DNA of 64,000 nt, from positions 124,001 through 188,000 of the forward strand of contig JAHBUH010000006.1 of NCBI GenBank assembly GCA_019638185.1. The letters are read 5' to 3'. The position numbers and the translations under genes were made by a program. Shown in pieces: positions 1-64,000 of this stretch; positions within the stretch are counted from its first letter, which is position 1; each line of letters starts with the position of its first letter. The notes beneath the pieces were generated by a model that was not told where the DNA came from, did not search any database, and saw only the letters and a program-made list of their open reading frames with translations. The stretch is from Leadbetterella sp. (GTDB taxonomy: Bacteria > Bacteroidota > Bacteroidia > Cytophagales > Spirosomataceae).

Positions 1-963
1 CTGCACAGAAAATCCGGAAAGATAGAACACAAGAAATTTACGGACATCATTGACTACTTCGGCGACGGCGACGTGATGGTGGCTAACGACACCAAAGTAT
101 TCCCCGCCCGCCTGTACGGTTCCAAAGAGAAAACCGGCGCTAAAATAGAGGTTTTCCTGCTACGCGAGCTGAACCGCGAAATGCGCCTCTGGGATGTACT
201 GGTAGATCCGGCGCGGAAGATACGGGTAGGAAATAAGCTGTATTTCGGCGATAGCGACCTGGTGGCCGAGGTGATCGATAATACCACTTCCCGGGGTCGT
301 ACCATCCGTTTCCTCTTTGACGGTAATCACGAAGAGATGATGGCCGCCATCTACCAGCTGGGGGAAACGCCCATCCCGAAAGACATTCTCCAGCGCGAAG
401 TTGCTGACCATGACGAAGAACGTTTTCAGACCATCTTTGCCGCGCATGAAGGCGCTGTGGCGGCGCCTATAGCCGGTATGCACTTCACTAAAAATATTGT
501 GCGTAAGATGGAGATTAACGGCGTGGACTTTGTGCCGCTGACCCTGCACATCGGTATCGGTACTTTCCGCCAGGTGGAAGTGGAAGACCTCACAAAACAC
601 AAGACCGATTCGGAGAACTTTTCCATCCCGGATAAAACCTGCGATGTGGTAAACCACGCGCTGGACGAGGGTAAGCGGGTCTGCGCCATCGGAAGTACGT
701 CCCTGCGGGCCATGGAGTCATCAGTGTCAGCTAATAACCGTCTGAAGCCCCTGGATAACGCCTGGACAGATAAATTTATCTTCCCGCCCTTTGATTTCAA
801 GATCTCCAATGCACTCCTGACGAACTTCCATCTGCCGGAGTCTATCCTGCTGATGACCACCTGCGCTTTCGGCGGTTACGAAACGGTGATCGAAGCCTAC
901 CAGGTAGCCATCAAAGAGAAATACAAGTTCTTTACCTACGGTGACGCCATGCTCATCATCTAG
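1..963 (+). CDS. queA: S-adenosylmethionine:tRNA ribosyltransferase-isomerase, 5' end outside window
   Basis: QueA transfers the ribosyl moiety of SAM to 7-aminomethyl-7-deazaguanine in tRNA, the penultimate step of queuosine biosynthesis in the cytoplasm. The reading frame is open from the first base of the window and ends at TAG 961-963, so 320 residues are visible and roughly 30 N-terminal residues lie upstream. Recognisable family segments are [14 protein letters not shown] near the start of the visible part, [15 protein letters not shown] in the middle and [12 protein letters not shown] near the C-terminus. The in-frame ATG at 73 is internal and is not the true start. ispD follows 79 bp downstream on the same strand. 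The family call rests on these motifs and is very secure. Confidence 0.95.
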
Positions 964-1011
964 TGTCAACGCACAGATGCACCGCCCGTTCCGTAAGAAC
1001 ATCACCTCATA

Positions 1012-1033
1012 ACCACGGACGTCAGTCCGTGGT
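1012..1033. other. perfect 9-bp hairpin between queA and ispD
   Basis: ACCACGGAC (1012-1020) and GTCCGTGGT (1025-1033) are perfect complements around a GTCA loop. No T-tract follows, so it is not a classical intrinsic terminator. It lies only 9 bp before the ispD start codon and could modulate read-through or translation between the two genes. Confidence 0.5.
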
Positions 1034-1042
1034 CACAGTCCA

Positions 1043-1723
1043 ATGACCCGAAAAATCGCCATAATCGTAGCCAGCGGTACCGGAAGCCGAATGGGTGGAG
1101 ACATCCCGAAGCAGTTCCTGCCGCTCAAAGGCCGGCCGGTGCTGGTGCATACCCTGGAGAAGTTCCTGGCTATCAGCGGCTGTGAGATCATCCTGGCGCT
1201 CTCAGCTGAGGGCTTGGCCTACTGGGAGCCCATAGCCCGGGAATACCTGCCTGCCGATGCCCCCATTACCCTGGTTACCGGCGGTGAAACCCGCTTTCAT
1301 TCTGTAAAAAATGCGCTGGCGGCTATAGATGCGGGGGATGCCCTGGTGGCCATTCATGACGGGGTGCGGCCCTTTGTGAGCCTGAATATCCTGCTGAACG
1401 CCTTTGTGGCCGCTGAAAGCTTCGGGGCGGCCGTGGCCTGTGTGGACAGCAAAGACTCGGTGCGGGTAACCGAAGGCGCGGGGAACCGGGCCGTAGACCG
1501 CCGTACCGTTAAGCTGATCCAAACCCCCCAGACTTTTCGCCTGTCTGTGCTCAGAACCGCATTTGAAGTGCCCTACAGCGAGCACTTTACCGATGACGCC
1601 TCTGTGGTGGAACACAGCGGTCAGGCCATCCACCTCATAGAAGGCAGCTATTCCAATATCAAGATCACTACGCCGGAAGACCTGGCCCTGGGCGAGATTT
1701 TCCTGGGCCAAACAGCATTTTAA
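1043..1723 (+). CDS. ispD: 2-C-methyl-D-erythritol 4-phosphate cytidylyltransferase
   Basis: IspD couples MEP to CTP to give CDP-methylerythritol in the non-mevalonate isoprenoid pathway. The 226-residue protein has the usual family length. The nucleotide-binding loop ASGTGSRMGGDIPKQF sits at about residues 10-25; the family consensus begins AAGxGxRMG, and here the second Ala is Ser. HDGVRPFV at about residue 106 and the KITTPEDL segment near the C-terminus are also typical. The ATG at 1043 is the first plausible start and gives the glycine-rich loop at the expected position. The gene follows queA on the same strand and converges with pckA, with a strong hairpin between them. Confidence 0.95.
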   Translation: MTRKIAIIVASGTGSRMGGDIPKQFLPLKGRPVLVHTLEKFLAISGCEIILALSAEGLAYWEPIAREYLPADAPITLVTGGETRFHSVKNALAAIDAGDALVAIHDGVRPFVSLNILLNAFVAAESFGAAVACVDSKDSVRVTEGAGNRAVDRRTVKLIQTPQTFRLSVLRTAFEVPYSEHFTDDASVVEHSGQAIHLIEGSYSNIKITTPEDLALGEIFLGQTAF

Positions 1724-1822
1724 TCTATTTTAAACAAGGTACTGACGCGGGCAGGGGCTGGTTCAATGACGGGAAGGGGCCGCAGATCAGTTAATTCCCA
1801 TCCCTTTTCCGGAAGCGGGCAG

Positions 1823-1865
1823 GTTTTCTGACGGGAAGCCGGCCGGCCATTGGCCGTCAGAAAAC
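1823..1865. terminator. bidirectional terminator between ispD and pckA
   Basis: GTTTTCTGACGG (1823-1834) and CCGTCAGAAAAC (1854-1865) form a perfect 12-bp stem. The 19-nt loop contains the palindrome GGCCGGCC. The stem ends in A4/T4 runs and is followed by TTTTG, which suits termination of both convergent genes. Confidence 0.75.
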
Positions 1866-1889
1866 TTTTGCCCGAATCCATGTCCGGAG

Positions 1890-3398
1890 TTACATACTCA
1901 CCGGGATTTCAAATTTCTCAAAATTCTGCCGGAACCGCTCCGCCAGCTGACGGCTTTCCGCCTCGTACCGATCCTTATCGGTCCAGGTATTGGCCGGGTT
2001 AAGCAGGTAGGAGGGCACACCGGGGCAGCACAGCGGCATTTCCAGGTCAAAAATGGGGTGGGGCTGGGTAATGACCCCTTTCAGGCTGTTATTTAAAACG
2101 GCTTTGATCATGGCGCGGGTATAGCGCAGCTTAATGCGCTCGCCGGTGCCGTATCCGCCGCCTGTCCAGCCGGTGTTTACCATCCATACACTTACATCCT
2201 CATGACAGATCTTCTCTTTCAGCATTTCGGCATATACCTGCGGTGCAAGGGGCAGGAAAGGTGCGCCGAAACAGGTGCTGAACGTAGGTTTAGGCTCTTT
2301 TACGCCTTCCTCCGTACCGGCTATCCGGGCTGTGTACCCGCTCAGGAAGAAAAACATGGCCTGCTGCGCCGACAGCCGGCTCAGGGGCGGCAGCACCCCG
2401 AAGGCGTCACAGGTCAGGAAAAAAATATGGCTCGGAGTGCCCGCCACGGAAGGGATCACCGCCTGGTCTATGTAGCTCAGGGGGTAGCTCACCCGCGTAT
2501 TCTCTGTCACGGATCGATCCGCGTAATTAATGTTTTTACTGCCTTCCAGGAAAGTAACATTTTCCACCAGGGCTTGATCGCGGATGGCCTGAAAGATCTG
2601 GGGTTCTTTTTCGGCGGAAAGATCAATCACCTTGGCATAGCAGCCCCCTTCTATATTAAAAATGCCGGTGGCGGTCCAGGCGTGCTCATCGTCACCGATC
2701 AGCCGCCGTTCGGGATCGGCGCTGAGGGTGGTCTTGCCCGTTCCGCTCAGCCCGAAAAACAGGGCTACGTCACCGTCAGCGCCCCGGTTAGCGCTGCAGT
2801 GCATGGTCAGGACATTTTTTTCTTTGGGCAGCAGGTAGTTCATCACCGTAAACATTCCCTTTTTAATCTCACCGGTATAGCCCGTGCCGCCGATCAGGAT
2901 GGTTTTGTGAGCCAGGGAGATCACCGCAAAATTCTCCTGGCGCGTGCCATGCACGCCCGGGTCAGCCCGGAAATCCGGTGCCTGGAGGAGGGTCCACTCC
3001 GGGGTAAAGCGCTCATAGGCCTCCGGGCGGATAAACATATTGCAGACAAAAAGGCTGCTCTCGGGCCACTCGGTAATGCAGGTCACTGCTACGCGGTAAG
3101 CGGGATCTGCCCCTGCATACACCTCCTGCTGCCATACTTCTTCTTTCTGGTCCAGGTAGGCCAGCAGGTCTTCGCGTAACTTCAGGAAGTAAGTTTCTTC
3201 CAGCGGGATGTTAAATTCGTTCCAGTCGATGTGGCCTTCAGAAGCTTCTTCCCGTACAAAAAACTTGTCTTTCGGACTCCTGCCGGTAAACTTCCCGGTG
3301 CTGATCACCAGTGCGCCGCTCTGGCTGACCGTGGCCCGATCCAGGTGAAGACAGTGCTGCCGGAGTTCCGCCGGCGGAAGGTTTTTGTGAATGTTCAT
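1890..3398 (-). CDS. pckA: phosphoenolpyruvate carboxykinase (ATP)
   Basis: PckA converts oxaloacetate and ATP to PEP and CO2, the first committed step of gluconeogenesis. The 502-residue protein carries the substrate-binding segment TGRSPKDKF at about residues 37-45, the P-loop GLSGTGKTTLSADP at about 216-229 and the following GDDEHAW. GFTAR-type and RYTRAM segments lie in the C-terminal half. It is somewhat shorter at the N-terminus than the roughly 530-540 residues of well-known homologues, but the first visible residues already align with the family core. The gene stands alone, is divergent from the next gene and converges with ispD. The AT-rich 279-bp leader suggests its own promoter. 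Confidence 0.95.
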   Translation of the reverse strand: MNIHKNLPPAELRQHCLHLDRATVSQSGALVISTGKFTGRSPKDKFFVREEASEGHIDWNEFNIPLEETYFLKLREDLLAYLDQKEEVWQQEVYAGADPAYRVAVTCITEWPESSLFVCNMFIRPEAYERFTPEWTLLQAPDFRADPGVHGTRQENFAVISLAHKTILIGGTGYTGEIKKGMFTVMNYLLPKEKNVLTMHCSANRGADGDVALFFGLSGTGKTTLSADPERRLIGDDEHAWTATGIFNIEGGCYAKVIDLSAEKEPQIFQAIRDQALVENVTFLEGSKNINYADRSVTENTRVSYPLSYIDQAVIPSVAGTPSHIFFLTCDAFGVLPPLSRLSAQQAMFFFLSGYTARIAGTEEGVKEPKPTFSTCFGAPFLPLAPQVYAEMLKEKICHEDVSVWMVNTGWTGGGYGTGERIKLRYTRAMIKAVLNNSLKGVITQPHPIFDLEMPLCCPGVPSYLLNPANTWTDKDRYEAESRQLAERFRQNFEKFEIPVSM

Positions 3399-3502
3399 GG
3401 TGCCTGTTGATTAAATTAGGATTTAAGCCCTTTAATCCCCAATTTTGGCAGATGAAAGGGCATTATCCCGATTGATTTTATTGATGAAATATTTGTTTAA
3501 TG

Positions 3503-3510
3503 CAAAATTA
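3503..3510 (-). promoter_or_regulatory. candidate Bacteroidota -7 element upstream of pckA
   Basis: Read on the minus strand this is TAATTTTG, a full match to the TAnnTTTG -7 consensus. It would place the transcription start roughly 100 nt before the pckA ATG. No convincing -33 TTG at 19-21 bp was found, so support is partial. Confidence 0.35.
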
Positions 3511-3677
3511 TATAAAAATATCAGCAATAATTGCTTTAACAATAATTAAAAATTTTTATTAATTATTTAATGTTGATTCTTTTCAATAAGTTGATATTCA
3601 ATAAAATGTATTTGCATCCGTAGAATCCTTTTATTTTCCACTGCAATTTTTTCTTAGATAAGTCTAAAATTTGGTAT

Positions 3678-5006
3678 ATGAGAAAAATTATAAAATTTGT
3701 TTTGGTGGTGATAGCGGTGCTGATCCTGCTGGTGCTGGCTATGGTGCAGTGGATAGACCGTACGCCTTACACTGAAACCGCCCATTACAAAGCATGGAAA
3801 GAACAGGTAGCGGACCTTCCTGTACAAACGGGCGCCTGCCGGGTAGGCTGGGCCCTGGAAAACATCACCCCGGCCCAACCGGCACCCCTGGCGGGGTATG
3901 GCAAGCGCCGCGGCCGGCATTATGAAACGGTGCATGATTCGGTTTATGTGCGGTCGGTGGCCTTGGAAATAGGGGGCGGACAGGTGTTTTTTGTGTCGGC
4001 CGACCTGCTTTTTATCCCTCCCAAAGTAGCAGAGGCTGTAGAAAAGAAGCTGAAGAAGCAGGGAATAGGACTGAAAGACATTCACTTTTCGGCCACTCAC
4101 AGCCACAGCAGCATCGGGGGCTGGGAAAGCACCCTCACCGGCGAGCTGTTTGGCGGGAAGTACGATCCGGCCATCGTGGAATTCCTGGCTGAGCAGTTCT
4201 GTAAAGCCATCCTGGCCTCAGAGCAGGATCTCGCTGCCGGGAAGGTGAGTTATTCGGAAGTGATAGACGATGAAGACGTGCGTTACCGCATTAACCTGCC
4301 CGGCGGCCAGCGTGATAAGGAGATCCGGGCGCTGAGTTTTATGAAAAATAGCGGTGAGAAGGCTTACCTGATCACCTATTCGGCGCACAGCACCACACTG
4401 GGCGACGATAACCTCCAGCTCTCCCGCGATTACTCGGGGATTTTGGTGGATTCCCTCCGGCCGGCCTTTGCGCTCTACATGGCCGGTGCCGTGGCCGGTA
4501 TGGGTCCTGTGGAAAGAGGCAATACCGAGTTTGATGAGGCCCGGAATCAGGGCCTGAGCGTACTGCATCACTTCCTTCAGCGCCGGGAGACCGTACTGGG
4601 AGATACCCTGGTCTCCACCCGCATCCGTATTCCCCTGCCCGAACCCACTGCCCGCCTTACCCGGAACCTGGCCCTGCGCCCCTGGGTGTTTAAGCGGTTC
4701 TTTGGAGATTACGCCGCCTATCTGAAAGTAACCCAGGTGGGAAATACCCTGCTGCTGGGCATGCCGGCGGATTTCTCGGGCGAGATCATGGTGGAACTGG
4801 ATGAATACGCCCGGAAAAAGGGGCTAAATCTCATCATCACCAGCTTTAACGGGGGATATGTGGGTTATATCACGGCCGATAAACTCTACGATTCCGGCCA
4901 TTATGAAACCGTGACCATGTCGTGGTACGGTTATCAGAACGGCGGCTATTTCACCGAAATCTCAAAAGATATCATTGACCAGGTAACCGGTAAACAAACC
5001 AAATAA
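3678..5006 (+). CDS. neutral/alkaline non-lysosomal ceramidase-family membrane-anchored hydrolase
   Basis: The 442-residue protein starts with a basic patch and one transmembrane helix (about residues 4-24), giving a signal-anchor with the rest in the periplasm. The mature part begins with AGYGKRRGR (about 75-83) and contains a histidine-rich SATHSHSS segment (about 137-144), which in the neutral ceramidase family contributes zinc ligands. A GGYVGYI segment near the C-terminus is also typical. Family members hydrolyse the amide bond of ceramide. The actual substrate is unknown, and Bacteroidota carry many members of uncertain role. The stop codon overlaps the ATG of the next gene by one base, so the two are probably co-transcribed. 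Confidence 0.75.
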   Translation: MRKIIKFVLVVIAVLILLVLAMVQWIDRTPYTETAHYKAWKEQVADLPVQTGACRVGWALENITPAQPAPLAGYGKRRGRHYETVHDSVYVRSVALEIGGGQVFFVSADLLFIPPKVAEAVEKKLKKQGIGLKDIHFSATHSHSSIGGWESTLTGELFGGKYDPAIVEFLAEQFCKAILASEQDLAAGKVSYSEVIDDEDVRYRINLPGGQRDKEIRALSFMKNSGEKAYLITYSAHSTTLGDDNLQLSRDYSGILVDSLRPAFALYMAGAVAGMGPVERGNTEFDEARNQGLSVLHHFLQRRETVLGDTLVSTRIRIPLPEPTARLTRNLALRPWVFKRFFGDYAAYLKVTQVGNTLLLGMPADFSGEIMVELDEYARKKGLNLIITSFNGGYVGYITADKLYDSGHYETVTMSWYGYQNGGYFTEISKDIIDQVTGKQTK

Positions 5007-5548
5007 TGAAAATAGAAATTATATCCGGCAGCCCGCGCGAGGCCAGCATCACAGTCCGTATTGCCAAACACCTGCACGGCATTTTGAAAGAAAAAGAGGG
5101 AATAGAAACAGGGCTGATCGACGTCAGAGACTATGCCCTGCCCTTTGTACAGAAAGTATGGACCACTCCGGAGAAGGTGCCGGCCGAATTTAAAGAACTG
5201 GGTGACCGTATGTTTTCAGCCGATGCCTTCATCCTGGTTTCCCCGGAGTACAACGGGGGCTATTCTCCTGCCCTGAAAAACCTGCTGGATCACTTCCCCA
5301 AACAGAGCCATAAGGTCTTTGGTATTGCCACGGGTACAGACGGAGCCCTGGGAGCCATGCGCTCGGCCCAGCAGCTGGTGCAGCTGGTGGCGGCACTTTT
5401 TGGTGTCCTGAGCCCGCAGTTGCTCATCACACCCCATGCCGACAAGAAGTTTGATACCGAAGGGCATCTTTTGGAGAAGGATTTTCAAAAATCTATCGAT
5501 ACATTTGTCAGTGAGTTTTTATGGCTGGCAAAGAAGATATATACATAA
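5006..5548 (+). CDS. NADPH-dependent FMN reductase family protein
   Basis: This is a 180-residue flavodoxin-like oxidoreductase. The N-terminal IISGSPREAS loop (about residues 4-13) would bind the FMN phosphate. SPEYNGGYSPALKNLLDH (about 79-96) is the characteristic signature of the FMN_red family (azoreductase/ChrR/YieF type), which reduces quinones, azo dyes or flavins with NAD(P)H. The start codon overlaps the stop of the ceramidase-like gene (TAATGA), indicating translational coupling. The physiological acceptor cannot be told from the sequence. Confidence 0.85.
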   Translation: MKIEIISGSPREASITVRIAKHLHGILKEKEGIETGLIDVRDYALPFVQKVWTTPEKVPAEFKELGDRMFSADAFILVSPEYNGGYSPALKNLLDHFPKQSHKVFGIATGTDGALGAMRSAQQLVQLVAALFGVLSPQLLITPHADKKFDTEGHLLEKDFQKSIDTFVSEFLWLAKKIYT

Positions 5549-5567
5549 AATTTTAAACTTGAAAAAA

Positions 5568-6839
5568 ATGAATCTGTTTTCGTTGATCCTGTTTTTTGTT
5601 TCATTCTGCAAGGCACCGCAGGATGCCCCGAAGCCTCTTCCGGAAAATTGGGAGGCCATTCCTTTACAGGGAAACGGCTGGTTTTGTCACCCCTCAGCGG
5701 AGGGCCAGCAGAAGTTTGGTAAGAACGGCCTGCAGGGCTGGGCAGCCGCTGACGGTGATGCCTGCGTGTATTTCAGTGTTAATACCACCGGGGCGGTTCA
5801 GCTGGGCCTGAATGCCAAAGGCACGGGGGAAATCTCCGTCACCCTGAACGGCGAAACCCGTAGTGTGAAGGTAAGCGGGCAGGATTTTACGAAGATCGCG
5901 GCCGGGGCTTTTAAGGTAAAGAAGCCGGGCTACCAGACCGTAACCCTGCAAACTAAAGGCGGCGTGGATATCACTGATCTGCTGGTACAGGGCGATGCCC
6001 TGAAGCAGGGACTCACTTACGTAAAAGACGATTTCTACTGGGGCAGAAGGGGGCCTTCGGTTCACATGAAGTATGAAATGCCGGAAGATAAAGACTTCCG
6101 GTGGATTTATAATGAGATCACCGTTCCGGAGCATAATGACGTTATAGGAAGCTATTTTATGGCTAACGGCTTCGGTGAGGGGTATTTCGGTATCCAGGTA
6201 AATTCGGGAACGGAAAGGCGGATCCTGTTTTCCGTATGGAGCCCCTTTAAGACCGATGACCCCAAGAGCATCCCGGAAGACCAGCGTATTGTGATGCTGA
6301 AAAAAGGTGAGGGCGTAAATACGGGCGAGTTTGGTAACGAGGGCAGCGGCGGCCAGAGCTACAAGCGTTTTAACTGGAAGGCCGGCAATACCTACCGTTT
6401 CCTGACCCGGATAGAGCCTTCTTCCGTACAGGGAAGCACCGAGTATACCGCTTACTTCTTTGCCCCGGAAACCGGGAAATGGGAGCTGATCGCTTCATTC
6501 CGGCGGCCGGCTACGGTTACGTACGCCAAGCGTTTCCACTCTTTCCTGGAAAATTTTGTTACCGGTACGGGGCATATCCGGCGCGAAGTAGCGTTTTCTA
6601 ACCAGTGGGCGTGTGATACCAAAGGCGCTTGGACAGAGCTGACCAAAGCCCTGTATACGGCCGATGCCACCGCGCGCAAGGGGAACAGGATAGACTACGC
6701 CGCCGGCGTGAAAAACGGGAAATTCTTCCTGGCCAACTGCGGGTTTTTCTCCCCCAATGTGCCGTACGATACCGGTTTTGAGAGAAAGGCCGGTGGCACC
6801 GCGCCGGTGATAAACTTTGCGGAGATTGAGAAGCTCTGA
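5568..6839 (+). CDS. secreted DUF3472/DUF5077-type protein
   Basis: The reading frame extends upstream to 5436, but the ATG at 5568 is chosen. It follows the FMN-reductase stop by 19 bp and is the only start that gives an N-terminal signal peptide (hydrophobic residues 3-13). A Cys at residue 14 could be a lipidation site, although the VSFC box is imperfect. The 423-residue product looks like a DUF5077 beta-sandwich (about 30-145) followed by a DUF3472 domain (about 150-420, with FYWGRRGPSVHM near 158-169). These domains occur in secreted, probably carbohydrate-binding proteins of Bacteroidota. No catalytic residues are recognised and no enzymatic function is assigned. Confidence 0.7.
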   Translation: MNLFSLILFFVSFCKAPQDAPKPLPENWEAIPLQGNGWFCHPSAEGQQKFGKNGLQGWAAADGDACVYFSVNTTGAVQLGLNAKGTGEISVTLNGETRSVKVSGQDFTKIAAGAFKVKKPGYQTVTLQTKGGVDITDLLVQGDALKQGLTYVKDDFYWGRRGPSVHMKYEMPEDKDFRWIYNEITVPEHNDVIGSYFMANGFGEGYFGIQVNSGTERRILFSVWSPFKTDDPKSIPEDQRIVMLKKGEGVNTGEFGNEGSGGQSYKRFNWKAGNTYRFLTRIEPSSVQGSTEYTAYFFAPETGKWELIASFRRPATVTYAKRFHSFLENFVTGTGHIRREVAFSNQWACDTKGAWTELTKALYTADATARKGNRIDYAAGVKNGKFFLANCGFFSPNVPYDTGFERKAGGTAPVINFAEIEKL

Positions 6840-6941
6840 GAACCTTTCGTGGTTTCCTGGTGCCGCTTGTAAAGTTTTGAATCCCGGGAGAAACTGCGTA
6901 ACTTTAGGTTTTGTTTTGTTAGAAAATAATTAAATAAACAA

Positions 6942-7649
6942 ATGATTGGATTAGTAATTATTGGTGTTGTTTTCATGATCATCGGTTCCATTGTTTCCAG
7001 CCGGTTGAAAAGTAAGTTTGCCCAGTATTCGCAGGTCGGGCTTTCTAACGGCCTCAGCGGCGAGGCCATAGCCCGGAAAATGTTGAACGATAACGGGATA
7101 TATGACGTACAGATCACGCAGGTAGACGGCCAGCTGACCGACCACTATAACCCGCTAAACAAAACCGTGAACCTGAGCTCAGACGTATACCACGGCCGCA
7201 GTGCGGCCTCTGCCGCCGTAGCCGCCCATGAAGTGGGCCACGCCGTGCAGCACGCCCAGGCCTACGCTGCGCTGAAAATGCGTTCCGCCATGGTACCGGC
7301 CGTAAACATCGCCTCCCGCGTCATGGGTATGGCCAATATGTTCCTGATGTTTGGGGGTATCGCCATGCTGTCTCAGAATAACTCCATGGGTAACGTGTTG
7401 CTGATCGTGCTGATCGTGGCTAACCTGGCCCTGGCGCTGTTTGCCCTGATTACCCTGCCGGTGGAATTTGACGCCAGTAAGCGCGCCCTGAACTGGATGG
7501 AAACCCGTAACGTAGTTTCCCAGCGCGAGCACGCCATGGCCAAAGACGCCCTCAAATGGGCCGCCATGACCTACGTGGTAGGTGCCGCCGCCGCCATGGC
7601 AAACCTCATGTATTTTGTGATGATGTTTTTGGGGCGGAGGGAAAACTAA
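6942..7649 (+). CDS. YugP-type neutral zinc membrane metallopeptidase
   Basis: The 235-residue protein has an N-terminal membrane helix (about 2-18), a zinc-binding HEVGH motif at residues 96-100 inside AAHEVGHAVQHAQ, and two or three further hydrophobic helices (about 123-175 and 205-228). This matches the YugP/putative neutral zinc metallopeptidase family, integral membrane proteases with unknown substrates. It is monocistronic by spacing: 102 bp separate it from the preceding gene and a repeat-rich spacer follows. Confidence 0.85.
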   Translation: MIGLVIIGVVFMIIGSIVSSRLKSKFAQYSQVGLSNGLSGEAIARKMLNDNGIYDVQITQVDGQLTDHYNPLNKTVNLSSDVYHGRSAASAAVAAHEVGHAVQHAQAYAALKMRSAMVPAVNIASRVMGMANMFLMFGGIAMLSQNNSMGNVLLIVLIVANLALALFALITLPVEFDASKRALNWMETRNVVSQREHAMAKDALKWAAMTYVVGAAAAMANLMYFVMMFLGRREN

Positions 7650-7659
7650 GTAATGGTAA

Positions 7660-7738
7660 ATGGTTAATTGTTAATGATTGAAAATCCATAATTAACAATT
7701 AACCATTAATAATTAACCATTAATAATTAACCATTATT
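7660..7738. repeat. AT-rich inverted repeat followed by three tandem 14-bp units
   Basis: ATGGTTAATTGTTAAT (7660-7675) is perfectly complementary to 7691-7706, giving a 16-bp stem around a 15-nt loop. It runs into three tandem copies of AATTAACCATTAAT (7697-7710, 7711-7724 and 7725-7738, the last with one change). The final copy overlaps the stop codon of the convergent LytTR regulator gene. It probably acts as a bidirectional terminator and may be a dispersed intergenic repeat. Confidence 0.7.
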
Positions 7739-8471
7739 ACGGCGTTTTCACCACCGCTATCTGCTTTAAAAATTCCTGTTTCCTGTTCTGGGGGATGGGA
7801 ATTTTTTCTTTGTGGCCTTTGAGATGGATATGGGCGGCATCAAAGCGCTCAATGTGAGCAAGGTTAACCACATAGGAGCGCGACACCTGGAAGAAAGAGG
7901 GCGTGGCGAAGAACTGCATGAGGTAGCCGATGTTCATGGAAAACTTATAGGGAAGGGTGCGGCCCTGTACATAAATATTGACATAGGAGCCATCGGCCTC
8001 TATCATGCTGACCTCCTTTTTCTGAATCCTTTGGTGGCCCCGTTCGTAGGGCAGAAAAAGAGAATCAGCGGAAAGGGGATCGGCGTGGGTAGACTGGTTT
8101 TCTTTAAAATTACGGTAGGCCAGGTCCACTTGGAACGCCAGCTCTTTAGGCCGGTAGGGTTTCAGCAGGTAGGCGGCCGGGTGGGTCAGGGAGGCTTCCT
8201 TATAGGTATGGGGATCCGCATTGGCCGTCAGGAAAACAAAAGGAATATGGTAGTCGCTGTTAAGGAATGCCGCCACATCTACCCCGCCCATGGGCGAATT
8301 CTTCAGGTGAATGTCAATCAGCACCAGGTCAGGGATCCGGACATCAAGCAGCTCCTTGACCTCCTTAAAATTACGGGCAATACCGGTTACGGTGTAATGA
8401 TATTTTTCCAGGGTTTCTTTCAGGTCAGTAGCGGTGATGATCTCATCCTCTACAATCAGTATTTTTAGCAT
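7737..8471 (-). CDS. LytTR-family response regulator
   Basis: This is a 244-residue two-component response regulator. The N-terminal receiver domain (1-120) has the acidic pocket EDE at 8-10, the phosphoacceptor D53 in LIDIHL and the conserved Lys in LLKPYRP. The C-terminal LytTR DNA-binding domain (about 145-240) contains the typical SYVNIYV and FFQVSRSYVVNLAHI segments. The partner sensor kinase gene lies immediately upstream in the same orientation with a 2-bp gap, so the two form an operon. The target genes are unknown. Confidence 0.9.
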   Translation of the reverse strand: MLKILIVEDEIITATDLKETLEKYHYTVTGIARNFKEVKELLDVRIPDLVLIDIHLKNSPMGGVDVAAFLNSDYHIPFVFLTANADPHTYKEASLTHPAAYLLKPYRPKELAFQVDLAYRNFKENQSTHADPLSADSLFLPYERGHQRIQKKEVSMIEADGSYVNIYVQGRTLPYKFSMNIGYLMQFFATPSFFQVSRSYVVNLAHIERFDAAHIHLKGHKEKIPIPQNRKQEFLKQIAVVKTP

Positions 8472-8473
8472 AA

Positions 8474-10138
8474 TCAGAAAGTTAGCGAAAATTGAAGTCC
8501 GTTTTGATACGTGTATTCCAAGGTGCCGTCCAGCTGGGTTACCATCATATTTATGAGCTTTGAGCCGAAGGAGCGGTTATTTTTCAGATCGGGCGATTTC
8601 AGCCCGTTATCTTTTACAATAAGGGTCAGGGTATTCCCGGGCCCTTTACTGAGTTCTATGTTCAGCACAGGAGCGGGGTGGTCTGCAAAGGCGTACTTGC
8701 AGGCATTGGTCACCAGTTCATTGATCAGTAGTCCCAGCAGTGTGGCCGTATCCGCCGGAAGCAGAATACCTGTGGCCACCTGAATCAGTGTAACGTGTCG
8801 GAGATCGAAACTCTCCAGCACACTTTCCGTCAGGTCAGGAATGAAACGCTCCATATCAATACGATCCACCTGCCCGTTTTCATAAAGCTGGCGATGAAGG
8901 TGCACCATGGCCGAGATCCGGAGCTGGGCGTCTTCAATAGCCAGGCGGGCCCCGGGGTCATCCAGCATATTGGCTTGCAGGTTCAGCAGGCTGGATACCA
9001 CCTGCAGGTTATTTTTAACCCGGTGATTCTGTTCCCGCACCAGCAAAGCATTTTTCTGGCTGATAGACCGGTTCTTTTTATAAAGCCGGTAGAGTACAGC
9101 ACTAAGCAGCAATGCCGTGAGCAGGAGGGTTCCCGTTATCCAAAGATAACGTCGGGTGATCCGGAGATTTTGTTCCTGCTGCTGGATTTCGGCGTCTTTT
9201 TTCTCGGTTTCAAACTGAACATGGAGGTTACTGATGGCCCCTTCCCGGTCTTCGGCCAGTACCTGGATCTGGTATTCATTGAGTTTTTCTACGTGTTCCA
9301 GGGCACTTTTATAATCTTTTATACAGATATAATAGTCAGCCCAGGCTCTTTCCAGCGATTTTAAAATGTACTTATTGCCTGGATAGTAGCGGGAAATCAC
9401 TACCTGGCACTCCTCCAGCCATTTCAGGCCTTCTGATTCCCGCCCTTTACTAATAAGATAAGAAGCGTAATCCAGCTTGAGTGTTATTTTATCATGCCTG
9501 TTGGTATCTGTTTTTAGGTATTCCAGCCCCGATTCCATATCATGCCGCACCCCCTTCCCGGTTTTTCGAGCCAGGAACTTCTGCATGGTCAGTTTCAGCT
9601 TTTCCAGTGTCTCGCCGTCTTTCAGTTTAAGAGCATAAGTTTCACCTAACTGCAGGTAATGTAGCGCCTTATCGTAATCAGGTCGGATGAGCGGATCTGT
9701 TTTTCCTAATAGTGACAGGAATCCGTAACCATAAAAATGGCCAAGCCCCCCATAAGCCAGCATTTTTCCCCTGTCGGAGTTACAGGCTTTAAAAATTTCC
9801 AGGGCTGTTTCAACATATTGTAATAACTCATCCTTATCACGCATAAATTGAGCATTGTGAGCCAGCCAGAGGTAATTCCTGCCCAGTTCATAAGAAGGAC
9901 CTTTTTTTTCCAGTATCCGGATGGATTTAAACAGGTTACGGTTCGATTCGAGTATGTTAAGTTTGGTTTGTTCTATTTTCGCCAGGCGGTAATGGGCCTC
10001 GGCTATCTCCACGGGATCATTAACCCTGGTGGCCGAATCAAGGTAAATCCGTACCTCTTTTTCACGCTGGGCATCGCTGCGCTGCGCTGACAGGGCTATG
10101 GGAAACAGGATAATAAGCCAGACGATCAGGGTTCTCAT
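8474..10138 (-). CDS. TPR-containing sensor histidine kinase (HisKA_2/HWE-like)
   Basis: The start at 10138 is preferred over an ATG 13 codons upstream because it directly gives a signal peptide (RTLIVWLIILFPIALSA). A helical periplasmic sensor region of TPR-like repeats (about 30-320) follows, then one transmembrane helix (about 330-352). The H-box NHRVKNNLQVVSSLLNLQ is of the HisKA_2 type, and the C-terminal HATPase domain has NELVTNACKYAF as N-box and VKDNG as G1 box. Such kinases pair with LytTR regulators, and one lies directly downstream. The 554-residue length is normal. The signal sensed is unknown. Confidence 0.88.
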   Translation of the reverse strand: MRTLIVWLIILFPIALSAQRSDAQREKEVRIYLDSATRVNDPVEIAEAHYRLAKIEQTKLNILESNRNLFKSIRILEKKGPSYELGRNYLWLAHNAQFMRDKDELLQYVETALEIFKACNSDRGKMLAYGGLGHFYGYGFLSLLGKTDPLIRPDYDKALHYLQLGETYALKLKDGETLEKLKLTMQKFLARKTGKGVRHDMESGLEYLKTDTNRHDKITLKLDYASYLISKGRESEGLKWLEECQVVISRYYPGNKYILKSLERAWADYYICIKDYKSALEHVEKLNEYQIQVLAEDREGAISNLHVQFETEKKDAEIQQQEQNLRITRRYLWITGTLLLTALLLSAVLYRLYKKNRSISQKNALLVREQNHRVKNNLQVVSSLLNLQANMLDDPGARLAIEDAQLRISAMVHLHRQLYENGQVDRIDMERFIPDLTESVLESFDLRHVTLIQVATGILLPADTATLLGLLINELVTNACKYAFADHPAPVLNIELSKGPGNTLTLIVKDNGLKSPDLKNNRSFGSKLINMMVTQLDGTLEYTYQNGLQFSLTF

Positions 10139-10452
10139 GACTTCCGTACCGGTAAATTCACCGGAAAGTATCTCCAAAGATAAAGAACAGCTATTTCAGA
10201 TAAAAGGCTTTTTGTTTGTTCAAGAGTTTGTAGGTTTTCGTGGAGGATTTCAGGGCTTTCATAAAGGAAAACGGGTATTATGAGCCGTGGGCTGAAATTA
10301 TCTGTAAATATCCTTTCCACCGGCTTTATAAAGTTATTCCCGGTTTTCGTAAAGTGGATTAAGGCATCGGTAAGGGGGGGATTGACCGGGGGGAGGGGAA
10401 TGTATAATATTGTGACGGGTAGCTTTATAAATCTTAAAACAGGTAGTACTCT
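10139..10452. other. divergent intergenic region with no further gene
   Basis: These 314 bp separate the leftward kinase/LytTR operon from the rightward secreted-protein gene. The last 80 bp contain a G-rich stretch (about 10371-10398) and an AT-rich segment with TATAATATTG. No clear -33/-7 pair, hairpin or additional ORF was recognised. Confidence 0.4.
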
Positions 10453-13260
10453 ATGAATAATTTTTACAGAAAAATAGGAGCTTTACTTTTGAGCATTATG
10501 TGCTTAACAGTGAAAGGCCAGACCTTAAAACAAATGCAGCCAGAGTTTAATTTTACGGCTGGTAACGGATCTGTTCTCAGCGGTGGTAGAGTATTTTCAT
10601 TGAAGGGTTACAGCTATGAAGTAAATAACAAGGTAGTTTTTATGACAAGGAACGACCCCTATGATAGGTTTTTTGTTCATGCAACAGATGGTACAGATAA
10701 GGGAACTTTACAATTGCTGGGCCCGGATAACTTTTCTACCCGACCAATGAACGAAACGCTTCAGGAATACCTGAGCAAAACAGGTCTTTTCAGGGTAGCT
10801 AATACCGGTAAGTTATTGTATATGTTCCTCAAAAAGAATTATACAACTAATGAATATTATCTATGGCGTACCGATGGTACAAAAGAAGGAACCTATCAGC
10901 TTCCGGTGACTTATGAAAATCAGAATCCACCCTATATTTCCAATAGCTACCTGGTTAAAGATTACTGCTTTGTGCCGGTTATGGAAAAGAATGAGACGGT
11001 GGTGTATCAGACCACGGGCACAAAAGAGTCTGTGAAAGTTTTTAAAAAAAACATTACGATTCATGGTAACGAAACTAAGCACCAATCTAATTATTTATTT
11101 TATACAGAATTTACCGTTTCGGGGGGAAGTACAGCGTATCAGTCCAATATTAAAGCGTATGATACCCGCTCAGGAGCGGAAAAGACCTTTGACTTTGGTG
11201 AAAGCCCTACTCGGTATTCTCTTGAGTATGCCAACGATGATCAGGCCATATTTACTGTATATACCGGAGCTCCTAAAAAAAGGCAACTTTGGGAGTTAGA
11301 TTTAAAAAGCGGCTCGAAAAGAAAAATTATTGAAACTACAAATACAGATATTCTGTCAGAGGGCGGAAGTGATAATTTTACTGTTTTTAAATATGAGGAT
11401 GGGCTGACCTTTCAGGTTATTCATAGTAAGCTAAATGCTCCTATTGGCCCTATAACCACCTATATATTAAAGAAAGGTAGTTCGTCAATTGAGGCTATTG
11501 GTATTGGGAGCTTTATTTATAATCAGATATATTATAAGGGCCAGCTGTTTATTAAAACGGGTACCCAGTTACATATCTCTGATGGAAGTAAAGGAGGGAC
11601 CCGTGTATTGGCGGAATTTCCCGGAGGGGACGGCAATTTTGATGAACAGCGTGGGCTCGTCAGTGAACCTGCTCCTATGATCGTTAAAGATAAGCTCTTT
11701 TATTTTATACGTACAGCTAACCGGACTGACAGGCTGAACGACTATACGATCTGGCAGATAGATGCTACGCTGAAACCTTCCGTATTTATGAATAATATCC
11801 GTGGCTTCAGCCCTTTTTATGATATCAAAGGAAAATTCTATTTTACAGATCATGAGCATATCTATGAATCTGACGGTACCGTTGATGGTACTAAAAAAAT
11901 CGTTGCATTAGCGGGCTATGTTGACAGAGATTTTCGGAAGCGGATCGATAATACTACTAATCGTCAGATGTCGAAAGAAGACCCTGTGATACTTTATAAA
12001 ATATTTCGAATAAACGACAGGCTCATCTTTGATCAAAATTACAATGAATCTTTAGGCTTGGGTATTTCTAATCAACCGGAATACCGAAAAATGTACGATT
12101 CCTGGGGTAGTGTTGCCTTTGGTGGATCGAATCTCTTTTCATTTGATCCTGTCGCCAATGCCGAATCTTGTGGAAATATGATCTATTTTAATTCGCTGTG
12201 CAAAGGCCAGCCGGCATATTCTGCGTTTGTAAAATACCCTGACTCTAAATTAGAGTGGTACAGAAATGATACTTTGCTGGTAAATACCCCCCGTGATTCG
12301 TTATTGATCAACCAAAACGGAGTTTATAAGGTGAAATCTACCTATAAAAACTGTACCGGGTATTCCAATGAGATAAATATAAAAGTCAATGCCCCCAAAA
12401 TAACATTGAGTTTATATTCCTCTAATAGTTCATCCCCCCCTAATAGTTCAGGCCCTTGGGATCTCGTCACAACGGTTTCGGAGGGTTATAGAACAAATGA
12501 TGCTGGTTTGGATACTTATACAAACTGGACTCACAGAGTTTTTTATAAGGATAAAGAAGTTCAAAATATACCCTTTCCATACTATCCGTCTCGTTATAAT
12601 GGTATTAAGGCCAGTGAATCAGGTGATTATACTGTAGTGATAACCGATTACAGAAAATGTAAATCACAGGCTACATTAAAAGTAGGAGAAGGAAATAGTA
12701 CAGGCAATAATGGCAATACGGGTAATAACGGTAATACCGGAACCACCCTCACCGCCACCATTTCCAGCCCGGCTACCACTGTTTACGCCCCGCAGACCGT
12801 TCTCCTCACGGCTAACAGCGGTACAGGTTATACCTACCAATGGCGGCGGAACGGCGTGAATATTCCGGGGGCCACGGGGGCTACCTATGAAGCTAAAGAG
12901 TCCGGCACTTATACCGTGGTGATCACGGCTAACGGGCAGTCGGTAACCTCTAACAGCATAGTACTAGCGGTGCAGGTACCGCTGGCAAAAGAGCCTGAAG
13001 TTTCGGGTATTGAAGTGACTGTTTTTCCTAACCCGGCTGAGCAGCAGGTGAATGCGGAGATTCGCTTAGCCGAGGAGCTTCCCGTGCGGGTGGAGATTTA
13101 CACGGCAGATGGGAGGCGGGTAAAACTGTGGCATTCAGAAGGCGGTAGTTATGTGCATCGCCCGGTGATTAGCCTGGGCAGTGGGTTGGAAGGCCAGCAA
13201 CTTCTGCTGAAGGTGACCACAGATAAGGCATTTGTCACTAAAAAAATATTTGTAAAATAA
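10453..13260 (+). CDS. large type IX-secreted protein with ELWxxDGT-type repeats and Ig-like domain
   Basis: The 935-residue protein begins with a signal peptide (about 1-22, cleavage near VKGQ). Its first 550 residues contain recurrent units of the ELWxxDGT type, for example LWRTDGTKEGTYQL, HISDGSKGGTRVL and YESDGTVDGTKKI. A Gly/Asn-rich linker (about 750-770) precedes an Ig-like domain (YTYQWRRNGVNIPGATGATY), and the last 80 residues from VFPNPAEQQVN form a type A C-terminal sorting domain for the type IX secretion system. It is therefore expected on the cell surface or released. The repeat family has no firm function; adhesion or surface binding is an inference. The upstream 314 bp separate it from the divergent kinase gene. 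Confidence 0.8.
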   Translation: MNNFYRKIGALLLSIMCLTVKGQTLKQMQPEFNFTAGNGSVLSGGRVFSLKGYSYEVNNKVVFMTRNDPYDRFFVHATDGTDKGTLQLLGPDNFSTRPMNETLQEYLSKTGLFRVANTGKLLYMFLKKNYTTNEYYLWRTDGTKEGTYQLPVTYENQNPPYISNSYLVKDYCFVPVMEKNETVVYQTTGTKESVKVFKKNITIHGNETKHQSNYLFYTEFTVSGGSTAYQSNIKAYDTRSGAEKTFDFGESPTRYSLEYANDDQAIFTVYTGAPKKRQLWELDLKSGSKRKIIETTNTDILSEGGSDNFTVFKYEDGLTFQVIHSKLNAPIGPITTYILKKGSSSIEAIGIGSFIYNQIYYKGQLFIKTGTQLHISDGSKGGTRVLAEFPGGDGNFDEQRGLVSEPAPMIVKDKLFYFIRTANRTDRLNDYTIWQIDATLKPSVFMNNIRGFSPFYDIKGKFYFTDHEHIYESDGTVDGTKKIVALAGYVDRDFRKRIDNTTNRQMSKEDPVILYKIFRINDRLIFDQNYNESLGLGISNQPEYRKMYDSWGSVAFGGSNLFSFDPVANAESCGNMIYFNSLCKGQPAYSAFVKYPDSKLEWYRNDTLLVNTPRDSLLINQNGVYKVKSTYKNCTGYSNEINIKVNAPKITLSLYSSNSSSPPNSSGPWDLVTTVSEGYRTNDAGLDTYTNWTHRVFYKDKEVQNIPFPYYPSRYNGIKASESGDYTVVITDYRKCKSQATLKVGEGNSTGNNGNTGNNGNTGTTLTATISSPATTVYAPQTVLLTANSGTGYTYQWRRNGVNIPGATGATYEAKESGTYTVVITANGQSVTSNSIVLAVQVPLAKEPEVSGIEVTVFPNPAEQQVNAEIRLAEELPVRVEIYTADGRRVKLWHSEGGSYVHRPVISLGSGLEGQQLLLKVTTDKAFVTKKIFVK

Positions 13261-13291
13261 AGATAAAACAGCTCAAAGCTAATTTATACCT

Positions 13292-13759
13292 ATGAGAAAG
13301 ATAGTATACATTTTCCTGATTTTAAGTGTGTTTTCCTGTGGTGGAGGGAGTGATCCCGAGCCGGATAAGGGCGGAACTACTCCGACCGCGTCTCTGAAAG
13401 AAAAGATCAGTAAAACCTGGGCTCCCCAGGCCGTGTCTGAAAACGGTACGGTGGTCTATACCAAAGGCGCATCTAACAATATCAAGTCGTATTACAGCTC
13501 CTTCAAGCTAAAACTGCAGGCTAACGGTAGCGTGGAGCTCACAGAGGTGGAAGGTACCAGGATCACCGGTAAATGGTCTTTGGGAAGTAATGACACCCGC
13601 CTGCTTCTCCAGGAGCTTAGCCCTGCGCCTTCAGAGTCTGGCGGAGCACTGGAATACAGTATTTCCGCGGCAGATGATAAAAAATTAACCATTTCGGCCC
13701 TTAAAGTAAACCATAAGACCGGGGGCACTACGAATAAGTACGAGCTTATTCCGGAGTGA
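13292..13759 (+). CDS. small lipoprotein, lipocalin-like
   Basis: This 155-residue protein has a lipoprotein signal: hydrophobic residues 5-15, a Cys at residue 16 in VFSC, then the Gly/Asp-rich tether GGGSDPEPDKGG. The mature part alternates short beta-strand-like stretches, including a GKWSLGSNDTRLLLQ segment resembling lipocalin-like lipoproteins of Bacteroidota. It follows the large secreted protein by 31 bp on the same strand and may be co-transcribed. No ligand can be inferred. Confidence 0.65.
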   Translation: MRKIVYIFLILSVFSCGGGSDPEPDKGGTTPTASLKEKISKTWAPQAVSENGTVVYTKGASNNIKSYYSSFKLKLQANGSVELTEVEGTRITGKWSLGSNDTRLLLQELSPAPSESGGALEYSISAADDKKLTISALKVNHKTGGTTNKYELIPE

Positions 13760-13795
13760 CCCCCGGTTTGCTGTAAATGAAAGAAAACACGCTGT

Positions 13796-14614
13796 ATGGA
13801 AGAAAATGTGTTGACACTGGATCAGGTGAGCTTTCAATACCAGGATGATCATGCCTGGGTATTGGATGGCATAAATATTATTCTGAGGCCGGGTGATAAG
13901 GTAGGAATGGTAGGCGACAATGGCTGCGGAAAATCAACCATTACCAAGCTCATCCTGGGTATAGAGAAACCCATCAAAGGCGAGGTTAAGCTGTGTAATG
14001 AAGTAGTGAGCTGGTCAAGGCACTACCCGGAAGTAGGATATATAGGTGATCCGGGGTATAGTTCGGAAATGCTGGGGCTACCGGTCAGCGTAACCGTTAA
14101 AACCCTCGTAGAGGTAGTGGAACAGATTTATGGGGAAGGAGTGAGGGAATTAATAACACTTCTGGATATTGAGAGTTTATATGGGAAGGAAAATCAGAAT
14201 CTCTCCACAGGGGAACGCAAAAGGGTGATGGCTTTATTGGCTTTATCTAAACCTAACCGTTTATTGATCCTGGACGAGCCTTTTGACGGCCTTGATAAAC
14301 ACTATAGGGAAGTGATGTTTATACTTCTTCAGCGGTACCTGACTCCGGAGGTTTCTTTACTGTTTATCGGGCATAGCAGGATAGAAATAGACTTATTTAC
14401 AGATAAGGTGTTTCGGATTATTAAAGGGAAGCTGGTACCTGAGGCTCAGAATAAATTTTCAGTTACGGTCAGCAGTAAATCACAGGAGCCTTTAGTAAGT
14501 ATAAAGAAATCCGGTGTGTTTCAGTATGAACTTAACCGCATGCTGGAATCGAAAGAAGTAGAAAGTGAGATATCATTCAGTTTGATTCAGATAGATGAAA
14601 CCAAAGAAATATAG
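13796..14614 (+). CDS. ABC transporter ATP-binding protein
   Basis: The 272-residue cytoplasmic ATPase has a Walker A motif GDNGCGKST at residues 40-48, the signature LSTGERKRV at about 137-145 and Walker B LLILDEPFDGLD at about 156-167. The domain sits in the first 215 residues and a 55-residue tail follows. Its last 20 bp overlap the start of the membrane-protein gene downstream, which indicates coupling with a permease partner. The pair is probably an exporter or a cell-envelope machine; no substrate can be read from the sequence. Confidence 0.85.
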   Translation: MEENVLTLDQVSFQYQDDHAWVLDGINIILRPGDKVGMVGDNGCGKSTITKLILGIEKPIKGEVKLCNEVVSWSRHYPEVGYIGDPGYSSEMLGLPVSVTVKTLVEVVEQIYGEGVRELITLLDIESLYGKENQNLSTGERKRVMALLALSKPNRLLILDEPFDGLDKHYREVMFILLQRYLTPEVSLLFIGHSRIEIDLFTDKVFRIIKGKLVPEAQNKFSVTVSSKSQEPLVSIKKSGVFQYELNRMLESKEVESEISFSLIQIDETKEI

Positions 14615-15377
14615 TGTATTGGCTTTACCTTTGATCAGGAAGGCAAGCCGGCAGTTGAAACCCCTTATCCGGGTTTCAGCAGTACTTATTTTACTGAGCC
14701 TGCTATTCTTCCGGGATGAGAAGGGTTCGGTTTTGCTTTTGGGGTGGTTAGATTGGTCTGAACTCACGGTAAGTAGTGACCGGAATGAGGCGTTCTCCTA
14801 TTTGTTTTATGATCTCTATTCTACCTGGTGGCTTCTTGTGATCGTTTTTTGTATTTATAGCGGTTTATTACTCCCGCTAAATTCCAGTTTTAGTGTAAAT
14901 CAGCATCTTTGGCTTAGAATGCTGCCTGAAGTCAGGCCATTTGATGTGGCTTTATCCAAAGTTTATACCCTGTTTTATTCTGTAGGCGTCCTGGTGGCGG
15001 TGTCTGTAGTGTGGGCTTTGCTGTACGCCTTGTTGAAAGGGGGTGAAGTGCTAAGGTTATTGATCCCTATCCTGGGTTTGGTAGGCTACATCTTTCTTTC
15101 GTCCGGTTTGCTTTTGAGCGTATCTGTATTTTCGGCCAATAGATATTCTCCGGGCCGGGCCGTTGCCCTCCTGTTTACATTTTTCCCTGCATTTTTATAT
15201 TTCATAGGCAGAGGTACGGCCGTAAGGGTGAACGGGTATTTCCCTTATGCTATGCCCTTTGCGAATAAATATTATGAGCATCTATCGTTAAGGCCTTTTC
15301 TTACGGCAGCAATATTGGGGTTAGCCCTGATGGGTATATATCTTTTTAAAAATTATCGAATTACATCATCACTATGA
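14595..15377 (+). CDS. polytopic membrane protein, probable ABC permease partner
   Basis: The 260-residue protein has about six hydrophobic helices (near residues 26-42, 78-96, 120-142, 155-177, 185-205 and 233-250) and a basic N-terminus. It overlaps the upstream ATPase gene by 20 bp, and the next gene starts 4 bp before its stop. The arrangement and helix number suit the membrane subunit of a small ABC-2-like transporter. I do not recognise the family from sequence, so the permease role is inferred from context. Confidence 0.6.
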   Translation: MKPKKYSVLALPLIRKASRQLKPLIRVSAVLILLSLLFFRDEKGSVLLLGWLDWSELTVSSDRNEAFSYLFYDLYSTWWLLVIVFCIYSGLLLPLNSSFSVNQHLWLRMLPEVRPFDVALSKVYTLFYSVGVLVAVSVVWALLYALLKGGEVLRLLIPILGLVGYIFLSSGLLLSVSVFSANRYSPGRAVALLFTFFPAFLYFIGRGTAVRVNGYFPYAMPFANKYYEHLSLRPFLTAAILGLALMGIYLFKNYRITSSL

Positions 15378-15997
15378 TATACAGAAATATACGATCCGGA
15401 GTTGTGGGGCTTTTTATGCTCCTGACATTGAACAGTTGTGCCGCACCGGTGGGTGCTATGATCATCAAGGGTTTAACCTTTTATATCGTTGCTATAGGCA
15501 AAGAAGTTGCCATTACAACCACCGGGATACTGGCGGAAAAGGCCGTTGATTTTATTATTAACTGGGTAGAGGGTAAAGATGAAAAAGCACCGTCTGTCAA
15601 TATTCTACCTCTCAGAAATGATCCTCTTAAGGGTTATTTGAATGAGGAGTACTTAATTGAAGTTAACGGAGTAAGAGAAGGGCGTTCTTCATTTGCAAAG
15701 ATACCCATGAAAGGTCACGGGCTGAAATTTGAAAGGGTAGATACCTATTCTCAATGGCAGCCTACCATAGAAACGCAGAGAATAGTAAGGGAAGTAACTA
15801 AAATAGGCTGTGCTCAGCTTTCTTTGAAAGACCTGGATTATTATGAGGGTGATGTAGATGGGAAAATGGGTCCCAAAACACGAAAAGCATTAAAGATATT
15901 TCAAGAAAAAACTTCAGGCTTGAAAGTTACGGGCGCATTAGATGAGCCCACGATGAAAGCATTATTAGGTGATCAATTTATTCAATCAGGTCAATAG
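15374..15997 (+). CDS. lipoprotein with C-terminal peptidoglycan-binding domain
   Basis: The 207-residue protein has a lipoprotein-type signal (VVGLFMLLTLNSC, Cys at 22). A hydrophobic segment follows at about 30-60, then a charged middle region, and at the C-terminus (about 145-200) a PG_binding_1 module: LKDLDYYEGDVDGKMGPKT followed by RKALKIFQEK and TGALDEPTMKALL. Such modules bind peptidoglycan. The gene starts inside the stop of the membrane-protein gene (ATGA overlap), so it belongs to the same operon and may tether the complex to the cell wall. Confidence 0.7.
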   Translation: MIYRNIRSGVVGLFMLLTLNSCAAPVGAMIIKGLTFYIVAIGKEVAITTTGILAEKAVDFIINWVEGKDEKAPSVNILPLRNDPLKGYLNEEYLIEVNGVREGRSSFAKIPMKGHGLKFERVDTYSQWQPTIETQRIVREVTKIGCAQLSLKDLDYYEGDVDGKMGPKTRKALKIFQEKTSGLKVTGALDEPTMKALLGDQFIQSGQ

Positions 15998-15999
15998 TT

Positions 16000-16251
16000 A
16001 TGAAAAATACATTTAGAGTTTTTGGGATAATATTAATCGTTTTTTCGCTGATTATGTTTATGTATGGCAGTATTAAAACAGCCAGGGAAGAAGATGAGGT
16101 AGCAGAAAAGATAGAGATAGACGGGATACAATTAGTGAAGCAGAGTGAGAGCGGTGAAAGGGCTAAAACAGCTTACATCATTGGATTTGTCCTGCTATCA
16201 TCGGGAATAGGCATGATAGTTTTAGCCCCTTCAGGGAAAAAAAGGAGGTAA
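16000..16251 (+). CDS. small membrane protein with two transmembrane helices
   Basis: This 83-residue protein has hydrophobic helices at about residues 6-25 and 58-76, separated by a charged loop rich in Glu and Lys, and a basic C-terminus. It resembles small DUF3185-like proteins but no family is firmly recognised. It begins 2 bp after the stop of the lipoprotein gene and is the last gene of the ABC operon. Confidence 0.6.
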   Translation: MKNTFRVFGIILIVFSLIMFMYGSIKTAREEDEVAEKIEIDGIQLVKQSESGERAKTAYIIGFVLLSSGIGMIVLAPSGKKRR

Positions 16252-16298
16252 GCACTATCTGAATAAATTATACTGTTTGGAAACAGGCGTACGTCTTG

Positions 16299-16427
16299 TT
16301 ATCGTTTGAAGGCGAGGCCGAGCAGGGGGCCTGTGCCTTTAATTATGGGTATCCCAGGTGCAGTCGCTCCGGCACCAGCGGCAGTCAATCCCTCATAGGT
16401 CATAGCGGTTCGCCGCCCGGCGTACAG
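16299..16427 (-). pseudogene. possible gene remnant in a GC-rich spacer
   Basis: Within the 254-bp spacer downstream of the ABC operon, a G+C-rich island reads on the minus strand as 42 residues ending in a stop, including TYEGLTAAGAGATAPG and IPIIKGTGPLLG. A stop codon lies directly upstream in the same frame. The Gly/Ala-rich, protein-like composition and base content unlike the AT-rich flanks suggest a decayed 3' end of a transferred gene. It is too short to identify. Confidence 0.25.
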
Positions 16428-16481
16428 CTACTTCATCGCTATAAAATTTAAGCAGTTAGCCTTATTCTGTGATTTGTTACC

Positions 16482-16489
16482 TACATTTG
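16482..16489 (+). promoter_or_regulatory. candidate -7 element upstream of the PAP2 gene
   Basis: TACATTTG fits the Bacteroidota TAnnTTTG -7 consensus and lies 32 bp before the chosen ATG. A matching -33 TTG was not found at the usual distance, so this is tentative. Confidence 0.35.
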
Positions 16490-16520
16490 GTGAATTTTTT
16501 GATTTTTGGAGGTATATCAC

Positions 16521-17354
16521 ATGATGAATGATAGGATTAGGAATAATTATTCGGGATTAAGGCCCCGGTTGTTTATTTTTCCTGTTTTCTTGTTGGTTTT
16601 GATCGTATTGTTTTTGTACGGTGAGGGGGCACTGAATGTGTCCGGGTATGTAGAGATTCAAAAAGATGTATTCTTATCGATAAATCATTTTCTGGGCCGT
16701 TATCCGGTTCTGCAGCATAATCTTACCCAGCTGGGGGATGTCCTCATTATCTTGCCGCTGATTACGATTTTAATTGTGTATGCCCCTAAAATCTGGGAAG
16801 CCTTACTGGCGGGGCTTTTGGTTTCGGCTGTTTTTTCTGCGGTCTTAAAAAAGCTTTTTGCCGTACCCCGGCCTGCAGCCGTCTTAGACCATAACACCTT
16901 TATAATCATGGGGAAGAAGCTGACGGGTTTTAATAGCCTGCCTTCGGGGCATTCCATTACCATTTTTACGGTGCTTACCGTTTTGCTGTTTGCATTTATG
17001 CCTAAAAAATGGGAAGGTAAGACTTTATGGGTCCTTTTTGTGGTGATAACGGGTCTGATCCTTGCGTTTACGAGGGTGGGGGTAGGGGCACATCACCCCT
17101 TAGATGTGATCAGCGGTAGTATTATCGGGTACATTTCAGGGCTGTCCGGAATTTTTATCAGTCGTAAGTATAAGATAGGGGCCTGGATAGGCCCAAAAAA
17201 GTATTACCCGGTTTTTATCCTGCTGTTTTTGGTTTGTGGTGGTGTATTGGTCACCCGGATCAGGAATGAAAATCTGCTTGTGTACTATTTTTCAATCATC
17301 AGTTTAGCTTTTTCTCTGTATAAAATTATTCAGGTTTATGTTCAAAGGAGGTAA
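16521..17354 (+). CDS. PAP2-superfamily membrane phosphatase
   Basis: The start at ATG 16521 is preferred over a TTG 15 bp upstream because a GGAGG ribosome-binding site lies at 16508-16512, correctly spaced for the ATG. The 277-residue protein has about six to eight membrane helices and the three PAP2 phosphatase motifs in order: KKLFAVPRP (KxxxxxxRP-like), PSGH in NSLPSGHS, and RVGVGAHHPLD, which supplies the last catalytic His and Asp. Such enzymes remove phosphate from lipid A, undecaprenyl or phosphatidyl lipids. It overlaps a phosphoethanolamine transferase gene downstream, which points to lipid A phosphate remodelling. Confidence 0.85.
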   Translation: MMNDRIRNNYSGLRPRLFIFPVFLLVLIVLFLYGEGALNVSGYVEIQKDVFLSINHFLGRYPVLQHNLTQLGDVLIILPLITILIVYAPKIWEALLAGLLVSAVFSAVLKKLFAVPRPAAVLDHNTFIIMGKKLTGFNSLPSGHSITIFTVLTVLLFAFMPKKWEGKTLWVLFVVITGLILAFTRVGVGAHHPLDVISGSIIGYISGLSGIFISRKYKIGAWIGPKKYYPVFILLFLVCGGVLVTRIRNENLLVYYFSIISLAFSLYKIIQVYVQRR

Positions 17355-18861
17355 TATAAAGGTAACTCATTTTGTATTAGGAATGAGCCTGGTTAATCTC
17401 ATATTATTTAACTGGCCGTTTTACACTTATGTATTCCACCACACAGATTATAAGAGCCTGAACGGTGTGATGCTGATTGCATCTTTAATACTGATGATGG
17501 TAGTTTTAAACGCGCTGATTTTTTACCTGGCGTTTTTCATATCCCGTGCTTTCGGGAAAGGCCTTTTAGTCTTTTTTTTCGTGATTAATGCCATTTCTTT
17601 GTATTTCATCAATACCTATAGCGTGATTATTGATGAAAGCATGACCAGTAATATCTTTAATACCAATTACCAGGAGGCCAGCAGCTTTTTTTCTTTTAAA
17701 ATGGTCCTGTATGTGCTTTTCCTGGGCGTTCTTCCCAGTATTTTCATCGTTAAAGCCAAAATAACGGGGGATTCGTGGAAGAGGTTTTTAGCGGTGTTTT
17801 TGGGTTCATTATTCATTATCGCTGTCCTGGTATTTGCTAACGGAGTCCAATGGCTGTGGATTGATAAAAATACGAAGCAGCTGCTCGGCCTGGCTTTGCC
17901 TACGTCTTACACGGTAAATACCACGCGTCATTTTAATAATAAGCTGAAGGAAAATAAAAAGGAGATTATTTTACCGGATGCCACTATCGGGGATAATGAG
18001 AAGGCCGTGGTGGTATTGGTATTAGGAGAATCGGCCCGGAAGCAAAATTTCTCTTTGTATGGTTATGAGAAGAATACGAATCCCACGCTGTCCCGGATGC
18101 CGGATGTTTTTCATTTTGATGCCACCTCCTGTGCTACTTATACCACCGCAGGCATAAAGTGTATCCTGGAGCATACCAATTCTAACGATTTATATGAAAT
18201 TTTGCCCAATTACCTCTATAGAAATGAGGTGGAGGTGATCTGGCGGACTACCAACTGGGGAGAACCGCCCGTGCATATCGCTAATTATCAGAGAAGAGAG
18301 GATTTACAGGCCAACTGCCAGGGAGAAGGCTGTGATTACGACGAAGTTCTGTTAACCGGCCTCCGCGAGCAAATTTTAGCGAGCAAAAAAAACAAAATAC
18401 TGATCATCTTACACACCAGCACCAGCCACGGCCCGACCTACAGTAAGAAATACCCGCCCCGGTTTGAGACCTTTTCGCCGGTCTGTAACAGCGTGGAACT
18501 GGCAAACTGCTCGCATGATGAACTGGTTAATGCCTATGACAATACCCTGGTGTATACCGATTATATCCTGAGCCGGATAATCGAGGACTTAAAGCAACTG
18601 AAAGAATATAAAAGCACTATGCTTTTTGTTTCAGATCACGGGGAGTCCTTAGGTGAAAAAAACCTGTATATGCATGGGGTTCCAATGAGTTTTGCGCCTA
18701 AGGAACAATATGAAATTCCTTTTATTGTGTGGGTATCTGAGGGTTCCAAAGAACTGAAACCTAATAAGATGCTATCTCAAAATCACGTATTCCACAGTGT
18801 TTTGAATTTTTTAAATGTTCAGAGCCCGGTGTATAATGAGGAGCTGAATATTTTTAAGTAG
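17338..18861 (+). CDS. EptA-type lipid A phosphoethanolamine transferase
   Basis: The 507-residue protein has five N-terminal transmembrane helices (about 8-175) and a periplasmic sulfatase-fold domain. VVLVLGESARKQNFSLYGY gives the first metal ligand, the SCATYTTAGIKC segment contains the candidate Thr nucleophile, and FVSDHGESLGEKN supplies further ligands. Paired cysteines (SC...KC, NCQGEGC, VC...NC) match the disulfides of the family. The ATG at 17338 overlaps the PAP2 gene by 17 bp. A strong AAAGGAGG lies just inside this start, so a later start near 17383 is possible. With the PAP2 phosphatase it probably alters lipid A charge and resistance to cationic peptides. Confidence 0.88.
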   Translation: MFKGGNIKVTHFVLGMSLVNLILFNWPFYTYVFHHTDYKSLNGVMLIASLILMMVVLNALIFYLAFFISRAFGKGLLVFFFVINAISLYFINTYSVIIDESMTSNIFNTNYQEASSFFSFKMVLYVLFLGVLPSIFIVKAKITGDSWKRFLAVFLGSLFIIAVLVFANGVQWLWIDKNTKQLLGLALPTSYTVNTTRHFNNKLKENKKEIILPDATIGDNEKAVVVLVLGESARKQNFSLYGYEKNTNPTLSRMPDVFHFDATSCATYTTAGIKCILEHTNSNDLYEILPNYLYRNEVEVIWRTTNWGEPPVHIANYQRREDLQANCQGEGCDYDEVLLTGLREQILASKKNKILIILHTSTSHGPTYSKKYPPRFETFSPVCNSVELANCSHDELVNAYDNTLVYTDYILSRIIEDLKQLKEYKSTMLFVSDHGESLGEKNLYMHGVPMSFAPKEQYEIPFIVWVSEGSKELKPNKMLSQNHVFHSVLNFLNVQSPVYNEELNIFK

Positions 18862-18901
18862 GAACGTGTTAAAAGCCGGTTGGCCGGGAGAAGCGACCGC
18901 T

Positions 18902-18945
18902 GTTTTATTGCTTACAGATAAGAGTTTTATTGCTTACAGATAAGA
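18902..18945. repeat. two perfect tandem copies of a 22-bp unit
   Basis: Positions 18902-18923 are repeated exactly at 18924-18945. Each copy starts GTTTTATTGC and ends AGATAAGA. The unit is in the spacer between the phosphoethanolamine transferase gene and the antitoxin-like fragment, and looks like a recent slippage duplication or a paired binding site. Confidence 0.7.
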
Positions 18946-19051
18946 AATGAAGGGCCCTGTTGTTTAACCGGAGAGAGGTCTTTATTTTTGTAGTGCGCAA
19001 CTATGAAAATAAATAACAAATAGAATTCATGCGGAATACAGTATTTGAGCT

Positions 19052-19354
19052 ATGGAGAAGAAATTTGAAAACCTTACGGAAATCACGGATTGCCAGACTT
19101 TTGACGATGTTCGGGAGTACTTTGAAGAATTAATTCAGTATGCTACCAGGAACGGCTATCTAAAAGAAATGGGCGCGGATAATGAGTATACCCGGGAAAT
19201 GGGCCGTGTGGGTATAATGTTAGCGGATTACGAAAGCATTTATATGGATTTATCTCCCCTGAAATTCAAAAAGCCCTCACCGGTTTCCCAGGTACAATCC
19301 CCCCAGCACCAGCGCGGTTCCTCCCCACGTGTACGCCGTCAGCGGCTCATCTAA
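19052..19354 (+). CDS. antitoxin-like protein fragment (N-terminal part of HigA/XRE type)
   Basis: The first 77 residues are acidic and helical (FDDVREYFEELIQYAT ... MGRVGIMLADYESIY ... PLKFKKPSP). They resemble the N-terminal part of HigA-type antitoxins, in which a short YE motif and Pro-rich hinge precede the helix-turn-helix. Here no helix-turn-helix follows. From about residue 76 the frame enters sequence antisense to the 3' end of the EamA transporter gene, which ends at 19277, and the tail becomes Arg/Ser/Gln-rich. The gene is therefore probably truncated by a rearrangement at about 19277. The antitoxin assignment is an inference from overall similarity. Confidence 0.4.
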   Translation: MEKKFENLTEITDCQTFDDVREYFEELIQYATRNGYLKEMGADNEYTREMGRVGIMLADYESIYMDLSPLKFKKPSPVSQVQSPQHQRGSSPRVRRQRLI

Positions 19355-20131
19355 CAGCCAGTTGGCGTAAATAAACCCGAAGATGGGGCAGAGGAAGAGG
19401 AAATAGGAGGCCTTTACGGTGTCTGTTTTCAGGAGGTAGAGCCAAAGCTGTACGGCGGCGATGGAGACCGGCACCACCAGCCACAGGATGGAGAAGAATA
19501 CCGTGAGGTTCCACTGGTTACGGCCGCTTTCATGGAAGAGTATAGTGAGGGGCAGCATAAAGATGCCGCCCAGGAAAATCTGCCAGCCGTTTATGGTGAA
19601 GCGCGAGAGCTTCCATTTGACTTTGGAATAGTAGATAGTACCTACCGAGTAGGAGAGCATGCTCAGGAAGATGAGCAGCAGCCCGCGGGGTGTGGCATGG
19701 CCGTCACCCAGCAGGGGGTAGCAGGCGATAACCACCCCGGCCAGGCCGAGGAATACGGCTATCCACTGCCGGAGGCGGATGGTTTCACGCAGCCAGAAGG
19801 TAGAGAGTATGCTGATGAGCAGGGTGTTAGTGGAGGTGGCCAGGCTGCCTATGCCGGCGGAGATCTCCCGGAGGGCCAGGATAAACAGGCTCAGGTACAG
19901 GGTGGTGTTCAGCAGGCCAAAGACGGCTATCTGCTTCCATTCTTCTCCGCGGGGGAGGCGCTCTTTGCGGATGATCTGAGCAAAGAAAATGAGCAGCACG
20001 CCCGCTGAAAAGAAGCGGATCTGGAACATGACCAGCGGCTCCAGGTAGGGCAGGGCCAGCTTGGCGGCGGCGGAGGCCGAAGCCCACAGGGCGGCAAATA
20101 TCACGCCTAAAATCAGGAATCGGGGGTTCAT
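19277..20131 (-). CDS. EamA/DMT-family transporter
   Basis: The 284-residue inner-membrane protein has ten hydrophobic helices arranged as two EamA repeats (about 1-140 and 145-284), typical of drug/metabolite transporters. Recognisable features are the N-terminal GVIFAALWASASAAAKLAL, the ATSTNTLLI region near helix 4 and the C-terminal WGGTALVLGGLYLGNR. The start codon overlaps the tatD stop (ATGA), so the two form an operon with tatD first. The substrate is unknown; amino-acid or metabolite export is usual in the family. Confidence 0.88.
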   Translation of the reverse strand: MNPRFLILGVIFAALWASASAAAKLALPYLEPLVMFQIRFFSAGVLLIFFAQIIRKERLPRGEEWKQIAVFGLLNTTLYLSLFILALREISAGIGSLATSTNTLLISILSTFWLRETIRLRQWIAVFLGLAGVVIACYPLLGDGHATPRGLLLIFLSMLSYSVGTIYYSKVKWKLSRFTINGWQIFLGGIFMLPLTILFHESGRNQWNLTVFFSILWLVVPVSIAAVQLWLYLLKTDTVKASYFLFLCPIFGFIYANWLLDEPLTAYTWGGTALVLGGLYLGNR

Positions 20132-20907
20132 GAGATCAGGGCCTGAGCAGTAAGGGTGGTGATGCGGCGGATCTGCGCCGGGTCAGTGCCGTACACTTCT
20201 GACAGGCGGTTAACTACCTGTTCCAGGTAGGCGGGTTCATTGCGCTTTCCGCGGTGCGGTACCGGGGCCAGGTAAGGGGCATCGGTTTCCAGTACGATCT
20301 TTTCCAAGGGGATTTCCGCCAGGAAACGGTCCAGGCCGCCATTTTTAAAGGTGACCACACCGCCCACGCCCAGCAGGAAATTCAGGCCGGTGACCCTTGC
20401 TGCATCCTCGCGGTTTCCGGAAAAGCAGTGAAAGATGCCCCGGAGGCCGGTCCAGCCGAAGTCCTCGATGAGGTCGCAGCACCGCTGGATGGCGTTAAGG
20501 GAATTGTCTTTGGAATTGCGGGAATGAATGCAGATGGGGAGATTCCAGGTCCGGGCCAGCTCCAGCTGGCGGAGGAAGGCCGCTTCCTGCTGTTTTACAA
20601 AGGTGAGGTCCCAGTAGAAATCGATCCCGATCTCACCGATCATGATGAATTTCCTGCGTGACAGCTCTTCTGTGACCCTAAGCAGCTCTTTTTCAAAGTG
20701 TTCATTTACATAGGAAGGGTGCAGGCCCATCATGGAAAGGCAGGTGCCGGGAAACTCCTCTTCCAGGGCGTACATGCGCGGGATGGTCTCCGAGTCACAG
20801 TTAGGCATCCAGATCTGTTCAATGCCCGCCTCCCGGGCGCGTTGCAGCATTTCGTACTTATCGGCGTCAAATTGCTCATCATAAATGTGAGCATGGGTGT
20901 CTATCAT
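20128..20907 (-). CDS. TatD-family metal-dependent DNase
   Basis: This 259-residue TIM-barrel amidohydrolase-fold nuclease carries the metal-binding THAH at residues 3-6, GEIGIDFYW (about 92-100) with the bridging Glu, a CIHSRN segment with a His ligand, FHCFSG and LETDAPYLAP with the final Asp. TatD proteins are 3'-5' exonucleases implicated in DNA repair or turnover. It is the first gene of a two-gene operon with the EamA transporter. Confidence 0.9.
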   Translation of the reverse strand: MIDTHAHIYDEQFDADKYEMLQRAREAGIEQIWMPNCDSETIPRMYALEEEFPGTCLSMMGLHPSYVNEHFEKELLRVTEELSRRKFIMIGEIGIDFYWDLTFVKQQEAAFLRQLELARTWNLPICIHSRNSKDNSLNAIQRCCDLIEDFGWTGLRGIFHCFSGNREDAARVTGLNFLLGVGGVVTFKNGGLDRFLAEIPLEKIVLETDAPYLAPVPHRGKRNEPAYLEQVVNRLSEVYGTDPAQIRRITTLTAQALIS

Positions 20908-21022
20908 TCCTCCGTCAACTTTTCAGGGCAAAATTACAGAATAAAACCAGGGTTTTGTGCTTTATTAATTCATTCTGTTACTATATTTATCACATCAAAC
21001 CTAATGATTAAATAAAAGGCGT

Positions 21023-22372
21023 ATGAACAGACGAAATTTCATTCAGACTACTGTAGCAGGTAGTGCAATCCCCTTCATGGGGCATGCCATGCAAAATGAT
21101 AAGCCAAAAACAGATAGGGTAAGGCTCGGTTTTATTGGGGTAGGTCTGCGTGGAAGAAATCATCTCAATGTGGCAGCAAAAAGCGCCGACGTGGATGTGG
21201 TGGCTATTTGTGATATTGATCCGGATGCCATTAAACGTGCACAGGCGGTATTGACCCGCGCGGGTAAGAAAGAGGCGGTAGCCTACTCCAAGGATCCCAA
21301 GGATTACCTGAATCTCCTGAAGCGTGATGACATTGACGGCGTGGTGATCGCCACTCCCTGGGAGCTTCATGTACCCATGAGCGTAGACTCTATGCGGGCA
21401 GGGAAGTACACGGCGGTAGAGGTTTCTGCTACGGTGACCCTGCAGGAGTCATGGGATCTGGTGAATACCTTTGAGGAAACCGGCAGCCACTGCATGATCC
21501 TGGAAAACGTATGTTACCGGAGAGACGTGATGGCCGTGCTGAACATGGTACGTCAGGGCATGTTCGGTGACCTTCAGTACGGACATTGCGGGTATCAGCA
21601 TGACCTGCGCAATGTGAAGTTCAATGACGGTAAGCAGGCCTATGGCGGCGGGGTGGAATTTGGCGAAAAAGGCTTTTCTGAAGCCCATTGGAGAACCCAG
21701 CACTCGGTGGACCGTAACGGTGACCTGTATCCTACGCACGGACTGGGGCCGGTAGCCCACTGGATGGACATTAACCGGGGTAATAAGTTTAATTACCTGA
21801 CCTCTATGGCCACCAGCTCCAAAGGACTTCATAAGTACATTGTGGATAAAGGCGGCCCGGATCACCCTAATGCCAAGGTGAAATTCAAGCTGGGGGATAT
21901 CGTGACTACCATGATCCAGTGTGAAAACGGGCAGAATATCGTGGTTATCCATGATACAAACTTGCCGCGGCCTTACTCCCTGTGCTTCCGCGCCCAGGGT
22001 ACGGAAGGAATCTGGATGGACGATAACAAAATGATCTACCTGGAAAACAAGAGTCCGAAGCCGCACCAGTGGGAGCCTTTCGACAAATACCAGAAAGAGT
22101 ATGATCACCCCCTCTGGAAGAAGTTTGAATCCGATGCCCAGAATGCAGGCCATGGCGGGATAGATTTCTTTGTATTACGGGCCTTTATTGAGTCCATAAA
22201 GAACAAAGTAACCCCACCCATGGACGTGTATGATGCGGCTGCCTGGTCTGCCATCAGCCCGCTGTCAGAACTGTCTATAGCGCGTGGAAGCACCGCCGTA
22301 GAGATTCCTGACTTCACCCGTGGAAAATGGAAAACCAATAAGCGGATCTTTGGACTGAATGACCAATACTAA
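21023..22372 (+). CDS. GH109-type Gfo/Idh/MocA-fold glycosidase or oxidoreductase
   Basis: The protein has 449 residues. The N-terminus MNRRNFIQTTVAGSA has a twin-arginine-like signal, so export is likely. A Rossmann NAD-binding motif GFIGVGLRGRNH follows at about residues 35-46. IATPWELHVPMSV and NVCYRRD lie at the expected places of the Gfo/Idh/MocA fold. The segment YPTHGLGPVAHWMDINRG is characteristic of GH109 alpha-N-acetylgalactosaminidases, which use NAD transiently for retaining hydrolysis. A GNAT acetyltransferase gene overlaps its 3' end by 14 bp. GH109 membership is likely, but the substrate is not proven. Confidence 0.8.
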   Translation: MNRRNFIQTTVAGSAIPFMGHAMQNDKPKTDRVRLGFIGVGLRGRNHLNVAAKSADVDVVAICDIDPDAIKRAQAVLTRAGKKEAVAYSKDPKDYLNLLKRDDIDGVVIATPWELHVPMSVDSMRAGKYTAVEVSATVTLQESWDLVNTFEETGSHCMILENVCYRRDVMAVLNMVRQGMFGDLQYGHCGYQHDLRNVKFNDGKQAYGGGVEFGEKGFSEAHWRTQHSVDRNGDLYPTHGLGPVAHWMDINRGNKFNYLTSMATSSKGLHKYIVDKGGPDHPNAKVKFKLGDIVTTMIQCENGQNIVVIHDTNLPRPYSLCFRAQGTEGIWMDDNKMIYLENKSPKPHQWEPFDKYQKEYDHPLWKKFESDAQNAGHGGIDFFVLRAFIESIKNKVTPPMDVYDAAAWSAISPLSELSIARGSTAVEIPDFTRGKWKTNKRIFGLNDQY

Positions 22373-22865
22373 GTTCAGGATAGCTGTGCCGGAAGACCTG
22401 GAAGAGATAGTGCGGATATACAATTCCACTATCCCTTCCCGGCTGGTCACGGCAGATCTGGAGCCTGTATCTATAGAAAGCCGGCAGGAGTGGTTTCAGC
22501 GCCACACCCCGGGTAAAAGGCCGCTCTGGGTAGTGGAAGAAAACGGGAAGGTGATAGGATGGCTGGGTTTTCAGCCCTTTCACAGCCGCATAGCCTATAA
22601 TGCCACGGCGGAGATCAGCATCTACCTGGATGAATCCGTACGCGGCCGGGGCCTGGGCCGGAAGATACTGGATTTTGCGATAGACGTAGCCCCAGGCCTG
22701 GGCATTGAAACCCTCATCGGCCTTATTTTTGCACACAATACCCCCAGTATCCGGCTGTTTGAAAAAGCAGGCTTCCGGGAATGGGGTTTCCTGCCGGACG
22801 TAGCTGAGCTGGACGGGATTAAGAGGGGCCTGAAGTTTTTTGGGAAACCGCTTTTAACTCAGTGA
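22359..22865 (+). CDS. GNAT-family N-acetyltransferase (phosphinothricin acetyltransferase-like)
   Basis: The 168-residue protein carries the acetyl-CoA pyrophosphate-binding motif VRGRGLGRKIL (about residues 94-104) and the FAHNTPSIRLFEKAGF segment typical of the family. The first part (VRIYNSTIPSRLVTADLEPV) resembles phosphinothricin/methionine-sulfone acetyltransferases. It overlaps the preceding GH109-type gene by 14 bp, suggesting co-translation, and converges with a lipoprotein gene (7-bp overlap of 3' ends). The amino-group substrate is unknown. Confidence 0.85.
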   Translation: MTNTKFRIAVPEDLEEIVRIYNSTIPSRLVTADLEPVSIESRQEWFQRHTPGKRPLWVVEENGKVIGWLGFQPFHSRIAYNATAEISIYLDESVRGRGLGRKILDFAIDVAPGLGIETLIGLIFAHNTPSIRLFEKAGFREWGFLPDVAELDGIKRGLKFFGKPLLTQ

Positions 22866-23401
22866 AGTACTTTCCCCGACACATAGCTGGAGTCCGGCTT
22901 AAACCACAGCAGCCGCTGCACCGACCGGATCTCATACCCGGCTAATTTACCGGCCCGGGCTGAAAGGCTGATCTGGGAGCCGGTGGTAAAGAAGTAATTT
23001 TCCGATTGTTTTACACAGCTGATGCTTACCGGTTCCCGGCTAATCGTATCAAATGCCACCGTTAATTCTTTCACCGGCAGGTTTTCTCCCGGCTTCAGGC
23101 GGTAGGTGGTCTCGTGAGGCTTATTCACCGAATCATAGCTCATGATAAAGGAGCTCTTGTTCAGGTCGGCATCCAGGAAGAGCTTCAGCTCTTTTTGCCA
23201 GTTGATGTCGCTCACTTCTTCTTTCTCCGTCTGGTGGTCATATATCCAGGTTTTCTCCACACGGGGGTGCCGGGCTTCCAGGTCAGCGATCAGGCTTTCC
23301 ACCCAGGTTTTAGAATCAAAATATTTCCGGATAGCGGTGGTCTGGTCTGCGTTTTGGCAGGCGGAAAAAACCAGGAAGAAAAGTATAAAGCGATATTTCA
23401 T
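22859..23401 (-). CDS. hypothetical lipoprotein
   Basis: The 180-residue protein has a lipoprotein signal (FILFFLVFSAC, Cys at 15). The mature part is mixed alpha/beta with a Trp-rich start (KTWVESLIADLEARH), a TYRLKPGENLPVKELTV stretch and a C-terminal SVQRLLWFKPDSSY. I do not recognise a family. It is monocistronic and leftward, and its 5' region contains a hairpin followed by a T-tract on the same strand. Confidence 0.65.
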   Translation of the reverse strand: MKYRFILFFLVFSACQNADQTTAIRKYFDSKTWVESLIADLEARHPRVEKTWIYDHQTEKEEVSDINWQKELKLFLDADLNKSSFIMSYDSVNKPHETTYRLKPGENLPVKELTVAFDTISREPVSISCVKQSENYFFTTGSQISLSARAGKLAGYEIRSVQRLLWFKPDSSYVSGKVLH

Positions 23402-23435
23402 CAGGATACAAAGGTCTTAACTATCTCATCAATCT

Positions 23436-23467
23436 CCAAAAAAAATGAGGAGTACTGAGCACTCCTC
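23436..23467 (-). terminator. intrinsic terminator-like hairpin upstream of the lipoprotein gene
   Basis: GAGGAGT (23447-23453) and ACTCCTC (23461-23467) form a perfect 7-bp stem with a 7-nt loop. Read leftward the stem is followed by A and then eight T residues, as in an intrinsic terminator. It lies about 35 bp before the lipoprotein start codon and downstream of no annotated leftward gene. It is therefore either an attenuator or the 3' end of a small RNA. Confidence 0.5.
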
Positions 23468-23545
23468 CTTTCTAAATTCTTTGAAACAAATAACCTGAAA
23501 CAGGATACCCGTTCCTACATAATCATTAAACCGGTGTAAAGATAC
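23468..23545 (-). ncRNA. candidate small RNA ending at the leader terminator
   Basis: Leftward of about 23545 lie a -7-like TATCTTTA and a -33-like TTTA about 21 bp upstream on the minus strand. About 70-100 nt later comes the hairpin plus T8 terminator. The stretch contains a small CCTGTTTCAGG hairpin and no start codon with an ORF. It could be an independent small RNA or an attenuated leader. Support is only positional. Confidence 0.2.
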
Positions 23546-23631
23546 AAAGAAATTATATAATAAAGTAAAGTTTGTGAGGATATAAATTTCATTATTCGTA
23601 TTTTAAGGCTTCAAAGACTTATAGCTCAATA

Positions 23632-24876
23632 ATGACGCAAAAGACCAAAGGTATTTCAGAAGACTGGGTGGTGGTGATCACCGGATTTTTATTAATAGGC
23701 GCCGTGCTGGCCGGGTTCAGTTTCCCGAGCCCCGGCTTTAAGTGGGACCATTTTTCGGAGATCACGGGTAATATCCTGAGCCGTGAAAACCTGTTCAGGG
23801 TACTGGTGCAGGCCGGCCTGGTGGGTGCGGCTGGGACTTTTGCGGCCTTCCTGACCGGGAAGAAGCCCCTTCGTTTCCTGGCGGGTTTCGGGGTGCTTTT
23901 TGCACTTTCAGTGCTGGCCCAGATCCTGGCGGGGAATACCGTGGTGCAGGAGTATAACCTGGAAACGGTGATCTTCGGGCTGGCCATCGGCCTGCTGATT
24001 AATAATGTGCTGGGCGTGCCGGAGTGGCTGAAGGAAAGCCTGCAAAGCGAGCTTTTCGTGAAGATAGGCCTGGTGCTGCTGGGAACTTCCATTATCTTTT
24101 CGGAGATCCTGCGGGCCGGGATGCTGGGCCTGGTGCAGGCGCTGGTGGTGGTGATCTCGGTGTGGTATTTTGCGTTCTGGTTGTGTAAGCGCACGGGCAT
24201 AGACCGGGAGATGTCTATGATGATCAGCAGCGCGGTGTCTATCTGCGGGGTTTCGGCGGCTATAGCTACCTCCGGGGCTATTAAAGGCGATTCCAAAAAG
24301 CTTTCTTATGTTATTTCCATGGTGCTGATCACCGCCGTACCCATGATGATCTTTATGCCTTATATGGCTAACTGGATGGGGCTTTCACAGGCCGTGACCG
24401 GTGCCTGGCTGGGGGGCAGTATTGATACCACGGGGGCCGTGGTGGCCTCGGGTTCCATGGTAGGGGAAGAGGCGCTGGAGATCAGCACCATCATTAAGTT
24501 TTCCCAAAACGTGCTGCTGGGGCTGGCGGCGTTTGCCATCAGCATCTACTGGTCAGTAAGCCAGGCCCAGCAAACGGCCGAAAAGCCCACGCTGAAGCTG
24601 ATCTGGGATCGTTTTCCGAAGTTCGTGATCGGTTTTGTGGCGGCATCGCTCCTGTTTTCCTTTGCACTGCCGGGAGAGAAAGTGGCCGAAGTGAAGTCCG
24701 TGATCAAGAGCATCCAGGGCGTCTGGTTTGCACTGGCATTTGTGAGCATCGGGCTGGAAACCAATTTTAAAGAGCTTTTTGCCCATTCCAATAAGAAGCC
24801 GCTTTTTGTGTTTTTAGGGGCGCAGGCCTTTAATATTGTGATCACGCTGGTGATGGCGCTGCTGCTGTTCCGGTGA
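23632..24876 (+). CDS. YeiH/UPF0324-family putative sulfate exporter
   Basis: The 414-residue polytopic inner-membrane protein has about eleven hydrophobic helices. Segments such as IFGLAIGLLINNVLGVPEWLK, KIGLVLLGTSIIFSEILRAG, AVSICGVSAAIATSGAI and GGSIDTTGAVVASG are characteristic of the YeiH/UPF0324 family, annotated as putative sulfate exporters. The gene stands alone and ends at a very strong convergent terminator. The transported substrate is inferred only from the family name. Confidence 0.85.
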   Translation: MTQKTKGISEDWVVVITGFLLIGAVLAGFSFPSPGFKWDHFSEITGNILSRENLFRVLVQAGLVGAAGTFAAFLTGKKPLRFLAGFGVLFALSVLAQILAGNTVVQEYNLETVIFGLAIGLLINNVLGVPEWLKESLQSELFVKIGLVLLGTSIIFSEILRAGMLGLVQALVVVISVWYFAFWLCKRTGIDREMSMMISSAVSICGVSAAIATSGAIKGDSKKLSYVISMVLITAVPMMIFMPYMANWMGLSQAVTGAWLGGSIDTTGAVVASGSMVGEEALEISTIIKFSQNVLLGLAAFAISIYWSVSQAQQTAEKPTLKLIWDRFPKFVIGFVAASLLFSFALPGEKVAEVKSVIKSIQGVWFALAFVSIGLETNFKELFAHSNKKPLFVFLGAQAFNIVITLVMALLLFR

Positions 24877-24880
24877 GTGT

Positions 24881-24923
24881 TTTTAAATGGAAGATCTACG
24901 GCCTGTAGATCTTCCATTTAAAA
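24881..24923. terminator. bidirectional terminator with perfect 19-bp stem
   Basis: The left arm 24881-24899 (starts TTTTAAATGG, ends GATCTAC) and the right arm 24905-24923 are perfectly complementary around a GGCCT loop. The A/T-rich base of the stem supplies T-tracts in both directions, between the convergent YeiH-type and DUF2264 genes. Confidence 0.85.
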
Positions 24924-24956
24924 GTTGTGCAGGAAATTAGACACTATTCAACCTAT

Positions 24957-26204
24957 TTAATATTCCACTTTATAATCTTTCTTCACGGGCTGTCCGCTCC
25001 AGGCTTTTTTAGCGGTCCAGTCGGCAGCCGGGGCGGTCCAGAACGGATCATTGGCCGGCAGGCCCAGGGGCAGGAAGCCCAGGGTGGCTATGTACAGGCT
25101 GCCGGTAGAGGTGTACTGGTCGGCCATCATGGGCTGATGCCCGTTAAAGCCCAGCACCAGCCAGCCTTTGGCATCGAAGTTCTGGTTTCCGTCATACATA
25201 TTGTAAAAGACTTTGGTAAGGGCGCAGCGCACCTGTGCAGGATTCACCCATTCGGGCAGCTTGTGCAGCAGGGCGGTATGGCCCAGCGCCTGGAAAGCGG
25301 CCGTACGGTAGGTCACTGAGCGGCCGAAAGCCGGGTAGGTTCCTTCCGGGGAGATGATACGCTCCAGGAACTCCGCATGGCGGATCATCCGCTGCAGGGC
25401 CTGTTCGTAGGCTTCGGTAGTATTGTAACCTTTCTGACGGTATTTCCCGGTGGGTTTGGTGTTCAGGGTTTCCAGCAGGTCTACCAGCATGGAATGGATC
25501 ACGTAGGAGTTATAATAATCCATGCTGAACTTCGCACCGTCGGTATACCAGCTGTCACCGGTGTACCATTCCTTCATCTTATTCAGGGCAAAATCCACCC
25601 GGGCCGGGTCAAATTCCTCCCCGACAGAGCGGAGAAAGCCTTCAATGATGCCCGAAAACAGCAACCAGTTATTATAGGCACCGCTCCGGTTACGCTGGGA
25701 CTTGAATTCTTCCACGTAGCGTTGTTTGGTCACCGCATCCAGCGGTTCCCACAGGGCTTTGGGCGCCCGCATGAAGGCCTGCGCCAGGTAAGAGGCATCT
25801 ACGATGGGCTGGTTTTCTTCCCGGAAATTCAGGTAGTCTTTGCTGGCCGGGTTTACGGCATGGGTGAGCCCCTTCAGCAGGGCGGCTTTGTACTTTTTCC
25901 GCAGCTGGCCTTCTTCGGTGTCATCGTCAGGCAGTTCCAGCCAGGGAGCCAGGCCTGCCACGCAGCGGCCTACCGCCTCCAGGTAAGTGACCTTTTTGGC
26001 ATCCATGTAGTACTGGGGGCCCTGTTCCAGCGGCATATTCTGGCGGAGGGTTTCCCGGGAAAGGTTATCCACCACCGGCCAGGCTATCTTGTGCAGGGTC
26101 TTTACCCAGTAGCCGCGGTCCTGTGCACCGGTGGTTTTCTGTGCTGAAACGATGGTTACGCCCAGCAGAAGCAAAACCATCAGTGCGATTCCTTGTTTTT
26201 TCAT
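24957..26204 (-). CDS. secreted DUF2264-domain protein of the polysaccharide-utilisation locus
   Basis: The start at 26204 is chosen over an ATG 96 bp upstream because it gives a clean signal peptide (KKQGIALMVLLLLGVTIVSAQ) and lies 7 bp after the stop of the GH88 gene. The 415-residue mature protein matches DUF2264: NYNNWLLF-like SGAYNNWLLFSGIIEG, WYTGDSWYTDGAKFSMDYYNSYVIH and FGRSVTYRTAAFQALG. The (alpha/alpha)-barrel-like family is found in polysaccharide-degradation loci, and some members are suspected uronic-acid-processing enzymes. It is the last gene of the SusC-SusD-GH88-DUF2264 transcription unit. Confidence 0.82.
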   Translation of the reverse strand: MKKQGIALMVLLLLGVTIVSAQKTTGAQDRGYWVKTLHKIAWPVVDNLSRETLRQNMPLEQGPQYYMDAKKVTYLEAVGRCVAGLAPWLELPDDDTEEGQLRKKYKAALLKGLTHAVNPASKDYLNFREENQPIVDASYLAQAFMRAPKALWEPLDAVTKQRYVEEFKSQRNRSGAYNNWLLFSGIIEGFLRSVGEEFDPARVDFALNKMKEWYTGDSWYTDGAKFSMDYYNSYVIHSMLVDLLETLNTKPTGKYRQKGYNTTEAYEQALQRMIRHAEFLERIISPEGTYPAFGRSVTYRTAAFQALGHTALLHKLPEWVNPAQVRCALTKVFYNMYDGNQNFDAKGWLVLGFNGHQPMMADQYTSTGSLYIATLGFLPLGLPANDPFWTAPAADWTAKKAWSGQPVKKDYKVEY

Positions 26205-26211
26205 AGTAATA

Positions 26212-27477
26212 TCAGTCAAAAATCTTTTTCCCTGCCTGTAAGCGGCCATACCGGTGCAGGGCTTCAATATAATAGTAATCCGCATACACCAGGGGTACAT
26301 CGATCTCTACCTGGTGGGGAATGCTGCCCACACAGTGTTTCACAATAAACCCGGCGTTAGTGCCCGGCTGTGCCCGATAAGCCTCACTGCTAAGGGATTG
26401 CAGGGCTTTTACAGCGGTCTCTTTGTACGTACGGGAAGCGGCCCCGTTAGTAAAGGTGCTGAGCTCCAGCAGGGCAGAGGCGGTGATGGCAGCTGCCGAG
26501 GCGTCACGGTAGGGGGTGGTCACCTGGTTAGCATACGAATTTTTACCCGGCTGGTAGCCTTTTTCATTGGCATTAAAGTCCCATGCGGGCACATAGTCTG
26601 CCGGGAGGTGTTTAAGATAGTAGTCTGCCAGCCCGGTAGCCGTTTTCAGGAAACGGGGATCGCCGGTTTCCCGGTAGCACATGGTAAAGCCGTAGATGGC
26701 CCAGGCCTGTCCGCGTGACCAGGTGGAGTTATCCGCATAGCCCTGGGCGGTTTCGCGGGCTACCACCTGACCGGTTTTGGGGTCATAGCATACCACATGG
26801 TAAGAGCTGAAATCCGGCCGGAAATGATTTTTCATAGTGGTGAGCGCGTGGGTCACGGCCACATGGCGGAACGTGGTGTCACCACTGACTTTGGAGGCAA
26901 AAAACAGCATTTCCAGGTTCATCATGTTATCAATGATCACGGGGAAGTCATACGACTTATCACCGTGCCAGCTTTTGAAAACATTCCAGGACTTAATGGA
27001 GCCTGTGACCGGGTCAAACCGGGTGCTCAGGGCTTTGGCGGAATTGACCAGGATGGTCTTATAGGCTTCGTTACCGGTGAAGCGGTAAGCGTTTCCGTAG
27101 CTGCAGTACATCATAAAACCCAGGTCATGATGGCCGGTAAAGTGCTCCAGGGGTTTCAGCTTCTCGGTCCATTTAATGGCTTCAGTTTTCAGGCTTTCGT
27201 TTTTGGAGTTATCATACAGGAACCAGAGGCTGCCGGGGAAGAAGCCGGGCGTCCAGTCGTATATGGAAGTAGTGGCCAGTCCGCCGGATTTATTGGAAGT
27301 GCGCGGGTAAGCGCCCTTTTCGGCGGAAAATGTCTTGTCGGCTTCCCGGAGCTGGTCAGAAAGCATCTGTTCCGCGTACGCCAGGTTATCTTTTGCAAAA
27401 TCATCTGCCGGAAGGTTCCTGGAGGCCGTACAAGAGGCCAGTATAGCTAAAAATGCAACAGTAAGGTTTTTGTACAT
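26212..27477 (-). CDS. glycoside hydrolase family 88 unsaturated glucuronyl hydrolase, lipoprotein
   Basis: The 421-residue protein has a lipoprotein signal (LTVAFLAILASC, Cys at 16). GH88 features are YDWTPGFFPGSLWFLYD (about 74-90), the catalytic-region PVIIDNMMNLEMLFF (about 175-189) with the conserved Asp, and WSRGQAWAIYGFTMCYRET (about 255-273). GH88 enzymes hydrate and cleave the unsaturated uronic acid left at the non-reducing end by polysaccharide lyases. It lies between susD and the DUF2264 gene in the same orientation, 109 bp after susD, with a large hairpin in the gap. Confidence 0.9.
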   Translation of the reverse strand: MYKNLTVAFLAILASCTASRNLPADDFAKDNLAYAEQMLSDQLREADKTFSAEKGAYPRTSNKSGGLATTSIYDWTPGFFPGSLWFLYDNSKNESLKTEAIKWTEKLKPLEHFTGHHDLGFMMYCSYGNAYRFTGNEAYKTILVNSAKALSTRFDPVTGSIKSWNVFKSWHGDKSYDFPVIIDNMMNLEMLFFASKVSGDTTFRHVAVTHALTTMKNHFRPDFSSYHVVCYDPKTGQVVARETAQGYADNSTWSRGQAWAIYGFTMCYRETGDPRFLKTATGLADYYLKHLPADYVPAWDFNANEKGYQPGKNSYANQVTTPYRDASAAAITASALLELSTFTNGAASRTYKETAVKALQSLSSEAYRAQPGTNAGFIVKHCVGSIPHQVEIDVPLVYADYYYIEALHRYGRLQAGKKIFD

Positions 27478-27511
27478 GATTTACTTTTGATTATGATTCC
27501 GTGGAGCATTT

Positions 27512-27578
27512 TGTGAAATATACTTTGTGTACTTTGCACCGGAATAACCGGCACAAAGTACACAAAGCAGGTTTCACA
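27512..27578 (-). promoter_or_regulatory. long hairpin between susD and GH88 gene
   Basis: CTTTGTGTACTTTG (27523-27536) is perfectly complementary to 27554-27567. The outer arms TGTGAAA (27512-27518) and TTTCACA (27572-27578) also pair, and CCGG/CCGG can pair in the loop. No long T-tract follows. It is well placed to stabilise the susCD part of the mRNA or attenuate transcription into the enzyme genes, an inference from position. Confidence 0.6.
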
Positions 27579-27586
27579 GAGAACGG

Positions 27587-29314
27587 TTACCAGTTCGGGT
27601 TTTGGGTAAGCGTACCGTTACTTAAACCGATCTGCGCGGTAGGCAGGGGCCACAGGTAGTCACGCTGCGCGTTAAACCTTCTCCGGTCGGCCGCCTGGAA
27701 GAGCACATAGCCGTTCAGCAGGGGCGGGGTCACGGCACCGCCGTAGTTCACATCAGTGAAGAATTTACGCATTAAAATAGGCTTCGGCAATACTTCCTCG
27801 GCTATTTTCCACCGGATGATGTCCCAGTAACGGAAGCCTTCAAAAGCCAGCTCTACCGAACGCTCCCGGCGAATCTCATCGCGCATGTTCAGGCCGTTAG
27901 CCGTTACGAAGGCATTGGTCAGCAGGGGCAGTTTGGTGTTATCGTTATTGGTGGCCCGTTTGCGCAGCAGGTTAATGCTGGCGTCCAGGTCGGCATCCGA
28001 GATGGTATTAGACAGCTCGTAAGTAGCTTCTGCATAGTTCAGCAGTACTTCCGCATAGCGGATAGCCATGAAATCCAGGAACACGGTCTGCTGGATAAAG
28101 TCCGCCTGGCCGGTCCAGTATTTCTGCTGGTGGTAATGGAAGGTATTGGAATACCGCGGATCGCCTCCGGCAATAGACGCGTAAGGGTCTCCCACTTTAA
28201 ACAGGGTCTGCACCAGGCGCGGATCCCGGTTTTCGGTATCGGTCAGCAGTCCGGTTTCTTTCCCGTTTTTATCCAGGGGAGATTTACCCACGGGCAGGCC
28301 ATCAGAATAGAGCGCGGTCAGCACATAGGCCCGGGTGGCGGCGTTTCCGCCGTCAGTGAGGCTGGGACGCATGTAGGCTTGTGAAGCTACTACATTCGAC
28401 AGGTTCTGGCCGTACAGGCGCACCATGATGTTTTCTTTGTTATTGCCGTAATATTCACCCGGGTAACGGAAAAGATCCTGGTAACTTAAAGCGCCGCTTC
28501 CGGTAAACAGGCTGTGCTTACCTTCATCCATGATGGTTTTAGCGGCCTGGCGGGCTATCGTGAAGTGTTTAGCCGGGTCTTTGGCGCCTTTCAGTTCAGG
28601 CTCACCGTGGAACTTATGCCAGCTTCCTTCATACAGGGCTACCCGTGATTTAAAGGCCAGGGCGGCACTGCGGGTGATCCGGCCGTATTCGCGTCCGGCG
28701 GTTCCGGCGGCGCTGGCTCTTACCGGCAGTTGATCCGCCTGCGGACAGTTCGCTGCGGCAAAATCCAGGTCGGCGTAGATGGAGTCTACCACAGCCCGGC
28801 GGTCGCTGCGCGGCGTATACAGCAGCGGGTCTTCCCGGCCGGCGACGGTACGGCCCAGGTAAGGCACATCCCCGTAGATTTTTACCAGGTTAAAGTAAGA
28901 CATCGCCCTGAAAAACCGGGCCTGGGCTATACAGTAGGTCTTCATGTCGCTGTTCGGCACACCGGCTGATTTTTCAATCACGTTATTGGCCGCTCGAATG
29001 TAGGAGTAGGCGCTGTTCCAGCGGCCGTCGTTAGAAGGCGCATTCCGGGAGCCGTCGCTCACCGAGTTCACGGTAGAGGTCCGGATATCCACGGCGAAGT
29101 CGCTCATCAGTTCCTCCAGTGGCGTATCGAAGCTCGGCATGCTGGTGTACAGGTAAGTGGTACCTGCTATAAGGTCGCTTTCTGTTTTCCAGAATACCGG
29201 ATCCGTGATGACGGTCTGGGTAAACTGGTCCAGCTCATTGGTACAGCTTACAGCCCATAGCGCTATAGTGCTGAGTGCAGTCAGAGTTCTGGTTTTTTTC
29301 AACAATAGTTTCAT
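27587..29314 (-). CDS. SusD/RagB-family outer-membrane glycan-binding lipoprotein
   Basis: The 575-residue protein has a lipoprotein signal (TALSTIALWAVSC, Cys at 24) and SusD_RagB family features: TPRSDRRAVVDSIYADLDFA in the helical TPR-like part, and at the C-terminus RRERSVELAFEGFRYWDIIRW followed by LWPLPTAQIGLSNGTLTQNP. SusD-like proteins sit on the outer leaflet of the outer membrane and form the lid over the cognate SusC channel, capturing oligosaccharides. It lies 29 bp downstream of the susC homologue and is co-transcribed with it. Confidence 0.93.
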   Translation of the reverse strand: MKLLLKKTRTLTALSTIALWAVSCTNELDQFTQTVITDPVFWKTESDLIAGTTYLYTSMPSFDTPLEELMSDFAVDIRTSTVNSVSDGSRNAPSNDGRWNSAYSYIRAANNVIEKSAGVPNSDMKTYCIAQARFFRAMSYFNLVKIYGDVPYLGRTVAGREDPLLYTPRSDRRAVVDSIYADLDFAAANCPQADQLPVRASAAGTAGREYGRITRSAALAFKSRVALYEGSWHKFHGEPELKGAKDPAKHFTIARQAAKTIMDEGKHSLFTGSGALSYQDLFRYPGEYYGNNKENIMVRLYGQNLSNVVASQAYMRPSLTDGGNAATRAYVLTALYSDGLPVGKSPLDKNGKETGLLTDTENRDPRLVQTLFKVGDPYASIAGGDPRYSNTFHYHQQKYWTGQADFIQQTVFLDFMAIRYAEVLLNYAEATYELSNTISDADLDASINLLRKRATNNDNTKLPLLTNAFVTANGLNMRDEIRRERSVELAFEGFRYWDIIRWKIAEEVLPKPILMRKFFTDVNYGGAVTPPLLNGYVLFQAADRRRFNAQRDYLWPLPTAQIGLSNGTLTQNPNW

Positions 29315-29343
29315 ATCCTAAAAATATCTTTGACAAATGTTAA

Positions 29344-32300
29344 TTAAAATCCGATGTTTAAGCCGATGGCATAGCTTCTCCACAGCGGGTAGCTCAGTGA
29401 AATGGTATTGGTATTTTCCGGGTCATAGTAGTTAAACCACATACCGGTTTTTTCCCAAAGGTCCTGGCCGGAGAAGAAAACCTTCACGTCACCCAGTCCT
29501 TTTACCTTGTGCGTTCCCGGTTTTACGGTATACCCCAGCTGCAGGTTTTTCAGACGGATGTAGCTGGCATTCTGCACCCAGTGCGAAGACACTACGTCAT
29601 TGATCCGGTCACCGATCAGGATCCGGGGGAAGCGGGCATCGTTATTTTCCGGTGTCCAGTAATCCTGGTGGATCTTCCATGGCATCATCCAGCCGTTATA
29701 GAAAGGCAGGGTATTGCCTGCATCGATCAGCACGCTTCTTTTTCCTACACCGTTAAATAAAACCGAGAAGTCAAAGCCTTTCCAGTTCACACCGCCACTG
29801 ATACCGAACACATAGCGCGGGTTGGTATTACCCAGGTAAACCAGGTCACCGTGATTTTCAGCCGTATTGATACCGGCGTTGATCTTCCCGTCATTGTTGA
29901 GATCCAGCAGTTTAATATCACCCACCCGGGTAGAGGTTACCCGCACGGGATAGCCGTTCAGCTCTTCTGCGGTGTCAAAATACCCGTCAGCCTTGTAGCC
30001 AAAGATGGAATTCGTAGAGAGGCCGGGAAGGGAAGCGTTTATCCCTGCGCCGTAGGATACCGATCCGTCATAACGGGTCACTTTGTTCTTATCATCGCTC
30101 AGGTTAGCGGCCAGGTAGTAGCCCCCGTTTTTGAAGCGGTCGTTCCAGTTCAGGGTCACGCCCCAGCCTTTCACCTGCACACCGGCCAGGTTAGCGGCGT
30201 TCGGGGTCACGCCCAGCATGGCCGGCAGCTGCTGGCCTACGAATACGTTATTATTCTGCTTCACGAAGTAGTCAAAATGCAGGCGCAGCCGGTTTTTCAG
30301 CACTTCCATGTCAAAACCCACGTTAGCGGTTTCAATGATCTCCCAGGCTTTGCTGTCGGAAGGTAAGCCGGACTGGAAGAAATACACGGTTTTGGCGTCA
30401 TTAAACGGATAGTATCCCCGGGAAAGCGGGCTCTGGAAATCGTAGTTGTTAGCGTTAGGGTTAGACGTCTGCGCGCCCCCTGCCGTACCGTATGAGGCCG
30501 ATAGCTTAAATTCATTGATCCAGGGCAGGGCACTGTTAAACCACTTCTCTTCGGCCATGCGCCAGAAGGCGTTCACCGCATAGAAGTTCTGGAATTTAAA
30601 GCCCGGGGCCAGGCGCGAGCTTCCGTCACGCCGGTAGGTTCCTTCCAGGTAGTACTTGCTGGCATAGTTATAGGTGAGACGGCCGAAGTACGACAGCCAC
30701 GTATTCACCTGGATGTTATCACTTACATTACCCACGTCAGCGGTAGACAGCGTGGTGTAGTTCAGTGTAGGGAAGTCATTCAGCAGCAGTGCCCGCTGGA
30801 TAGCCTGCACGGCATCATACTCGTATTTTTTAAACTCGTAACCGGCCAGGCCATGGAAACTGTGCTTATTGATCTTGTAATCATAATCTGCCGTGGTAAA
30901 GAAGCTCTGGTTAAGCGTATAAGGCCGGGTCTTGGACAGGGAGTTAATCTGGTTAATGGGCGTTCCCGCTACCAGGTTCATGTTGGCATCCACAGTCCAC
31001 CGTTCTACGGTTTTGTTAAACGTGGAACCATCGCTCAGCACTAGGCCGGGGCTGTAAACCGCCTTCAGGTTCAGGCCTTTCACCACGTCATTGGCCAGGA
31101 GGCTGATCACTGCGTTTACATCGTAAGCGTCAGTGCGGGAGTAACCGCCGTCTTTCAGGATAGGGTAGGCATTGGAAATGGTACCGATAAAGGCGTATTT
31201 GTCCTCGTAACCCGGTGTAAAGATAGGGTTACGGGCCGCCCGGATGGTGTACACGTTATAGAGTACGCCACTACCGCCGTTTACGCCCATGGAAGGAGCC
31301 ATGGTATTGGATTTGGCAAACGACAGACGGGTGTCCAGGCTCAGCTTTTTGGTAAAGCGGGTATTGTAATTGATACGGGCGTTGATCCGGTTATAGGAGT
31401 CAGGTCCGAATTTGAAAACCCCTTCCTGGTCCAGGTAACCCAGTGAAAACAGGAAGCTGGATTTGTCACCGCCACCGCTGGCCGTTACGTTAATGTTCCT
31501 TTGCGGGCTCTGGTCACGCATAAGGATTTGCTTCATGTTATTATTGTAGTAGTATTCCCACTGCTTGCTATTCGGGTTCAGGTAGTACTCCACGTTCGGG
31601 TCATCAAACCAGGCCAGTTGCTGATCGTTAAAGGCTGCGGCACCGCCACCGTTAATGGCAGCTGCGTTCTGCAGTTCGGCTTCTTCGCGTGAGCTGAGCA
31701 TTTCAGGCCGGGCAAACGGCTTACGGAAGGTGTACATCATGTTTACGTCCACCTTGGTTTTCTGGTTAGGCTTACCGGCTTTAGTGGTTACCAGGATCAC
31801 CCCGCCACCGGCTTTGGCACCATAAATGGAGGCTGAGGCGGCATCCTGCAGTACGGTCAGGTCCTGGATGTCGTTCGGGTTCAGGGTATTGATATTGCCT
31901 TCCACACCGTCAATGATCACCAGCGGGGAGTTTCCGGATCCCAGGGAGGTAATACCCCGGATCTGGGCGTTCCAGCCTTCCTGGCCCGGCTGCCCGTTAG
32001 ACCGGGTGATCACCAGGCCGGGTGCGGCACCTTGCAGGGCGGAGAGGGTATTGGTCACCGGGCGGTCTTTCAGTACTTTGTTATCTACGGTCAGTACCGC
32101 ACCACCGATATCCCGCTTGATTTTGGAGGTATAACCTACCACCACCACGTCTTCCAGGGCATTGGAGGAGTTGTTTAAGCGGATGGTGAGGGTGGTCTCA
32201 TTAGTCAGCTTGTGATCCTGGGAGTCATAGCCGATGTAGCTTATGGTCAGGATGTCGCCGGGGCCGGCATTAATGGAAAACTTACCGTCGGCATCGGTAG

Positions 32301-32490
32301 AGACCCCGCGGTTCGTTCCTTTGATCACCACGGATGCTCCGGGGAGTCCCGCGCCGGTTTCATCGAGAACCGTTCCGGTGATATCCCTTTTCTGCCCGTT
32401 TACCAGGAAGGGTAAGCACAGGAAGAGCGGGATAACCCAGAGGATAACCGCACGCGCTAAAAAATTTTGAGGTAAATTTTTACATTTCAT
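29344..32490 (-). CDS. SusC/RagA-family TonB-dependent outer-membrane transporter
   Basis: The 1048-residue protein has a signal peptide (about 10-32), a carboxypeptidase-like beta-sandwich (ITGTVLDETGAGLPGASVVI, about 37-56), a TonB plug (VVVGYTSKIKRDIGGAV; the SusC signature SIYGAKAGGGVILVTTK at about 222-238) and a beta-barrel ending with ALGLNIGF-like AIGLNIGF. It imports oligosaccharides across the outer membrane with TonB energy and partners the adjacent SusD. It is the first gene of the leftward locus and is divergent from the hybrid two-component regulator across a 277-bp spacer. Confidence 0.94.
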   Translation of the reverse strand: MKCKNLPQNFLARAVILWVIPLFLCLPFLVNGQKRDITGTVLDETGAGLPGASVVIKGTNRGVSTDADGKFSINAGPGDILTISYIGYDSQDHKLTNETTLTIRLNNSSNALEDVVVVGYTSKIKRDIGGAVLTVDNKVLKDRPVTNTLSALQGAAPGLVITRSNGQPGQEGWNAQIRGITSLGSGNSPLVIIDGVEGNINTLNPNDIQDLTVLQDAASASIYGAKAGGGVILVTTKAGKPNQKTKVDVNMMYTFRKPFARPEMLSSREEAELQNAAAINGGGAAAFNDQQLAWFDDPNVEYYLNPNSKQWEYYYNNNMKQILMRDQSPQRNINVTASGGGDKSSFLFSLGYLDQEGVFKFGPDSYNRINARINYNTRFTKKLSLDTRLSFAKSNTMAPSMGVNGGSGVLYNVYTIRAARNPIFTPGYEDKYAFIGTISNAYPILKDGGYSRTDAYDVNAVISLLANDVVKGLNLKAVYSPGLVLSDGSTFNKTVERWTVDANMNLVAGTPINQINSLSKTRPYTLNQSFFTTADYDYKINKHSFHGLAGYEFKKYEYDAVQAIQRALLLNDFPTLNYTTLSTADVGNVSDNIQVNTWLSYFGRLTYNYASKYYLEGTYRRDGSSRLAPGFKFQNFYAVNAFWRMAEEKWFNSALPWINEFKLSASYGTAGGAQTSNPNANNYDFQSPLSRGYYPFNDAKTVYFFQSGLPSDSKAWEIIETANVGFDMEVLKNRLRLHFDYFVKQNNNVFVGQQLPAMLGVTPNAANLAGVQVKGWGVTLNWNDRFKNGGYYLAANLSDDKNKVTRYDGSVSYGAGINASLPGLSTNSIFGYKADGYFDTAEELNGYPVRVTSTRVGDIKLLDLNNDGKINAGINTAENHGDLVYLGNTNPRYVFGISGGVNWKGFDFSVLFNGVGKRSVLIDAGNTLPFYNGWMMPWKIHQDYWTPENNDARFPRILIGDRINDVVSSHWVQNASYIRLKNLQLGYTVKPGTHKVKGLGDVKVFFSGQDLWEKTGMWFNYYDPENTNTISLSYPLWRSYAIGLNIGF

Positions 32491-32519
32491 AAAACATGTA
32501 TTGAGTTTAAGGTGACAAA

Positions 32520-32608
32520 TAAACCGCCCTTTAGTATGGTACTTTGCGAAGAAAAAAAAGTACGGTTTGTTGATTACAATACAATGTTAAGCCGGTATAG
32601 TACTATAC
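32520..32608. promoter_or_regulatory. operator candidates between susC and the hybrid regulator
   Basis: GTATAGTACTATAC (32595-32608) is a perfect 14-bp palindrome. Nearby, GTACTTT and AAAGTAC (about 32539-32571), flanked by AAACCG and CGGTTT, form a nested inverted repeat. Both lie in the divergent spacer and are good candidates for binding by the AraC-type output domain of the divergent regulator. The remaining spacer is AT-rich. Confidence 0.5.
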
Positions 32609-32767
32609 TGGGGAGAATTTCTTAAATTTATAGGGGTATTATTTTAAAATTTTATTAACTTATTGATTATAAGTGACTTAAATATTTGTAATTCAAGAAG
32701 ATTATGCTTGTTTTAAAGTTTACCTGCTGAAATTGGTATTCATTTCCGATAAAATATTACTATCCGG

Positions 32768-35700
32768 ATGGTTTTTCTTTTACGCTGTTTGCTGCTGGGG
32801 TGCTTTTTGACAGGGGCTACGCGTGCCGTTTCCCAGCAGAAACTTTTCCGGCATTTTTCAGTAGCTGACGGGCTGCCTAATTATAGTGCCATTTCCATCA
32901 TCCAGGATCACACCGGTTTTATGTGGATTGGCACTACAGACGGTCTCTGCCGCTATGACGGGCTGCGGTTTAAAGTGTACCGGTACGATGTGAATGACAG
33001 TTCCAGCCTTTCCAGCGGGCACATTAATACCCTCTGGACGGGTGCTGACGGAACGCTGTGGGTAGGTACCTCCGGCGGGCTGGATAAGTATGACCCGGAG
33101 CGGGACAGGTTTCAACGGATCCACCTCCGGGGAAAACCGGTGACCAGCATCTTCCGGATCTTTGAAGATTCCAGGGGGATGACGTGGGTGGGAACGGAAA
33201 ACGGCCTCTTCACGATTCCCAAAGGGGGGGAAGCGGCTCCTTTTGCAGGCCCCATCACCGGGAATATGGTCCGGGGCATTTTTGAAGACCGGCTGGGCCG
33301 GATGTGGATTGGCACAGACCAGGGGCTTAACTGCCTGGAGCGCTCCGGCGGCGGGTACCGGGTCACTTATTTTAAGCCTTTTCCCGGGAGGCGCGATAAC
33401 GTAGTCACTTCTATTATGGAAGATGACCGCCAAACCCTCTGGGTGGGAATGCAGAACCTCGGGCTGTGTGCGTTTAACCCCGAAACCAGGACTTTTACCC
33501 ACTACACTACTTCCACGGGGCTGGTGAATGACCATATCCGCTGTATTACCCCTGACCGCACCGGAAACCTGTGGGTGGGCACGCAGGAAGGGATCAGTAT
33601 TCTGGATCCCATCCGGAGAACCTTCCGGAACGTGGCCCGGATCCCCGGTGATGAAACCAGCCTGAGCCAGAATTCGATATTCACTATTTTTAAAGACCGG
33701 CTGGGTTCCATGTGGGTAGGGACTTTTTTCGGAGGAGTGAATATCAGCTATGCCTATAATACTACTTTCGGGGTGATCAAGGATGATAACCGCCAGAACA
33801 GCATCAGTAATAACGTGGTCAGCAGCATAGTGGATGATGGTAAAGGTAACCTCTGGATAGGTACGGAAGGCGGCGGACTGAACTATTTTAACCGGGCAAC
33901 CCGTACGTTCAGCTATTATAAGCATGAGCCTCAAAAGGCTCTCTCCCTCCGGTCTAACCTGATCAAAATGATTTACAAAGATACCGATGGAAACATCTGG
34001 GTGGGTACGCACGGAGGTGGGCTGAACGTGCTGCCGCCGGGCGGGAGGAGCTTTGGCGAGGGACTGGTGAATCTTCCGGCCCCCACTCCGAAGATCGTTA
34101 CGGAGGTTACTTCGGCCACTGATGATGGAGCGGGGAATCTCTGGGTGGCCACCAATACGGCGCTGTTTATTTTTAAACGGGAGGGTACCCGCCTTACCGG
34201 GGAGCGGAAAGTGGATATTGTGAGCCGGGTGTACCCCCAGAAGTACCTGTTCAGGGATTCGGGGAATACTATCTGGGTCTTCGGGTCGCGTGGAGTAAGC
34301 GCCATAAGGGAGGGCCGGGCAAGAGAGGTAGACAGCACGCTGCTGATCAACTGCTTTGCAGAAAACCGCATGGGCGAGCTGTGGGGCGGCACTACCGGTG
34401 ACGGGGTGGTGAGGTATGACGGCGTAAAGTTTATTAAATATACCAATGCCTTCTTTAAAGAGGCAGCGGTGGTGGGCATTCTGTGCGGTGAGGATCAGGA
34501 CCTCTGGCTGAGTACAAACAAGGGTCTGGTGCATTTCTTCCCCGAAACGGGCGTTTACAGGGTATACACCCGGGATGACGGTATAGCCGGTGACGAGTTT
34601 AATTATAACTCCTATTTCCGGTCAGCGGACGGCTACTTTTATTTTGGCGGCTATAACGGCCTCACGTATTTCCGGCCGGCCGATATCCTCAATAACCTCC
34701 ATAAGGCGCCGCTGGTTTTCACACGGCTCAGGCAGCACAGCGGGGAAGAAGGCAGCGGTTTCACGGAAGAAAACATAACCCGCCGGCCGGGAATCCGTAT
34801 GCGTTACGACAAGAATACGTTTACTGTAGATTTTGCCCTGCTGAACTATATCAAGAGCCAGAAAAACCTGTACCACTATCAGCTGGAAGATTACGATAAA
34901 ACCTGGAAAGAGACCTCTGACGGTTCGGCCACTTATACTAACCTTCCGCCGGGAACTTACCGCCTGCTGGTACGGGGAGCTAATAATGACGGCGTTTGGA
35001 GCGATGTTAAAACCCTGGAAATTACTATCACACCACCATTCTGGCTGACCTGGTGGGCATATTGCTTTTATATCCTGCTGGCGGGCGGGATGGTTTTTGT
35101 GATAGCGCGTTTCTTCTTCCTGCGGGCCCTGTTAAAGAAAGAAGATGAGCTGCACCAGGCTAAGCTGAACTTTTTCACCAATGCTTCTCACGAGATCAGA
35201 ACCCACCTTACCCTGATCATGGTACCGGTGGAGCGCCTGCTGAAGGAGAGCACCTCCGGCGATTTTGTGCATCAGCAGCTTTCACTGGTCAAGGCCAACA
35301 CTAACCGCCTGCTGAACCTGGTGCGGGAGCTGATGGACTTCCGGAAGGCGGAGACTAACCACCTCCAGCTGTTTTCCCGGCGCCAGGACCTGGTGCCCTT
35401 CCTGAGGGAGATCGGGCAGTCGTTCCGGGAAACCGCCCTGGCCTCGCACATCGACATGAGCTTTACGCATAACGAAGAGGTCATCCCGGTGAATTTTGAT
35501 GAGAAGCAGCTGGAAAAGGTATTTTTTAACCTCCTGGCCAATGCCATTAAGTTTACACCCGAAAACGGCCGGATAGCACTTTCAGCAGAGGCCCGGAAAG
35601 ACGATGTGGTCATTAAAGTGACGGATAACGGCCGGGGGATAGCACCGCAGTATCTTCCCCGCCTCTTCACTAATTTTTTCCAGGTGGCGGATCACGGCAT

Positions 35701-36760
35701 GCAGAATACGGGCTACGGCATAGGCCTGGCCCTGTCTAAGAACATCGTGGAGCTGCATAAGGGACGCATTTCAGTAGAAAGCATCCCCGCCACGGAAGAA
35801 GATGAGGGCCGGACCGTCTTTACGGTGATCCTTCCTAAAAATGCCTCTATCCCGGCTACTTCGCCGCCACCACCGGAGGTGTCCAGCCCGCTTAGTGAAC
35901 CGGTAGAAGTGGTGGCTCCGCCCGAAACGGGTACCCGGTTTAAAGGCTCCACCGTGCTGGTGGTGGAAGATAACGCTGAGCTCTGCCGGATGATTGTAGA
36001 CGAATTTTCTGCCGTTTACCGGGTCATTACCGCTGCAAACGGCCGGGAAGCCTGGGAAGCCGCTACGGCGGAGATCCCCGAGCTGATCATTTCGGATGTG
36101 ATGATGCCGGAAATGGACGGCTATGCGCTGTGTGAAAAAATCAGGACCGACGACCGCACCAGCCACATTCCCCTGATCCTGCTTACGGCAAAAAGTACCC
36201 GGAATGCCCAGATAGAAGGGCTCCAGCACGGAGCAGATCTTTACCTGACCAAGCCTTTCAGCACCCGGGTGCTCAGCCTGAGCGTGCGGAACCTGCTGGC
36301 CGCGCGCGACCGCATCCGCCAGAAAACCACCAAGGAGCTGGCCCGTCTGCATGTGAGCCCGACCCCGGCTGAGACCCCGGCAGCTTCTCCCGATGACGCC
36401 TTCCTGGAAAAGGTGACCCGGATCATTGACCAGCACCTGGATGACGTGGATTTCGGGGTGGAGAAACTGGCCCGCGAGGTGGGTATGAGCGTGCCCGTAC
36501 TGTATAAAAAGCTCAGGGCACTGACCAATATGTCTGTGAATGAGGTGGTGAAGGTGTACCGCTTCCGGAAAGCGGCCGGACTGCTGGCGCAGAAGCAGCT
36601 CAGCATCAGCGAGGTGGCTTCTGCCGTAGGCTATGACGACAGGAAGTATTTCAGTAAGGAGTTTAAGAAATATTTCGGGGTGGCACCCAGCGACTTCGCC
36701 GTTACCCCTTCCGGCACGGAAATGAAGATCGAAGAAACAGATCCTTATTTGAGTTCGTAA
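32768..36760 (+). CDS. hybrid two-component system regulator of the polysaccharide-utilisation locus
   Basis: The 1330-residue protein joins sensor, kinase, receiver and DNA-binding output. A signal peptide is followed by about fourteen Reg_prop propeller repeats (WIGTTDGLCRYDG type, about 30-690), a Y_Y_Y domain (about 690-760), a transmembrane helix (about 768-788), a HisKA domain with ASHEIRTHLTLI, a HATPase domain (VTDNGRGI), a receiver (VVEDNAEL, phosphoacceptor Asp in IISDVMMPEMDGY) and an AraC-type helix-turn-helix (ISEVASAVGYDDRKYFSKEFKKYFG). It would sense an oligosaccharide in the periplasm and activate the divergent susC operon. The usual Pro after the H-box (HExRTPL) is His here. 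Its 3' end overlaps the convergent membrane-protein gene by 16 bp. Confidence 0.93.
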   Translation: MVFLLRCLLLGCFLTGATRAVSQQKLFRHFSVADGLPNYSAISIIQDHTGFMWIGTTDGLCRYDGLRFKVYRYDVNDSSSLSSGHINTLWTGADGTLWVGTSGGLDKYDPERDRFQRIHLRGKPVTSIFRIFEDSRGMTWVGTENGLFTIPKGGEAAPFAGPITGNMVRGIFEDRLGRMWIGTDQGLNCLERSGGGYRVTYFKPFPGRRDNVVTSIMEDDRQTLWVGMQNLGLCAFNPETRTFTHYTTSTGLVNDHIRCITPDRTGNLWVGTQEGISILDPIRRTFRNVARIPGDETSLSQNSIFTIFKDRLGSMWVGTFFGGVNISYAYNTTFGVIKDDNRQNSISNNVVSSIVDDGKGNLWIGTEGGGLNYFNRATRTFSYYKHEPQKALSLRSNLIKMIYKDTDGNIWVGTHGGGLNVLPPGGRSFGEGLVNLPAPTPKIVTEVTSATDDGAGNLWVATNTALFIFKREGTRLTGERKVDIVSRVYPQKYLFRDSGNTIWVFGSRGVSAIREGRAREVDSTLLINCFAENRMGELWGGTTGDGVVRYDGVKFIKYTNAFFKEAAVVGILCGEDQDLWLSTNKGLVHFFPETGVYRVYTRDDGIAGDEFNYNSYFRSADGYFYFGGYNGLTYFRPADILNNLHKAPLVFTRLRQHSGEEGSGFTEENITRRPGIRMRYDKNTFTVDFALLNYIKSQKNLYHYQLEDYDKTWKETSDGSATYTNLPPGTYRLLVRGANNDGVWSDVKTLEITITPPFWLTWWAYCFYILLAGGMVFVIARFFFLRALLKKEDELHQAKLNFFTNASHEIRTHLTLIMVPVERLLKESTSGDFVHQQLSLVKANTNRLLNLVRELMDFRKAETNHLQLFSRRQDLVPFLREIGQSFRETALASHIDMSFTHNEEVIPVNFDEKQLEKVFFNLLANAIKFTPENGRIALSAEARKDDVVIKVTDNGRGIAPQYLPRLFTNFFQVADHGMQNTGYGIGLALSKNIVELHKGRISVESIPATEEDEGRTVFTVILPKNASIPATSPPPPEVSSPLSEPVEVVAPPETGTRFKGSTVLVVEDNAELCRMIVDEFSAVYRVITAANGREAWEAATAEIPELIISDVMMPEMDGYALCEKIRTDDRTSHIPLILLTAKSTRNAQIEGLQHGADLYLTKPFSTRVLSLSVRNLLAARDRIRQKTTKELARLHVSPTPAETPAASPDDAFLEKVTRIIDQHLDDVDFGVEKLAREVGMSVPVLYKKLRALTNMSVNEVVKVYRFRKAAGLLAQKQLSISEVASAVGYDDRKYFSKEFKKYFGVAPSDFAVTPSGTEMKIEETDPYLSS

Positions 36761-38142
36761 GTGTTTTTACCGGTTTTTTTATACTTCCGGGCCAGCCCGG
36801 GAATATGCGCAAAGACCTGGGGCATTACGCCCTCTTCGTCAATGATCACTTGGGGCATGTCTTTGGTGAAATTATTGTAAATGTTAGAGATGCTGAGGTA
36901 ATTATCCGGGTTCTCAAAATCGCGGCGGGCCAGGTTCCAGCTCAGGTAGCCGGTGGCCATGTCATTAGAGCGGTAGGCATCAATGTTCCGGCCGGTAATA
37001 AAAATTCTTTTGCCGTTATAGTCGGGGACCGTCTCACTTACCCGGTAATCTGCCAGCAGCCGGGCTGAAACGCCGAAAATATTTTTGGCACCCAGGTAGG
37101 AAATAAAGATCAGTGTACTGAAAAACAGCAGGAAGACCACTTCCGGTACAAAAAGCTTTTTGGAATGTACAAAGAAGCCGGCGCAGTAGAAGGCCAGGGG
37201 AATAATGAAATAAACCAGGTTAGAAGGCAGGTATTTCCCGGAAAGCAGGAAGGCCAGGAGCGCAAAAATACCCAGGATCAGGAGAGCCTGGTGCGAGCGG
37301 TTCTGGAAACTGTTATAACGATGCCCGCGCAGCACCTTGGCCACACCCAGTAGCGAGAGCACCACCGGTAGCGTATAAACAATAAGGATGTCACGGATAT
37401 TCAGCAGGGTGACTTTCACAAAACTGTTCAGGTTCAGCAGCCATACCTGGGTGAAATCAGCACCCATGTCATTGAAATAGAAGAAAATAAACATGAAAAA
37501 CAGGGGCAGGAGGAAGGCGAGGATCACCATAAAAGCCTGCCGGATGTTAATACCGGTATACAAAAACAGGGTGAGTATGGCCCAGAGGATAAACACAAAG
37601 GCCGGGTGGTGAAAAAGGGTGGCCAGGCCAAAGAAAATGCCGGTTTCAAAGACGTCGTCCCCCACGCCGTCGCGCTTCTCGATCTGGCTCAGTACGGAAT
37701 TTACCCCCAGCAGCACAAAGGTGTTAGCCAGGAGGGAAGGCGAAAGCTTCATGAGGTCAAACGAAATGCTCATGAGCACCACGTACAGCAGCGCACCGAT
37801 GTAATTCTTCTCGTTAAACAGGTTCCGCTTATTGATCATGAAATTCAGCAACAGGGCCTGAAGGTAAACCACACCGGCTGCAATCACCTGGTATACCATC
37901 TGGCTGTGGCCGAAAGTGGCGTCTATCAGCTGGTAGAAATAGGAAGACAGGGGCGCCACCTGGGTCAGTACCTCGTTATACAGGAAGAGATCTTCATTCA
38001 GCTTACGGCCTATCAGCATCCACTCCAGTTCAGTGGACAGCAGCGGAAGCTGGGGCGAAAAAAACAGCATCCGGATGGCCATAATGATGATCAGAATGGA
38101 CAGGGTCTGGAAAACGGAATAGATTCTGAAGAAGGTTAACAA
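36745..38142 (-). CDS. polytopic membrane protein (DUF6427-like)
   Basis: The 465-residue protein has about ten to twelve hydrophobic helices in its first 380 residues (for example FQTLSILIIIMAIRMLFF and a long run near AFMVILAFLLPLFFMFIFFYF). A soluble C-terminal region of about 100 residues includes KRIFITGRNIDAYRSND. It resembles Bacteroidota DUF6427 membrane proteins, but recognition is not firm and no function is assigned. It is convergent with the hybrid regulator (16-bp 3' overlap) and divergent from rbfA. Confidence 0.6.
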   Translation of the reverse strand: MLTFFRIYSVFQTLSILIIIMAIRMLFFSPQLPLLSTELEWMLIGRKLNEDLFLYNEVLTQVAPLSSYFYQLIDATFGHSQMVYQVIAAGVVYLQALLLNFMINKRNLFNEKNYIGALLYVVLMSISFDLMKLSPSLLANTFVLLGVNSVLSQIEKRDGVGDDVFETGIFFGLATLFHHPAFVFILWAILTLFLYTGINIRQAFMVILAFLLPLFFMFIFFYFNDMGADFTQVWLLNLNSFVKVTLLNIRDILIVYTLPVVLSLLGVAKVLRGHRYNSFQNRSHQALLILGIFALLAFLLSGKYLPSNLVYFIIPLAFYCAGFFVHSKKLFVPEVVFLLFFSTLIFISYLGAKNIFGVSARLLADYRVSETVPDYNGKRIFITGRNIDAYRSNDMATGYLSWNLARRDFENPDNYLSISNIYNNFTKDMPQVIIDEEGVMPQVFAHIPGLARKYKKTGKNTYELK

Positions 38143-38295
38143 GGTACGCTCGGCATTTTTTATGCAAAAATATGCTTCCTTTCATGCTTAAACCAAAAAA
38201 TAGCCGGATATTTGTAAATTAAAGCACATAACCGCCATTTTCTGCTACAGGAGGTCTTAACTGCTTGAAACAATGGGAATTTACAGTATATAAAT

Positions 38296-38661
38296 ATGGA
38301 AAGTAAGCGGCAAAGACAGGTGGGAAAGCTGATCCAAAAGGATCTGGGCGATATATTCCAGCGGGAATTCAGGGGTTTGTTTGCCGGTAATTTTGTAACC
38401 ATTACCGATGTGAAGGTATCCCCTGACCTGAGTGTGGCCAAAGTATACCTGAGCTTTCTGAAGACGCATAACCGGGAAGCTATCCTGGATGAGATCCGGG
38501 AGAATACCAAAAAGATCCGGGGGCTGTTTGGCGGCATGGCCGGGAAACAGCTGCGCATTATCCCTAATTTCAGTTTCTTTATTGACGACACGGCCGAATA
38601 TGCCCAAAAGATAGAGCAATTATTTGCCAATATCCATATTCCGCCTGCTGAGGAAGAATGA
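38296..38661 (+). CDS. rbfA: ribosome-binding factor A
   Basis: RbfA binds the 30S subunit during late maturation and cold adaptation and is needed for 16S rRNA 5'-end processing. The 121-residue protein has the family length and pattern: RQRQVGKLIQKDLGDIF at the start, VSPDLSVAKVYLSFL in the KH-like fold and RIIPNFSFFIDDTAEYAQKIEQL at the end. The next gene starts 4 bp before its stop, an arrangement common in Bacteroidota. Confidence 0.93.
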   Translation: MESKRQRQVGKLIQKDLGDIFQREFRGLFAGNFVTITDVKVSPDLSVAKVYLSFLKTHNREAILDEIRENTKKIRGLFGGMAGKQLRIIPNFSFFIDDTAEYAQKIEQLFANIHIPPAEEE

Positions 38662-39872
38662 ATCTGCCGTTTTTTATAGCGCGAAAATATTTCCTCTCCA
38701 GGAAAAAGCGAAGTTTCATTAACTTCATTTCCCTGATCTCTATGCTGGGCGTGGGGATAGGCCTTTCGGCGCTTATCGTTATTCTTTCAGTGTTTAACGG
38801 CCTGGAAGACCTGAATCGGCAGATCTTTAAGTCGTTTGATCCCGACCTGAAGATCACGGCAGCATCCGCCAAGAGCTTTCTGCCCGAACCGGCCCTGGTG
38901 CAGGCCATTTCCGCTACGGAAGGAGTGGATTACTGTACCCAGATCTACCAGGACAAGGCCCTGGCTAAAAATGAGAAGGCCCAGTCCATTGTGGATGTGA
39001 AAGGGGTGGACAGCACTTTTGCCCGGAATTCGGAATTCCGGAAATCACTGGCCGGCGGGGAAATGAACCTGTATGTGGGGAACCGCCCGGCGGCATTTAT
39101 CGGCGCCACGGTGTATAACAGCCTGCAGCTGACCCTGAATGATTTCTTCCGGCCCCTGGAGATCCTGTACCCTAAAAACCAGAAGCTTAACGTACTGAAC
39201 CCCGAAGAAAACATTAACCGGGTCACGCTGGAGATCTCAGGTGTTTTTGTGTTGGAGCAACATTACGATAATTTTGTCTACCTTCCCATAGAGGTGATGG
39301 AAGCCCTGAACGATTACCCCGGCCGGCGCACGGCCCTGGAAATCACGCTGAAACCGGGTGCAGATGTGGGGAAAGTGAAGGCGGCCATCGGGAAGCAGCT
39401 GCCTGCGGGCCTGGTGATCCGGGATCGGGATGAGCTGAATGCTTCTTTGCTGAAAGCCATCCGGATTGAGAAGCTGTTTATTTTTATCGGCTTGTTTTTC
39501 GTGGTGGGCATTGCGGCATTTAATATTTTCTATGCCCTGAGTATGCTGGTGCTGGATAAGAAGGATGATATTGCCACGTTATCCGCCATGGGGGCGGATA
39601 AAGTGCTGATCCGGAGGGTATTTTTTACGGAAGGGCTCATTATTTCCGGTGTGGGTATCGGGCTGGGGCTGGGCCTGGGCCTGGGCGTGTGCTGGGCGCA
39701 GATCCGTTACGGGCTGGTGGGACTGGGCATGGAGCATGCCATCACCACGGCCTACCCGGTGCGTGTGATGAGCAGCGATGTGCTGTTTTCGGTGGCGGGA
39801 ATAGTGGTGATCACGCTGCTGGCGTCTTTCATACCTGCCACTAAAGCTGCAAATTTTATGTTAAACAAATGA
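38658..39872 (+). CDS. FtsX/LolE-like ABC transporter permease
   Basis: The 404-residue inner-membrane protein has one N-terminal helix (about 21-45), a large periplasmic MacB-core-like domain (about 48-265) and three C-terminal helices (about 272-300, 320-345 and 372-395). This is the layout of FtsX/LolC/LolE permeases. The start FFIARKYFLSRKKRSFINFISLISMLGVGIG is typical of lipoprotein-releasing permeases. It overlaps rbfA by 4 bp. The cognate ATPase is not adjacent. Confidence 0.88.
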   Translation: MNLPFFIARKYFLSRKKRSFINFISLISMLGVGIGLSALIVILSVFNGLEDLNRQIFKSFDPDLKITAASAKSFLPEPALVQAISATEGVDYCTQIYQDKALAKNEKAQSIVDVKGVDSTFARNSEFRKSLAGGEMNLYVGNRPAAFIGATVYNSLQLTLNDFFRPLEILYPKNQKLNVLNPEENINRVTLEISGVFVLEQHYDNFVYLPIEVMEALNDYPGRRTALEITLKPGADVGKVKAAIGKQLPAGLVIRDRDELNASLLKAIRIEKLFIFIGLFFVVGIAAFNIFYALSMLVLDKKDDIATLSAMGADKVLIRRVFFTEGLIISGVGIGLGLGLGLGVCWAQIRYGLVGLGMEHAITTAYPVRVMSSDVLFSVAGIVVITLLASFIPATKAANFMLNK

Positions 39873-39995
39873 GATACTTAAAAAGTACGCTAACTGCGGC
39901 GTTGTTTCGGAATTCGGCCTCATCCTCAACGCCTTGAATTTGTCACATTTTTTAAGCATTTCCCCGGGCCATAAAGAACGAATGAGTTTATATAA

Positions 39996-42446
39996 ATGAA
40001 AAAACTGTTTTTTTTACTTTTCCTTTCTTCCGTAAGTACCGCACAGGTAAGAACATCGGAAGACCTGAAATTTGACCTGATCCATACCGAGCTGCATGTA
40101 CAGCCGAAATGGGCCGATCAGACCCTGGAAGGGCGGGCCATGCTGACCCTGAAGCCGTATTTTTACCCGCAGAAAACCCTGAAGCTGAACGCCCGGGAAA
40201 TGCAGGTGAAATCTGTTACTATGGGAAAACAGGCCCTGAAATACGAAAATGACGGCCGCTACCTCACCATAGCGCTGGATAAAGAATACCAGGCAAAAGA
40301 CACGCTAAAGATAGAGATCGTTTACCTGGCCCAGCCCGAAAAGATCCGGGAAGAAGAGGGCGAGGAGAACAAAAGCGAGAAAGGCTTGTTTTTTATAAAC
40401 CCTCTCGGGAAGATCAAAGGCCTGCCCACCCAGTTCTGGACCCAGGGCGAGACCCAGTGCAACAGCGCCTGGTTTCCTACCCTGGATGCCCCGAACCAGA
40501 ATCACACCCAGGACATTTACATTACGCTGGAGAAGAAATATACCACCCTGTCTAACGGGCTGCTGGTTTCCAGTACGGACAAGCCTAACGGCCTGAAAAC
40601 CGACCACTGGGCTCAGAACCTGCCCCATGCGGTGTACCTGACCATGATAGCCGCCGGTGATTTTGTGAAGGTGACGGATCCCAACTTCAAACGTTTTGAG
40701 GTAAGTTATTACATGGAACCCGAATACGCGCCTTACGCAGGCGGGATTTTTGGCCGGACCCCGGAGATGATCCGCTATTTTGAGGAGCTGCTGGGCGTGT
40801 CGTACCCGTGGCAAAAGTATGCGCAGGTGCCCATCCGGAAGTTTATCTCGGGAGCCATGGAAAACACCACGGCCACCACGCATGCCCGTTCGGTATTGAA
40901 AAATAACCACCAGCTGGTAGATGGCCATGATGACGCGGTGATTGCGCATGAGCTTTTCCATCACTGGTTTGGTGATTACGTGACCTGCGAATCCTGGGCT
41001 CAGCTGCCGCTGAATGAGGCTTTTGCCAATTATTCGGAATTTCTGTGGGCTACCCATAAGTACGGTAAAGAGGAGGGCGACTTCGCCTACCTGACTGACC
41101 TCCAGAGCTACCTGGCAGAGGCGGAAGAGAAACGTGTGCCGCTGATCCGTTTTAATTATCACAGCAGTGAAGATATGTTTGATGCCCATTCCTACCAGAA
41201 AGGCGGGCGGGTACTGCATACGCTTCGCCGGGAGGTAGGGGATGAGGCCTTCTTTACGGCCCTGAACCGTTACCTGAAAACCCATGCTTTCCAGACGGCA
41301 GAAGTGGAAGACCTGCGCATGGCTTTTGAGAAGGTGACGGGCCGGGACCTGAAATGGTTTTTTGACCAATGGTTCAAAGGGGCGGGCCATCCGCTGGTGC
41401 GCCTGAGCCGCAAGCTGGAAGATAAGGCGCTTTACCTGACAGCCACCCAGGTGACTGATTCCCTGGGCAATGGCATATTCCGTGCCCAACTGCCGCTGAA
41501 GGTGATAGGCAGTGAAGGCACCCGCGATACCGTGCTGGTACTGAGCCGGGAAACCGAAACTTTCCGGATCCCGGTTCCGGGAGAACTGAAAAACTATATT
41601 GCCAATGCCGATGGTTATTTCCTGGGCGTGGTGCAGGACGATAGGACAGCGGATGAGCTGATCCACCAGTACGAGGTATCACCGGAGGCCTACGCCCGCA
41701 TCATGGCGCTGGAGATGGTGATGTACATGGGCGGGGAGGAGCCTCTGGCCGATAAGAAGACCCGTGACCTGGTGTTTAAAGCGTTAAGTGATAAATTCTG
41801 GCGGATCCGCCAGATGGCCGTACAGCGCTTTAACGATTATGATGGCGATGACTTTCTGCAGGTAGAAAAGGCGCTGGAAAAGGCCATCACCGGGGATGTG
41901 TCGTCCAATGTACGGGCCGATGCCCTGCTGTCGGTACGTAACTTCCAGAACCCGGCCCACGTACAGCTGGCCCGGGAAGCCATGGCCGATACCTCGTATT
42001 CGGTACGGGCTGCAGCGCTGGAGATCCTGCTGGCTAACCAGGCGCCGGAGACAGACAGCCTGGTGGCCGCTTATGAAAATGTAAACGATGGCCAGATCTT
42101 CGGGGTGATCGCCAATTATTTTGTTAGTGCCGAGAAGCCCGGCAAAGCCCAATGGATGATAGACCGCATGCAGCTGATGGAGGGCATGGACCTCTATCAG
42201 TACATGGGGCTGCTGGCCTCTTACCTGGTGATAGGCGAGCCCGCCGAGCTGAGTATGGCGCTGCCGTTTATCCGGGAGACGGCCATCCATGAAAGCACCT
42301 GGTTTTCGCGCATGAGTGCGGTACGGGTACTTTACACGGTGAAAGATCTGTCAGAAGATGCGGCCAAAGCATTTACCGAGGCCGTGGCGGCGGAAAAAGA
42401 CGAAAGACTGATCAACTATTACAAACAGTTTGATGTGGAAAGATAA
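39996..42446 (+). CDS. M1-family zinc aminopeptidase
   Basis: The 816-residue exported peptidase has a signal peptide (about 1-17). The exopeptidase motif GAMEN (at about 285-289) lies in FISGAMENTTATTHARSV, the zinc site HELFHHWFGD at about 316-325 and the third ligand Glu in LPLNEAFANYSEFLW. The C-terminal third (about 570-810) consists of HEAT-like helical repeats. M1 enzymes remove N-terminal amino acids from peptides. The following radical SAM gene starts inside its 3' end, so the two are co-transcribed. Confidence 0.92.
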   Translation: MKKLFFLLFLSSVSTAQVRTSEDLKFDLIHTELHVQPKWADQTLEGRAMLTLKPYFYPQKTLKLNAREMQVKSVTMGKQALKYENDGRYLTIALDKEYQAKDTLKIEIVYLAQPEKIREEEGEENKSEKGLFFINPLGKIKGLPTQFWTQGETQCNSAWFPTLDAPNQNHTQDIYITLEKKYTTLSNGLLVSSTDKPNGLKTDHWAQNLPHAVYLTMIAAGDFVKVTDPNFKRFEVSYYMEPEYAPYAGGIFGRTPEMIRYFEELLGVSYPWQKYAQVPIRKFISGAMENTTATTHARSVLKNNHQLVDGHDDAVIAHELFHHWFGDYVTCESWAQLPLNEAFANYSEFLWATHKYGKEEGDFAYLTDLQSYLAEAEEKRVPLIRFNYHSSEDMFDAHSYQKGGRVLHTLRREVGDEAFFTALNRYLKTHAFQTAEVEDLRMAFEKVTGRDLKWFFDQWFKGAGHPLVRLSRKLEDKALYLTATQVTDSLGNGIFRAQLPLKVIGSEGTRDTVLVLSRETETFRIPVPGELKNYIANADGYFLGVVQDDRTADELIHQYEVSPEAYARIMALEMVMYMGGEEPLADKKTRDLVFKALSDKFWRIRQMAVQRFNDYDGDDFLQVEKALEKAITGDVSSNVRADALLSVRNFQNPAHVQLAREAMADTSYSVRAAALEILLANQAPETDSLVAAYENVNDGQIFGVIANYFVSAEKPGKAQWMIDRMQLMEGMDLYQYMGLLASYLVIGEPAELSMALPFIRETAIHESTWFSRMSAVRVLYTVKDLSEDAAKAFTEAVAAEKDERLINYYKQFDVER

Positions 42447-43446
42447 CCTCAATTTTCTTTCGAAGCTGACATTTAAACGGATCTTCAATGCGTTAGGCCT
42501 GGTCTTTTCCTTTATTTTCTCCCGGGTAAGCCGCTCGCCCGTGAACCATTACATGCCGGTGGCCCTGGCGGTGGAGCCTACCACTTCCTGTAACCTGCGC
42601 TGCCCGGAATGCCCCAGCGGCCTGCGGTCTTTTACCCGGCCTACGGGCATGCTTCGAAAGGAGATGTTTGAGAAGCTGATGGCGGAGATCGGTGATACCC
42701 TGCTGTATCTTACCTTTTATTTTCAGGGAGAGCCCTACCTGCACAAAGATTTCCTGCAAATGGTGAAGATGGCCACGGCCAAAGGCATTTATACCTCTAC
42801 CTCCACCAATGCCCATTATCTGAATTATGAAAATGCGCTGGCTACGGTACGTTCGGGACTGGACCGGCTGATAGTTTCCATTGACGGCACCACCCAGGAA
42901 ATATACCAGCAGTACCGCGTGGGTGGAAAGCTGGATAAGGTGCTGGAAGGCACCCGGAATGTGCTGAAGGCTAAAAAAGAGCTGGGTTCCTCCACCCCCC
43001 ACGTGATCTTCCAGTTCCTGGTGGTGAAGCCTAATGAGCACCAGATGGCTGACGTACGGCGCCTGGCCCGGGAACTGGGCGTGGATGAGCTCCGTTTTAA
43101 AACCGCGCAGATCTACGACTACCAGGAAGGTTCAGACCTTATCCCGGATAATGATCACTACTCGCGGTACCGGAAGGAAGCAGACGGAAAATGGAGCATT
43201 AAGAACCGGCTGATCGACCATTGCTGGAAAATGTGGCATTCGGCCGTGGTAACCTGGGACGGCATCGTGGTACCCTGCTGCTTCGATAAGGATGCAGAAT
43301 ACCGCATGGGCAATGTCTCGGAAGACAGCTTCCGCGATGTATGGTATTCGGAGACGTATAAGGGGTTCCGGCACAGCCTGATCGGGGGGCGGAAGAATAT
43401 AGAGATGTGTAAGAACTGTACCGAAGGTACGAAAATCTGGGGCTAA
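42433..43446 (+). CDS. radical SAM/SPASM-domain protein
   Basis: The ATG at 42433 is used rather than the adjacent upstream TTG; it overlaps the M1 gene by 14 bp. The 337-residue protein has the radical SAM cluster motif CNLRCPECP (about 53-61) for the 4Fe-4S cluster and SAM. The C-terminal SPASM region has Cys-rich VPCCFDKD and MCKNCTEG segments for auxiliary clusters. Substrates of SPASM proteins include peptides and proteins, but nothing here identifies the target. The long hydrophobic-basic N-terminus (about 5-45) before the cluster is notable. Confidence 0.88.
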   Translation: MWKDNLNFLSKLTFKRIFNALGLVFSFIFSRVSRSPVNHYMPVALAVEPTTSCNLRCPECPSGLRSFTRPTGMLRKEMFEKLMAEIGDTLLYLTFYFQGEPYLHKDFLQMVKMATAKGIYTSTSTNAHYLNYENALATVRSGLDRLIVSIDGTTQEIYQQYRVGGKLDKVLEGTRNVLKAKKELGSSTPHVIFQFLVVKPNEHQMADVRRLARELGVDELRFKTAQIYDYQEGSDLIPDNDHYSRYRKEADGKWSIKNRLIDHCWKMWHSAVVTWDGIVVPCCFDKDAEYRMGNVSEDSFRDVWYSETYKGFRHSLIGGRKNIEMCKNCTEGTKIWG

Positions 43447-43452
43447 AAATAG

Positions 43453-43479
43453 TTGGGCGCCGCCGGAGGCGGCGCCCAA
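43453..43479. terminator. bidirectional terminator, 12-bp GC-rich stem
   Basis: TTGGGCGCCGCC (43453-43464) and GGCGGCGCCCAA (43468-43479) are perfect complements with a GGA triloop, between the convergent radical SAM and recQ genes. A-rich and T-rich runs flank it on either side. Confidence 0.85.
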
Positions 43480-43487
43480 ACTCAATT

Positions 43488-45809
43488 TTAGTTCGCCATT
43501 TCCGAAATAAACTTAATCCGCATCAGCCGCAGTTCTTCTTCGGTCACTTCTTCCTCGTAATCCTCAAATTCCTTCAGGGCGGCCCGGATGTCATCGGAGG
43601 CTGAGGTCATAAAGTACTCATAAATATCATGCTGCTTCTCTTTGTCGATCACCTGGTTAATATAGTAATCCAGGTTCAGCTTGGTACCGGAGAAACAGAT
43701 GCTTTCAATCTCGGAAATGATCTCCTCGGCTGACATCTCCTTGGCTTCGGCAATATCTTCGAGGTCTATCTTGCGGTCTATCTGCTGGATAATAAAGATC
43801 TTGGTCTTGGACTTATTCACCGTGGTTTTCACCATCAGGTCATGCGTGGTCTCGATCTCGTTATCCTCCACGTATTTATTGATCAGGTCCAGGAAAGGTT
43901 TCCCAAACTTCTGAACCTTGCCCATGCCCACGCCGTTTACCTGCGCCAGTTCATTGACATTGGACGGGTAGGTAGTGGCCATTTCCTCCAGGGAAGGATC
44001 CTGGAAGACCACATAAGGCGGTACATTCTTTTCTTTGGCTATTTTTTTCCGGAGCGACTTCAGCAGTTCCAGCAGCGCCTGGTCCGAAGCGCCTGAACCG
44101 CCGGCATTGCCCGGGGTTTGCTGCAGCTCATCTTCGCCGCTGCCTTCGGTCTCGTTCAGGTCGTGATCTTCATGGAAAGTCACTGAATAGGGGTCTTTCA
44201 GGTAATTCTGCCCTTTCTGGGTGACTTTCACCACGCCGTAATTATCAATATCCTTTTCCAGGTAACCGAACACCATCAGCTGGCGGATGATAGACACCCA
44301 TTTATCCGAGGCGGAGAGACGGCCGTCGGCATTGATATCCGCTTTGGGTTTCTTGTTTACCACGATGGCGTCTTCGTCTTCCTCCTCTTCCTCGTCTTCA
44401 AACTTATCTTCCAGGTCAAAGTATTTCAGTCCCTGCCCAAAGTACTCCAGCTTATTGTGCTCGTAGCTTACAATGGCCGGGTTATCTTTGTCATTCCCCG
44501 TTAACACATCGGCAATGTGGTTAGCGGAAAAGCGCTGTTCGGTTTTCAGGATGGTATTGATTACCAGCTCCACTTCTTCCTTGCCTTTGAAGGTTTTGGT
44601 CGGTTTTTTACAGTTATCGCAGAAGCCGCAGTCTTTGTCCATCTGCTCCCCAAAGTAGGAAAGCAGCTGTCTCCGCCGGCACACACCCAGCGAGGAGTAG
44701 GCCACCATTTCCATCAGGAGGGCCTTGGCGTTATCTCTTTCGGTAACGTTTTTATCTTTATTGAATTTCTCCAGCTTAGTGATGTCATCCAGGGCATAAA
44801 ACATGAGGCAGGTGCCGTCCAGTCCGTCTCTGCCGCCCCGGCCGGTTTCCTGGTAGTAGCCTTCCAGCGACTTGGGAGCATCATAATGCACCACAAAACG
44901 CACATCTGGCTTATCGATCCCCATTCCGAAGGCAATAGTGGCCACCACGATATCACAGTTCTCGTTCAGGAAGGCATCCTGGTTTTTCATGCGTATGTCC
45001 GAGTCCAGCCCGGCGTGATATGGCAGGGCCTTAAAGCCGTTTACATTCAGCAGCTCGGCGATCTCCTCTACTTTCTTGCGGCTGAGGCAATACACGATGC
45101 CTGATTTACCCTTGTTCTGGGATACAAATTTGATCAGCTGCTTTTTAGCGTTCTGCTTGGGGCGTACTTCATAATACAGGTTAGCCCGGTTAAAAGAGGT
45201 CTTGAAGATGACGGAATCATCCATGTTCAGGCTCTTTTTAATGTCCAGCTGAACTTTAGGGGTGGCGGTGGCCGTCAGAGCTATAATGGGCAGGCCGCTG
45301 TCAATATTCTCTATGATATCCTTGATCTTCCGGTATTCCGGGCGGAAATCATGCCCCCATTCCGAGATACAGTGGGCTTCATCCACGGCCACAAACGAAA
45401 TTTTGGCCTTTTTCAGGAACTCCAGGTTATCTTCTTTGGTGAGGGATTCCGGGGCGATATACAGCAGCTTGCACACGCCGTTTATCACGTCATTTTTTAC
45501 CCGGTTCATTTCCGATTTATTCAGGGTGCTGTTCAGAAACTGGGCGTTTACCCCGTAAGCCGTCAGCTGGTCTACCTGGTTCTTCATCAGCGCAATGAGC
45601 GGTGATATCACGATGGACGTTCCTTCCAGAACGGTGGCAGGAAGCTGATAGCAAAGCGACTTCCCAGCTCCTGTGGGCATGATCACGAAAGTGTTCTTAC
45701 CGAAGATCACGCTCTTGATAATTTTTTCCTGTTCGCCTCTAAAGTTATCGAAGCCGAAAATTTCCTTTAAGTTTTGCTTCAATCTTTGTTCTACTGATTC
45801 TGAAATCAT
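43488..45809 (-). CDS. recQ: ATP-dependent DNA helicase RecQ
   Basis: The 773-residue 3'-5' DNA helicase of recombination and repair has Walker A PTGAGKSLCYQLP (about 41-53), the DEAH box VAVDEAHCISEWGHDFRPEY (about 138-157) and motif VI QETGRGGRDG. The RecQ-C zinc-binding region follows (CRRRQLLSYFG ... DCGFCDNC), then a winged helix interrupted by a very acidic insertion (FEDEEEEEDEDAIV, about 480) and an HRDC domain near 590-660. The extra C-terminal extension (about 660-773) occurs in long Bacteroidota RecQ proteins. It is monocistronic and divergent from kpsF. Confidence 0.94.
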   Translation of the reverse strand: MISESVEQRLKQNLKEIFGFDNFRGEQEKIIKSVIFGKNTFVIMPTGAGKSLCYQLPATVLEGTSIVISPLIALMKNQVDQLTAYGVNAQFLNSTLNKSEMNRVKNDVINGVCKLLYIAPESLTKEDNLEFLKKAKISFVAVDEAHCISEWGHDFRPEYRKIKDIIENIDSGLPIIALTATATPKVQLDIKKSLNMDDSVIFKTSFNRANLYYEVRPKQNAKKQLIKFVSQNKGKSGIVYCLSRKKVEEIAELLNVNGFKALPYHAGLDSDIRMKNQDAFLNENCDIVVATIAFGMGIDKPDVRFVVHYDAPKSLEGYYQETGRGGRDGLDGTCLMFYALDDITKLEKFNKDKNVTERDNAKALLMEMVAYSSLGVCRRRQLLSYFGEQMDKDCGFCDNCKKPTKTFKGKEEVELVINTILKTEQRFSANHIADVLTGNDKDNPAIVSYEHNKLEYFGQGLKYFDLEDKFEDEEEEEDEDAIVVNKKPKADINADGRLSASDKWVSIIRQLMVFGYLEKDIDNYGVVKVTQKGQNYLKDPYSVTFHEDHDLNETEGSGEDELQQTPGNAGGSGASDQALLELLKSLRKKIAKEKNVPPYVVFQDPSLEEMATTYPSNVNELAQVNGVGMGKVQKFGKPFLDLINKYVEDNEIETTHDLMVKTTVNKSKTKIFIIQQIDRKIDLEDIAEAKEMSAEEIISEIESICFSGTKLNLDYYINQVIDKEKQHDIYEYFMTSASDDIRAALKEFEDYEEEVTEEELRLMRIKFISEMAN

Positions 45810-45927
45810 ATAACTATGACTTATTTTATGTATCCTGTTAAAGTATGGCTAATTTACTAAAAATTACGTTTCTCAAATAAATTCTCCGAAAAATATTATT
45901 TGTGAACAGTTTTCGGATTTCTGACGC

Positions 45928-45935
45928 TAATTTTG
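45928..45935 (+). promoter_or_regulatory. candidate -7 element upstream of kpsF
   Basis: TAATTTTG matches TAnnTTTG and lies 25 bp before the GTG start. Transcription would start near 45942, leaving a very short leader. A TTTG about 25 bp upstream is too far to be an ideal -33 element. Confidence 0.4.
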
Positions 45936-45960
45936 TACCCCAAAATGAGCTCTGAAAAAA

Positions 45961-46935
45961 GTGGAGACGAAAGTAGAAAAAAATATAATTGATACCGCCA
46001 AAAAAGTTTTGCTGGATGAATCAGAGGCTATTAAATCTTTGATAAATACAATTGACCCCGGCTTTGAAGAGGTAGTGGATGCCATTCTGGCTTCAAGAGG
46101 GAAAATGGTACTGTCCGGAATCGGGAAAAGCGCCATCATTGCCCAAAAAATAACGGCTACTTTAAACTCTACCGGTCAGAAGGCGGTTTTCATGCACGCC
46201 ACAGACGCCGTTCATGGTGACCTGGGCATTATAGATGATGAAGATATTATCCTGATCCTGTCCAAAAGCGGCAATACGCCCGAGCTGAAGGTGCTGGTAC
46301 CGCTGATCCGGCGTCTGCCTAACCGGCTGATCGCCATGGTGTCTGATACAGGCTCTTTCCTGGCTAAAAATTCTGATTATGTATTGAACGCGCACGTGGA
46401 CCAGGAGGCCTGTCCCATGAACCTGGCGCCCACCACTTCCACTACGGTGTCACTGGCGCTGGGCGATGCCCTGGCCATCTGCCTGCTGGAGGCCCGGGGT
46501 TTCAGTAACCGGGATTTTGCCCGGTACCATCCCGGCGGAGCCCTGGGTAAAAAACTTTACCTGAAGGTTTCTGACCTGTATCCGAATAACGAAGTGCCGG
46601 TGGTCAGCGAAGGAGCCAGCATGGAAGAGGTTATCCTGGAGATGACGTCCAAGCGCCTCGGAACTACCGCCGTGATCAATGACCGGCAGGAACTGACCGG
46701 TATCATTACTGACGGCGACCTGCGGAGAAAATTAAAGGAAAAGAAAGATATTTTTGCGCTAAAAGCCCTAGATTTGATGAGCAGAAATCCCAAAGTGATC
46801 TCGAAAGATGAGTTTGCCGTGAATGCGCTTAACCGGATGCAGCAGTTGAGTATCACCCAGCTGGTAGTGGAAGATAACGGAAAGGTTCTGGGGTTTGTGC
46901 ACCTCCATGACCTGCTGCGGGAGGGACTGGTTTAA
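45961..46935 (+). CDS. KpsF/GutQ-family arabinose-5-phosphate isomerase
   Basis: The enzyme interconverts ribulose-5-phosphate and arabinose-5-phosphate, the first step of Kdo biosynthesis for lipopolysaccharide. The 324-residue protein has an N-terminal SIS domain (GKMVLSGIGKSAIIAQKI; HATDAVHGDLGII; LILSKSGNTPE) and two CBS domains (about 200-324). The start codon is GTG: the only nearby ATG, at 45945, is out of frame and opens a 15-codon ORF overlapping this start. It is divergent from recQ, and nadB follows 11 bp downstream. Confidence 0.92.
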   Translation: METKVEKNIIDTAKKVLLDESEAIKSLINTIDPGFEEVVDAILASRGKMVLSGIGKSAIIAQKITATLNSTGQKAVFMHATDAVHGDLGIIDDEDIILILSKSGNTPELKVLVPLIRRLPNRLIAMVSDTGSFLAKNSDYVLNAHVDQEACPMNLAPTTSTTVSLALGDALAICLLEARGFSNRDFARYHPGGALGKKLYLKVSDLYPNNEVPVVSEGASMEEVILEMTSKRLGTTAVINDRQELTGIITDGDLRRKLKEKKDIFALKALDLMSRNPKVISKDEFAVNALNRMQQLSITQLVVEDNGKVLGFVHLHDLLREGLV

Positions 46936-46946
46936 TGATGTAATGT

Positions 46947-48545
46947 ATGAAGAAAGTTGATTTTTTAGTGATCGGCTCAGGCATTGCCGGTCTCAGTTTT
47001 GCGCTGAAAGCCGCCAAAAAAGGGAAAGTGCTGATCCTGACCAAAGTAAACGCAGACGAAACTAACACCAAATATGCCCAGGGCGGAATAGCCACGGTTT
47101 TTGACCCGGTAAGCGACTCCTTTGAAAAGCACATCCAGGATACGCTGATTGCCGGCGACGGCCTCTGTGACCGGGGGATCGTGGAAATCGTGGTTTCCGA
47201 AGGGCCGGATCGCATCCAGGAGCTGATTGATTACGGTACGAATTTCGACAAGATGGAGACCGGGGAGTATAACCTGACCCGCGAGGGCGGGCACTCCGAA
47301 AACCGCATTCTCCATTATAAGGATATTACCGGCTGGGAAATAGAGCGGGCCCTGCTGGAGCAGGCCGCCCGGCAACCGAACATTGAGATCCTCACCCACT
47401 ATTTTGCGGTAGAGGTGATTACCCAGCACCACCTGGGAGAAAAATCACACGGAAACGTGGAAAGCTACGGGGTATACGCCCTCAATGTGAACACCCTGGA
47501 GGTGGAGACCATCCTGTCTAAAGTGACCGTGATGGCTTCCGGCGGGGCCGGCCAGATCTATTCTTCCACCACTAATCCCGTGATTGCTACCGGTGACGGC
47601 ATCGCCATGGTTTACCGGGCGGGCGGCGAGGTGCGTGACATGGAGATGATCCAGTTTCACCCCACTTCCCTCTATAACCCGGGCACTTTCCCCAGCTTCC
47701 TGATCACGGAGGCCGTGCGGGGAGAAGGCGGCGTACTGCGCGACAAGAACGGCCGGGAGTTTATGTACGATTACGACGAGCGGGGCTCACTGGCGCCGCG
47801 GGATATTGTGGCGCGCTCCATTGACGCCGAAATGAAGAAGTCAGGGGAGGAGCACGTGTGGCTCGATATTACCCATAAACCCAAAGAATTTATCCTTCAG
47901 CACTTTCCGAATATTTACGAAAAATGCCTGAGTATAGGTGTAGACATCAGCAAAGACTACATCCCGGTGACCCCGGCAGCGCATTACCAGTGCGGCGGGA
48001 TCCTGGTGGACGAGTTCGGCCGTACGTCTATTAAAAGCCTGTATGCCTGCGGCGAGTGCTCTTCCACCGGCCTGCACGGCGCTAACCGCCTGGCGTCTAA
48101 TTCCCTGCTGGAAGCGGCGGTTTTTGCGAACCGTATTGCCCTGAATGCCCTGGAGGTGATTGACTCACTGGATTACGAAAGCCGCGTGCCCGACTGGAAC
48201 GAGTTCGGAGCGGTGCAGTCGAACGAGGAGATCCTGGTTTCCCATAACACCCGCGAGCTCCAGAAAATGATGTCGGATTACGTGGGGATCGTGCGCTCCG
48301 ATTTCAGGCTGGACCGGGCAGAGACCCGCATGCGCATGTTAAAGGAAGAAACCGAAGAATTTTACCGCAAAACCAAGCTCTCCGTAAAGCTCTGTGAGCT
48401 GAGAAACCTGATCCTTTGTGCCCAGATGGTGATCCAGTCGGCCAAGAAACGCAAGGAATCCCGCGGACTGCACTATAACACGGATTACCCCTATAAACTG
48501 GGTGGCAAACCGGAAAACACGGTGCTGCACCGGAAGAGTGAGTAG
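46947..48545 (+). CDS. nadB: L-aspartate oxidase
   Basis: NadB oxidises L-aspartate to iminoaspartate with FAD, the first step of de novo NAD synthesis. The 532-residue protein starts with the FAD-binding FLVIGSGIAGLSFALKAA (about 6-23). It contains TKYAQGGIA (about 42-50), the active-site loop ITPAAHYQCGGI-like TPAAHYQCGGILVD (about 345-358) and ACGECSSTGLHGANRLASNS (about 370-389). The length is normal. It lies 11 bp after kpsF in the same orientation. No nadA or nadC is adjacent in the window. Confidence 0.94.
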   Translation: MKKVDFLVIGSGIAGLSFALKAAKKGKVLILTKVNADETNTKYAQGGIATVFDPVSDSFEKHIQDTLIAGDGLCDRGIVEIVVSEGPDRIQELIDYGTNFDKMETGEYNLTREGGHSENRILHYKDITGWEIERALLEQAARQPNIEILTHYFAVEVITQHHLGEKSHGNVESYGVYALNVNTLEVETILSKVTVMASGGAGQIYSSTTNPVIATGDGIAMVYRAGGEVRDMEMIQFHPTSLYNPGTFPSFLITEAVRGEGGVLRDKNGREFMYDYDERGSLAPRDIVARSIDAEMKKSGEEHVWLDITHKPKEFILQHFPNIYEKCLSIGVDISKDYIPVTPAAHYQCGGILVDEFGRTSIKSLYACGECSSTGLHGANRLASNSLLEAAVFANRIALNALEVIDSLDYESRVPDWNEFGAVQSNEEILVSHNTRELQKMMSDYVGIVRSDFRLDRAETRMRMLKEETEEFYRKTKLSVKLCELRNLILCAQMVIQSAKKRKESRGLHYNTDYPYKLGGKPENTVLHRKSE

Positions 48546-48594
48546 TGAACAAAGGTTTATGGCATTGCTGCTCTCTTCTGAACCTCCTGTTCTG

Positions 48595-48657
48595 AACCAC
48601 ATAGACACATAGAAAACTTACGTTTAAAGCTAATGTGATCTATGTATCTATGTGGTT
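48595..48657. repeat. imperfect long inverted repeat downstream of nadB
   Basis: Arms of 19 nt, 48595-48613 and 48639-48657, are complementary except for one base. They contain the iterated word ACATAGA/TCTATGT. The stem could terminate nadB transcription. A similar architecture occurs in several other spacers of this window. Confidence 0.6.
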
Positions 48658-48757
48658 TACAAAACCTGATATTCATTGTTTTGAAAATTTAACAAAAAAT
48701 TTGTTTTTGTTTCAGGAATTATCCTGAACTTTGTGAGTGTTTTTGGATTAGTAGATT

Positions 48758-48982
48758 ATGGATAAGCTCAAATATTTATTGGAAAGTAATCTTTTCGGGG
48801 TTTGTTCCAGGATAGGACAAAAACTGAATTTTTCTGCTGCTACCATCAGGAAGTACTTTATCTACGCTTCATTTTTCACCCTGGGTTCTCCCGTCATCAT
48901 TTATCTTATACTGGCCTTCTGGATGGAGGTACGAAAGACCATCCGTAACAGCAATCACCCCAGTGTCTGGGAGCTGGAGTAG
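48758..48982 (+). CDS. small PspC-domain-like membrane protein
   Basis: The 74-residue protein resembles the PspC domain: a start with FGVCSRIGQKLNFSAATIRKYFIYASF (family pattern GVCGGIAEYF...) and one hydrophobic helix (TLGSPVIIYLILAFWM). PspC-like proteins sit in the inner membrane and respond to envelope stress. The upstream region has a TTTG-rich segment with a GAACTTTG near-match to the -7 consensus. The gene is short and isolated. Confidence 0.7.
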   Translation: MDKLKYLLESNLFGVCSRIGQKLNFSAATIRKYFIYASFFTLGSPVIIYLILAFWMEVRKTIRNSNHPSVWELE

Positions 48983-49037
48983 GTTACTTTCTGAAGTGCA
49001 TCTGGCTGATTTTCAGTGTCATAAATCGGATTGACAA

Positions 49038-49970
49038 ATGAAAGCATTTTGTTTATTTTGTGCTATGTGTTTTGTGATCCATTTTGACACATGGGGAAAG
49101 CAAATATCGCATGACCCGATCCTCATTCAGCGGGCCATAGCCTGGTATGAAAAAGAGCTTCAGGAAAATCCCGGGGCGGCCGCCTTTAAAGACGATTACA
49201 CCTACCGGTGGGAGAGTGCCCGTGTTTTAGAAAATAAAGAAGTGGTGGTTCCTTTAGAGGTGACTGGAAATAACAGGCTTCAGGCCCGCCTTATCCTGGA
49301 CATAAGCGGGGAGAAAGCCCGTGGAGAGATTTTATATATCATCCCCCGGAAACCTTTACCGGGCGATATTAATGAGGTGATTAAGCGTAGAGCGGAAGCG
49401 TATATCCCGGGTTTTACCGGCCGATTAGTGTTCCATGGTAGGTTTCCCTGGGAATTATCCGGTAAAACGGTTTATTTTTACCAGGGGAAGAAAGAAAGAA
49501 CCGGGTATCCGGAAACTGACCCGCTGATCGTGCCGGTGTTACAGGATGGAATGAGCCCCCAAAGGGCACTGCATGAAAAGCACTTACGCCGCTTAAGCGG
49601 GTATAGTATTTTTGAATTCCTGGTCCGGAAAGACGGCACGGTGGATAGCATTCAGATCACCAGCCGGTATTATGCGGGCAGGGGACTGGATTCGCTTACC
49701 CGGAATATAGATGAAAAAGACCGGGCATTACTGTCCGGCTTTAAGTTCAAAGCTTTACCTGCGGATACCCGGGTACAGTGCAAGGTGTATACCGAATATT
49801 TTAATAACCGGGACCGCGATCCCTTCCGCAATTTTAATTACGGTCTACAGGAGCTTCATCAGAGCGAGACAGACACTTATTTCAGAGATGCTGAGGGGCA
49901 GCCCCTGGAATATATTATACAAAACGGGGTGGTGATTTTTGCCCCTACGTACCTGTGGGGAATCACCTGA
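49038..49970 (+). CDS. hypothetical exported protein
   Basis: The 310-residue protein has a hydrophobic N-terminus (FCLFCAMCFVIHF) compatible with a signal peptide. The middle part has a GYSIFEFLVRKDGTVDSIQI segment resembling TonB/energy-transducer C-terminal-like modules, in which a flexible FxVxxDGxVxxxxI pattern occurs. I recognise no catalytic motif and no firm family. It is alone between the PspC-like gene and the convergent nuoD. Confidence 0.5.
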   Translation: MKAFCLFCAMCFVIHFDTWGKQISHDPILIQRAIAWYEKELQENPGAAAFKDDYTYRWESARVLENKEVVVPLEVTGNNRLQARLILDISGEKARGEILYIIPRKPLPGDINEVIKRRAEAYIPGFTGRLVFHGRFPWELSGKTVYFYQGKKERTGYPETDPLIVPVLQDGMSPQRALHEKHLRRLSGYSIFEFLVRKDGTVDSIQITSRYYAGRGLDSLTRNIDEKDRALLSGFKFKALPADTRVQCKVYTEYFNNRDRDPFRNFNYGLQELHQSETDTYFRDAEGQPLEYIIQNGVVIFAPTYLWGIT

Positions 49971-50063
49971 AAGCCGGGTATTCCGGTAGGTTTGAGCAGT
50001 AGCCGGAAAGTAATCTGAAGGTCCGGCCGAATAATCCGGGAGGCTACATTAAATCGGGAGAGT

Positions 50064-51278
50064 TTACCGGTCCACTTCCCCCATCACCAGGTCCAGGGAG
50101 CCGATAATGGCGATCAGGTCAGCCACCAGGATGCCTTTGGAAATGGCCGGCAGCACGGAGAGGTTATGGAAGGAGCAGGCGCGGCATTTCACCCGTACAG
50201 GAACGTCATTACGGCCATCGGTGCGGAAAAAGAAACCCAGCTCACCTTTGGGGTTTTCGGCCCGTACATAAAAATCGGTTTCTTTAGGCCGGATTTTTTT
50301 AGGTACATAAGCCTGGGGATCAAAATCCGGGGTGCGCTTATGCTCTTTGGTGAGTTTTTCGAGGCACTGGTCTATGATCCGGAGCGACTCGTGGCATTCC
50401 AGTAGCCGTACGTAGTTCCGGTCCCAGCAGTCGCCGGTTTTACCCATTTTTCCTTCCCCCACGGGGATGTTGAACTCCAGCTCGGGGTACACGGAGTAGG
50501 CATCGGTTTTCCGGAGGTCATATTTCAGGCCGGAGCCCCGCAATACCGGGCCGCTGCAGCCGTAGTTAATGGCCAGGTCCAGGGGCAGGACGCCTACGTT
50601 AGCGGTACGGTTAATGAAGATATGGTTATCAATAATGATCTGTTCCAGTTCCGTCAGTTTGGGCCGTACGTAGGCGGCAAACTCCCGGCATTTGTCTTCG
50701 AAGCCCACCGGAAGGTCATAGAAAAGCCCGCCGATCCAGATATAATTATAGAGTAAACGCGCCCCTGACACCCATTCCAGCATGCGCAGGAGGGTTTCGC
50801 GGTCGCGGAAAAGCCAGAGGAAAGGCGTAGGTGCACCGATGTCAATGGCATAAGACCCGATGGCCATGAAGTGGGAGGCCAGCCGGTTCAGCTCGGCCAT
50901 CAGCACCCGGATGTATTCAATGCGCTTCGGAAGGGTGCCTTCTATGCCCAGCATCTTTTCTACGCCCATGGCATAGGCGTGTTCGGAATTCATGGAAGCC
51001 AGGTAGTCCAGGCGGTCTACATACGGGATGACCTGGTTAAAGGGGAGCGACTCAGCATGCTTTTCAAAGCAGCGGTGCAGATAGCCCAGGTGAGGAACCA
51101 CTTCACGGACCAGTTCCCCGTCAGAAACCACCTCCAGGCGCAGTACTCCGTGCGTAGACGGATGCTGCGGGCCCAGGTTCAGGATCATCTCTTCCTCGGC
51201 CAGGTCTGCCTCTTTAAATTTCAGCGGTTCGGAATCCGTTAAATATTCAGTCCTATATTTGTATTGAACTTTCTGCAT
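50064..51278 (-). CDS. nuoD: NADH-quinone oxidoreductase subunit D (49-kDa subunit)
   Basis: NuoD forms part of the quinone-binding peripheral arm of respiratory complex I. The 404-residue protein shows LNLGPQHPSTHGVLR (about 32-46), the YLHRCFEKHAE segment (about 66-76), YVDRLDYLASMNSEHAY (about 86-102) and the C-terminal IGSLDLVMGEVDR. The length is normal. Unusually, no other nuo gene flanks it: a hypothetical gene converges downstream and a divergent gene lies 31 bp from its start. The other complex I genes must lie elsewhere. Confidence 0.95.
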   Translation of the reverse strand: MQKVQYKYRTEYLTDSEPLKFKEADLAEEEMILNLGPQHPSTHGVLRLEVVSDGELVREVVPHLGYLHRCFEKHAESLPFNQVIPYVDRLDYLASMNSEHAYAMGVEKMLGIEGTLPKRIEYIRVLMAELNRLASHFMAIGSYAIDIGAPTPFLWLFRDRETLLRMLEWVSGARLLYNYIWIGGLFYDLPVGFEDKCREFAAYVRPKLTELEQIIIDNHIFINRTANVGVLPLDLAINYGCSGPVLRGSGLKYDLRKTDAYSVYPELEFNIPVGEGKMGKTGDCWDRNYVRLLECHESLRIIDQCLEKLTKEHKRTPDFDPQAYVPKKIRPKETDFYVRAENPKGELGFFFRTDGRNDVPVRVKCRACSFHNLSVLPAISKGILVADLIAIIGSLDLVMGEVDR

Positions 51279-51309
51279 TGTTGCAAATTTAACGGAATAC
51301 CAGAGTTAT

Positions 51310-51873
51310 ATGCATGAAATAGAACCTTTTTATAACTGGGGCCGGTATTATCTTCCTTACGAGGATAAAAAAGGCCCGTTTTACGGCAAAGAAGAGGCCT
51401 CTGCCTATGAAAATGCGGTTTACGGCTATATTATTCACCCGGATTGGGACTTTATAGGTTCGGAAACGCTGTACGTAAAACTTTTAATGGTAAATTACGA
51501 GCTGAAATATGCGGTGATCGAGCTGATGGGCGAATGGAACGATACCCTGCATAACGATGTCATGTACCTGAAACGAGGCGTGATAGACCGGTTGCTGAAA
51601 AACGGGATCCGGCAGTTTATCCTGATCGGCGAAAACCTGTTCCAGTTTCACGGAGGTGAGAGTGATTATTACGAGGAGTGGTTTGAAGACGTGGAAGACG
51701 GATGGATAGCCCTGCTGAACCTGCGGAAGTTTGTGATGGAGGAGATCGAGAAGTATAAGCTGGATTATTACCTGCATTTTGGCGGCACGCTCCAGATGGA
51801 AAACTGGCGCACGCTGAAGCCTGATGTGTTCTTTGCGTTAGTATCTACCCTGATACAGCGAAGATTAGCCTGA
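51310..51873 (+). CDS. conserved hypothetical protein
   Basis: The 187-residue acidic soluble protein is rich in aromatic residues (EPFYNWGRYYLPYEDKKGPF at the start; SDYYEEWFEDVEDGWIALL in the middle). No transmembrane segment, signal peptide or known motif is visible. It is followed after 10 bp by the serine acetyltransferase gene and is probably co-transcribed with it. No function is assigned. Confidence 0.65.
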   Translation: MHEIEPFYNWGRYYLPYEDKKGPFYGKEEASAYENAVYGYIIHPDWDFIGSETLYVKLLMVNYELKYAVIELMGEWNDTLHNDVMYLKRGVIDRLLKNGIRQFILIGENLFQFHGGESDYYEEWFEDVEDGWIALLNLRKFVMEEIEKYKLDYYLHFGGTLQMENWRTLKPDVFFALVSTLIQRRLA

Positions 51874-51883
51874 AACGAGATAT

Positions 51884-52690
51884 ATGGATAAGAAATTTAT
51901 AAGCTACCTTTTTGATAAACACCAGCAGGTGGAAGGAATCCCTACTTCCAAGACCATTTCGGGCTGGGCGCTGAAAATATTTAACCTGCTGTTCCCGGAG
52001 CGGTCCAAGGATTTTTTCCGGAGTGAAGACGAGGTGGAAGGTGAGTTCTGGAATATCGGTGATGAGCTGAGGAGTATCCTGGAAGCTACGGCAGCCTGCA
52101 AAGGATGCGGCTCGGAGGAGAAGTCCAAGCAGTTTGTGAATGCCATTCCCGGCCTTTACCGGGTGCTTTCCACCGACCTGGAATCCATCCTGGCGGGGGA
52201 TCCGGCCGCCAAATCGAAAATTGAGATCATCCGGGTGTACCCGGGGTTCTTTGCCATTTTCTTTTACCGGGTGGCGCATATTCTTCATAAAATGGAGATA
52301 GCGCTTATTCCCAGGATCTTAACGGAATATGCCCACTCCAGGACCGGTATTGATATCCATCCCGGCGCGGAGATCGGCGAGAATTTTTATATTGACCACG
52401 GCACGGGCGTGGTGATCGGGGAAACCACCCACATCGGGAAAAACGTGAAGATCTACCAGGGGGTTACGCTGGGGGCGCTGTTTGTGGAGAAGTACATGGC
52501 CGATACCAAGCGCCACCCTACCGTGGAAGATAACGTGATCATTTATGCCGGGGCCACTATCCTGGGCGGGAAAACCGTGATCGGTACAAACAGCGTGATC
52601 GGTGGTAATGTATGGCTCACACGGAGTGTTCCGGATAATTCCACCGTTTACCATAAACCTGAGATCCAGGTCATCAATAACCCCGCCTGA
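51884..52690 (+). CDS. cysE: serine O-acetyltransferase
   Basis: The enzyme acetylates L-serine with acetyl-CoA in cysteine biosynthesis. The 268-residue protein has a helical N-terminal half and a left-handed beta-helix of hexapeptide repeats: GIDIHPGAEIGENFYIDHGT, GVVIGETTHIGKNVKIYQGV, TVEDNVIIYAGATILGGK and TVIGTNSVIGGNVWL. The catalytic His-Asp region (DHGTG) and the KRHPT segment are present. A methyltransferase gene follows with a 1-bp gap. Confidence 0.88.
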   Translation: MDKKFISYLFDKHQQVEGIPTSKTISGWALKIFNLLFPERSKDFFRSEDEVEGEFWNIGDELRSILEATAACKGCGSEEKSKQFVNAIPGLYRVLSTDLESILAGDPAAKSKIEIIRVYPGFFAIFFYRVAHILHKMEIALIPRILTEYAHSRTGIDIHPGAEIGENFYIDHGTGVVIGETTHIGKNVKIYQGVTLGALFVEKYMADTKRHPTVEDNVIIYAGATILGGKTVIGTNSVIGGNVWLTRSVPDNSTVYHKPEIQVINNPA

Positions 52691-52691
52691 C

Positions 52692-53462
52692 GTGCTGATC
52701 AATTACCAGGAATACCAGGCCATGTTTGAGGTGGAAGACCGGATGTGGTGGTACAAAACCCTTCATGACCGCGTGATAACCGAAATAAAGACGTACACTG
52801 ATGATTATAAGAATCTTAGGGTACTGGATGCCGGCTGCGGCACCGGTGGCCTGCTTACCCGGCTGAAGGCGGAAGGCCTTCATGCCATAGAAGGCTTTGA
52901 TTACAATGAATTTGCGGTAGAGTTTTCACAAAGCCGCGGGCTGCCGGTCAGCCGGAAAGACATTACGGCTTTTGACTATCCGCCGGCGTCTTTTGACGTG
53001 GTTATTTCAGACGATGTGCTGTACCAGTTCGATGACCCGGAGCTGCTGAATGCTTTAAAGTGTATTCACCGGGTATTGAAGCCCGGCGGCATTTTTATTA
53101 CAAACAATAACGCCTTCGCGGTTTTCAGCGGTATCCATGACCTGGCCGTGGGAAGTAAGAGGCGCTTTGTAAAGACGGATTTTGACCGTTTCCTGGCTGC
53201 TTTCCCGGACTTCCGGATGGTGAAGGCCAGTTACTGGTCACTCCTGCTTTCGCCCCTGATCCTGGCGGTAAGACTGATCCAGCGGCTTCAACTGAAACTG
53301 GGTCAGATAAACATGGAGGAAGTAAAATCTGACGTATCACTGCCTTCTGACCCGGTAAACCGTTTCCTGTACGGAATCTGCACACTGGAAAGGCACCTGC
53401 TGAAGCGTTCGCCGTTTGGCAGCTCACTTTTTTTAGTGATCCGGAAAAGCGATCTGCCGTAA
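52692..53462 (+). CDS. SAM-dependent methyltransferase (class I)
   Basis: An open frame extends back to 52602 inside cysE, but the GTG at 52692 is preferred. It lies one base after the cysE stop and starts the sequence VLINYQEYQAMFEVEDRMWW, a typical N-terminus of this group; an ATG at 52722 is the alternative. The 256-residue protein has motif I VLDAGCGTGGLL (about 43-54), motif II DVVISDDVLYQFDD and motif III LKPGGIFITNNNAF. The C-terminal part has two hydrophobic stretches near 185-200. The acceptor substrate is unknown. Confidence 0.8.
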   Translation: MLINYQEYQAMFEVEDRMWWYKTLHDRVITEIKTYTDDYKNLRVLDAGCGTGGLLTRLKAEGLHAIEGFDYNEFAVEFSQSRGLPVSRKDITAFDYPPASFDVVISDDVLYQFDDPELLNALKCIHRVLKPGGIFITNNNAFAVFSGIHDLAVGSKRRFVKTDFDRFLAAFPDFRMVKASYWSLLLSPLILAVRLIQRLQLKLGQINMEEVKSDVSLPSDPVNRFLYGICTLERHLLKRSPFGSSLFLVIRKSDLP

Positions 53463-53487
53463 TTCGGGCATGTTTGAATTTTATCCT

Positions 53488-53495
53488 TAATTTTG
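53488..53495 (+). promoter_or_regulatory. candidate -7 element upstream of gltX
   Basis: TAATTTTG matches TAnnTTTG and lies 23 bp before the gltX ATG, in an AT-rich 56-bp spacer. The -33 element is not clear. Confidence 0.4.
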
Positions 53496-53518
53496 CGGTT
53501 TGTTTGAAAATTTGATCT

Positions 53519-55015
53519 ATGAGTGTTAGAGTGAGATTTGCTCCCAGCCCTACGGGGCCGCTGCATATTGGCGGCGTACGTACGGCTTTGTATAATTATC
53601 TTTTTGCCCGGAAGATGGGCGGTAAAATGCTGCTCCGGATAGAAGATACCGACCAGACCCGCCTGGTGCCCGGTGCGCAGGACTACATCCTGGAGGCCCT
53701 GAAATGGATAGGAATTACTATAGATGAGGGGGTAGGTGCCGGCGGAGAGCTGGGGCCCTACGTGCAGTCGGAAAGAAAAGAGATCTATGCCCGCTATGCC
53801 CAGGAACTGCTGGATAAAGGCCAGGCGTATTATGCTTTTGATACCCCGGAAGAGCTGGAGCAGATGCGTAAGGAGCTGGAAGAGGCCAAAGTGGATAATA
53901 TTTCCTACAATGCCTTTACCCGCATGAAGATGAAAAATTCCATTACCCTGCCGGCGGAAGAGGTGAAGGCCCGGATAGCGGCCGGAGACCCTTATGTGAT
54001 TCGCCTTAAGGTGCCTTTGAAAGACGAGGTCCGTTTTAAAGACCTGGTGCGGGGATGGGTGTCTGTGCATTCTTCCACCATTGATGATAAGATCCTGATG
54101 AAGTCAGACGGAATGCCTACTTACCACCTGGCGAACATCGTGGATGACCACCTGATGGAGATCACCCATGTGATCCGGGGTGAAGAATGGCTGCCCTCAG
54201 CCCCCCTGCATATCCTGCTGTACAAGGCCTTTGGCTGGCAGGCACCTGATTTTGCCCATCTGCCCCTGCTTTTAAAGCCGGAAGGAAACGGTAAACTGAG
54301 TAAGCGCGACGGCCTGCTGGGCGATTTCCCGGTTTTTCCACTCCAATGGACAGACCCGGTCAGCGGCGAAACGTCAAGAGGATTCCGGGAAGACGGCTAT
54401 TATCCTGAAGCCGTGATGAATTTCCTGGCGCTGCTGGGCTGGAACCCGGGCACGGACCAGGAGCTGATCAGCGCTGAAGAGCTGATCGGGCTGTTTGATA
54501 TTCATAACATTCAGAAAGCCGGAGCGCGTTTTGACGTGAATAAGGCCAAATGGTTTAACCAGCAGTACCTTCGTAAGAAAGATAATGCCGAGCTGGCCGC
54601 CGAGCTGGACCGCGAGATAGGGAACCCGGACCTCTCCGCGAAGATCGTGGAGCTGATGAAAGACCGGGTGGATTTCGTACGGGAAATGAAAGCCGGCGTA
54701 CCCTTCCTTTTTGCCGCACCGGAAAAATACGATGAGGAAGTGGCCGCTAAAAAGTGGGATGACCTGGCCCGGAGTGCCATGCCGGTGATCACCACCGCCC
54801 TTTCCGGAGTAGAAAACTTTACTTCACAAAGCATCCACGATACCATTTTCGGCGCGCTGGAAGCCGCCGGCATCAAAGTCGGAAAAGTGATGCAGGCCCT
54901 GCGCCTGGCCGTAACCGGTGAAGGCAAAGGCCCGGACCTGATGCTGATCATGGAGATCCTGGGGAAAGCGGAGACGCTACAGAGGATCAACAGGGCGGTG
55001 GAAGTGCTAGGGTAG
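53519..55015 (+). CDS. gltX: glutamyl-tRNA synthetase
   Basis: GltX charges tRNA-Glu with glutamate. The 498-residue class I synthetase has the HIGH-like signature FAPSPTGPLHIGGVRTAL (about 7-24), LRIEDTDQTR (about 38-47), the WLPSAPLHILLYKAFGW segment and the KMSKS-equivalent KLSKRDG (about 259-265). The C-terminal anticodon-binding helical domain is complete. The gene is preceded by its own spacer with a candidate promoter. Confidence 0.95.
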   Translation: MSVRVRFAPSPTGPLHIGGVRTALYNYLFARKMGGKMLLRIEDTDQTRLVPGAQDYILEALKWIGITIDEGVGAGGELGPYVQSERKEIYARYAQELLDKGQAYYAFDTPEELEQMRKELEEAKVDNISYNAFTRMKMKNSITLPAEEVKARIAAGDPYVIRLKVPLKDEVRFKDLVRGWVSVHSSTIDDKILMKSDGMPTYHLANIVDDHLMEITHVIRGEEWLPSAPLHILLYKAFGWQAPDFAHLPLLLKPEGNGKLSKRDGLLGDFPVFPLQWTDPVSGETSRGFREDGYYPEAVMNFLALLGWNPGTDQELISAEELIGLFDIHNIQKAGARFDVNKAKWFNQQYLRKKDNAELAAELDREIGNPDLSAKIVELMKDRVDFVREMKAGVPFLFAAPEKYDEEVAAKKWDDLARSAMPVITTALSGVENFTSQSIHDTIFGALEAAGIKVGKVMQALRLAVTGEGKGPDLMLIMEILGKAETLQRINRAVEVLG

Positions 55016-55036
55016 AAATCCGGGAGAGGCTGTATT

Positions 55037-55831
55037 TTATGGTTTCAACCAATTACTTTGTGGCTTGACAATCAGCCGGGCATTATTATAGGCCAGCTTC
55101 AAGGTTAAACAGGTTCTTGCCGTATAGGTAGTATCGTTTAGTTTATGAATGACTAAAATCAGGTCGGGATTGGGAGACCCAGAGGTTAAACAGAGCGGGA
55201 GCAATAGCTGTATTTTATTGTCATAATATTGCGGTACCGCTATCTTGTAGTTTGGACGTACTCTTTTCTTGACTTCTTCTATAGCGCCTACCAGCTGCCT
55301 TCTCAGTTCGGCATCATCTGCTTTCTGGAGGTGTGGAGGAAACCGGGATAAATTATCACCTATAATGTGGTCCAAATCGGGGATCAAATCACATTTCGGA
55401 TTGAAAATAAGCAATTCCGGTTTATCGAAAAAGTCTGCAATATCCGGAATGGAGTGCGAAAAATGCTGGAGAATCGTATTATCACTTTTCTTTAAGAATG
55501 CTTTAAAGCGAAAAGGTGTGGTAAGTCCTTTTCCCGGATTTTTGTATTCTTCAAAAAAAGCAAAAATATCTTCCAGGTTTTCAGTAACCAGTCCTGTATT
55601 GAAACAGGCAAATTTATTACCTCCGGTAAAAATAATTTTCTTTTCCTGCTGTAACTTCCTGAAAGTAAATTCAAGATAATTTTTGAGGATACTGTTATTT
55701 CTTACAATAGTATCTGAGAAATTCCACGCTTCTTTATCCGCTAATGTGTTAGCTAAAAAAGTAATGGAGCTTTCGTAATTGGGGAAGTAGGCGAATCCAA
55801 AAAGCTCGGACCTGAACTGTTTTTTTGTCAT
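55037..55831 (-). CDS. DUF3825-like hypothetical protein
   Basis: The 264-residue cytoplasmic protein has no signal or membrane helix. The segments KFACFNTGLVTENLEDIFAFF (about 72-92), FNPKCDLIPDLDHII (about 143-157) and the C-terminal LPLCLTSGSPNPDLILVI ... YTARTCLTLKLAYNNARLI resemble DUF3825 proteins. That family is of unknown function and occurs in diverse bacteria, often in variable regions. The gene is lower in G+C than its neighbours and sits alone between gltX and a terminator for the upstream peptidase gene, which suggests acquisition. Confidence 0.6.
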   Translation of the reverse strand: MTKKQFRSELFGFAYFPNYESSITFLANTLADKEAWNFSDTIVRNNSILKNYLEFTFRKLQQEKKIIFTGGNKFACFNTGLVTENLEDIFAFFEEYKNPGKGLTTPFRFKAFLKKSDNTILQHFSHSIPDIADFFDKPELLIFNPKCDLIPDLDHIIGDNLSRFPPHLQKADDAELRRQLVGAIEEVKKRVRPNYKIAVPQYYDNKIQLLLPLCLTSGSPNPDLILVIHKLNDTTYTARTCLTLKLAYNNARLIVKPQSNWLKP

Positions 55832-55859
55832 GTTGATTTAAATTTATGGTTGGGTGTTA

Positions 55860-55898
55860 TAAAAAAATAAGAACCATCAACTTAATCTGGATGGTTCT
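55860..55898 (-). terminator. intrinsic terminator (leftward)
   Basis: AGAACCATC (55870-55878) and GATGGTTCT (55890-55898) form a perfect 9-bp stem. Read leftward it is followed by TATTTTTTT. It is suitable for ending transcripts from the S9 peptidase gene before the next leftward gene. Confidence 0.65.
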
Positions 55899-56028
55899 CT
55901 TTATGTTCTCTTTAGTTTTATCTTCAGTGTTTGCAGATAGACCTGCAAAAATCTTTATGTGAAATGATTTGCAATTATAATATGTTATCTTTAAATAAAC
56001 AAATTATTTTTGTTATTTTTCTTGTGGA

Positions 56029-56077
56029 CCCTACGGATTCACACAGATAATCCATAAATCTCTGTGAGTCCGTAGGG
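56029..56077. repeat. imperfect long inverted repeat
   Basis: The left arm 56029-56047 (starts CCCTACGGATTC) and the right arm 56061-56077 (ends GTCCGTAGGG) pair along about 16 bp with a 2-nt bulge and one mismatch. It lies in the spacer downstream of the S9 peptidase gene and may act with the terminator at 55860-55898. Confidence 0.55.
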
Positions 56078-56123
56078 GCCGTAAGAACTTCTCAGGCTCT
56101 GAACAGTATGCCCACAGGCCTGA

Positions 56124-58610
56124 TCACCGCCTCAGCGGCACCTCCCTATTCATTTCCGTCAGGTCCGTTTCATCTGTTTGGGAATTACCCAGCAGGTGCT
56201 CGGCGAAATAGTCTGCCATTTTCCAGAAGAAGTACTCGGTCATGTTACCGAAACCGTGGCGCTGTCCGGGTAGGATCACAAAATCAAAACGTTTGTTGGC
56301 TTTGATGAGTGCTTCGGCCATCCGGATGGTGTTAGCCGGGTGGACGTTATTATCGATGTCTCCGGTGGCCAGCAGCAGCTTTCCTTTGAGGTTTTTGGCG
56401 AGCTCGGTGTTTTTCTCGATCTGGTAGGTAAAGGTGGTGTCACCTTTTGGGCTTACTTTCTCCGTTACGCCGTGGTGGCGTTCGCTCCACCAGCGGTTAT
56501 AGATGTTATTTTCGTGGTTACCGGCGCCGGATACGGCCACTTTGAAGAAGTCGGGGTACACCAGCATGGCTGCGGTAGACATAAAGCCGCCGCCGGAGTG
56601 GCCGGTGATGCCCACACGGTCTGCATCAATGAAGGGGTGGCGTGCGGCCAGCTGCTCTACGGTCACTTTCTTGTCTTCCAGGCCGTAGTCGCGCAGGTTT
56701 CCGTACCCGTAAGTATGATACCACTTAGAGCGGGCGGGGTGGCCGCCGCGGTTTCCTACGGTGATCACGATAAAGCCCATTTGTGCCAGGCGGTCTATGC
56801 GGTCCATGCTGCGGCCGAAGGCCTTATTCACGGCTTCGGTTTGCGGGCCGGGGTACACGTATTCAATGATGGGGTAGACTTTGGTAGAGTCAAAGTCGAA
56901 GGGCTTGTACATCACGCCATAAAGGTCGGTAATGCCGTCACCTGCTTTCACCTTGAAAGGCTCGGGGAATTTATAGCCGGAGGCCATCAGTTGAGAGAGA
57001 TCGGCTTCTTCCAGTTTCAGGAGGAGTGTTCCTTTGGAATCATAGAGTTCCGAAACGGGCACGGTGTTTACGCGGGAGGAGTTATTGACAAAGAAACGGC
57101 CGCTTTCGCTGGCGGAAACCTGGTGGTCAAAATTCCCTTTGTTCAGTAATTTAGGTTCCCCGCCGTTCAGGCTCAGGGCATAATGGTGCAGGTAATACGG
57201 GTCTTCACCGGCTTCTTTTCCGTTAGCGGTAAAGGTGAAGGTCTGGGTTTTGGCGTCGTAGCCGGTGATGCTCTCGCAGTTATATTCTCCGGAGGTGAGC
57301 TGGCGTACCAGGGTGCCGTCTGCGTTATAGAGGTAGTAATGGCCCCAGCCGTCGCGTTGCGACCAGTGAATAAACTGCTGGCCGTTATTGACCAGGTAAG
57401 GTTTTTGTACATCGAGGTACACATTAGAGCGTTCGCTGACCACGTTCCTGACGGTGCCGTTCACGTTTACCGCCGCGATGTCTATCCGCTTCAGGTCACG
57501 GCTGGAGCGGCTGATATAAAACTCGCGGTTATCGCCCAGCCAGTAGCTGATATAGTGCTTCCCGGTGTAGCTGGATTTATCGCGCTCTTTCCAGAAGATA
57601 CCCACGGTCTGGTTTTTAAAGGCCGGAACGGAGATATGCTTTGAAGCGAAGCTTTGAGCATCAAAGAGGTGCAGTTCCACCTCGGTGGAGTCGGTTTCTC
57701 CCGGCATCTGGTATTTGTAGGTTTCCAGGGTGGGGCGTTTGCCGCCTACGTTATTGATGACCCACAGCGGGCTGAGGTGGCGGTTATCTTTGCGGGTGAG
57801 TACAAAATGCTTTCCGTCGGGCGACCAGCTGAGCCGCACGCCTTTCCGCTTTTTAAGCTCTTCGTCGGCCTTTTCGTCGCCGGTGGTGATGCTGTAGTCG
57901 TCTCCGCCCCAGGCGTAGTATTGTACGCCGTCTTTGGTGATCTGGTGTTCTACGATGGTGCTGTCTTTCTCGTCTTTGATGGCTTTTTCAAAGTTAGCCC
58001 TGTCCATCCAGTAGAGGTTATAGTTCCGGGCAAAGAAAATGCGGAGGGTATCAGGCGAATAGGAAGCCCAGGTAGGCCGGGTTTTTTCTTTCAGGGAATC
58101 CGCCAGTTCCTTCACCTGGCGGGTAGCCAGGTCGTATTCCAGGAAGAAGACTTTTTTCTTCAGGGTATCTGATTTTACTTTGAGCTTAGCGATCTCCTCT
58201 TTGGATTTCAGGGTGTCTTTGGTACTTTTTACTTCAAACCGGATCCGTTTCTCGTCGTCGGTAAACTCCAGCTTATCGATCTCCAGGTGCTGGGCATCGA
58301 AAGGATTCTTCACAATGCGGGTGATCTGGCGGGCCAGGTCGGCATTATCAAAAAGCGGCTGCCGGGAACGGGTGGCAGGGTCTACCAGGTACCAGCGTTT
58401 CCCGGAAGAGGTCTGGTATTCGTACCAGAAGCGGTCGGAGTGGTTGATCCAGTTGGGCCGTACGTCGGTGCTAAAGATTTTAGTCCGGAGTTTTGCCGGG
58501 GAAAATTGGGAAGCGAGGTCGTAATTGGCTTTGATAGCCGCAGGCTTCCTGTTCTGGGCCGTGGCCGTCAGGTGCAGCACTACGCCCAGGAGAAGTAACA
58601 GTTTTCGCAT
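56124..58610 (-). CDS. S9-family (dipeptidyl-peptidase IV-like) serine peptidase
   Basis: The 828-residue exported protein has a signal peptide (about 1-18), an N-terminal beta-propeller (about 50-560; for example RLSWSPDGKHFVLTRKD) and a C-terminal alpha/beta-hydrolase domain. The nucleophile Ser sits in VGITGHSGGGFMSTAAM (about 674-690), with candidate Asp in LLATGDIDNNVHP and His in LPGQRHGFG. Family members release dipeptides or cleave after proline. GHSGG replaces the GWSYGG usual in DPP-IV. The gene is monocistronic. Confidence 0.9.
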   Translation of the reverse strand: MRKLLLLLGVVLHLTATAQNRKPAAIKANYDLASQFSPAKLRTKIFSTDVRPNWINHSDRFWYEYQTSSGKRWYLVDPATRSRQPLFDNADLARQITRIVKNPFDAQHLEIDKLEFTDDEKRIRFEVKSTKDTLKSKEEIAKLKVKSDTLKKKVFFLEYDLATRQVKELADSLKEKTRPTWASYSPDTLRIFFARNYNLYWMDRANFEKAIKDEKDSTIVEHQITKDGVQYYAWGGDDYSITTGDEKADEELKKRKGVRLSWSPDGKHFVLTRKDNRHLSPLWVINNVGGKRPTLETYKYQMPGETDSTEVELHLFDAQSFASKHISVPAFKNQTVGIFWKERDKSSYTGKHYISYWLGDNREFYISRSSRDLKRIDIAAVNVNGTVRNVVSERSNVYLDVQKPYLVNNGQQFIHWSQRDGWGHYYLYNADGTLVRQLTSGEYNCESITGYDAKTQTFTFTANGKEAGEDPYYLHHYALSLNGGEPKLLNKGNFDHQVSASESGRFFVNNSSRVNTVPVSELYDSKGTLLLKLEEADLSQLMASGYKFPEPFKVKAGDGITDLYGVMYKPFDFDSTKVYPIIEYVYPGPQTEAVNKAFGRSMDRIDRLAQMGFIVITVGNRGGHPARSKWYHTYGYGNLRDYGLEDKKVTVEQLAARHPFIDADRVGITGHSGGGFMSTAAMLVYPDFFKVAVSGAGNHENNIYNRWWSERHHGVTEKVSPKGDTTFTYQIEKNTELAKNLKGKLLLATGDIDNNVHPANTIRMAEALIKANKRFDFVILPGQRHGFGNMTEYFFWKMADYFAEHLLGNSQTDETDLTEMNREVPLRR

Positions 58611-59012
58611 TAGTAAGATGATTTGTTTATAGGGAGGCTAAAATATCGAAAAATACGGTAGGGTAGAACTATTTGTCGACTTATTCTTATAGCCGGACTG
58701 TCAAAGGGGGAACAGTTTCGACGAAAAAAAATGGGATTAATGATATCCGGCCGGTGGCTTCCGGCGTTATGATGTAGAGATGCATTTGTATTTATTTGAT
58801 TTTGAGGGGGTAATAAGGCAATTTTGACGACCTGTTTTACCGGAGAGCAGGTTTTTTTCGCTTTTTTTCCTTAAAATTCTCCATTCCGGGGCGTGGCTTT
58901 GTACCGTATAATAAAAATGCGGGTTTATATGCGTGTTGTTAAAAATTATTGTTATAATTTAGATGCGAGTTAAGAGTGTTTCCTAAACGCGATAAAAAAT
59001 TACTGTATAGTT
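58611..59012. other. non-coding spacer upstream of the S9 peptidase gene
   Basis: About 400 bp hold no gene. A terminator-like element lies at 58830-58858 on the plus strand (ACCTG/CAGGT stem followed by seven T residues). T-rich tracts and an AT-rich segment near 58940-58965 with TTGTTA and TAATTTAG could be a promoter for the small ORF at 59013. Nothing else is recognised. Confidence 0.4.
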
Positions 59013-59078
59013 ATGAAAGAGAAAGTAGGAATTGTAGTGGTGCTGCTTCTTTTATTATTAGGAATAATGGGCATGTGA
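59013..59078 (+). CDS. possible 21-residue hydrophobic peptide
   Basis: This short ORF encodes MKEKVGIVVVLLLLLLGIMG plus a final Met: a basic-acidic start and one complete transmembrane-length hydrophobic stretch. An AT-rich promoter-like region precedes it. It could be a small membrane protein or type I toxin-like peptide, but there is no obvious ribosome-binding site and no comparative support. Confidence 0.3.
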   Translation: MKEKVGIVVVLLLLLLGIMGM

Positions 59079-59233
59079 TCTGTCGGGGAAAGACAGACAC
59101 ATAGAAGCAGGAGCGAAAAAAGCATTGGTTTTCCGGTTAACGGAGTTAAAAAGAGAGAAGTTGATTGCAAATCACGTATGCCGCGGTGCACGGGTAAGGT
59201 TAATGCTATCCGTGTATCCGTGGCAAAAAAATT

Positions 59234-59659
59234 TCAGGAGGATTGTTCTCCGCCAATGAGTTTTTCCAGCCGGAGCATCATTTCATCTTTTTCACGCAGC
59301 ATGCGTTCGTACAGCTGGATTTTTTCTTCGTGAAGCTGTACCATTTTCTCCACGGGGTTAATGATAGGGTAGTAGTTAAAGAGGGCATTGCCGGAAGCGT
59401 TATCGCTGTTATTTACGGTATTGGCAATGATGGTAATGGCTTTCTCCTCATCGAAATTCTTAATAGCGATATCGGGTATTTTCAGGGCCCGGGAGACTTT
59501 ATAGAGTACTTCAGGTTCCAGTACCGCCTTTTGTTCCATCAGCGAAACCTTTTTCTGATTCCATTCATCGCCCAGTTCATTAGCAAGCGCCTCCTGTTTA
59601 ATTCCGAGCATCTCGCGAAATCGCTTTACATTCCTTCCTTCATGAATCTTAGGTTCCAT
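59234..59659 (-). CDS. XRE-family transcriptional regulator with C-terminal coiled coil
   Basis: The 141-residue protein has an N-terminal Cro/C1-type helix-turn-helix (NVKRFREMLGIKQEALANEL, about 9-28, followed by VSLMEQKAVLEPEVLYKVSRAL). The C-terminal coiled coil (about 105-137) is rich in Glu, Lys and Leu (VQLHEEKIQLYERMLREKDE). Such proteins are frequent in Bacteroidota accessory regions. Its upstream region carries repeated GGGATA-type words that may be its own operator. It is leftward, beside the sigma-factor operon. Confidence 0.8.
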   Translation of the reverse strand: MEPKIHEGRNVKRFREMLGIKQEALANELGDEWNQKKVSLMEQKAVLEPEVLYKVSRALKIPDIAIKNFDEEKAITIIANTVNNSDNASGNALFNYYPIINPVEKMVQLHEEKIQLYERMLREKDEMMLRLEKLIGGEQSS

Positions 59660-59747
59660 ACTCCATCCTGGTTAAAGCAGTTCAAACTTAGTTCTTTTTT
59701 CAATATGTCAGTTGATCGTAAAGGTAGATAATTTATCCCGGAATTTA

Positions 59748-59780
59748 ACTGAAATATCCCTTTTATGACTGGAATATCCC
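59748..59780 (-). promoter_or_regulatory. direct-repeat operator candidate upstream of XRE gene
   Basis: ACTGAAATATCCC (59748-59760) and ACTGGAATATCCC (59768-59780) are near-identical direct repeats with a 20-bp period. A third TTATCCC word lies at about 59733-59739. They lie about 90-120 bp upstream of the XRE start codon and are candidates for regulator binding on one face of the helix. Confidence 0.4.
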
Positions 59781-59833
59781 GCGCTTTCCTCCTTTTTTTG
59801 CAACAATTCTATACCTTTTAAATAATATCATCA

Positions 59834-59908
59834 ATGAAACTGAAAAATTTACAAAATCTCATGACCCGGTGGGGCCTCCAGGTGGGGCCGCCAGGCGGGG
59901 CCGTCTGA
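59834..59908 (+). CDS. possible 24-residue peptide with Gly/Pro-rich C-terminus
   Basis: An ATG-initiated ORF encodes MKLKNLQNLMTRWG followed by a Gly/Pro-rich tail ending PGGAV. The second half is built from three tandem 13-bp units (59868-59880, 59881-59893 and 59894-59906, consensus GGTGGGGCCGCCA). The start resembles leader sequences of Bacteroidota ribosomally made peptides, but no modification gene is near and no ribosome-binding site is evident. Low confidence. Confidence 0.2.
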   Translation: MKLKNLQNLMTRWGLQVGPPGGAV

Positions 59909-59916
59909 ATAGTGTA

Positions 59917-60165
59917 TCATACTCCGGGCTCCTGCCTGTTCAGCCTGATGTCTTTGCAGATGTATTCCAGCAGGTGGCAGGGATCTTCGTGAATGGCTTT
60001 TGCTAAGATGTAGATCTCGTCAGCCCGCATTTTCAGGCAGTCTTTTGAGGCGAATTCACTGATCCGGTTAGGGCGGATTCCCGTGGCACGGGAAAGTGCG
60101 GCCTGGTTAATGGCCTTGCGGTCAAGATACCTTCCGAAACTTGTCCTGTGGTTCCTGTTGCTCAT
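59917..60165 (-). CDS. short XRE-family helix-turn-helix regulator
   Basis: The 82-residue protein consists almost wholly of a Cro/C1-type helix-turn-helix: FGRYLDRKAINQAALSRATG (about 10-29) with recognition region IRPNRISEFA, then MRADEIYILAKAIHEDPCHLLEYI. It is divergent from the 57-residue ORF/sigma/TnpB-like operon across 119 bp that contain two direct copies of AATCGATAT (about 60178 and 60253). It may therefore regulate that operon as well as itself. Confidence 0.75.
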   Translation of the reverse strand: MSNRNHRTSFGRYLDRKAINQAALSRATGIRPNRISEFASKDCLKMRADEIYILAKAIHEDPCHLLEYICKDIRLNRQEPGV

Positions 60166-60284
60166 GGTATTGAGGTTAATCGATATAAATATATTAGAAT
60201 CCGATACGAATATTTGGTGGTTATACTTATATTAGGTATTTTTATATTGAAAATCGATATTTATCTAAAATCACAGGACAACTT
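60166..60284. promoter_or_regulatory. divergent promoter region of the XRE gene and the sigma/TnpB-like operon
   Basis: The 119-bp, very AT-rich spacer holds AATCGATAT twice in direct orientation, about 75 bp apart, and an AATATTTG close to the Bacteroidota -7 consensus at 60209-60216. A third related GATACGAATA word lies between. It is the obvious site for XRE control of the operon. Confidence 0.4.
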
Positions 60285-60458
60285 ATGCAGATCGAGATCC
60301 TACTGAAAGAACCCGTCCGGTACCGTGAAGCCCTCTTAGGATTATTGAAAGCGGTGGAAGTGAAAGACCTCACCGGAAAACTGGCAGAAGAAGTAAAGCT
60401 TATTTACCAGCTGATGGACCTGATCGAGACCCGGATCAGGGCGGCTAACAGCGGCTGA
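60285..60458 (+). CDS. 57-residue helical protein, first gene of the sigma/TnpB-like operon
   Basis: This ORF starts at ATG 60285, 13 bp after an ACAGGA word, and ends at TGA 60456-60458, 41 bp before the sigma-factor start. The product is highly charged and predicted helical (YREALLGLLKAVEVKDLTGK; ELIYQL-like KLIYQLMDLIETRIRAA) with regular Leu spacing suited to a coiled coil. Codon use and G+C match the downstream genes. I recognise no family. Position makes it a candidate accessory subunit of the sigma/guide-RNA complex. Confidence 0.55.
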   Translation: MQIEILLKEPVRYREALLGLLKAVEVKDLTGKLAEEVKLIYQLMDLIETRIRAANSG

Positions 60459-60499
60459 TGCTTTAGCGGTGTGTACACTATACTAAACTCTGACATAAC

Positions 60500-61339
60500 A
60501 TGATGACCTTGGAAAACATTTATCTTGAAAAATTAAAGAAGGGCGATGAGGCGGGCCTGTCCTGGTTTTACGGACATTTTTACCGCTGGTATGCCTATCG
60601 CGCTTATCGGTATATCCGCGAAGACCTGGATGCCCATTGCATAGCGCAGGAGGCTTTCCTGCGGCTGTGGATCTTCCGGGAGAGCATTGAAGACGTACCG
60701 CATCTGCACCGGTTTATCAGCCGGCAGGTGACCGAGGCGGGAAAGGCGTATCACCGGAAACGGAGCAACCAGTTTCGCCGGCAGCTGCTCTGGTTTTTTG
60801 ATTATGAAGATCCGGAGGGCCTGCTACCGGGAAGTTCCCCGGAGTGGGCGGAAGAGCCGCTGCTGGAGATCGAAGAGCCGGATGAGCAGGATTCGGAGCG
60901 GCTGGAAGCGCTGAACAGGCTGCTGCCTCACCTGGACGGCGAACAGCAGCTGTTTATCCGGCTTTGCCTGAAGTATGATTTTAACTATGAGCGCATAGCC
61001 TTTTACCTGGGCGGTATCCGGGAGTACGAGGTGGCTCAGCGGGTGGAGAAGTGCATAGACCGGCTGAAAAGCCTGCTGGCTGACAGCCGGAAGCTTTCAG
61101 AGGTGACGCGTACGCATACGTTCCGGGTAGACCGTCAGCTGAGCCCCGAACAGGCGGATATCCTGAGGCTGCGGTATGAGCTGGGAAATTCCTTTGAAGA
61201 GATCGCGGCCGGCCTCCACCTGACCCCGGAAAAAGTAAGAACCCTTTTTATTCAGGCATTCACCATTATTAAAAGTAGTAAGCATGGAAAAAATTATCCT
61301 CACACGAAGGGTGCAGCTGATCATCAACTCCAGGGATAA
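60500..61339 (+). CDS. ECF-like sigma factor with two sigma4-like segments
   Basis: The 279-residue protein is much longer than the usual 160-200 of ECF sigma factors. Residues 15-90 resemble sigma region 2 (FYRWYAYRAYRYIREDLDAH, QEAFLRLWIFRESIEDV, HLHRFISRQVTEAGKAYHRK). An acidic linker spans about 100-135. Residues 136-195 resemble region 4 (LLPHLDGEQQLFIRLCLKYD, NYERIAFYLGG), and a second region-4-like helix-turn-helix follows at about 212-260 (LSPEQADILRLRYELGNSFE, EIAAGLHLTPEKVRTLF). It would recruit RNA polymerase core. The TnpB-like gene starts 56 bp before its end, indicating a tightly coupled pair. No anti-sigma gene is adjacent. Confidence 0.8.
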   Translation: MMTLENIYLEKLKKGDEAGLSWFYGHFYRWYAYRAYRYIREDLDAHCIAQEAFLRLWIFRESIEDVPHLHRFISRQVTEAGKAYHRKRSNQFRRQLLWFFDYEDPEGLLPGSSPEWAEEPLLEIEEPDEQDSERLEALNRLLPHLDGEQQLFIRLCLKYDFNYERIAFYLGGIREYEVAQRVEKCIDRLKSLLADSRKLSEVTRTHTFRVDRQLSPEQADILRLRYELGNSFEEIAAGLHLTPEKVRTLFIQAFTIIKSSKHGKNYPHTKGAADHQLQG

Positions 61340-62372
61340 GGAGGTGCTGAAGACGTATTATGACCAGATGTACGAGTACCAGCGCCTGGTCTGTTACGCA
61401 GCCAATATGATCAATACCCACCTGTTTCTGCAGGACAGGCTGAGAGACCTGGTGTACCTGACCACGGAAACGAAGGTAAAGCTGGCGGATGCCATGAAAG
61501 ACGAGGACGGGATCCTGACCACTTCCCACATGAATTCTATCTACCGGCTGCTCAGTGCTAATTTTCTGAAGCTCCTGCCGTCTTCCACCCTGAGTAACCT
61601 TAACCAGGCGCTTTACCGCACGTACCAGAGTAACCGGGAGGTGTACTGGCGGGGGGAGAAGTCGATGCCGAATTACCGGAAGGATATTCCCATCCCTTTC
61701 AGTAACCGGGATATGACGCTTCACGAGGAAGAGGGCGGCAAAAACTTTACGTTTACCCTCTTTAAGATCCCGTTTAAGACCTACCTGGGGCGCGACCGCT
61801 CCGGTATGCGTATGATCCTGAGGAAGATAGCTAACGGTGAGCTTCCTCTACGCCAGAGCGCTATCCAGATGAAGAATAACAAGATCTACCTGCTGGCCAG
61901 CCTGGAGGCGGAAAGGCAGCGTTCGGAACCGGACCCGTCGCTGATAGCGGAGGTGTCGCTTTCCATGGAGTACCCGCTGGTGGTGAAGATCGGGCGGGAG
62001 GAGTTCCAGATCGGGAATAAGGAAGAGTTTTTATACCGCCGGCTGTCCATCCAGGCGGCCCGCCGGCGCCTGCAGATCGCCGCTACCTGGAACAAGGGCG
62101 GGAAGGGAAAGAAAAGGAAGCTGAAGAGCCTGGAAAATTACAGTGAGAAGGAGAAGAATTATATTGAGTCGAGGCTCCACCTGTACAGTCGCCGGCTGAT
62201 AGACCACTGCCAGCGGGCGGGGGCGGGAACTATCCTGCTGGTGAACCAGTCGTATAAGGAGGAGGTAGCCAAAGGAGATACCGTTCTGCTGCGCAACTGG
62301 AGCTATTACGGGCTCAAAACGAAGATTGCGTATAAAGCAAAGTTAGCCAACATCCTGCTCATGGAAGAGTAG
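61284..62372 (+). CDS. TnpB/Cas12f-like RNA-guided protein with inactivated, truncated RuvC domain
   Basis: The 362-residue protein keeps the TnpB/Cas12f layout: helical start (LTRRVQLIINSRDKEVLKTY), wedge-like KNFTFTLFKIPFKTYL and QSAIQMKNNKIYLLASLE (about 192-208), then RuvC regions. The RuvC-I segment normally reads GIDLG; here it is EVSLS (223-227), with Ser225 in place of the catalytic Asp. RuvC-II normally reads IVxED; here it is TILLVNQS (316-323), lacking the Glu. The bridge-helix-like RRLSIQAARRRLQIA and WSYYGLKTKIAYKAKLANI are retained, but the protein stops at 362, before the CxxC zinc finger and the third catalytic Asp. It should bind guide RNA and DNA without cutting. It overlaps the sigma gene by 56 bp and is followed by the putative guide-RNA locus. 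No transposase gene or element end is seen. Confidence 0.82.
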   Translation: MEKIILTRRVQLIINSRDKEVLKTYYDQMYEYQRLVCYAANMINTHLFLQDRLRDLVYLTTETKVKLADAMKDEDGILTTSHMNSIYRLLSANFLKLLPSSTLSNLNQALYRTYQSNREVYWRGEKSMPNYRKDIPIPFSNRDMTLHEEEGGKNFTFTLFKIPFKTYLGRDRSGMRMILRKIANGELPLRQSAIQMKNNKIYLLASLEAERQRSEPDPSLIAEVSLSMEYPLVVKIGREEFQIGNKEEFLYRRLSIQAARRRLQIAATWNKGGKGKKRKLKSLENYSEKEKNYIESRLHLYSRRLIDHCQRAGAGTILLVNQSYKEEVAKGDTVLLRNWSYYGLKTKIAYKAKLANILLMEE

Positions 62373-62399
62373 TTAAGATATGCTGGATTAGTATGAGGA

Positions 62400-62498
62400 G
62401 GTTGTCCGCACAACCGGATGCTGAGGCGCAAGCACTCGGCAAGTAGCTAACACTACATGCGGGTAAGGCGTGAGAAACTTTTCGCTTTAATTCAGAGA
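62400..62498 (+). ncRNA. putative guide RNA: structured scaffold plus candidate guide
   Basis: Starting 27 bp after the TnpB-like stop: GGTTGT/ACAACC hairpin (62400-62415); GCTGAG/CTCGGC stem extended by GC/GC and capped by a GCAA GNRA tetraloop (62420-62440); GTAG/CTAC hairpin (62443-62456); then TGCGGGTAA and a terminal GAAAC (62474-62478). TnpB and Cas12f scaffolds are encoded next to the protein gene and end just before the 3' guide. The guide would then be TTTTCGCTTTAATTCAGAGA (62479-62498). The first seven of these bases can also pair with GCGTGAGAA, so the boundary is uncertain. Confidence 0.6.
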
Positions 62499-62537
62499 GG
62501 CCGGGGCGCGCCGCTGCAGATGCCGCGTGCAGAAGGA

Positions 62538-62776
62538 ACCCGCAGAGAAGGATACTACCGCTCTGCGGGTAATCCCGGCAGGGGGAGGTGTTTGGAGTGA
62601 TCCGGTGAGGATGGCCCGGGTAGGTTACGATTTTCCATTCTGCGGGTAATGCCCGGCAGGAGGAGACGTTTGGAGTGATCCGGTGAACGTGCACCGGGTA
62701 GGGCGCGATTATCCTTTGCTAAAGGGTTTATGGCAGGGTGATCCGGTCGGCTGCGGGTAATGCCCGGTAGGGAAAC
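62538..62776 (+). ncRNA. tandem structured RNA modules downstream of the guide scaffold
   Basis: Hairpin type 1 occurs three times: CTGCGGG-loop-CCCGGCAG at 62563-62581 and 62640-62659, and at 62751-62770 with CCCGGTAG, where a G-U pair replaces G-C. Hairpin type 2, ATCCGG/CCGGGT, follows the first two copies (62600-62621; 62678-62699 with an extra T-A pair and a different loop). The word TTTGGAGTGATCCGGTGA is identical at 62591-62608 and 62669-62686, and GTGATCCGGT recurs at 62738-62747. The last module ends GGGAAAC, like the scaffold end at 62478, giving a second possible guide from 62777. Preserved pairing argues for a functional RNA. Confidence 0.55.
62563..62770 (+). repeat. three spaced copies of a 20-bp palindromic unit (periods 77 and 111 bp)
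   Basis: CTGCGGGTAATGCCCGGCAG and variants start at 62563 (one base shorter in the loop), 62640 and 62751 (one C-to-T change). The first two copies extend into a roughly 77-bp tandem duplication with about 80% identity. A degenerate TGCGGGTAA also occurs at 62458 in the scaffold. Confidence 0.8.
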
Positions 62777-62866
62777 AAAAAATCTTTTGGGGCTGATCGT
62801 ACAGCCTTAGGGTGAGGTCAGAGACACTCATTAAGTACAGAGCATGTGGTGCATACGGTGTGTCAC

Positions 62867-62889
62867 GTCGTTTCATTTTGTGAAACGGC
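62867..62889. terminator. hairpin closing the guide-RNA region
   Basis: GTCGTTTCA (62867-62875) pairs with TGAAACGGC (62881-62889), including one G-U pair, around a TTTTG loop. It lies between the rightward RNA locus and the convergent phosphatase gene and may terminate one or both, although no long T-tract follows. Confidence 0.4.
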
Positions 62890-62946
62890 AGGATATCGTT
62901 TTGCACTGGCCCGGGTACGTACGAAAGCCGTCGGAACTTAGATATC

Positions 62947-64000
62947 CTATTTAATGACCCAGCGGTTCACGGCATTTTTTTCACCTTCTATCACGATCTT
63001 CAGGAAGCGGGCTTCCTTCAGCTCCGGGCTGAGGGGAATGACCGCCCGGCCGCTGCTGAGGTCAAAGCTGCCGGCGTTCCGGTAGATATCGCCTTTGCCT
63101 TCCGTTTCAAAGCGGTGAGTAGAGGAGATGAGCACGTTCACCTTGCCGGTGGTTTCAAAGGGAGTCCACTCCAGGCGGAGCTCGTCATTCACCACGCGGG
63201 CCGATGGCTCAGCCAGGGATATGCCGCCTATGAAGGGCACGCCGTCCAGCTCATAGCGGCTGTCTGTAGGAATGGCCAGGTTCAGGTGGCGGGCCACAGA
63301 GGGCAGTACGTCTACTATAGCCGGGGTATAGGCATGGAAGTACCGGTTCAGTTCACGGCTATTGGTACAGATCCAGGAGGTCCGCTCGCGGGCGGACTGC
63401 TTCCCGTGCGAGAGGCCCGTGGCCACATCCCTTCCGTGATCCGTGACAATCACCATCAGCCAATCTTCGGCGTAATATTGCTGCCGGTACAGGATGGCCT
63501 GGTAGAGCTCGCCCAGCTGACGGTCGGTTTTACGGATGGCCGCTGTCATCTTCTCGCTGTCACCCGAGGCATGCCCCACATCATCCGTATACTGCAGGTA
63601 CACCCAGCTCAGGTCAGGGGCATCGGTACGGAGGCTGTTAGCGGCCTGGCGGATGACCTCCTCATCGATGCGGTTAATGTAGACTGACTCCCCGTCATGG
63701 GGGAAACGCTCCTTATCCAGTTCATAGCCGTCAAATACGTAATCCAGTTTCAGGAAACCGGTCTGGGGCAGGTTCTCGCCCAGCAGTTTGGTACGGTTAT
63801 CGGTCCAGGTAGAATAGACCGCCAGCTTCTTTTGGGGCATGGCTTCCCGGAGAAAGCTGAAGATGGTGCGGTAATGGTAGTTAGGGGCAGTGATGCGGTT
63901 ATCCCATACATTATGTTTATTTACCCAGGTGCCGGTCAGCATGCTGTTATAAGAAACGGCTGAGATGGTAGGGGTCTGGGAGTAAGCCCCTTTTTCTCCG
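62947..64000 (-). CDS. alkaline-phosphatase-superfamily (nucleotide pyrophosphatase-like) protein, 5' end outside window
   Basis: The frame is open to the right edge of the window; the first in-frame ATG at 63942 is internal, because SQTPTISAVSYNSMLTGTW continues upstream of it. Metal-binding segments of the superfamily are visible: LQYTDDVGHASGD and VIVTDHGRDVATGLSHGKQS. A C-terminal beta-domain (about the last 95 residues) follows. Members hydrolyse phosphodiesters, phosphomonoesters or sulfates. The catalytic Thr/Ser region would lie outside the window. It converges with the putative guide-RNA locus. Confidence 0.85.
   Translation of the reverse strand, partial: GEKGAYSQTPTISAVSYNSMLTGTWVNKHNVWDNRITAPNYHYRTIFSFLREAMPQKKLAVYSTWTDNRTKLLGENLPQTGFLKLDYVFDGYELDKERFPHDGESVYINRIDEEVIRQAANSLRTDAPDLSWVYLQYTDDVGHASGDSEKMTAAIRKTDRQLGELYQAILYRQQYYAEDWLMVIVTDHGRDVATGLSHGKQSARERTSWICTNSRELNRYFHAYTPAIVDVLPSVARHLNLAIPTDSRYELDGVPFIGGISLAEPSARVVNDELRLEWTPFETTGKVNVLISSTHRFETEGKGDIYRNAGSFDLSSGRAVIPLSPELKEARFLKIVIEGEKNAVNRWVIK

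Follow-up and report, generated by a model that had tools for sequence, protein, structure and literature searches.

Organization of the locus

The window analyzed here, a stretch of 64,000 nucleotides of Leadbetterella sp. DNA, contains three consecutive genes on the forward strand that likely form an operon and are followed by two predicted guide RNAs. The first gene (60285..60458) encodes a small protein of 57 aa with homologues in relatives, the second (60500..61339) an ECF-type sigma factor of 279 aa, and the third (61284..62372) a predicted nuclease-dead Cas12f homologue (dCas12f) of 362 aa, hereafter the effector. A check of the open reading frames found all three open and confirmed the 56 bp overlap of the sigma factor and dCas12f genes that an earlier note on this DNA had described. 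Divergently oriented beside the operon is a gene on the reverse strand (59917..60165) for an 82-aa Cro/C1-type HTH protein (PF13443, E=9.4e-5, 23 bits against a cut-off of 22), which is likely a regulator controlling the operon. Its homologue occupies the same place in the same-genus orthologous locus L003 (E=1.9e-28) and lies beside the small open reading frame in L170 (E=1.1e-15).

The 57-aa protein had no match in Pfam or NCBIfam, and six database proteins were 74-98% identical to it, the first of which is probably the cluster containing the protein of the window itself. With the window protein alone as query, homologues were detected in L003 (E=7.6e-7), L156 (E=0.0012) and L170 (E=0.0054); the small-ORF profile of the follow-up search included the L003 protein, so that its score for L003 is not independent and the single-query value is the one to be used. 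The closest named relatives of both the 57-aa protein and the effector are from Leadbetterella. Scans for sigma-70-like promoters and for terminators returned numbers near the level of shuffled sequence (4 versus 2.7 and 3 versus 3.0, respectively), and TAnnTTTG, the Bacteroidota promoter motif, matched once, in antisense orientation, in the three stretches examined. An Rfam scan gave no result for the window and only a tRNA over seven loci.

The effector and its sigma factor partner

The effector aligned end to end with the chain named 'Nuclease-deactivated Cas12f' in PDB entry 9n9c (residues 6-359 to 8-362, E=1.6e-105) and less strongly with another Cas12f, 9nzo (E=9.8e-41). Active TnpB and Cas12f nucleases have an intact RuvC Asp-Glu-Asp triad. 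In the alignment to 9nzo, the Asp of VDLG and the Glu of MER, which we take to be catalytic RuvC residues, are replaced by S225 (VSLS) and V320 (LVN), and the region of the third residue is absent, since the match stops where 9nzo continues for 94 more residues. Neither position held Asp or Glu in any of the 12 aligned rows. The effector is thus predicted to be nuclease-dead, with the residues needed for cutting replaced, in agreement with the earlier description of a TnpB/Cas12f-like protein with an altered RuvC site and a missing C-terminus. A length of exactly 362 aa is shared by all of thirteen database relatives (P0002-P0014) at 78-89% identity. Within the genus the gene is patchy, being absent from 8 of 10 genomes, and searches of plasmids (by tblastn) and viral contigs yielded no relative.

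The sigma-factor-like nature of the neighboring protein, also claimed previously, was upheld by a TIGR02937 match (NCBIfam, residues 29-192, E=3.3e-14), a region-4 match (Pfam, residues 213-254, E=9.3e-9) and an alignment of residues 10-260 to residues 7-253 of RpoE in 9n9q (chain C, E=1.9e-29), while Sigma70_r2 remained under the Pfam cut-off (18 versus 24 bits). The adjacency search yielded 106 hits from 105 related loci because a frame break splits the gene in L066. The coupling of the two genes, which the earlier note proposed to follow into related genomes, held at 97 of the 105 loci, where the sigma factor gene adjoins the dCas12f gene, and at two further loci it lies approximately 0.4-0.75 kb upstream. 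It did not hold at three dCas12f loci (L042, L062 and L068), which had no sigma factor gene in reach; three remote relatives (L166-L168, 26-33% identity) are also without one. A sigma factor partner of dCas12f is therefore not universal.

Two predicted guide RNAs downstream of the effector gene

Guide RNA scaffolds were located with a covariance model, R1, trained on the scaffolds of 19 relatives and containing no window sequence. The model comprises 15 pairs with 94.9% of 275 cells paired, and its covariation score exceeded that of all 500 shuffles. A cmsearch of 10 kb with filters off placed two scaffolds on the forward strand downstream of the effector gene, scaffold 1 at 62398..62463 (31.1 bits, E=3.7e-7) and scaffold 2 at 62789..62859 (54.7 bits, E=1.3e-13), the latter being nearer to the family consensus. 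Scaffold 1 had E=3e-5 over 825 kb, and scaffold 2 was the sole match returned in the window's own genome (E=5.3e-11) by a faster search, in which 150 of 942 candidates were scored and scaffold 1 was not recovered. The initial search set combined the window with 73 of the 105 related loci and two stretches repeating the window's and L003's loci, and had also supplied the 19 training scaffolds; in it R1 matched 71 of 74 distinct sources, with at least two guide RNA matches in 35 of the 71; the other 32 related loci gave 57 hits.

According to the scaffold model, guide 1 should start at 62464 and guide 2 at 62860. Predicted guide 1 (62464..62478, forward strand, TAAGGCGTGAGAAAC) is identical at 15 of 15 positions in L003, after which agreement drops to 3 of 12, and the scaffolds preceding it match at 45 of 69 aligned positions (65% identity), indicating that a 15-nt guide can stay fixed between species while its scaffold drifts. 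Predicted guide 2 (62860..62874, forward strand, GTGTCACGTCGTTTC) is given, by analogy, the 15-nt length of guide 1, and follows the scaffold tail ATACGGT, which is equivalent to ATACAAC in relatives. The guides put forward earlier, 62479-62498 and 62777-62796, are misplaced relative to the R1 scaffolds and were rejected: the former begins 15 nt after the likely start of guide 1, and the latter falls before and inside the start of scaffold 2.

The two guide RNAs are separated by a GC-rich block with repeated elements (62499..62788, forward strand; repeats D1, D2 and D4), in which 66 nt occur twice at 80% identity and 21 nt three times. We considered this block as a source of further guide RNAs and rejected it, as an unfiltered search with R1 returned no match there at E values of up to 5. 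Part of the block (62500-62590) has a fold z-score of −3.39, and the 425 nt from 62376 to 62800 fold better than shuffled sequence (z −2.77, 0 of 100 shuffles), which together with the two R1 scaffolds bears out the structured RNA locus noticed previously behind the gene.

Search for target sites

In the window's own genome, an assembly 95% complete, neither predicted guide exceeded its control. With up to two mismatches, the 15 nt of guide 1 had four non-self matches compared to seven for the reversed control, and those of guide 2 had two matches compared to eight for the control; at 18 nt and up to three mismatches, guide 2 and its control had one match each. Five of the seven own-genome guide sites lie inside longer open reading frames and one (L211) follows the 3′ end of a gene. 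The remaining site, L090 (G000:C25:10532), differs from the first 19 nt of guide 2 only at positions 2, 4 and 7 (16 of 19 identical); a DapA-superfamily gene begins 113 nt past the end of the site, with an aldehyde dehydrogenase gene after it. L090 is a weak candidate target, the sole intergenic one, and no better than its control. A second genome of the genus (G008) contained 97 matches with up to three mismatches, a count that includes the guide itself, compared to 126 for the control, and its single one-mismatch site sits inside an open reading frame. A target search with the guide of the L003 orthologue was without result. No target of the window's guides exceeds the controls, and assignment of either guide to a host gene is unproven.

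For relatives the picture was different. A flavobacterial guide had 19 hits, spread over 10 of 12 genomes, compared to none for the reversed pattern; these comprised 10 guide RNAs, six sites sharing one conserved element and three others. Matched sites lie upstream of susC-type genes and also upstream of the sigma factor operon itself, and in relatives both this operon and susC-type transporter genes are likely targets. The link to susC-type genes suggested in the earlier note is thus supported for flavobacterial relatives, whereas in 40 susC-like upstream regions the window's guides matched no better than shuffled guides. The orthologous locus of the same genus is syntenic and has a susC-type gene downstream.

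Proposed mechanism and alternatives

We propose that the dCas12f-sigma factor pair and the two guide RNAs probably act together, placing RNA polymerase at guide-matched DNA and starting transcription there. In this mechanism, dCas12f would bind an RNA carrying the guide at its 3′ end, open the matching DNA without cutting it, and hold the sigma factor at the opened DNA, so that the polymerase could start downstream. The core of this idea, RNA-guided placement of the sigma factor, was already present in the earlier note and is well supported by homology to the partners in 9n9q, the fit of R1, and the flavobacterial guide sites upstream of susC-type genes.

In this lineage, the same system could have a scaffold 15 nt longer, ending in GAAAC, with guides as first proposed and guide 1 starting at 62479. 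Conservation of TAAGGCGTGAGAAAC in two species, with no target standing out in either genome, is scaffold-like behavior, and in 278 kb of own DNA the stretch 62777-62796 has 12 non-self matches at three mismatches, slightly more than the 2-10 of eight shuffles. However, the corresponding count for 62479-62498 is also 12, within the range of its shuffles (4-25), and TAAGGCGTGAGAAAC does not follow scaffold 2 of the same locus. In addition, the flavobacterial guide with genomic matches begins directly after the homologous tail ATACAAC, and 17 scaffolds of genus g34, of the same family, are followed by TGGGTT, with nine of the 17 sharing the 15 nt TGGGTTAGCTTAATT, whose letters are unlike the window's, and most differing after it. 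We therefore regard the longer scaffold as unlikely. Slightly less probable still is a decaying locus, with intact proteins and guides that no longer match a promoter. The lack of a target above controls, the irregular repeat block splitting the two guide RNAs, and the patchy occurrence of the gene in the genus would fit decay, but the three open frames, the uniform length of the 13 relatives, and the conservation of guide 1 in another species argue against it.

A further alternative is an RNA-guided repressor of the TldR type, with the sigma factor gene merely co-transcribed. TldR repressors are not known to act with a dedicated sigma factor. Here a sigma factor gene overlaps the effector gene and is adjacent at 97 of 105 related loci, and the best solved relative of the effector is the dCas12f of the entry that contains RpoE (356 bits, a wide lead over the 68 bits of 9nzp, which scored highest among the chains named TnpB). 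A repressor thus appears very unlikely even though the effector, like the TldRs described in PMC13418256, is without nuclease residues. It is hardly credible that the gene encodes an active Cas12f nuclease or an ordinary TnpB of the IS605 type: the family-level NF040570 match that would favor it (77.4 bits) is below the cut-off of 100, and it is countered by the replaced RuvC Asp and Glu, found in none of the 12 aligned rows, and by the absent C-terminal part.

An extension of the preferred reading, the guided dCas12f-sigma factor system, would be a three-protein branch in which the conserved 57-aa protein, made from the same operon, controls the pair and the two guides, of which one is conserved across species and the other belongs to this locus, switch two gene sets on a signal read by the HTH protein; we consider this speculative and improbable. 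Going beyond this, should the conserved guide truly match neither host genome, the system might lie in wait for DNA from outside and activate genes of an arriving element.

Comparison with known systems

The kind of system described here is already known, since 9n9c is matched by the effector and RpoE of its sister entry 9n9q by the sigma factor; the new element is a map that places two predicted guide RNAs and their likely guide starts. Entry 9n9q contains both the dCas12f sequence of 9n9c and RpoE, and the window's proteins are homologous to both. PDB titles name dCas12f-gRNA and dCas12f-gRNA-DNA complexes, and entries 9n9c, 9n9m, 9n9o and 9n9q presumably represent the Flagellimonas dCas12f-sigmaE RNA-guided transcription system. 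RNA-guided transcription initiation has become known only very recently, and the structures 9n9c and 9n9m were released on 2025-12-24. In our literature search, titles and the beginnings of abstracts included none on dCas12f with sigma factors, and a passage of the review PMC12857756 does not treat the dCas12f-sigma system.

The earlier note also suggested a distinct variant on the grounds of two region-4 parts in the sigma factor, a multi-module RNA and a short upstream open reading frame. These grounds fail because an adjacent sigma factor gene (97 of 105 loci) and multiple guide RNAs per locus (35 of 71 sources) are common in the dCas12f-sigma family. The presence of two region-4 parts was rejected as a sign of a new architecture, as RpoE of 9n9q aligns along both, and the short open reading frame is conserved in some relatives with nothing indicating a role.

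The closest counterpart is the dCas12f-sigma system of 9n9c, 9n9m, 9n9o and 9n9q, to which both proteins are homologous over nearly their full length (effectors of 362 and 365 aa). In contrast to that system, the window's sigma factor gene is more diverged, an extra 57-aa open reading frame is present, the scaffold tails are ATGCGGG and ATACGGT instead of ATACAAC, and for targets the window's guides offer one weak candidate only, L090. Flavobacterial relatives such as L083 share the gene order of sigma factor, dCas12f and guide RNA, but L083 has a single guide RNA match where the window has two. Loci of Parapedobacter, Sphingobacterium and Pedobacter (among L004-L082) encode effectors 45-56% identical to the window's and the same scaffold family, and, like the window, most have an adjacent sigma factor gene and often several guide RNAs. 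Unlike the window, many Sphingobacterium loci show guide RNA matches that lie upstream of the gene for the effector, and Pedobacter cryoconitis (L045) has up to 10 hits. R1 is usable on any genome. TldRs (Wiegand et al. 2024, as cited in PMC13418256), described in part of PMC13418256 as nuclease-dead TnpB-derived repressors, resemble the system by that description in being RNA-guided, nuclease-inactivated TnpB relatives in gene regulation; they differ in that the part of PMC13418256 describing them mentions no sigma factor partner, whereas in the window a sigma factor gene overlaps the effector gene.

Conservation of the sigma factor-dCas12f pair

The window sigma factor (60500-61339, + strand) matched TIGR02937 in a family model search (E=3.3e-14), with an additional region-4 match at residues 213-254, and sequence comparison aligned RpoE of a solved dCas12f-sigma system (PDB entry 9n9q, chain C) to its residues 10-260 (E=1.9e-29). 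Since 9n9q also carries the dCas12f sequence, identical to that in entry 9n9c, the window pair corresponds, at the sequence level, to two partners in one solved entry, a complex that we take to include RNA polymerase and to initiate transcription.

A protein database search with a threshold of E≤0.001 gave 1054 relatives of the effector, the predicted nuclease-dead Cas12f homologue dCas12f. Among 105 related loci (80 from named genomes and 25 from further relatives), a sigma ORF adjoined the effector gene in 97 and lay about 0.4-0.75 kb upstream of it in two (L056 and L060). No sigma gene was found within reach of the dCas12f gene in L042, L062 and L068, which are possible sigma-free users of dCas12f, and it was also absent from three remote relatives (L166-L168). 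A guide RNA match occupies the expected sigma-gene place in L062 (5656-5753) and L068 (5524-5621).

Effector matches occurred in 17 of 222 genomes of the family and, own genome included, in 2 of 10 of the genus. The orthologous locus of the same-genus genome G008 (L003, L151) is syntenic with the window, comprising gltX-like, peptidase-like and HTH genes, the small ORF (57 aa, 60285-60458 in the window), and sigma and effector genes that overlap by 50 bp. Named relatives of the effector at 81% identity are Leadbetterella, as are those of the small ORF, so a host near this genus is likely. Conservation of the small ORF extends to close relatives and, at weaker similarity, to two loci from a further genus of the family. 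The effector (61284-62372) shows up to 56% identity to Parapedobacter versus up to 45% to another genus of its own family, which hints at transfer of the gene between families.

Predicted guide RNA scaffolds

Near the relatives' genes we found a repeated scaffold consisting of a stem-loop GG(N)TG/CA(N)CC, a stem GTGAG/CTCAC, a short third stem and a tail at or near ATACAAC. Across 19 scaffolds, 94.9% of the 275 cells in its 15 pairs can pair, and sliding the partner columns lowered this to 51.4% or less in every case. Run on 54-64 kb of the window, a covariance model trained on these 19, with the window sequence left out (R1), gave two matches: one of 54.7 bits at 62789-62859 and one of 31.1 bits at 62398-62463. 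The third-ranked match had E=3.7. Over the first 76 sources, R1 returned 142 matches, three of them duplicates, and covered 71 of the 74 distinct sources, finding no guide RNA in L069, L165 and L168; the other 32 loci gave 57 matches. At least two matches were present in 35 of the 71 sources with a match, and locus L045 of Pedobacter cryoconitis carries ten in series downstream of dCas12f (5299-7085), among which one guide occurs twice. Thus, several guide RNAs per locus are ordinary within the dCas12f-sigma family.

The repeat block at 62499-62788 contains two copies, at 80%, of a 66-nt segment, three copies of a 21-nt unit that includes TGCGGGTAAT, and a strong hairpin at 62500-62590. As a candidate guide RNA, it resembles a scaffold tail with a guide-like end but fails R1.

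Predicted guide starts and likely flavobacterial targets

The sequence directly after ATACAAC is GCGTGGGCTCTCTTATT in most flavobacterial relatives. With up to one mismatch, GTGGGCTCTCTTATT had 19 matches in 10 of 12 flavobacterial genomes versus none with the reversed control: 10 guide RNAs, six sites with one common conserved element, and three others. These genomic matches to the sequence after ATACAAC indicate that the guide begins where R1 ends, and carrying this rule over to the window predicts starts at 62464 (guide 1) and 62860 (guide 2). Both guides proposed in the earlier note are displaced accordingly, the first having been placed 15 nt past 62464 and the second before a scaffold rather than after the model end. 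Guide 1 and the L003 guide are identical over their first 15 nt and agree at 3 of 12 positions beyond, and their scaffolds have the same letter in 45 of the 69 columns aligned.

The conserved target element lies around position 1500 on the minus strand of L099, L100, L105 and L106 and on the plus strand of L101 and L107. Downstream of it, L105 has a TonB-dependent receptor with a plug domain; L101 and L107 each have an ORF, truncated by the end of the locus, whose start resembles a TonB-dependent receptor (weak 22-residue matches); and in L100 no ORF reaches 75 aa. In L099 (the same as L083, where the element is at about 5030), the element precedes the sigma gene of its own operon (5199), and in L106 a sigma gene follows about 1.1 kb downstream. 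This placement upstream of the sigma-dCas12f operon itself suggests that the system controls its own operon.

At the six sites, the element of about 100 nt could form two mutually exclusive hairpins sharing the protospacer strand (upstream, 78/78 cells paired; downstream, 144/148), with a T-run after the downstream hairpin in most. The covariation signal is weak, its score being reached by 22 of 500 shuffles for one hairpin and by 86 for the other, and Rfam gave no match. The hairpin pair looks like an antiterminator and terminator, and guide-directed initiation might either skip an attenuator at these sites or act on it.

Targets of the window guides

No target stands out for the window guides, which is the main weakness here. 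With up to two mismatches in the own genome, guide 1 had 4 non-self matches versus 7 in the control and guide 2 had 2 versus 8; 18 nt of guide 2 with up to three mismatches gave 1 versus 1. A search of G008 with a 19-nt pattern of the L003 guide recovered the guide itself and no other site, and the same pattern had no match in the own genome. At up to three mismatches G008 held 97 guide matches versus 126 in the control, and its sole one-mismatch site falls within an ORF. Matches in 40 susC-like upstream regions were no better than those of shuffled guides. Elsewhere in the own genome (G000:C36:26394-29309), the matches to a susC-type gene fall into two pieces, one of which has a TAA inside it.

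Five of the seven own-genome sites lie within longer ORFs and one (L211) behind a gene's end. The seventh, L090, is intergenic, agrees with guide 2 at 16 of 19 positions (differing at 2, 4 and 7) and ends 113 nt before a DapA-superfamily gene, behind which is an aldehyde dehydrogenase gene; it is the only candidate target, and the match counts lend it no weight. The lack of targets may stem from gaps in the assembly, from target sites that carry more mismatches than allowed for, or from the rival guide boundary.

Proposed mechanism and comparison with known systems

Our analysis establishes the gene content, homology, scaffold fold and conserved guide of the window locus. In its most likely working, dCas12f with its guide RNA would bind matching DNA without cutting and would hold the sigma factor, leading polymerase to initiate transcription nearby. 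By analogy with the relatives, the likely outputs are susC-type nutrient transporters together with self-control.

RNA-guided dCas12f-sigma systems are already known as a kind. Compared with the known system, the window has a pair of guide RNAs whose 325-bp spacing takes in a GC-rich repeat block, an altered scaffold tail and an added 57-aa ORF.
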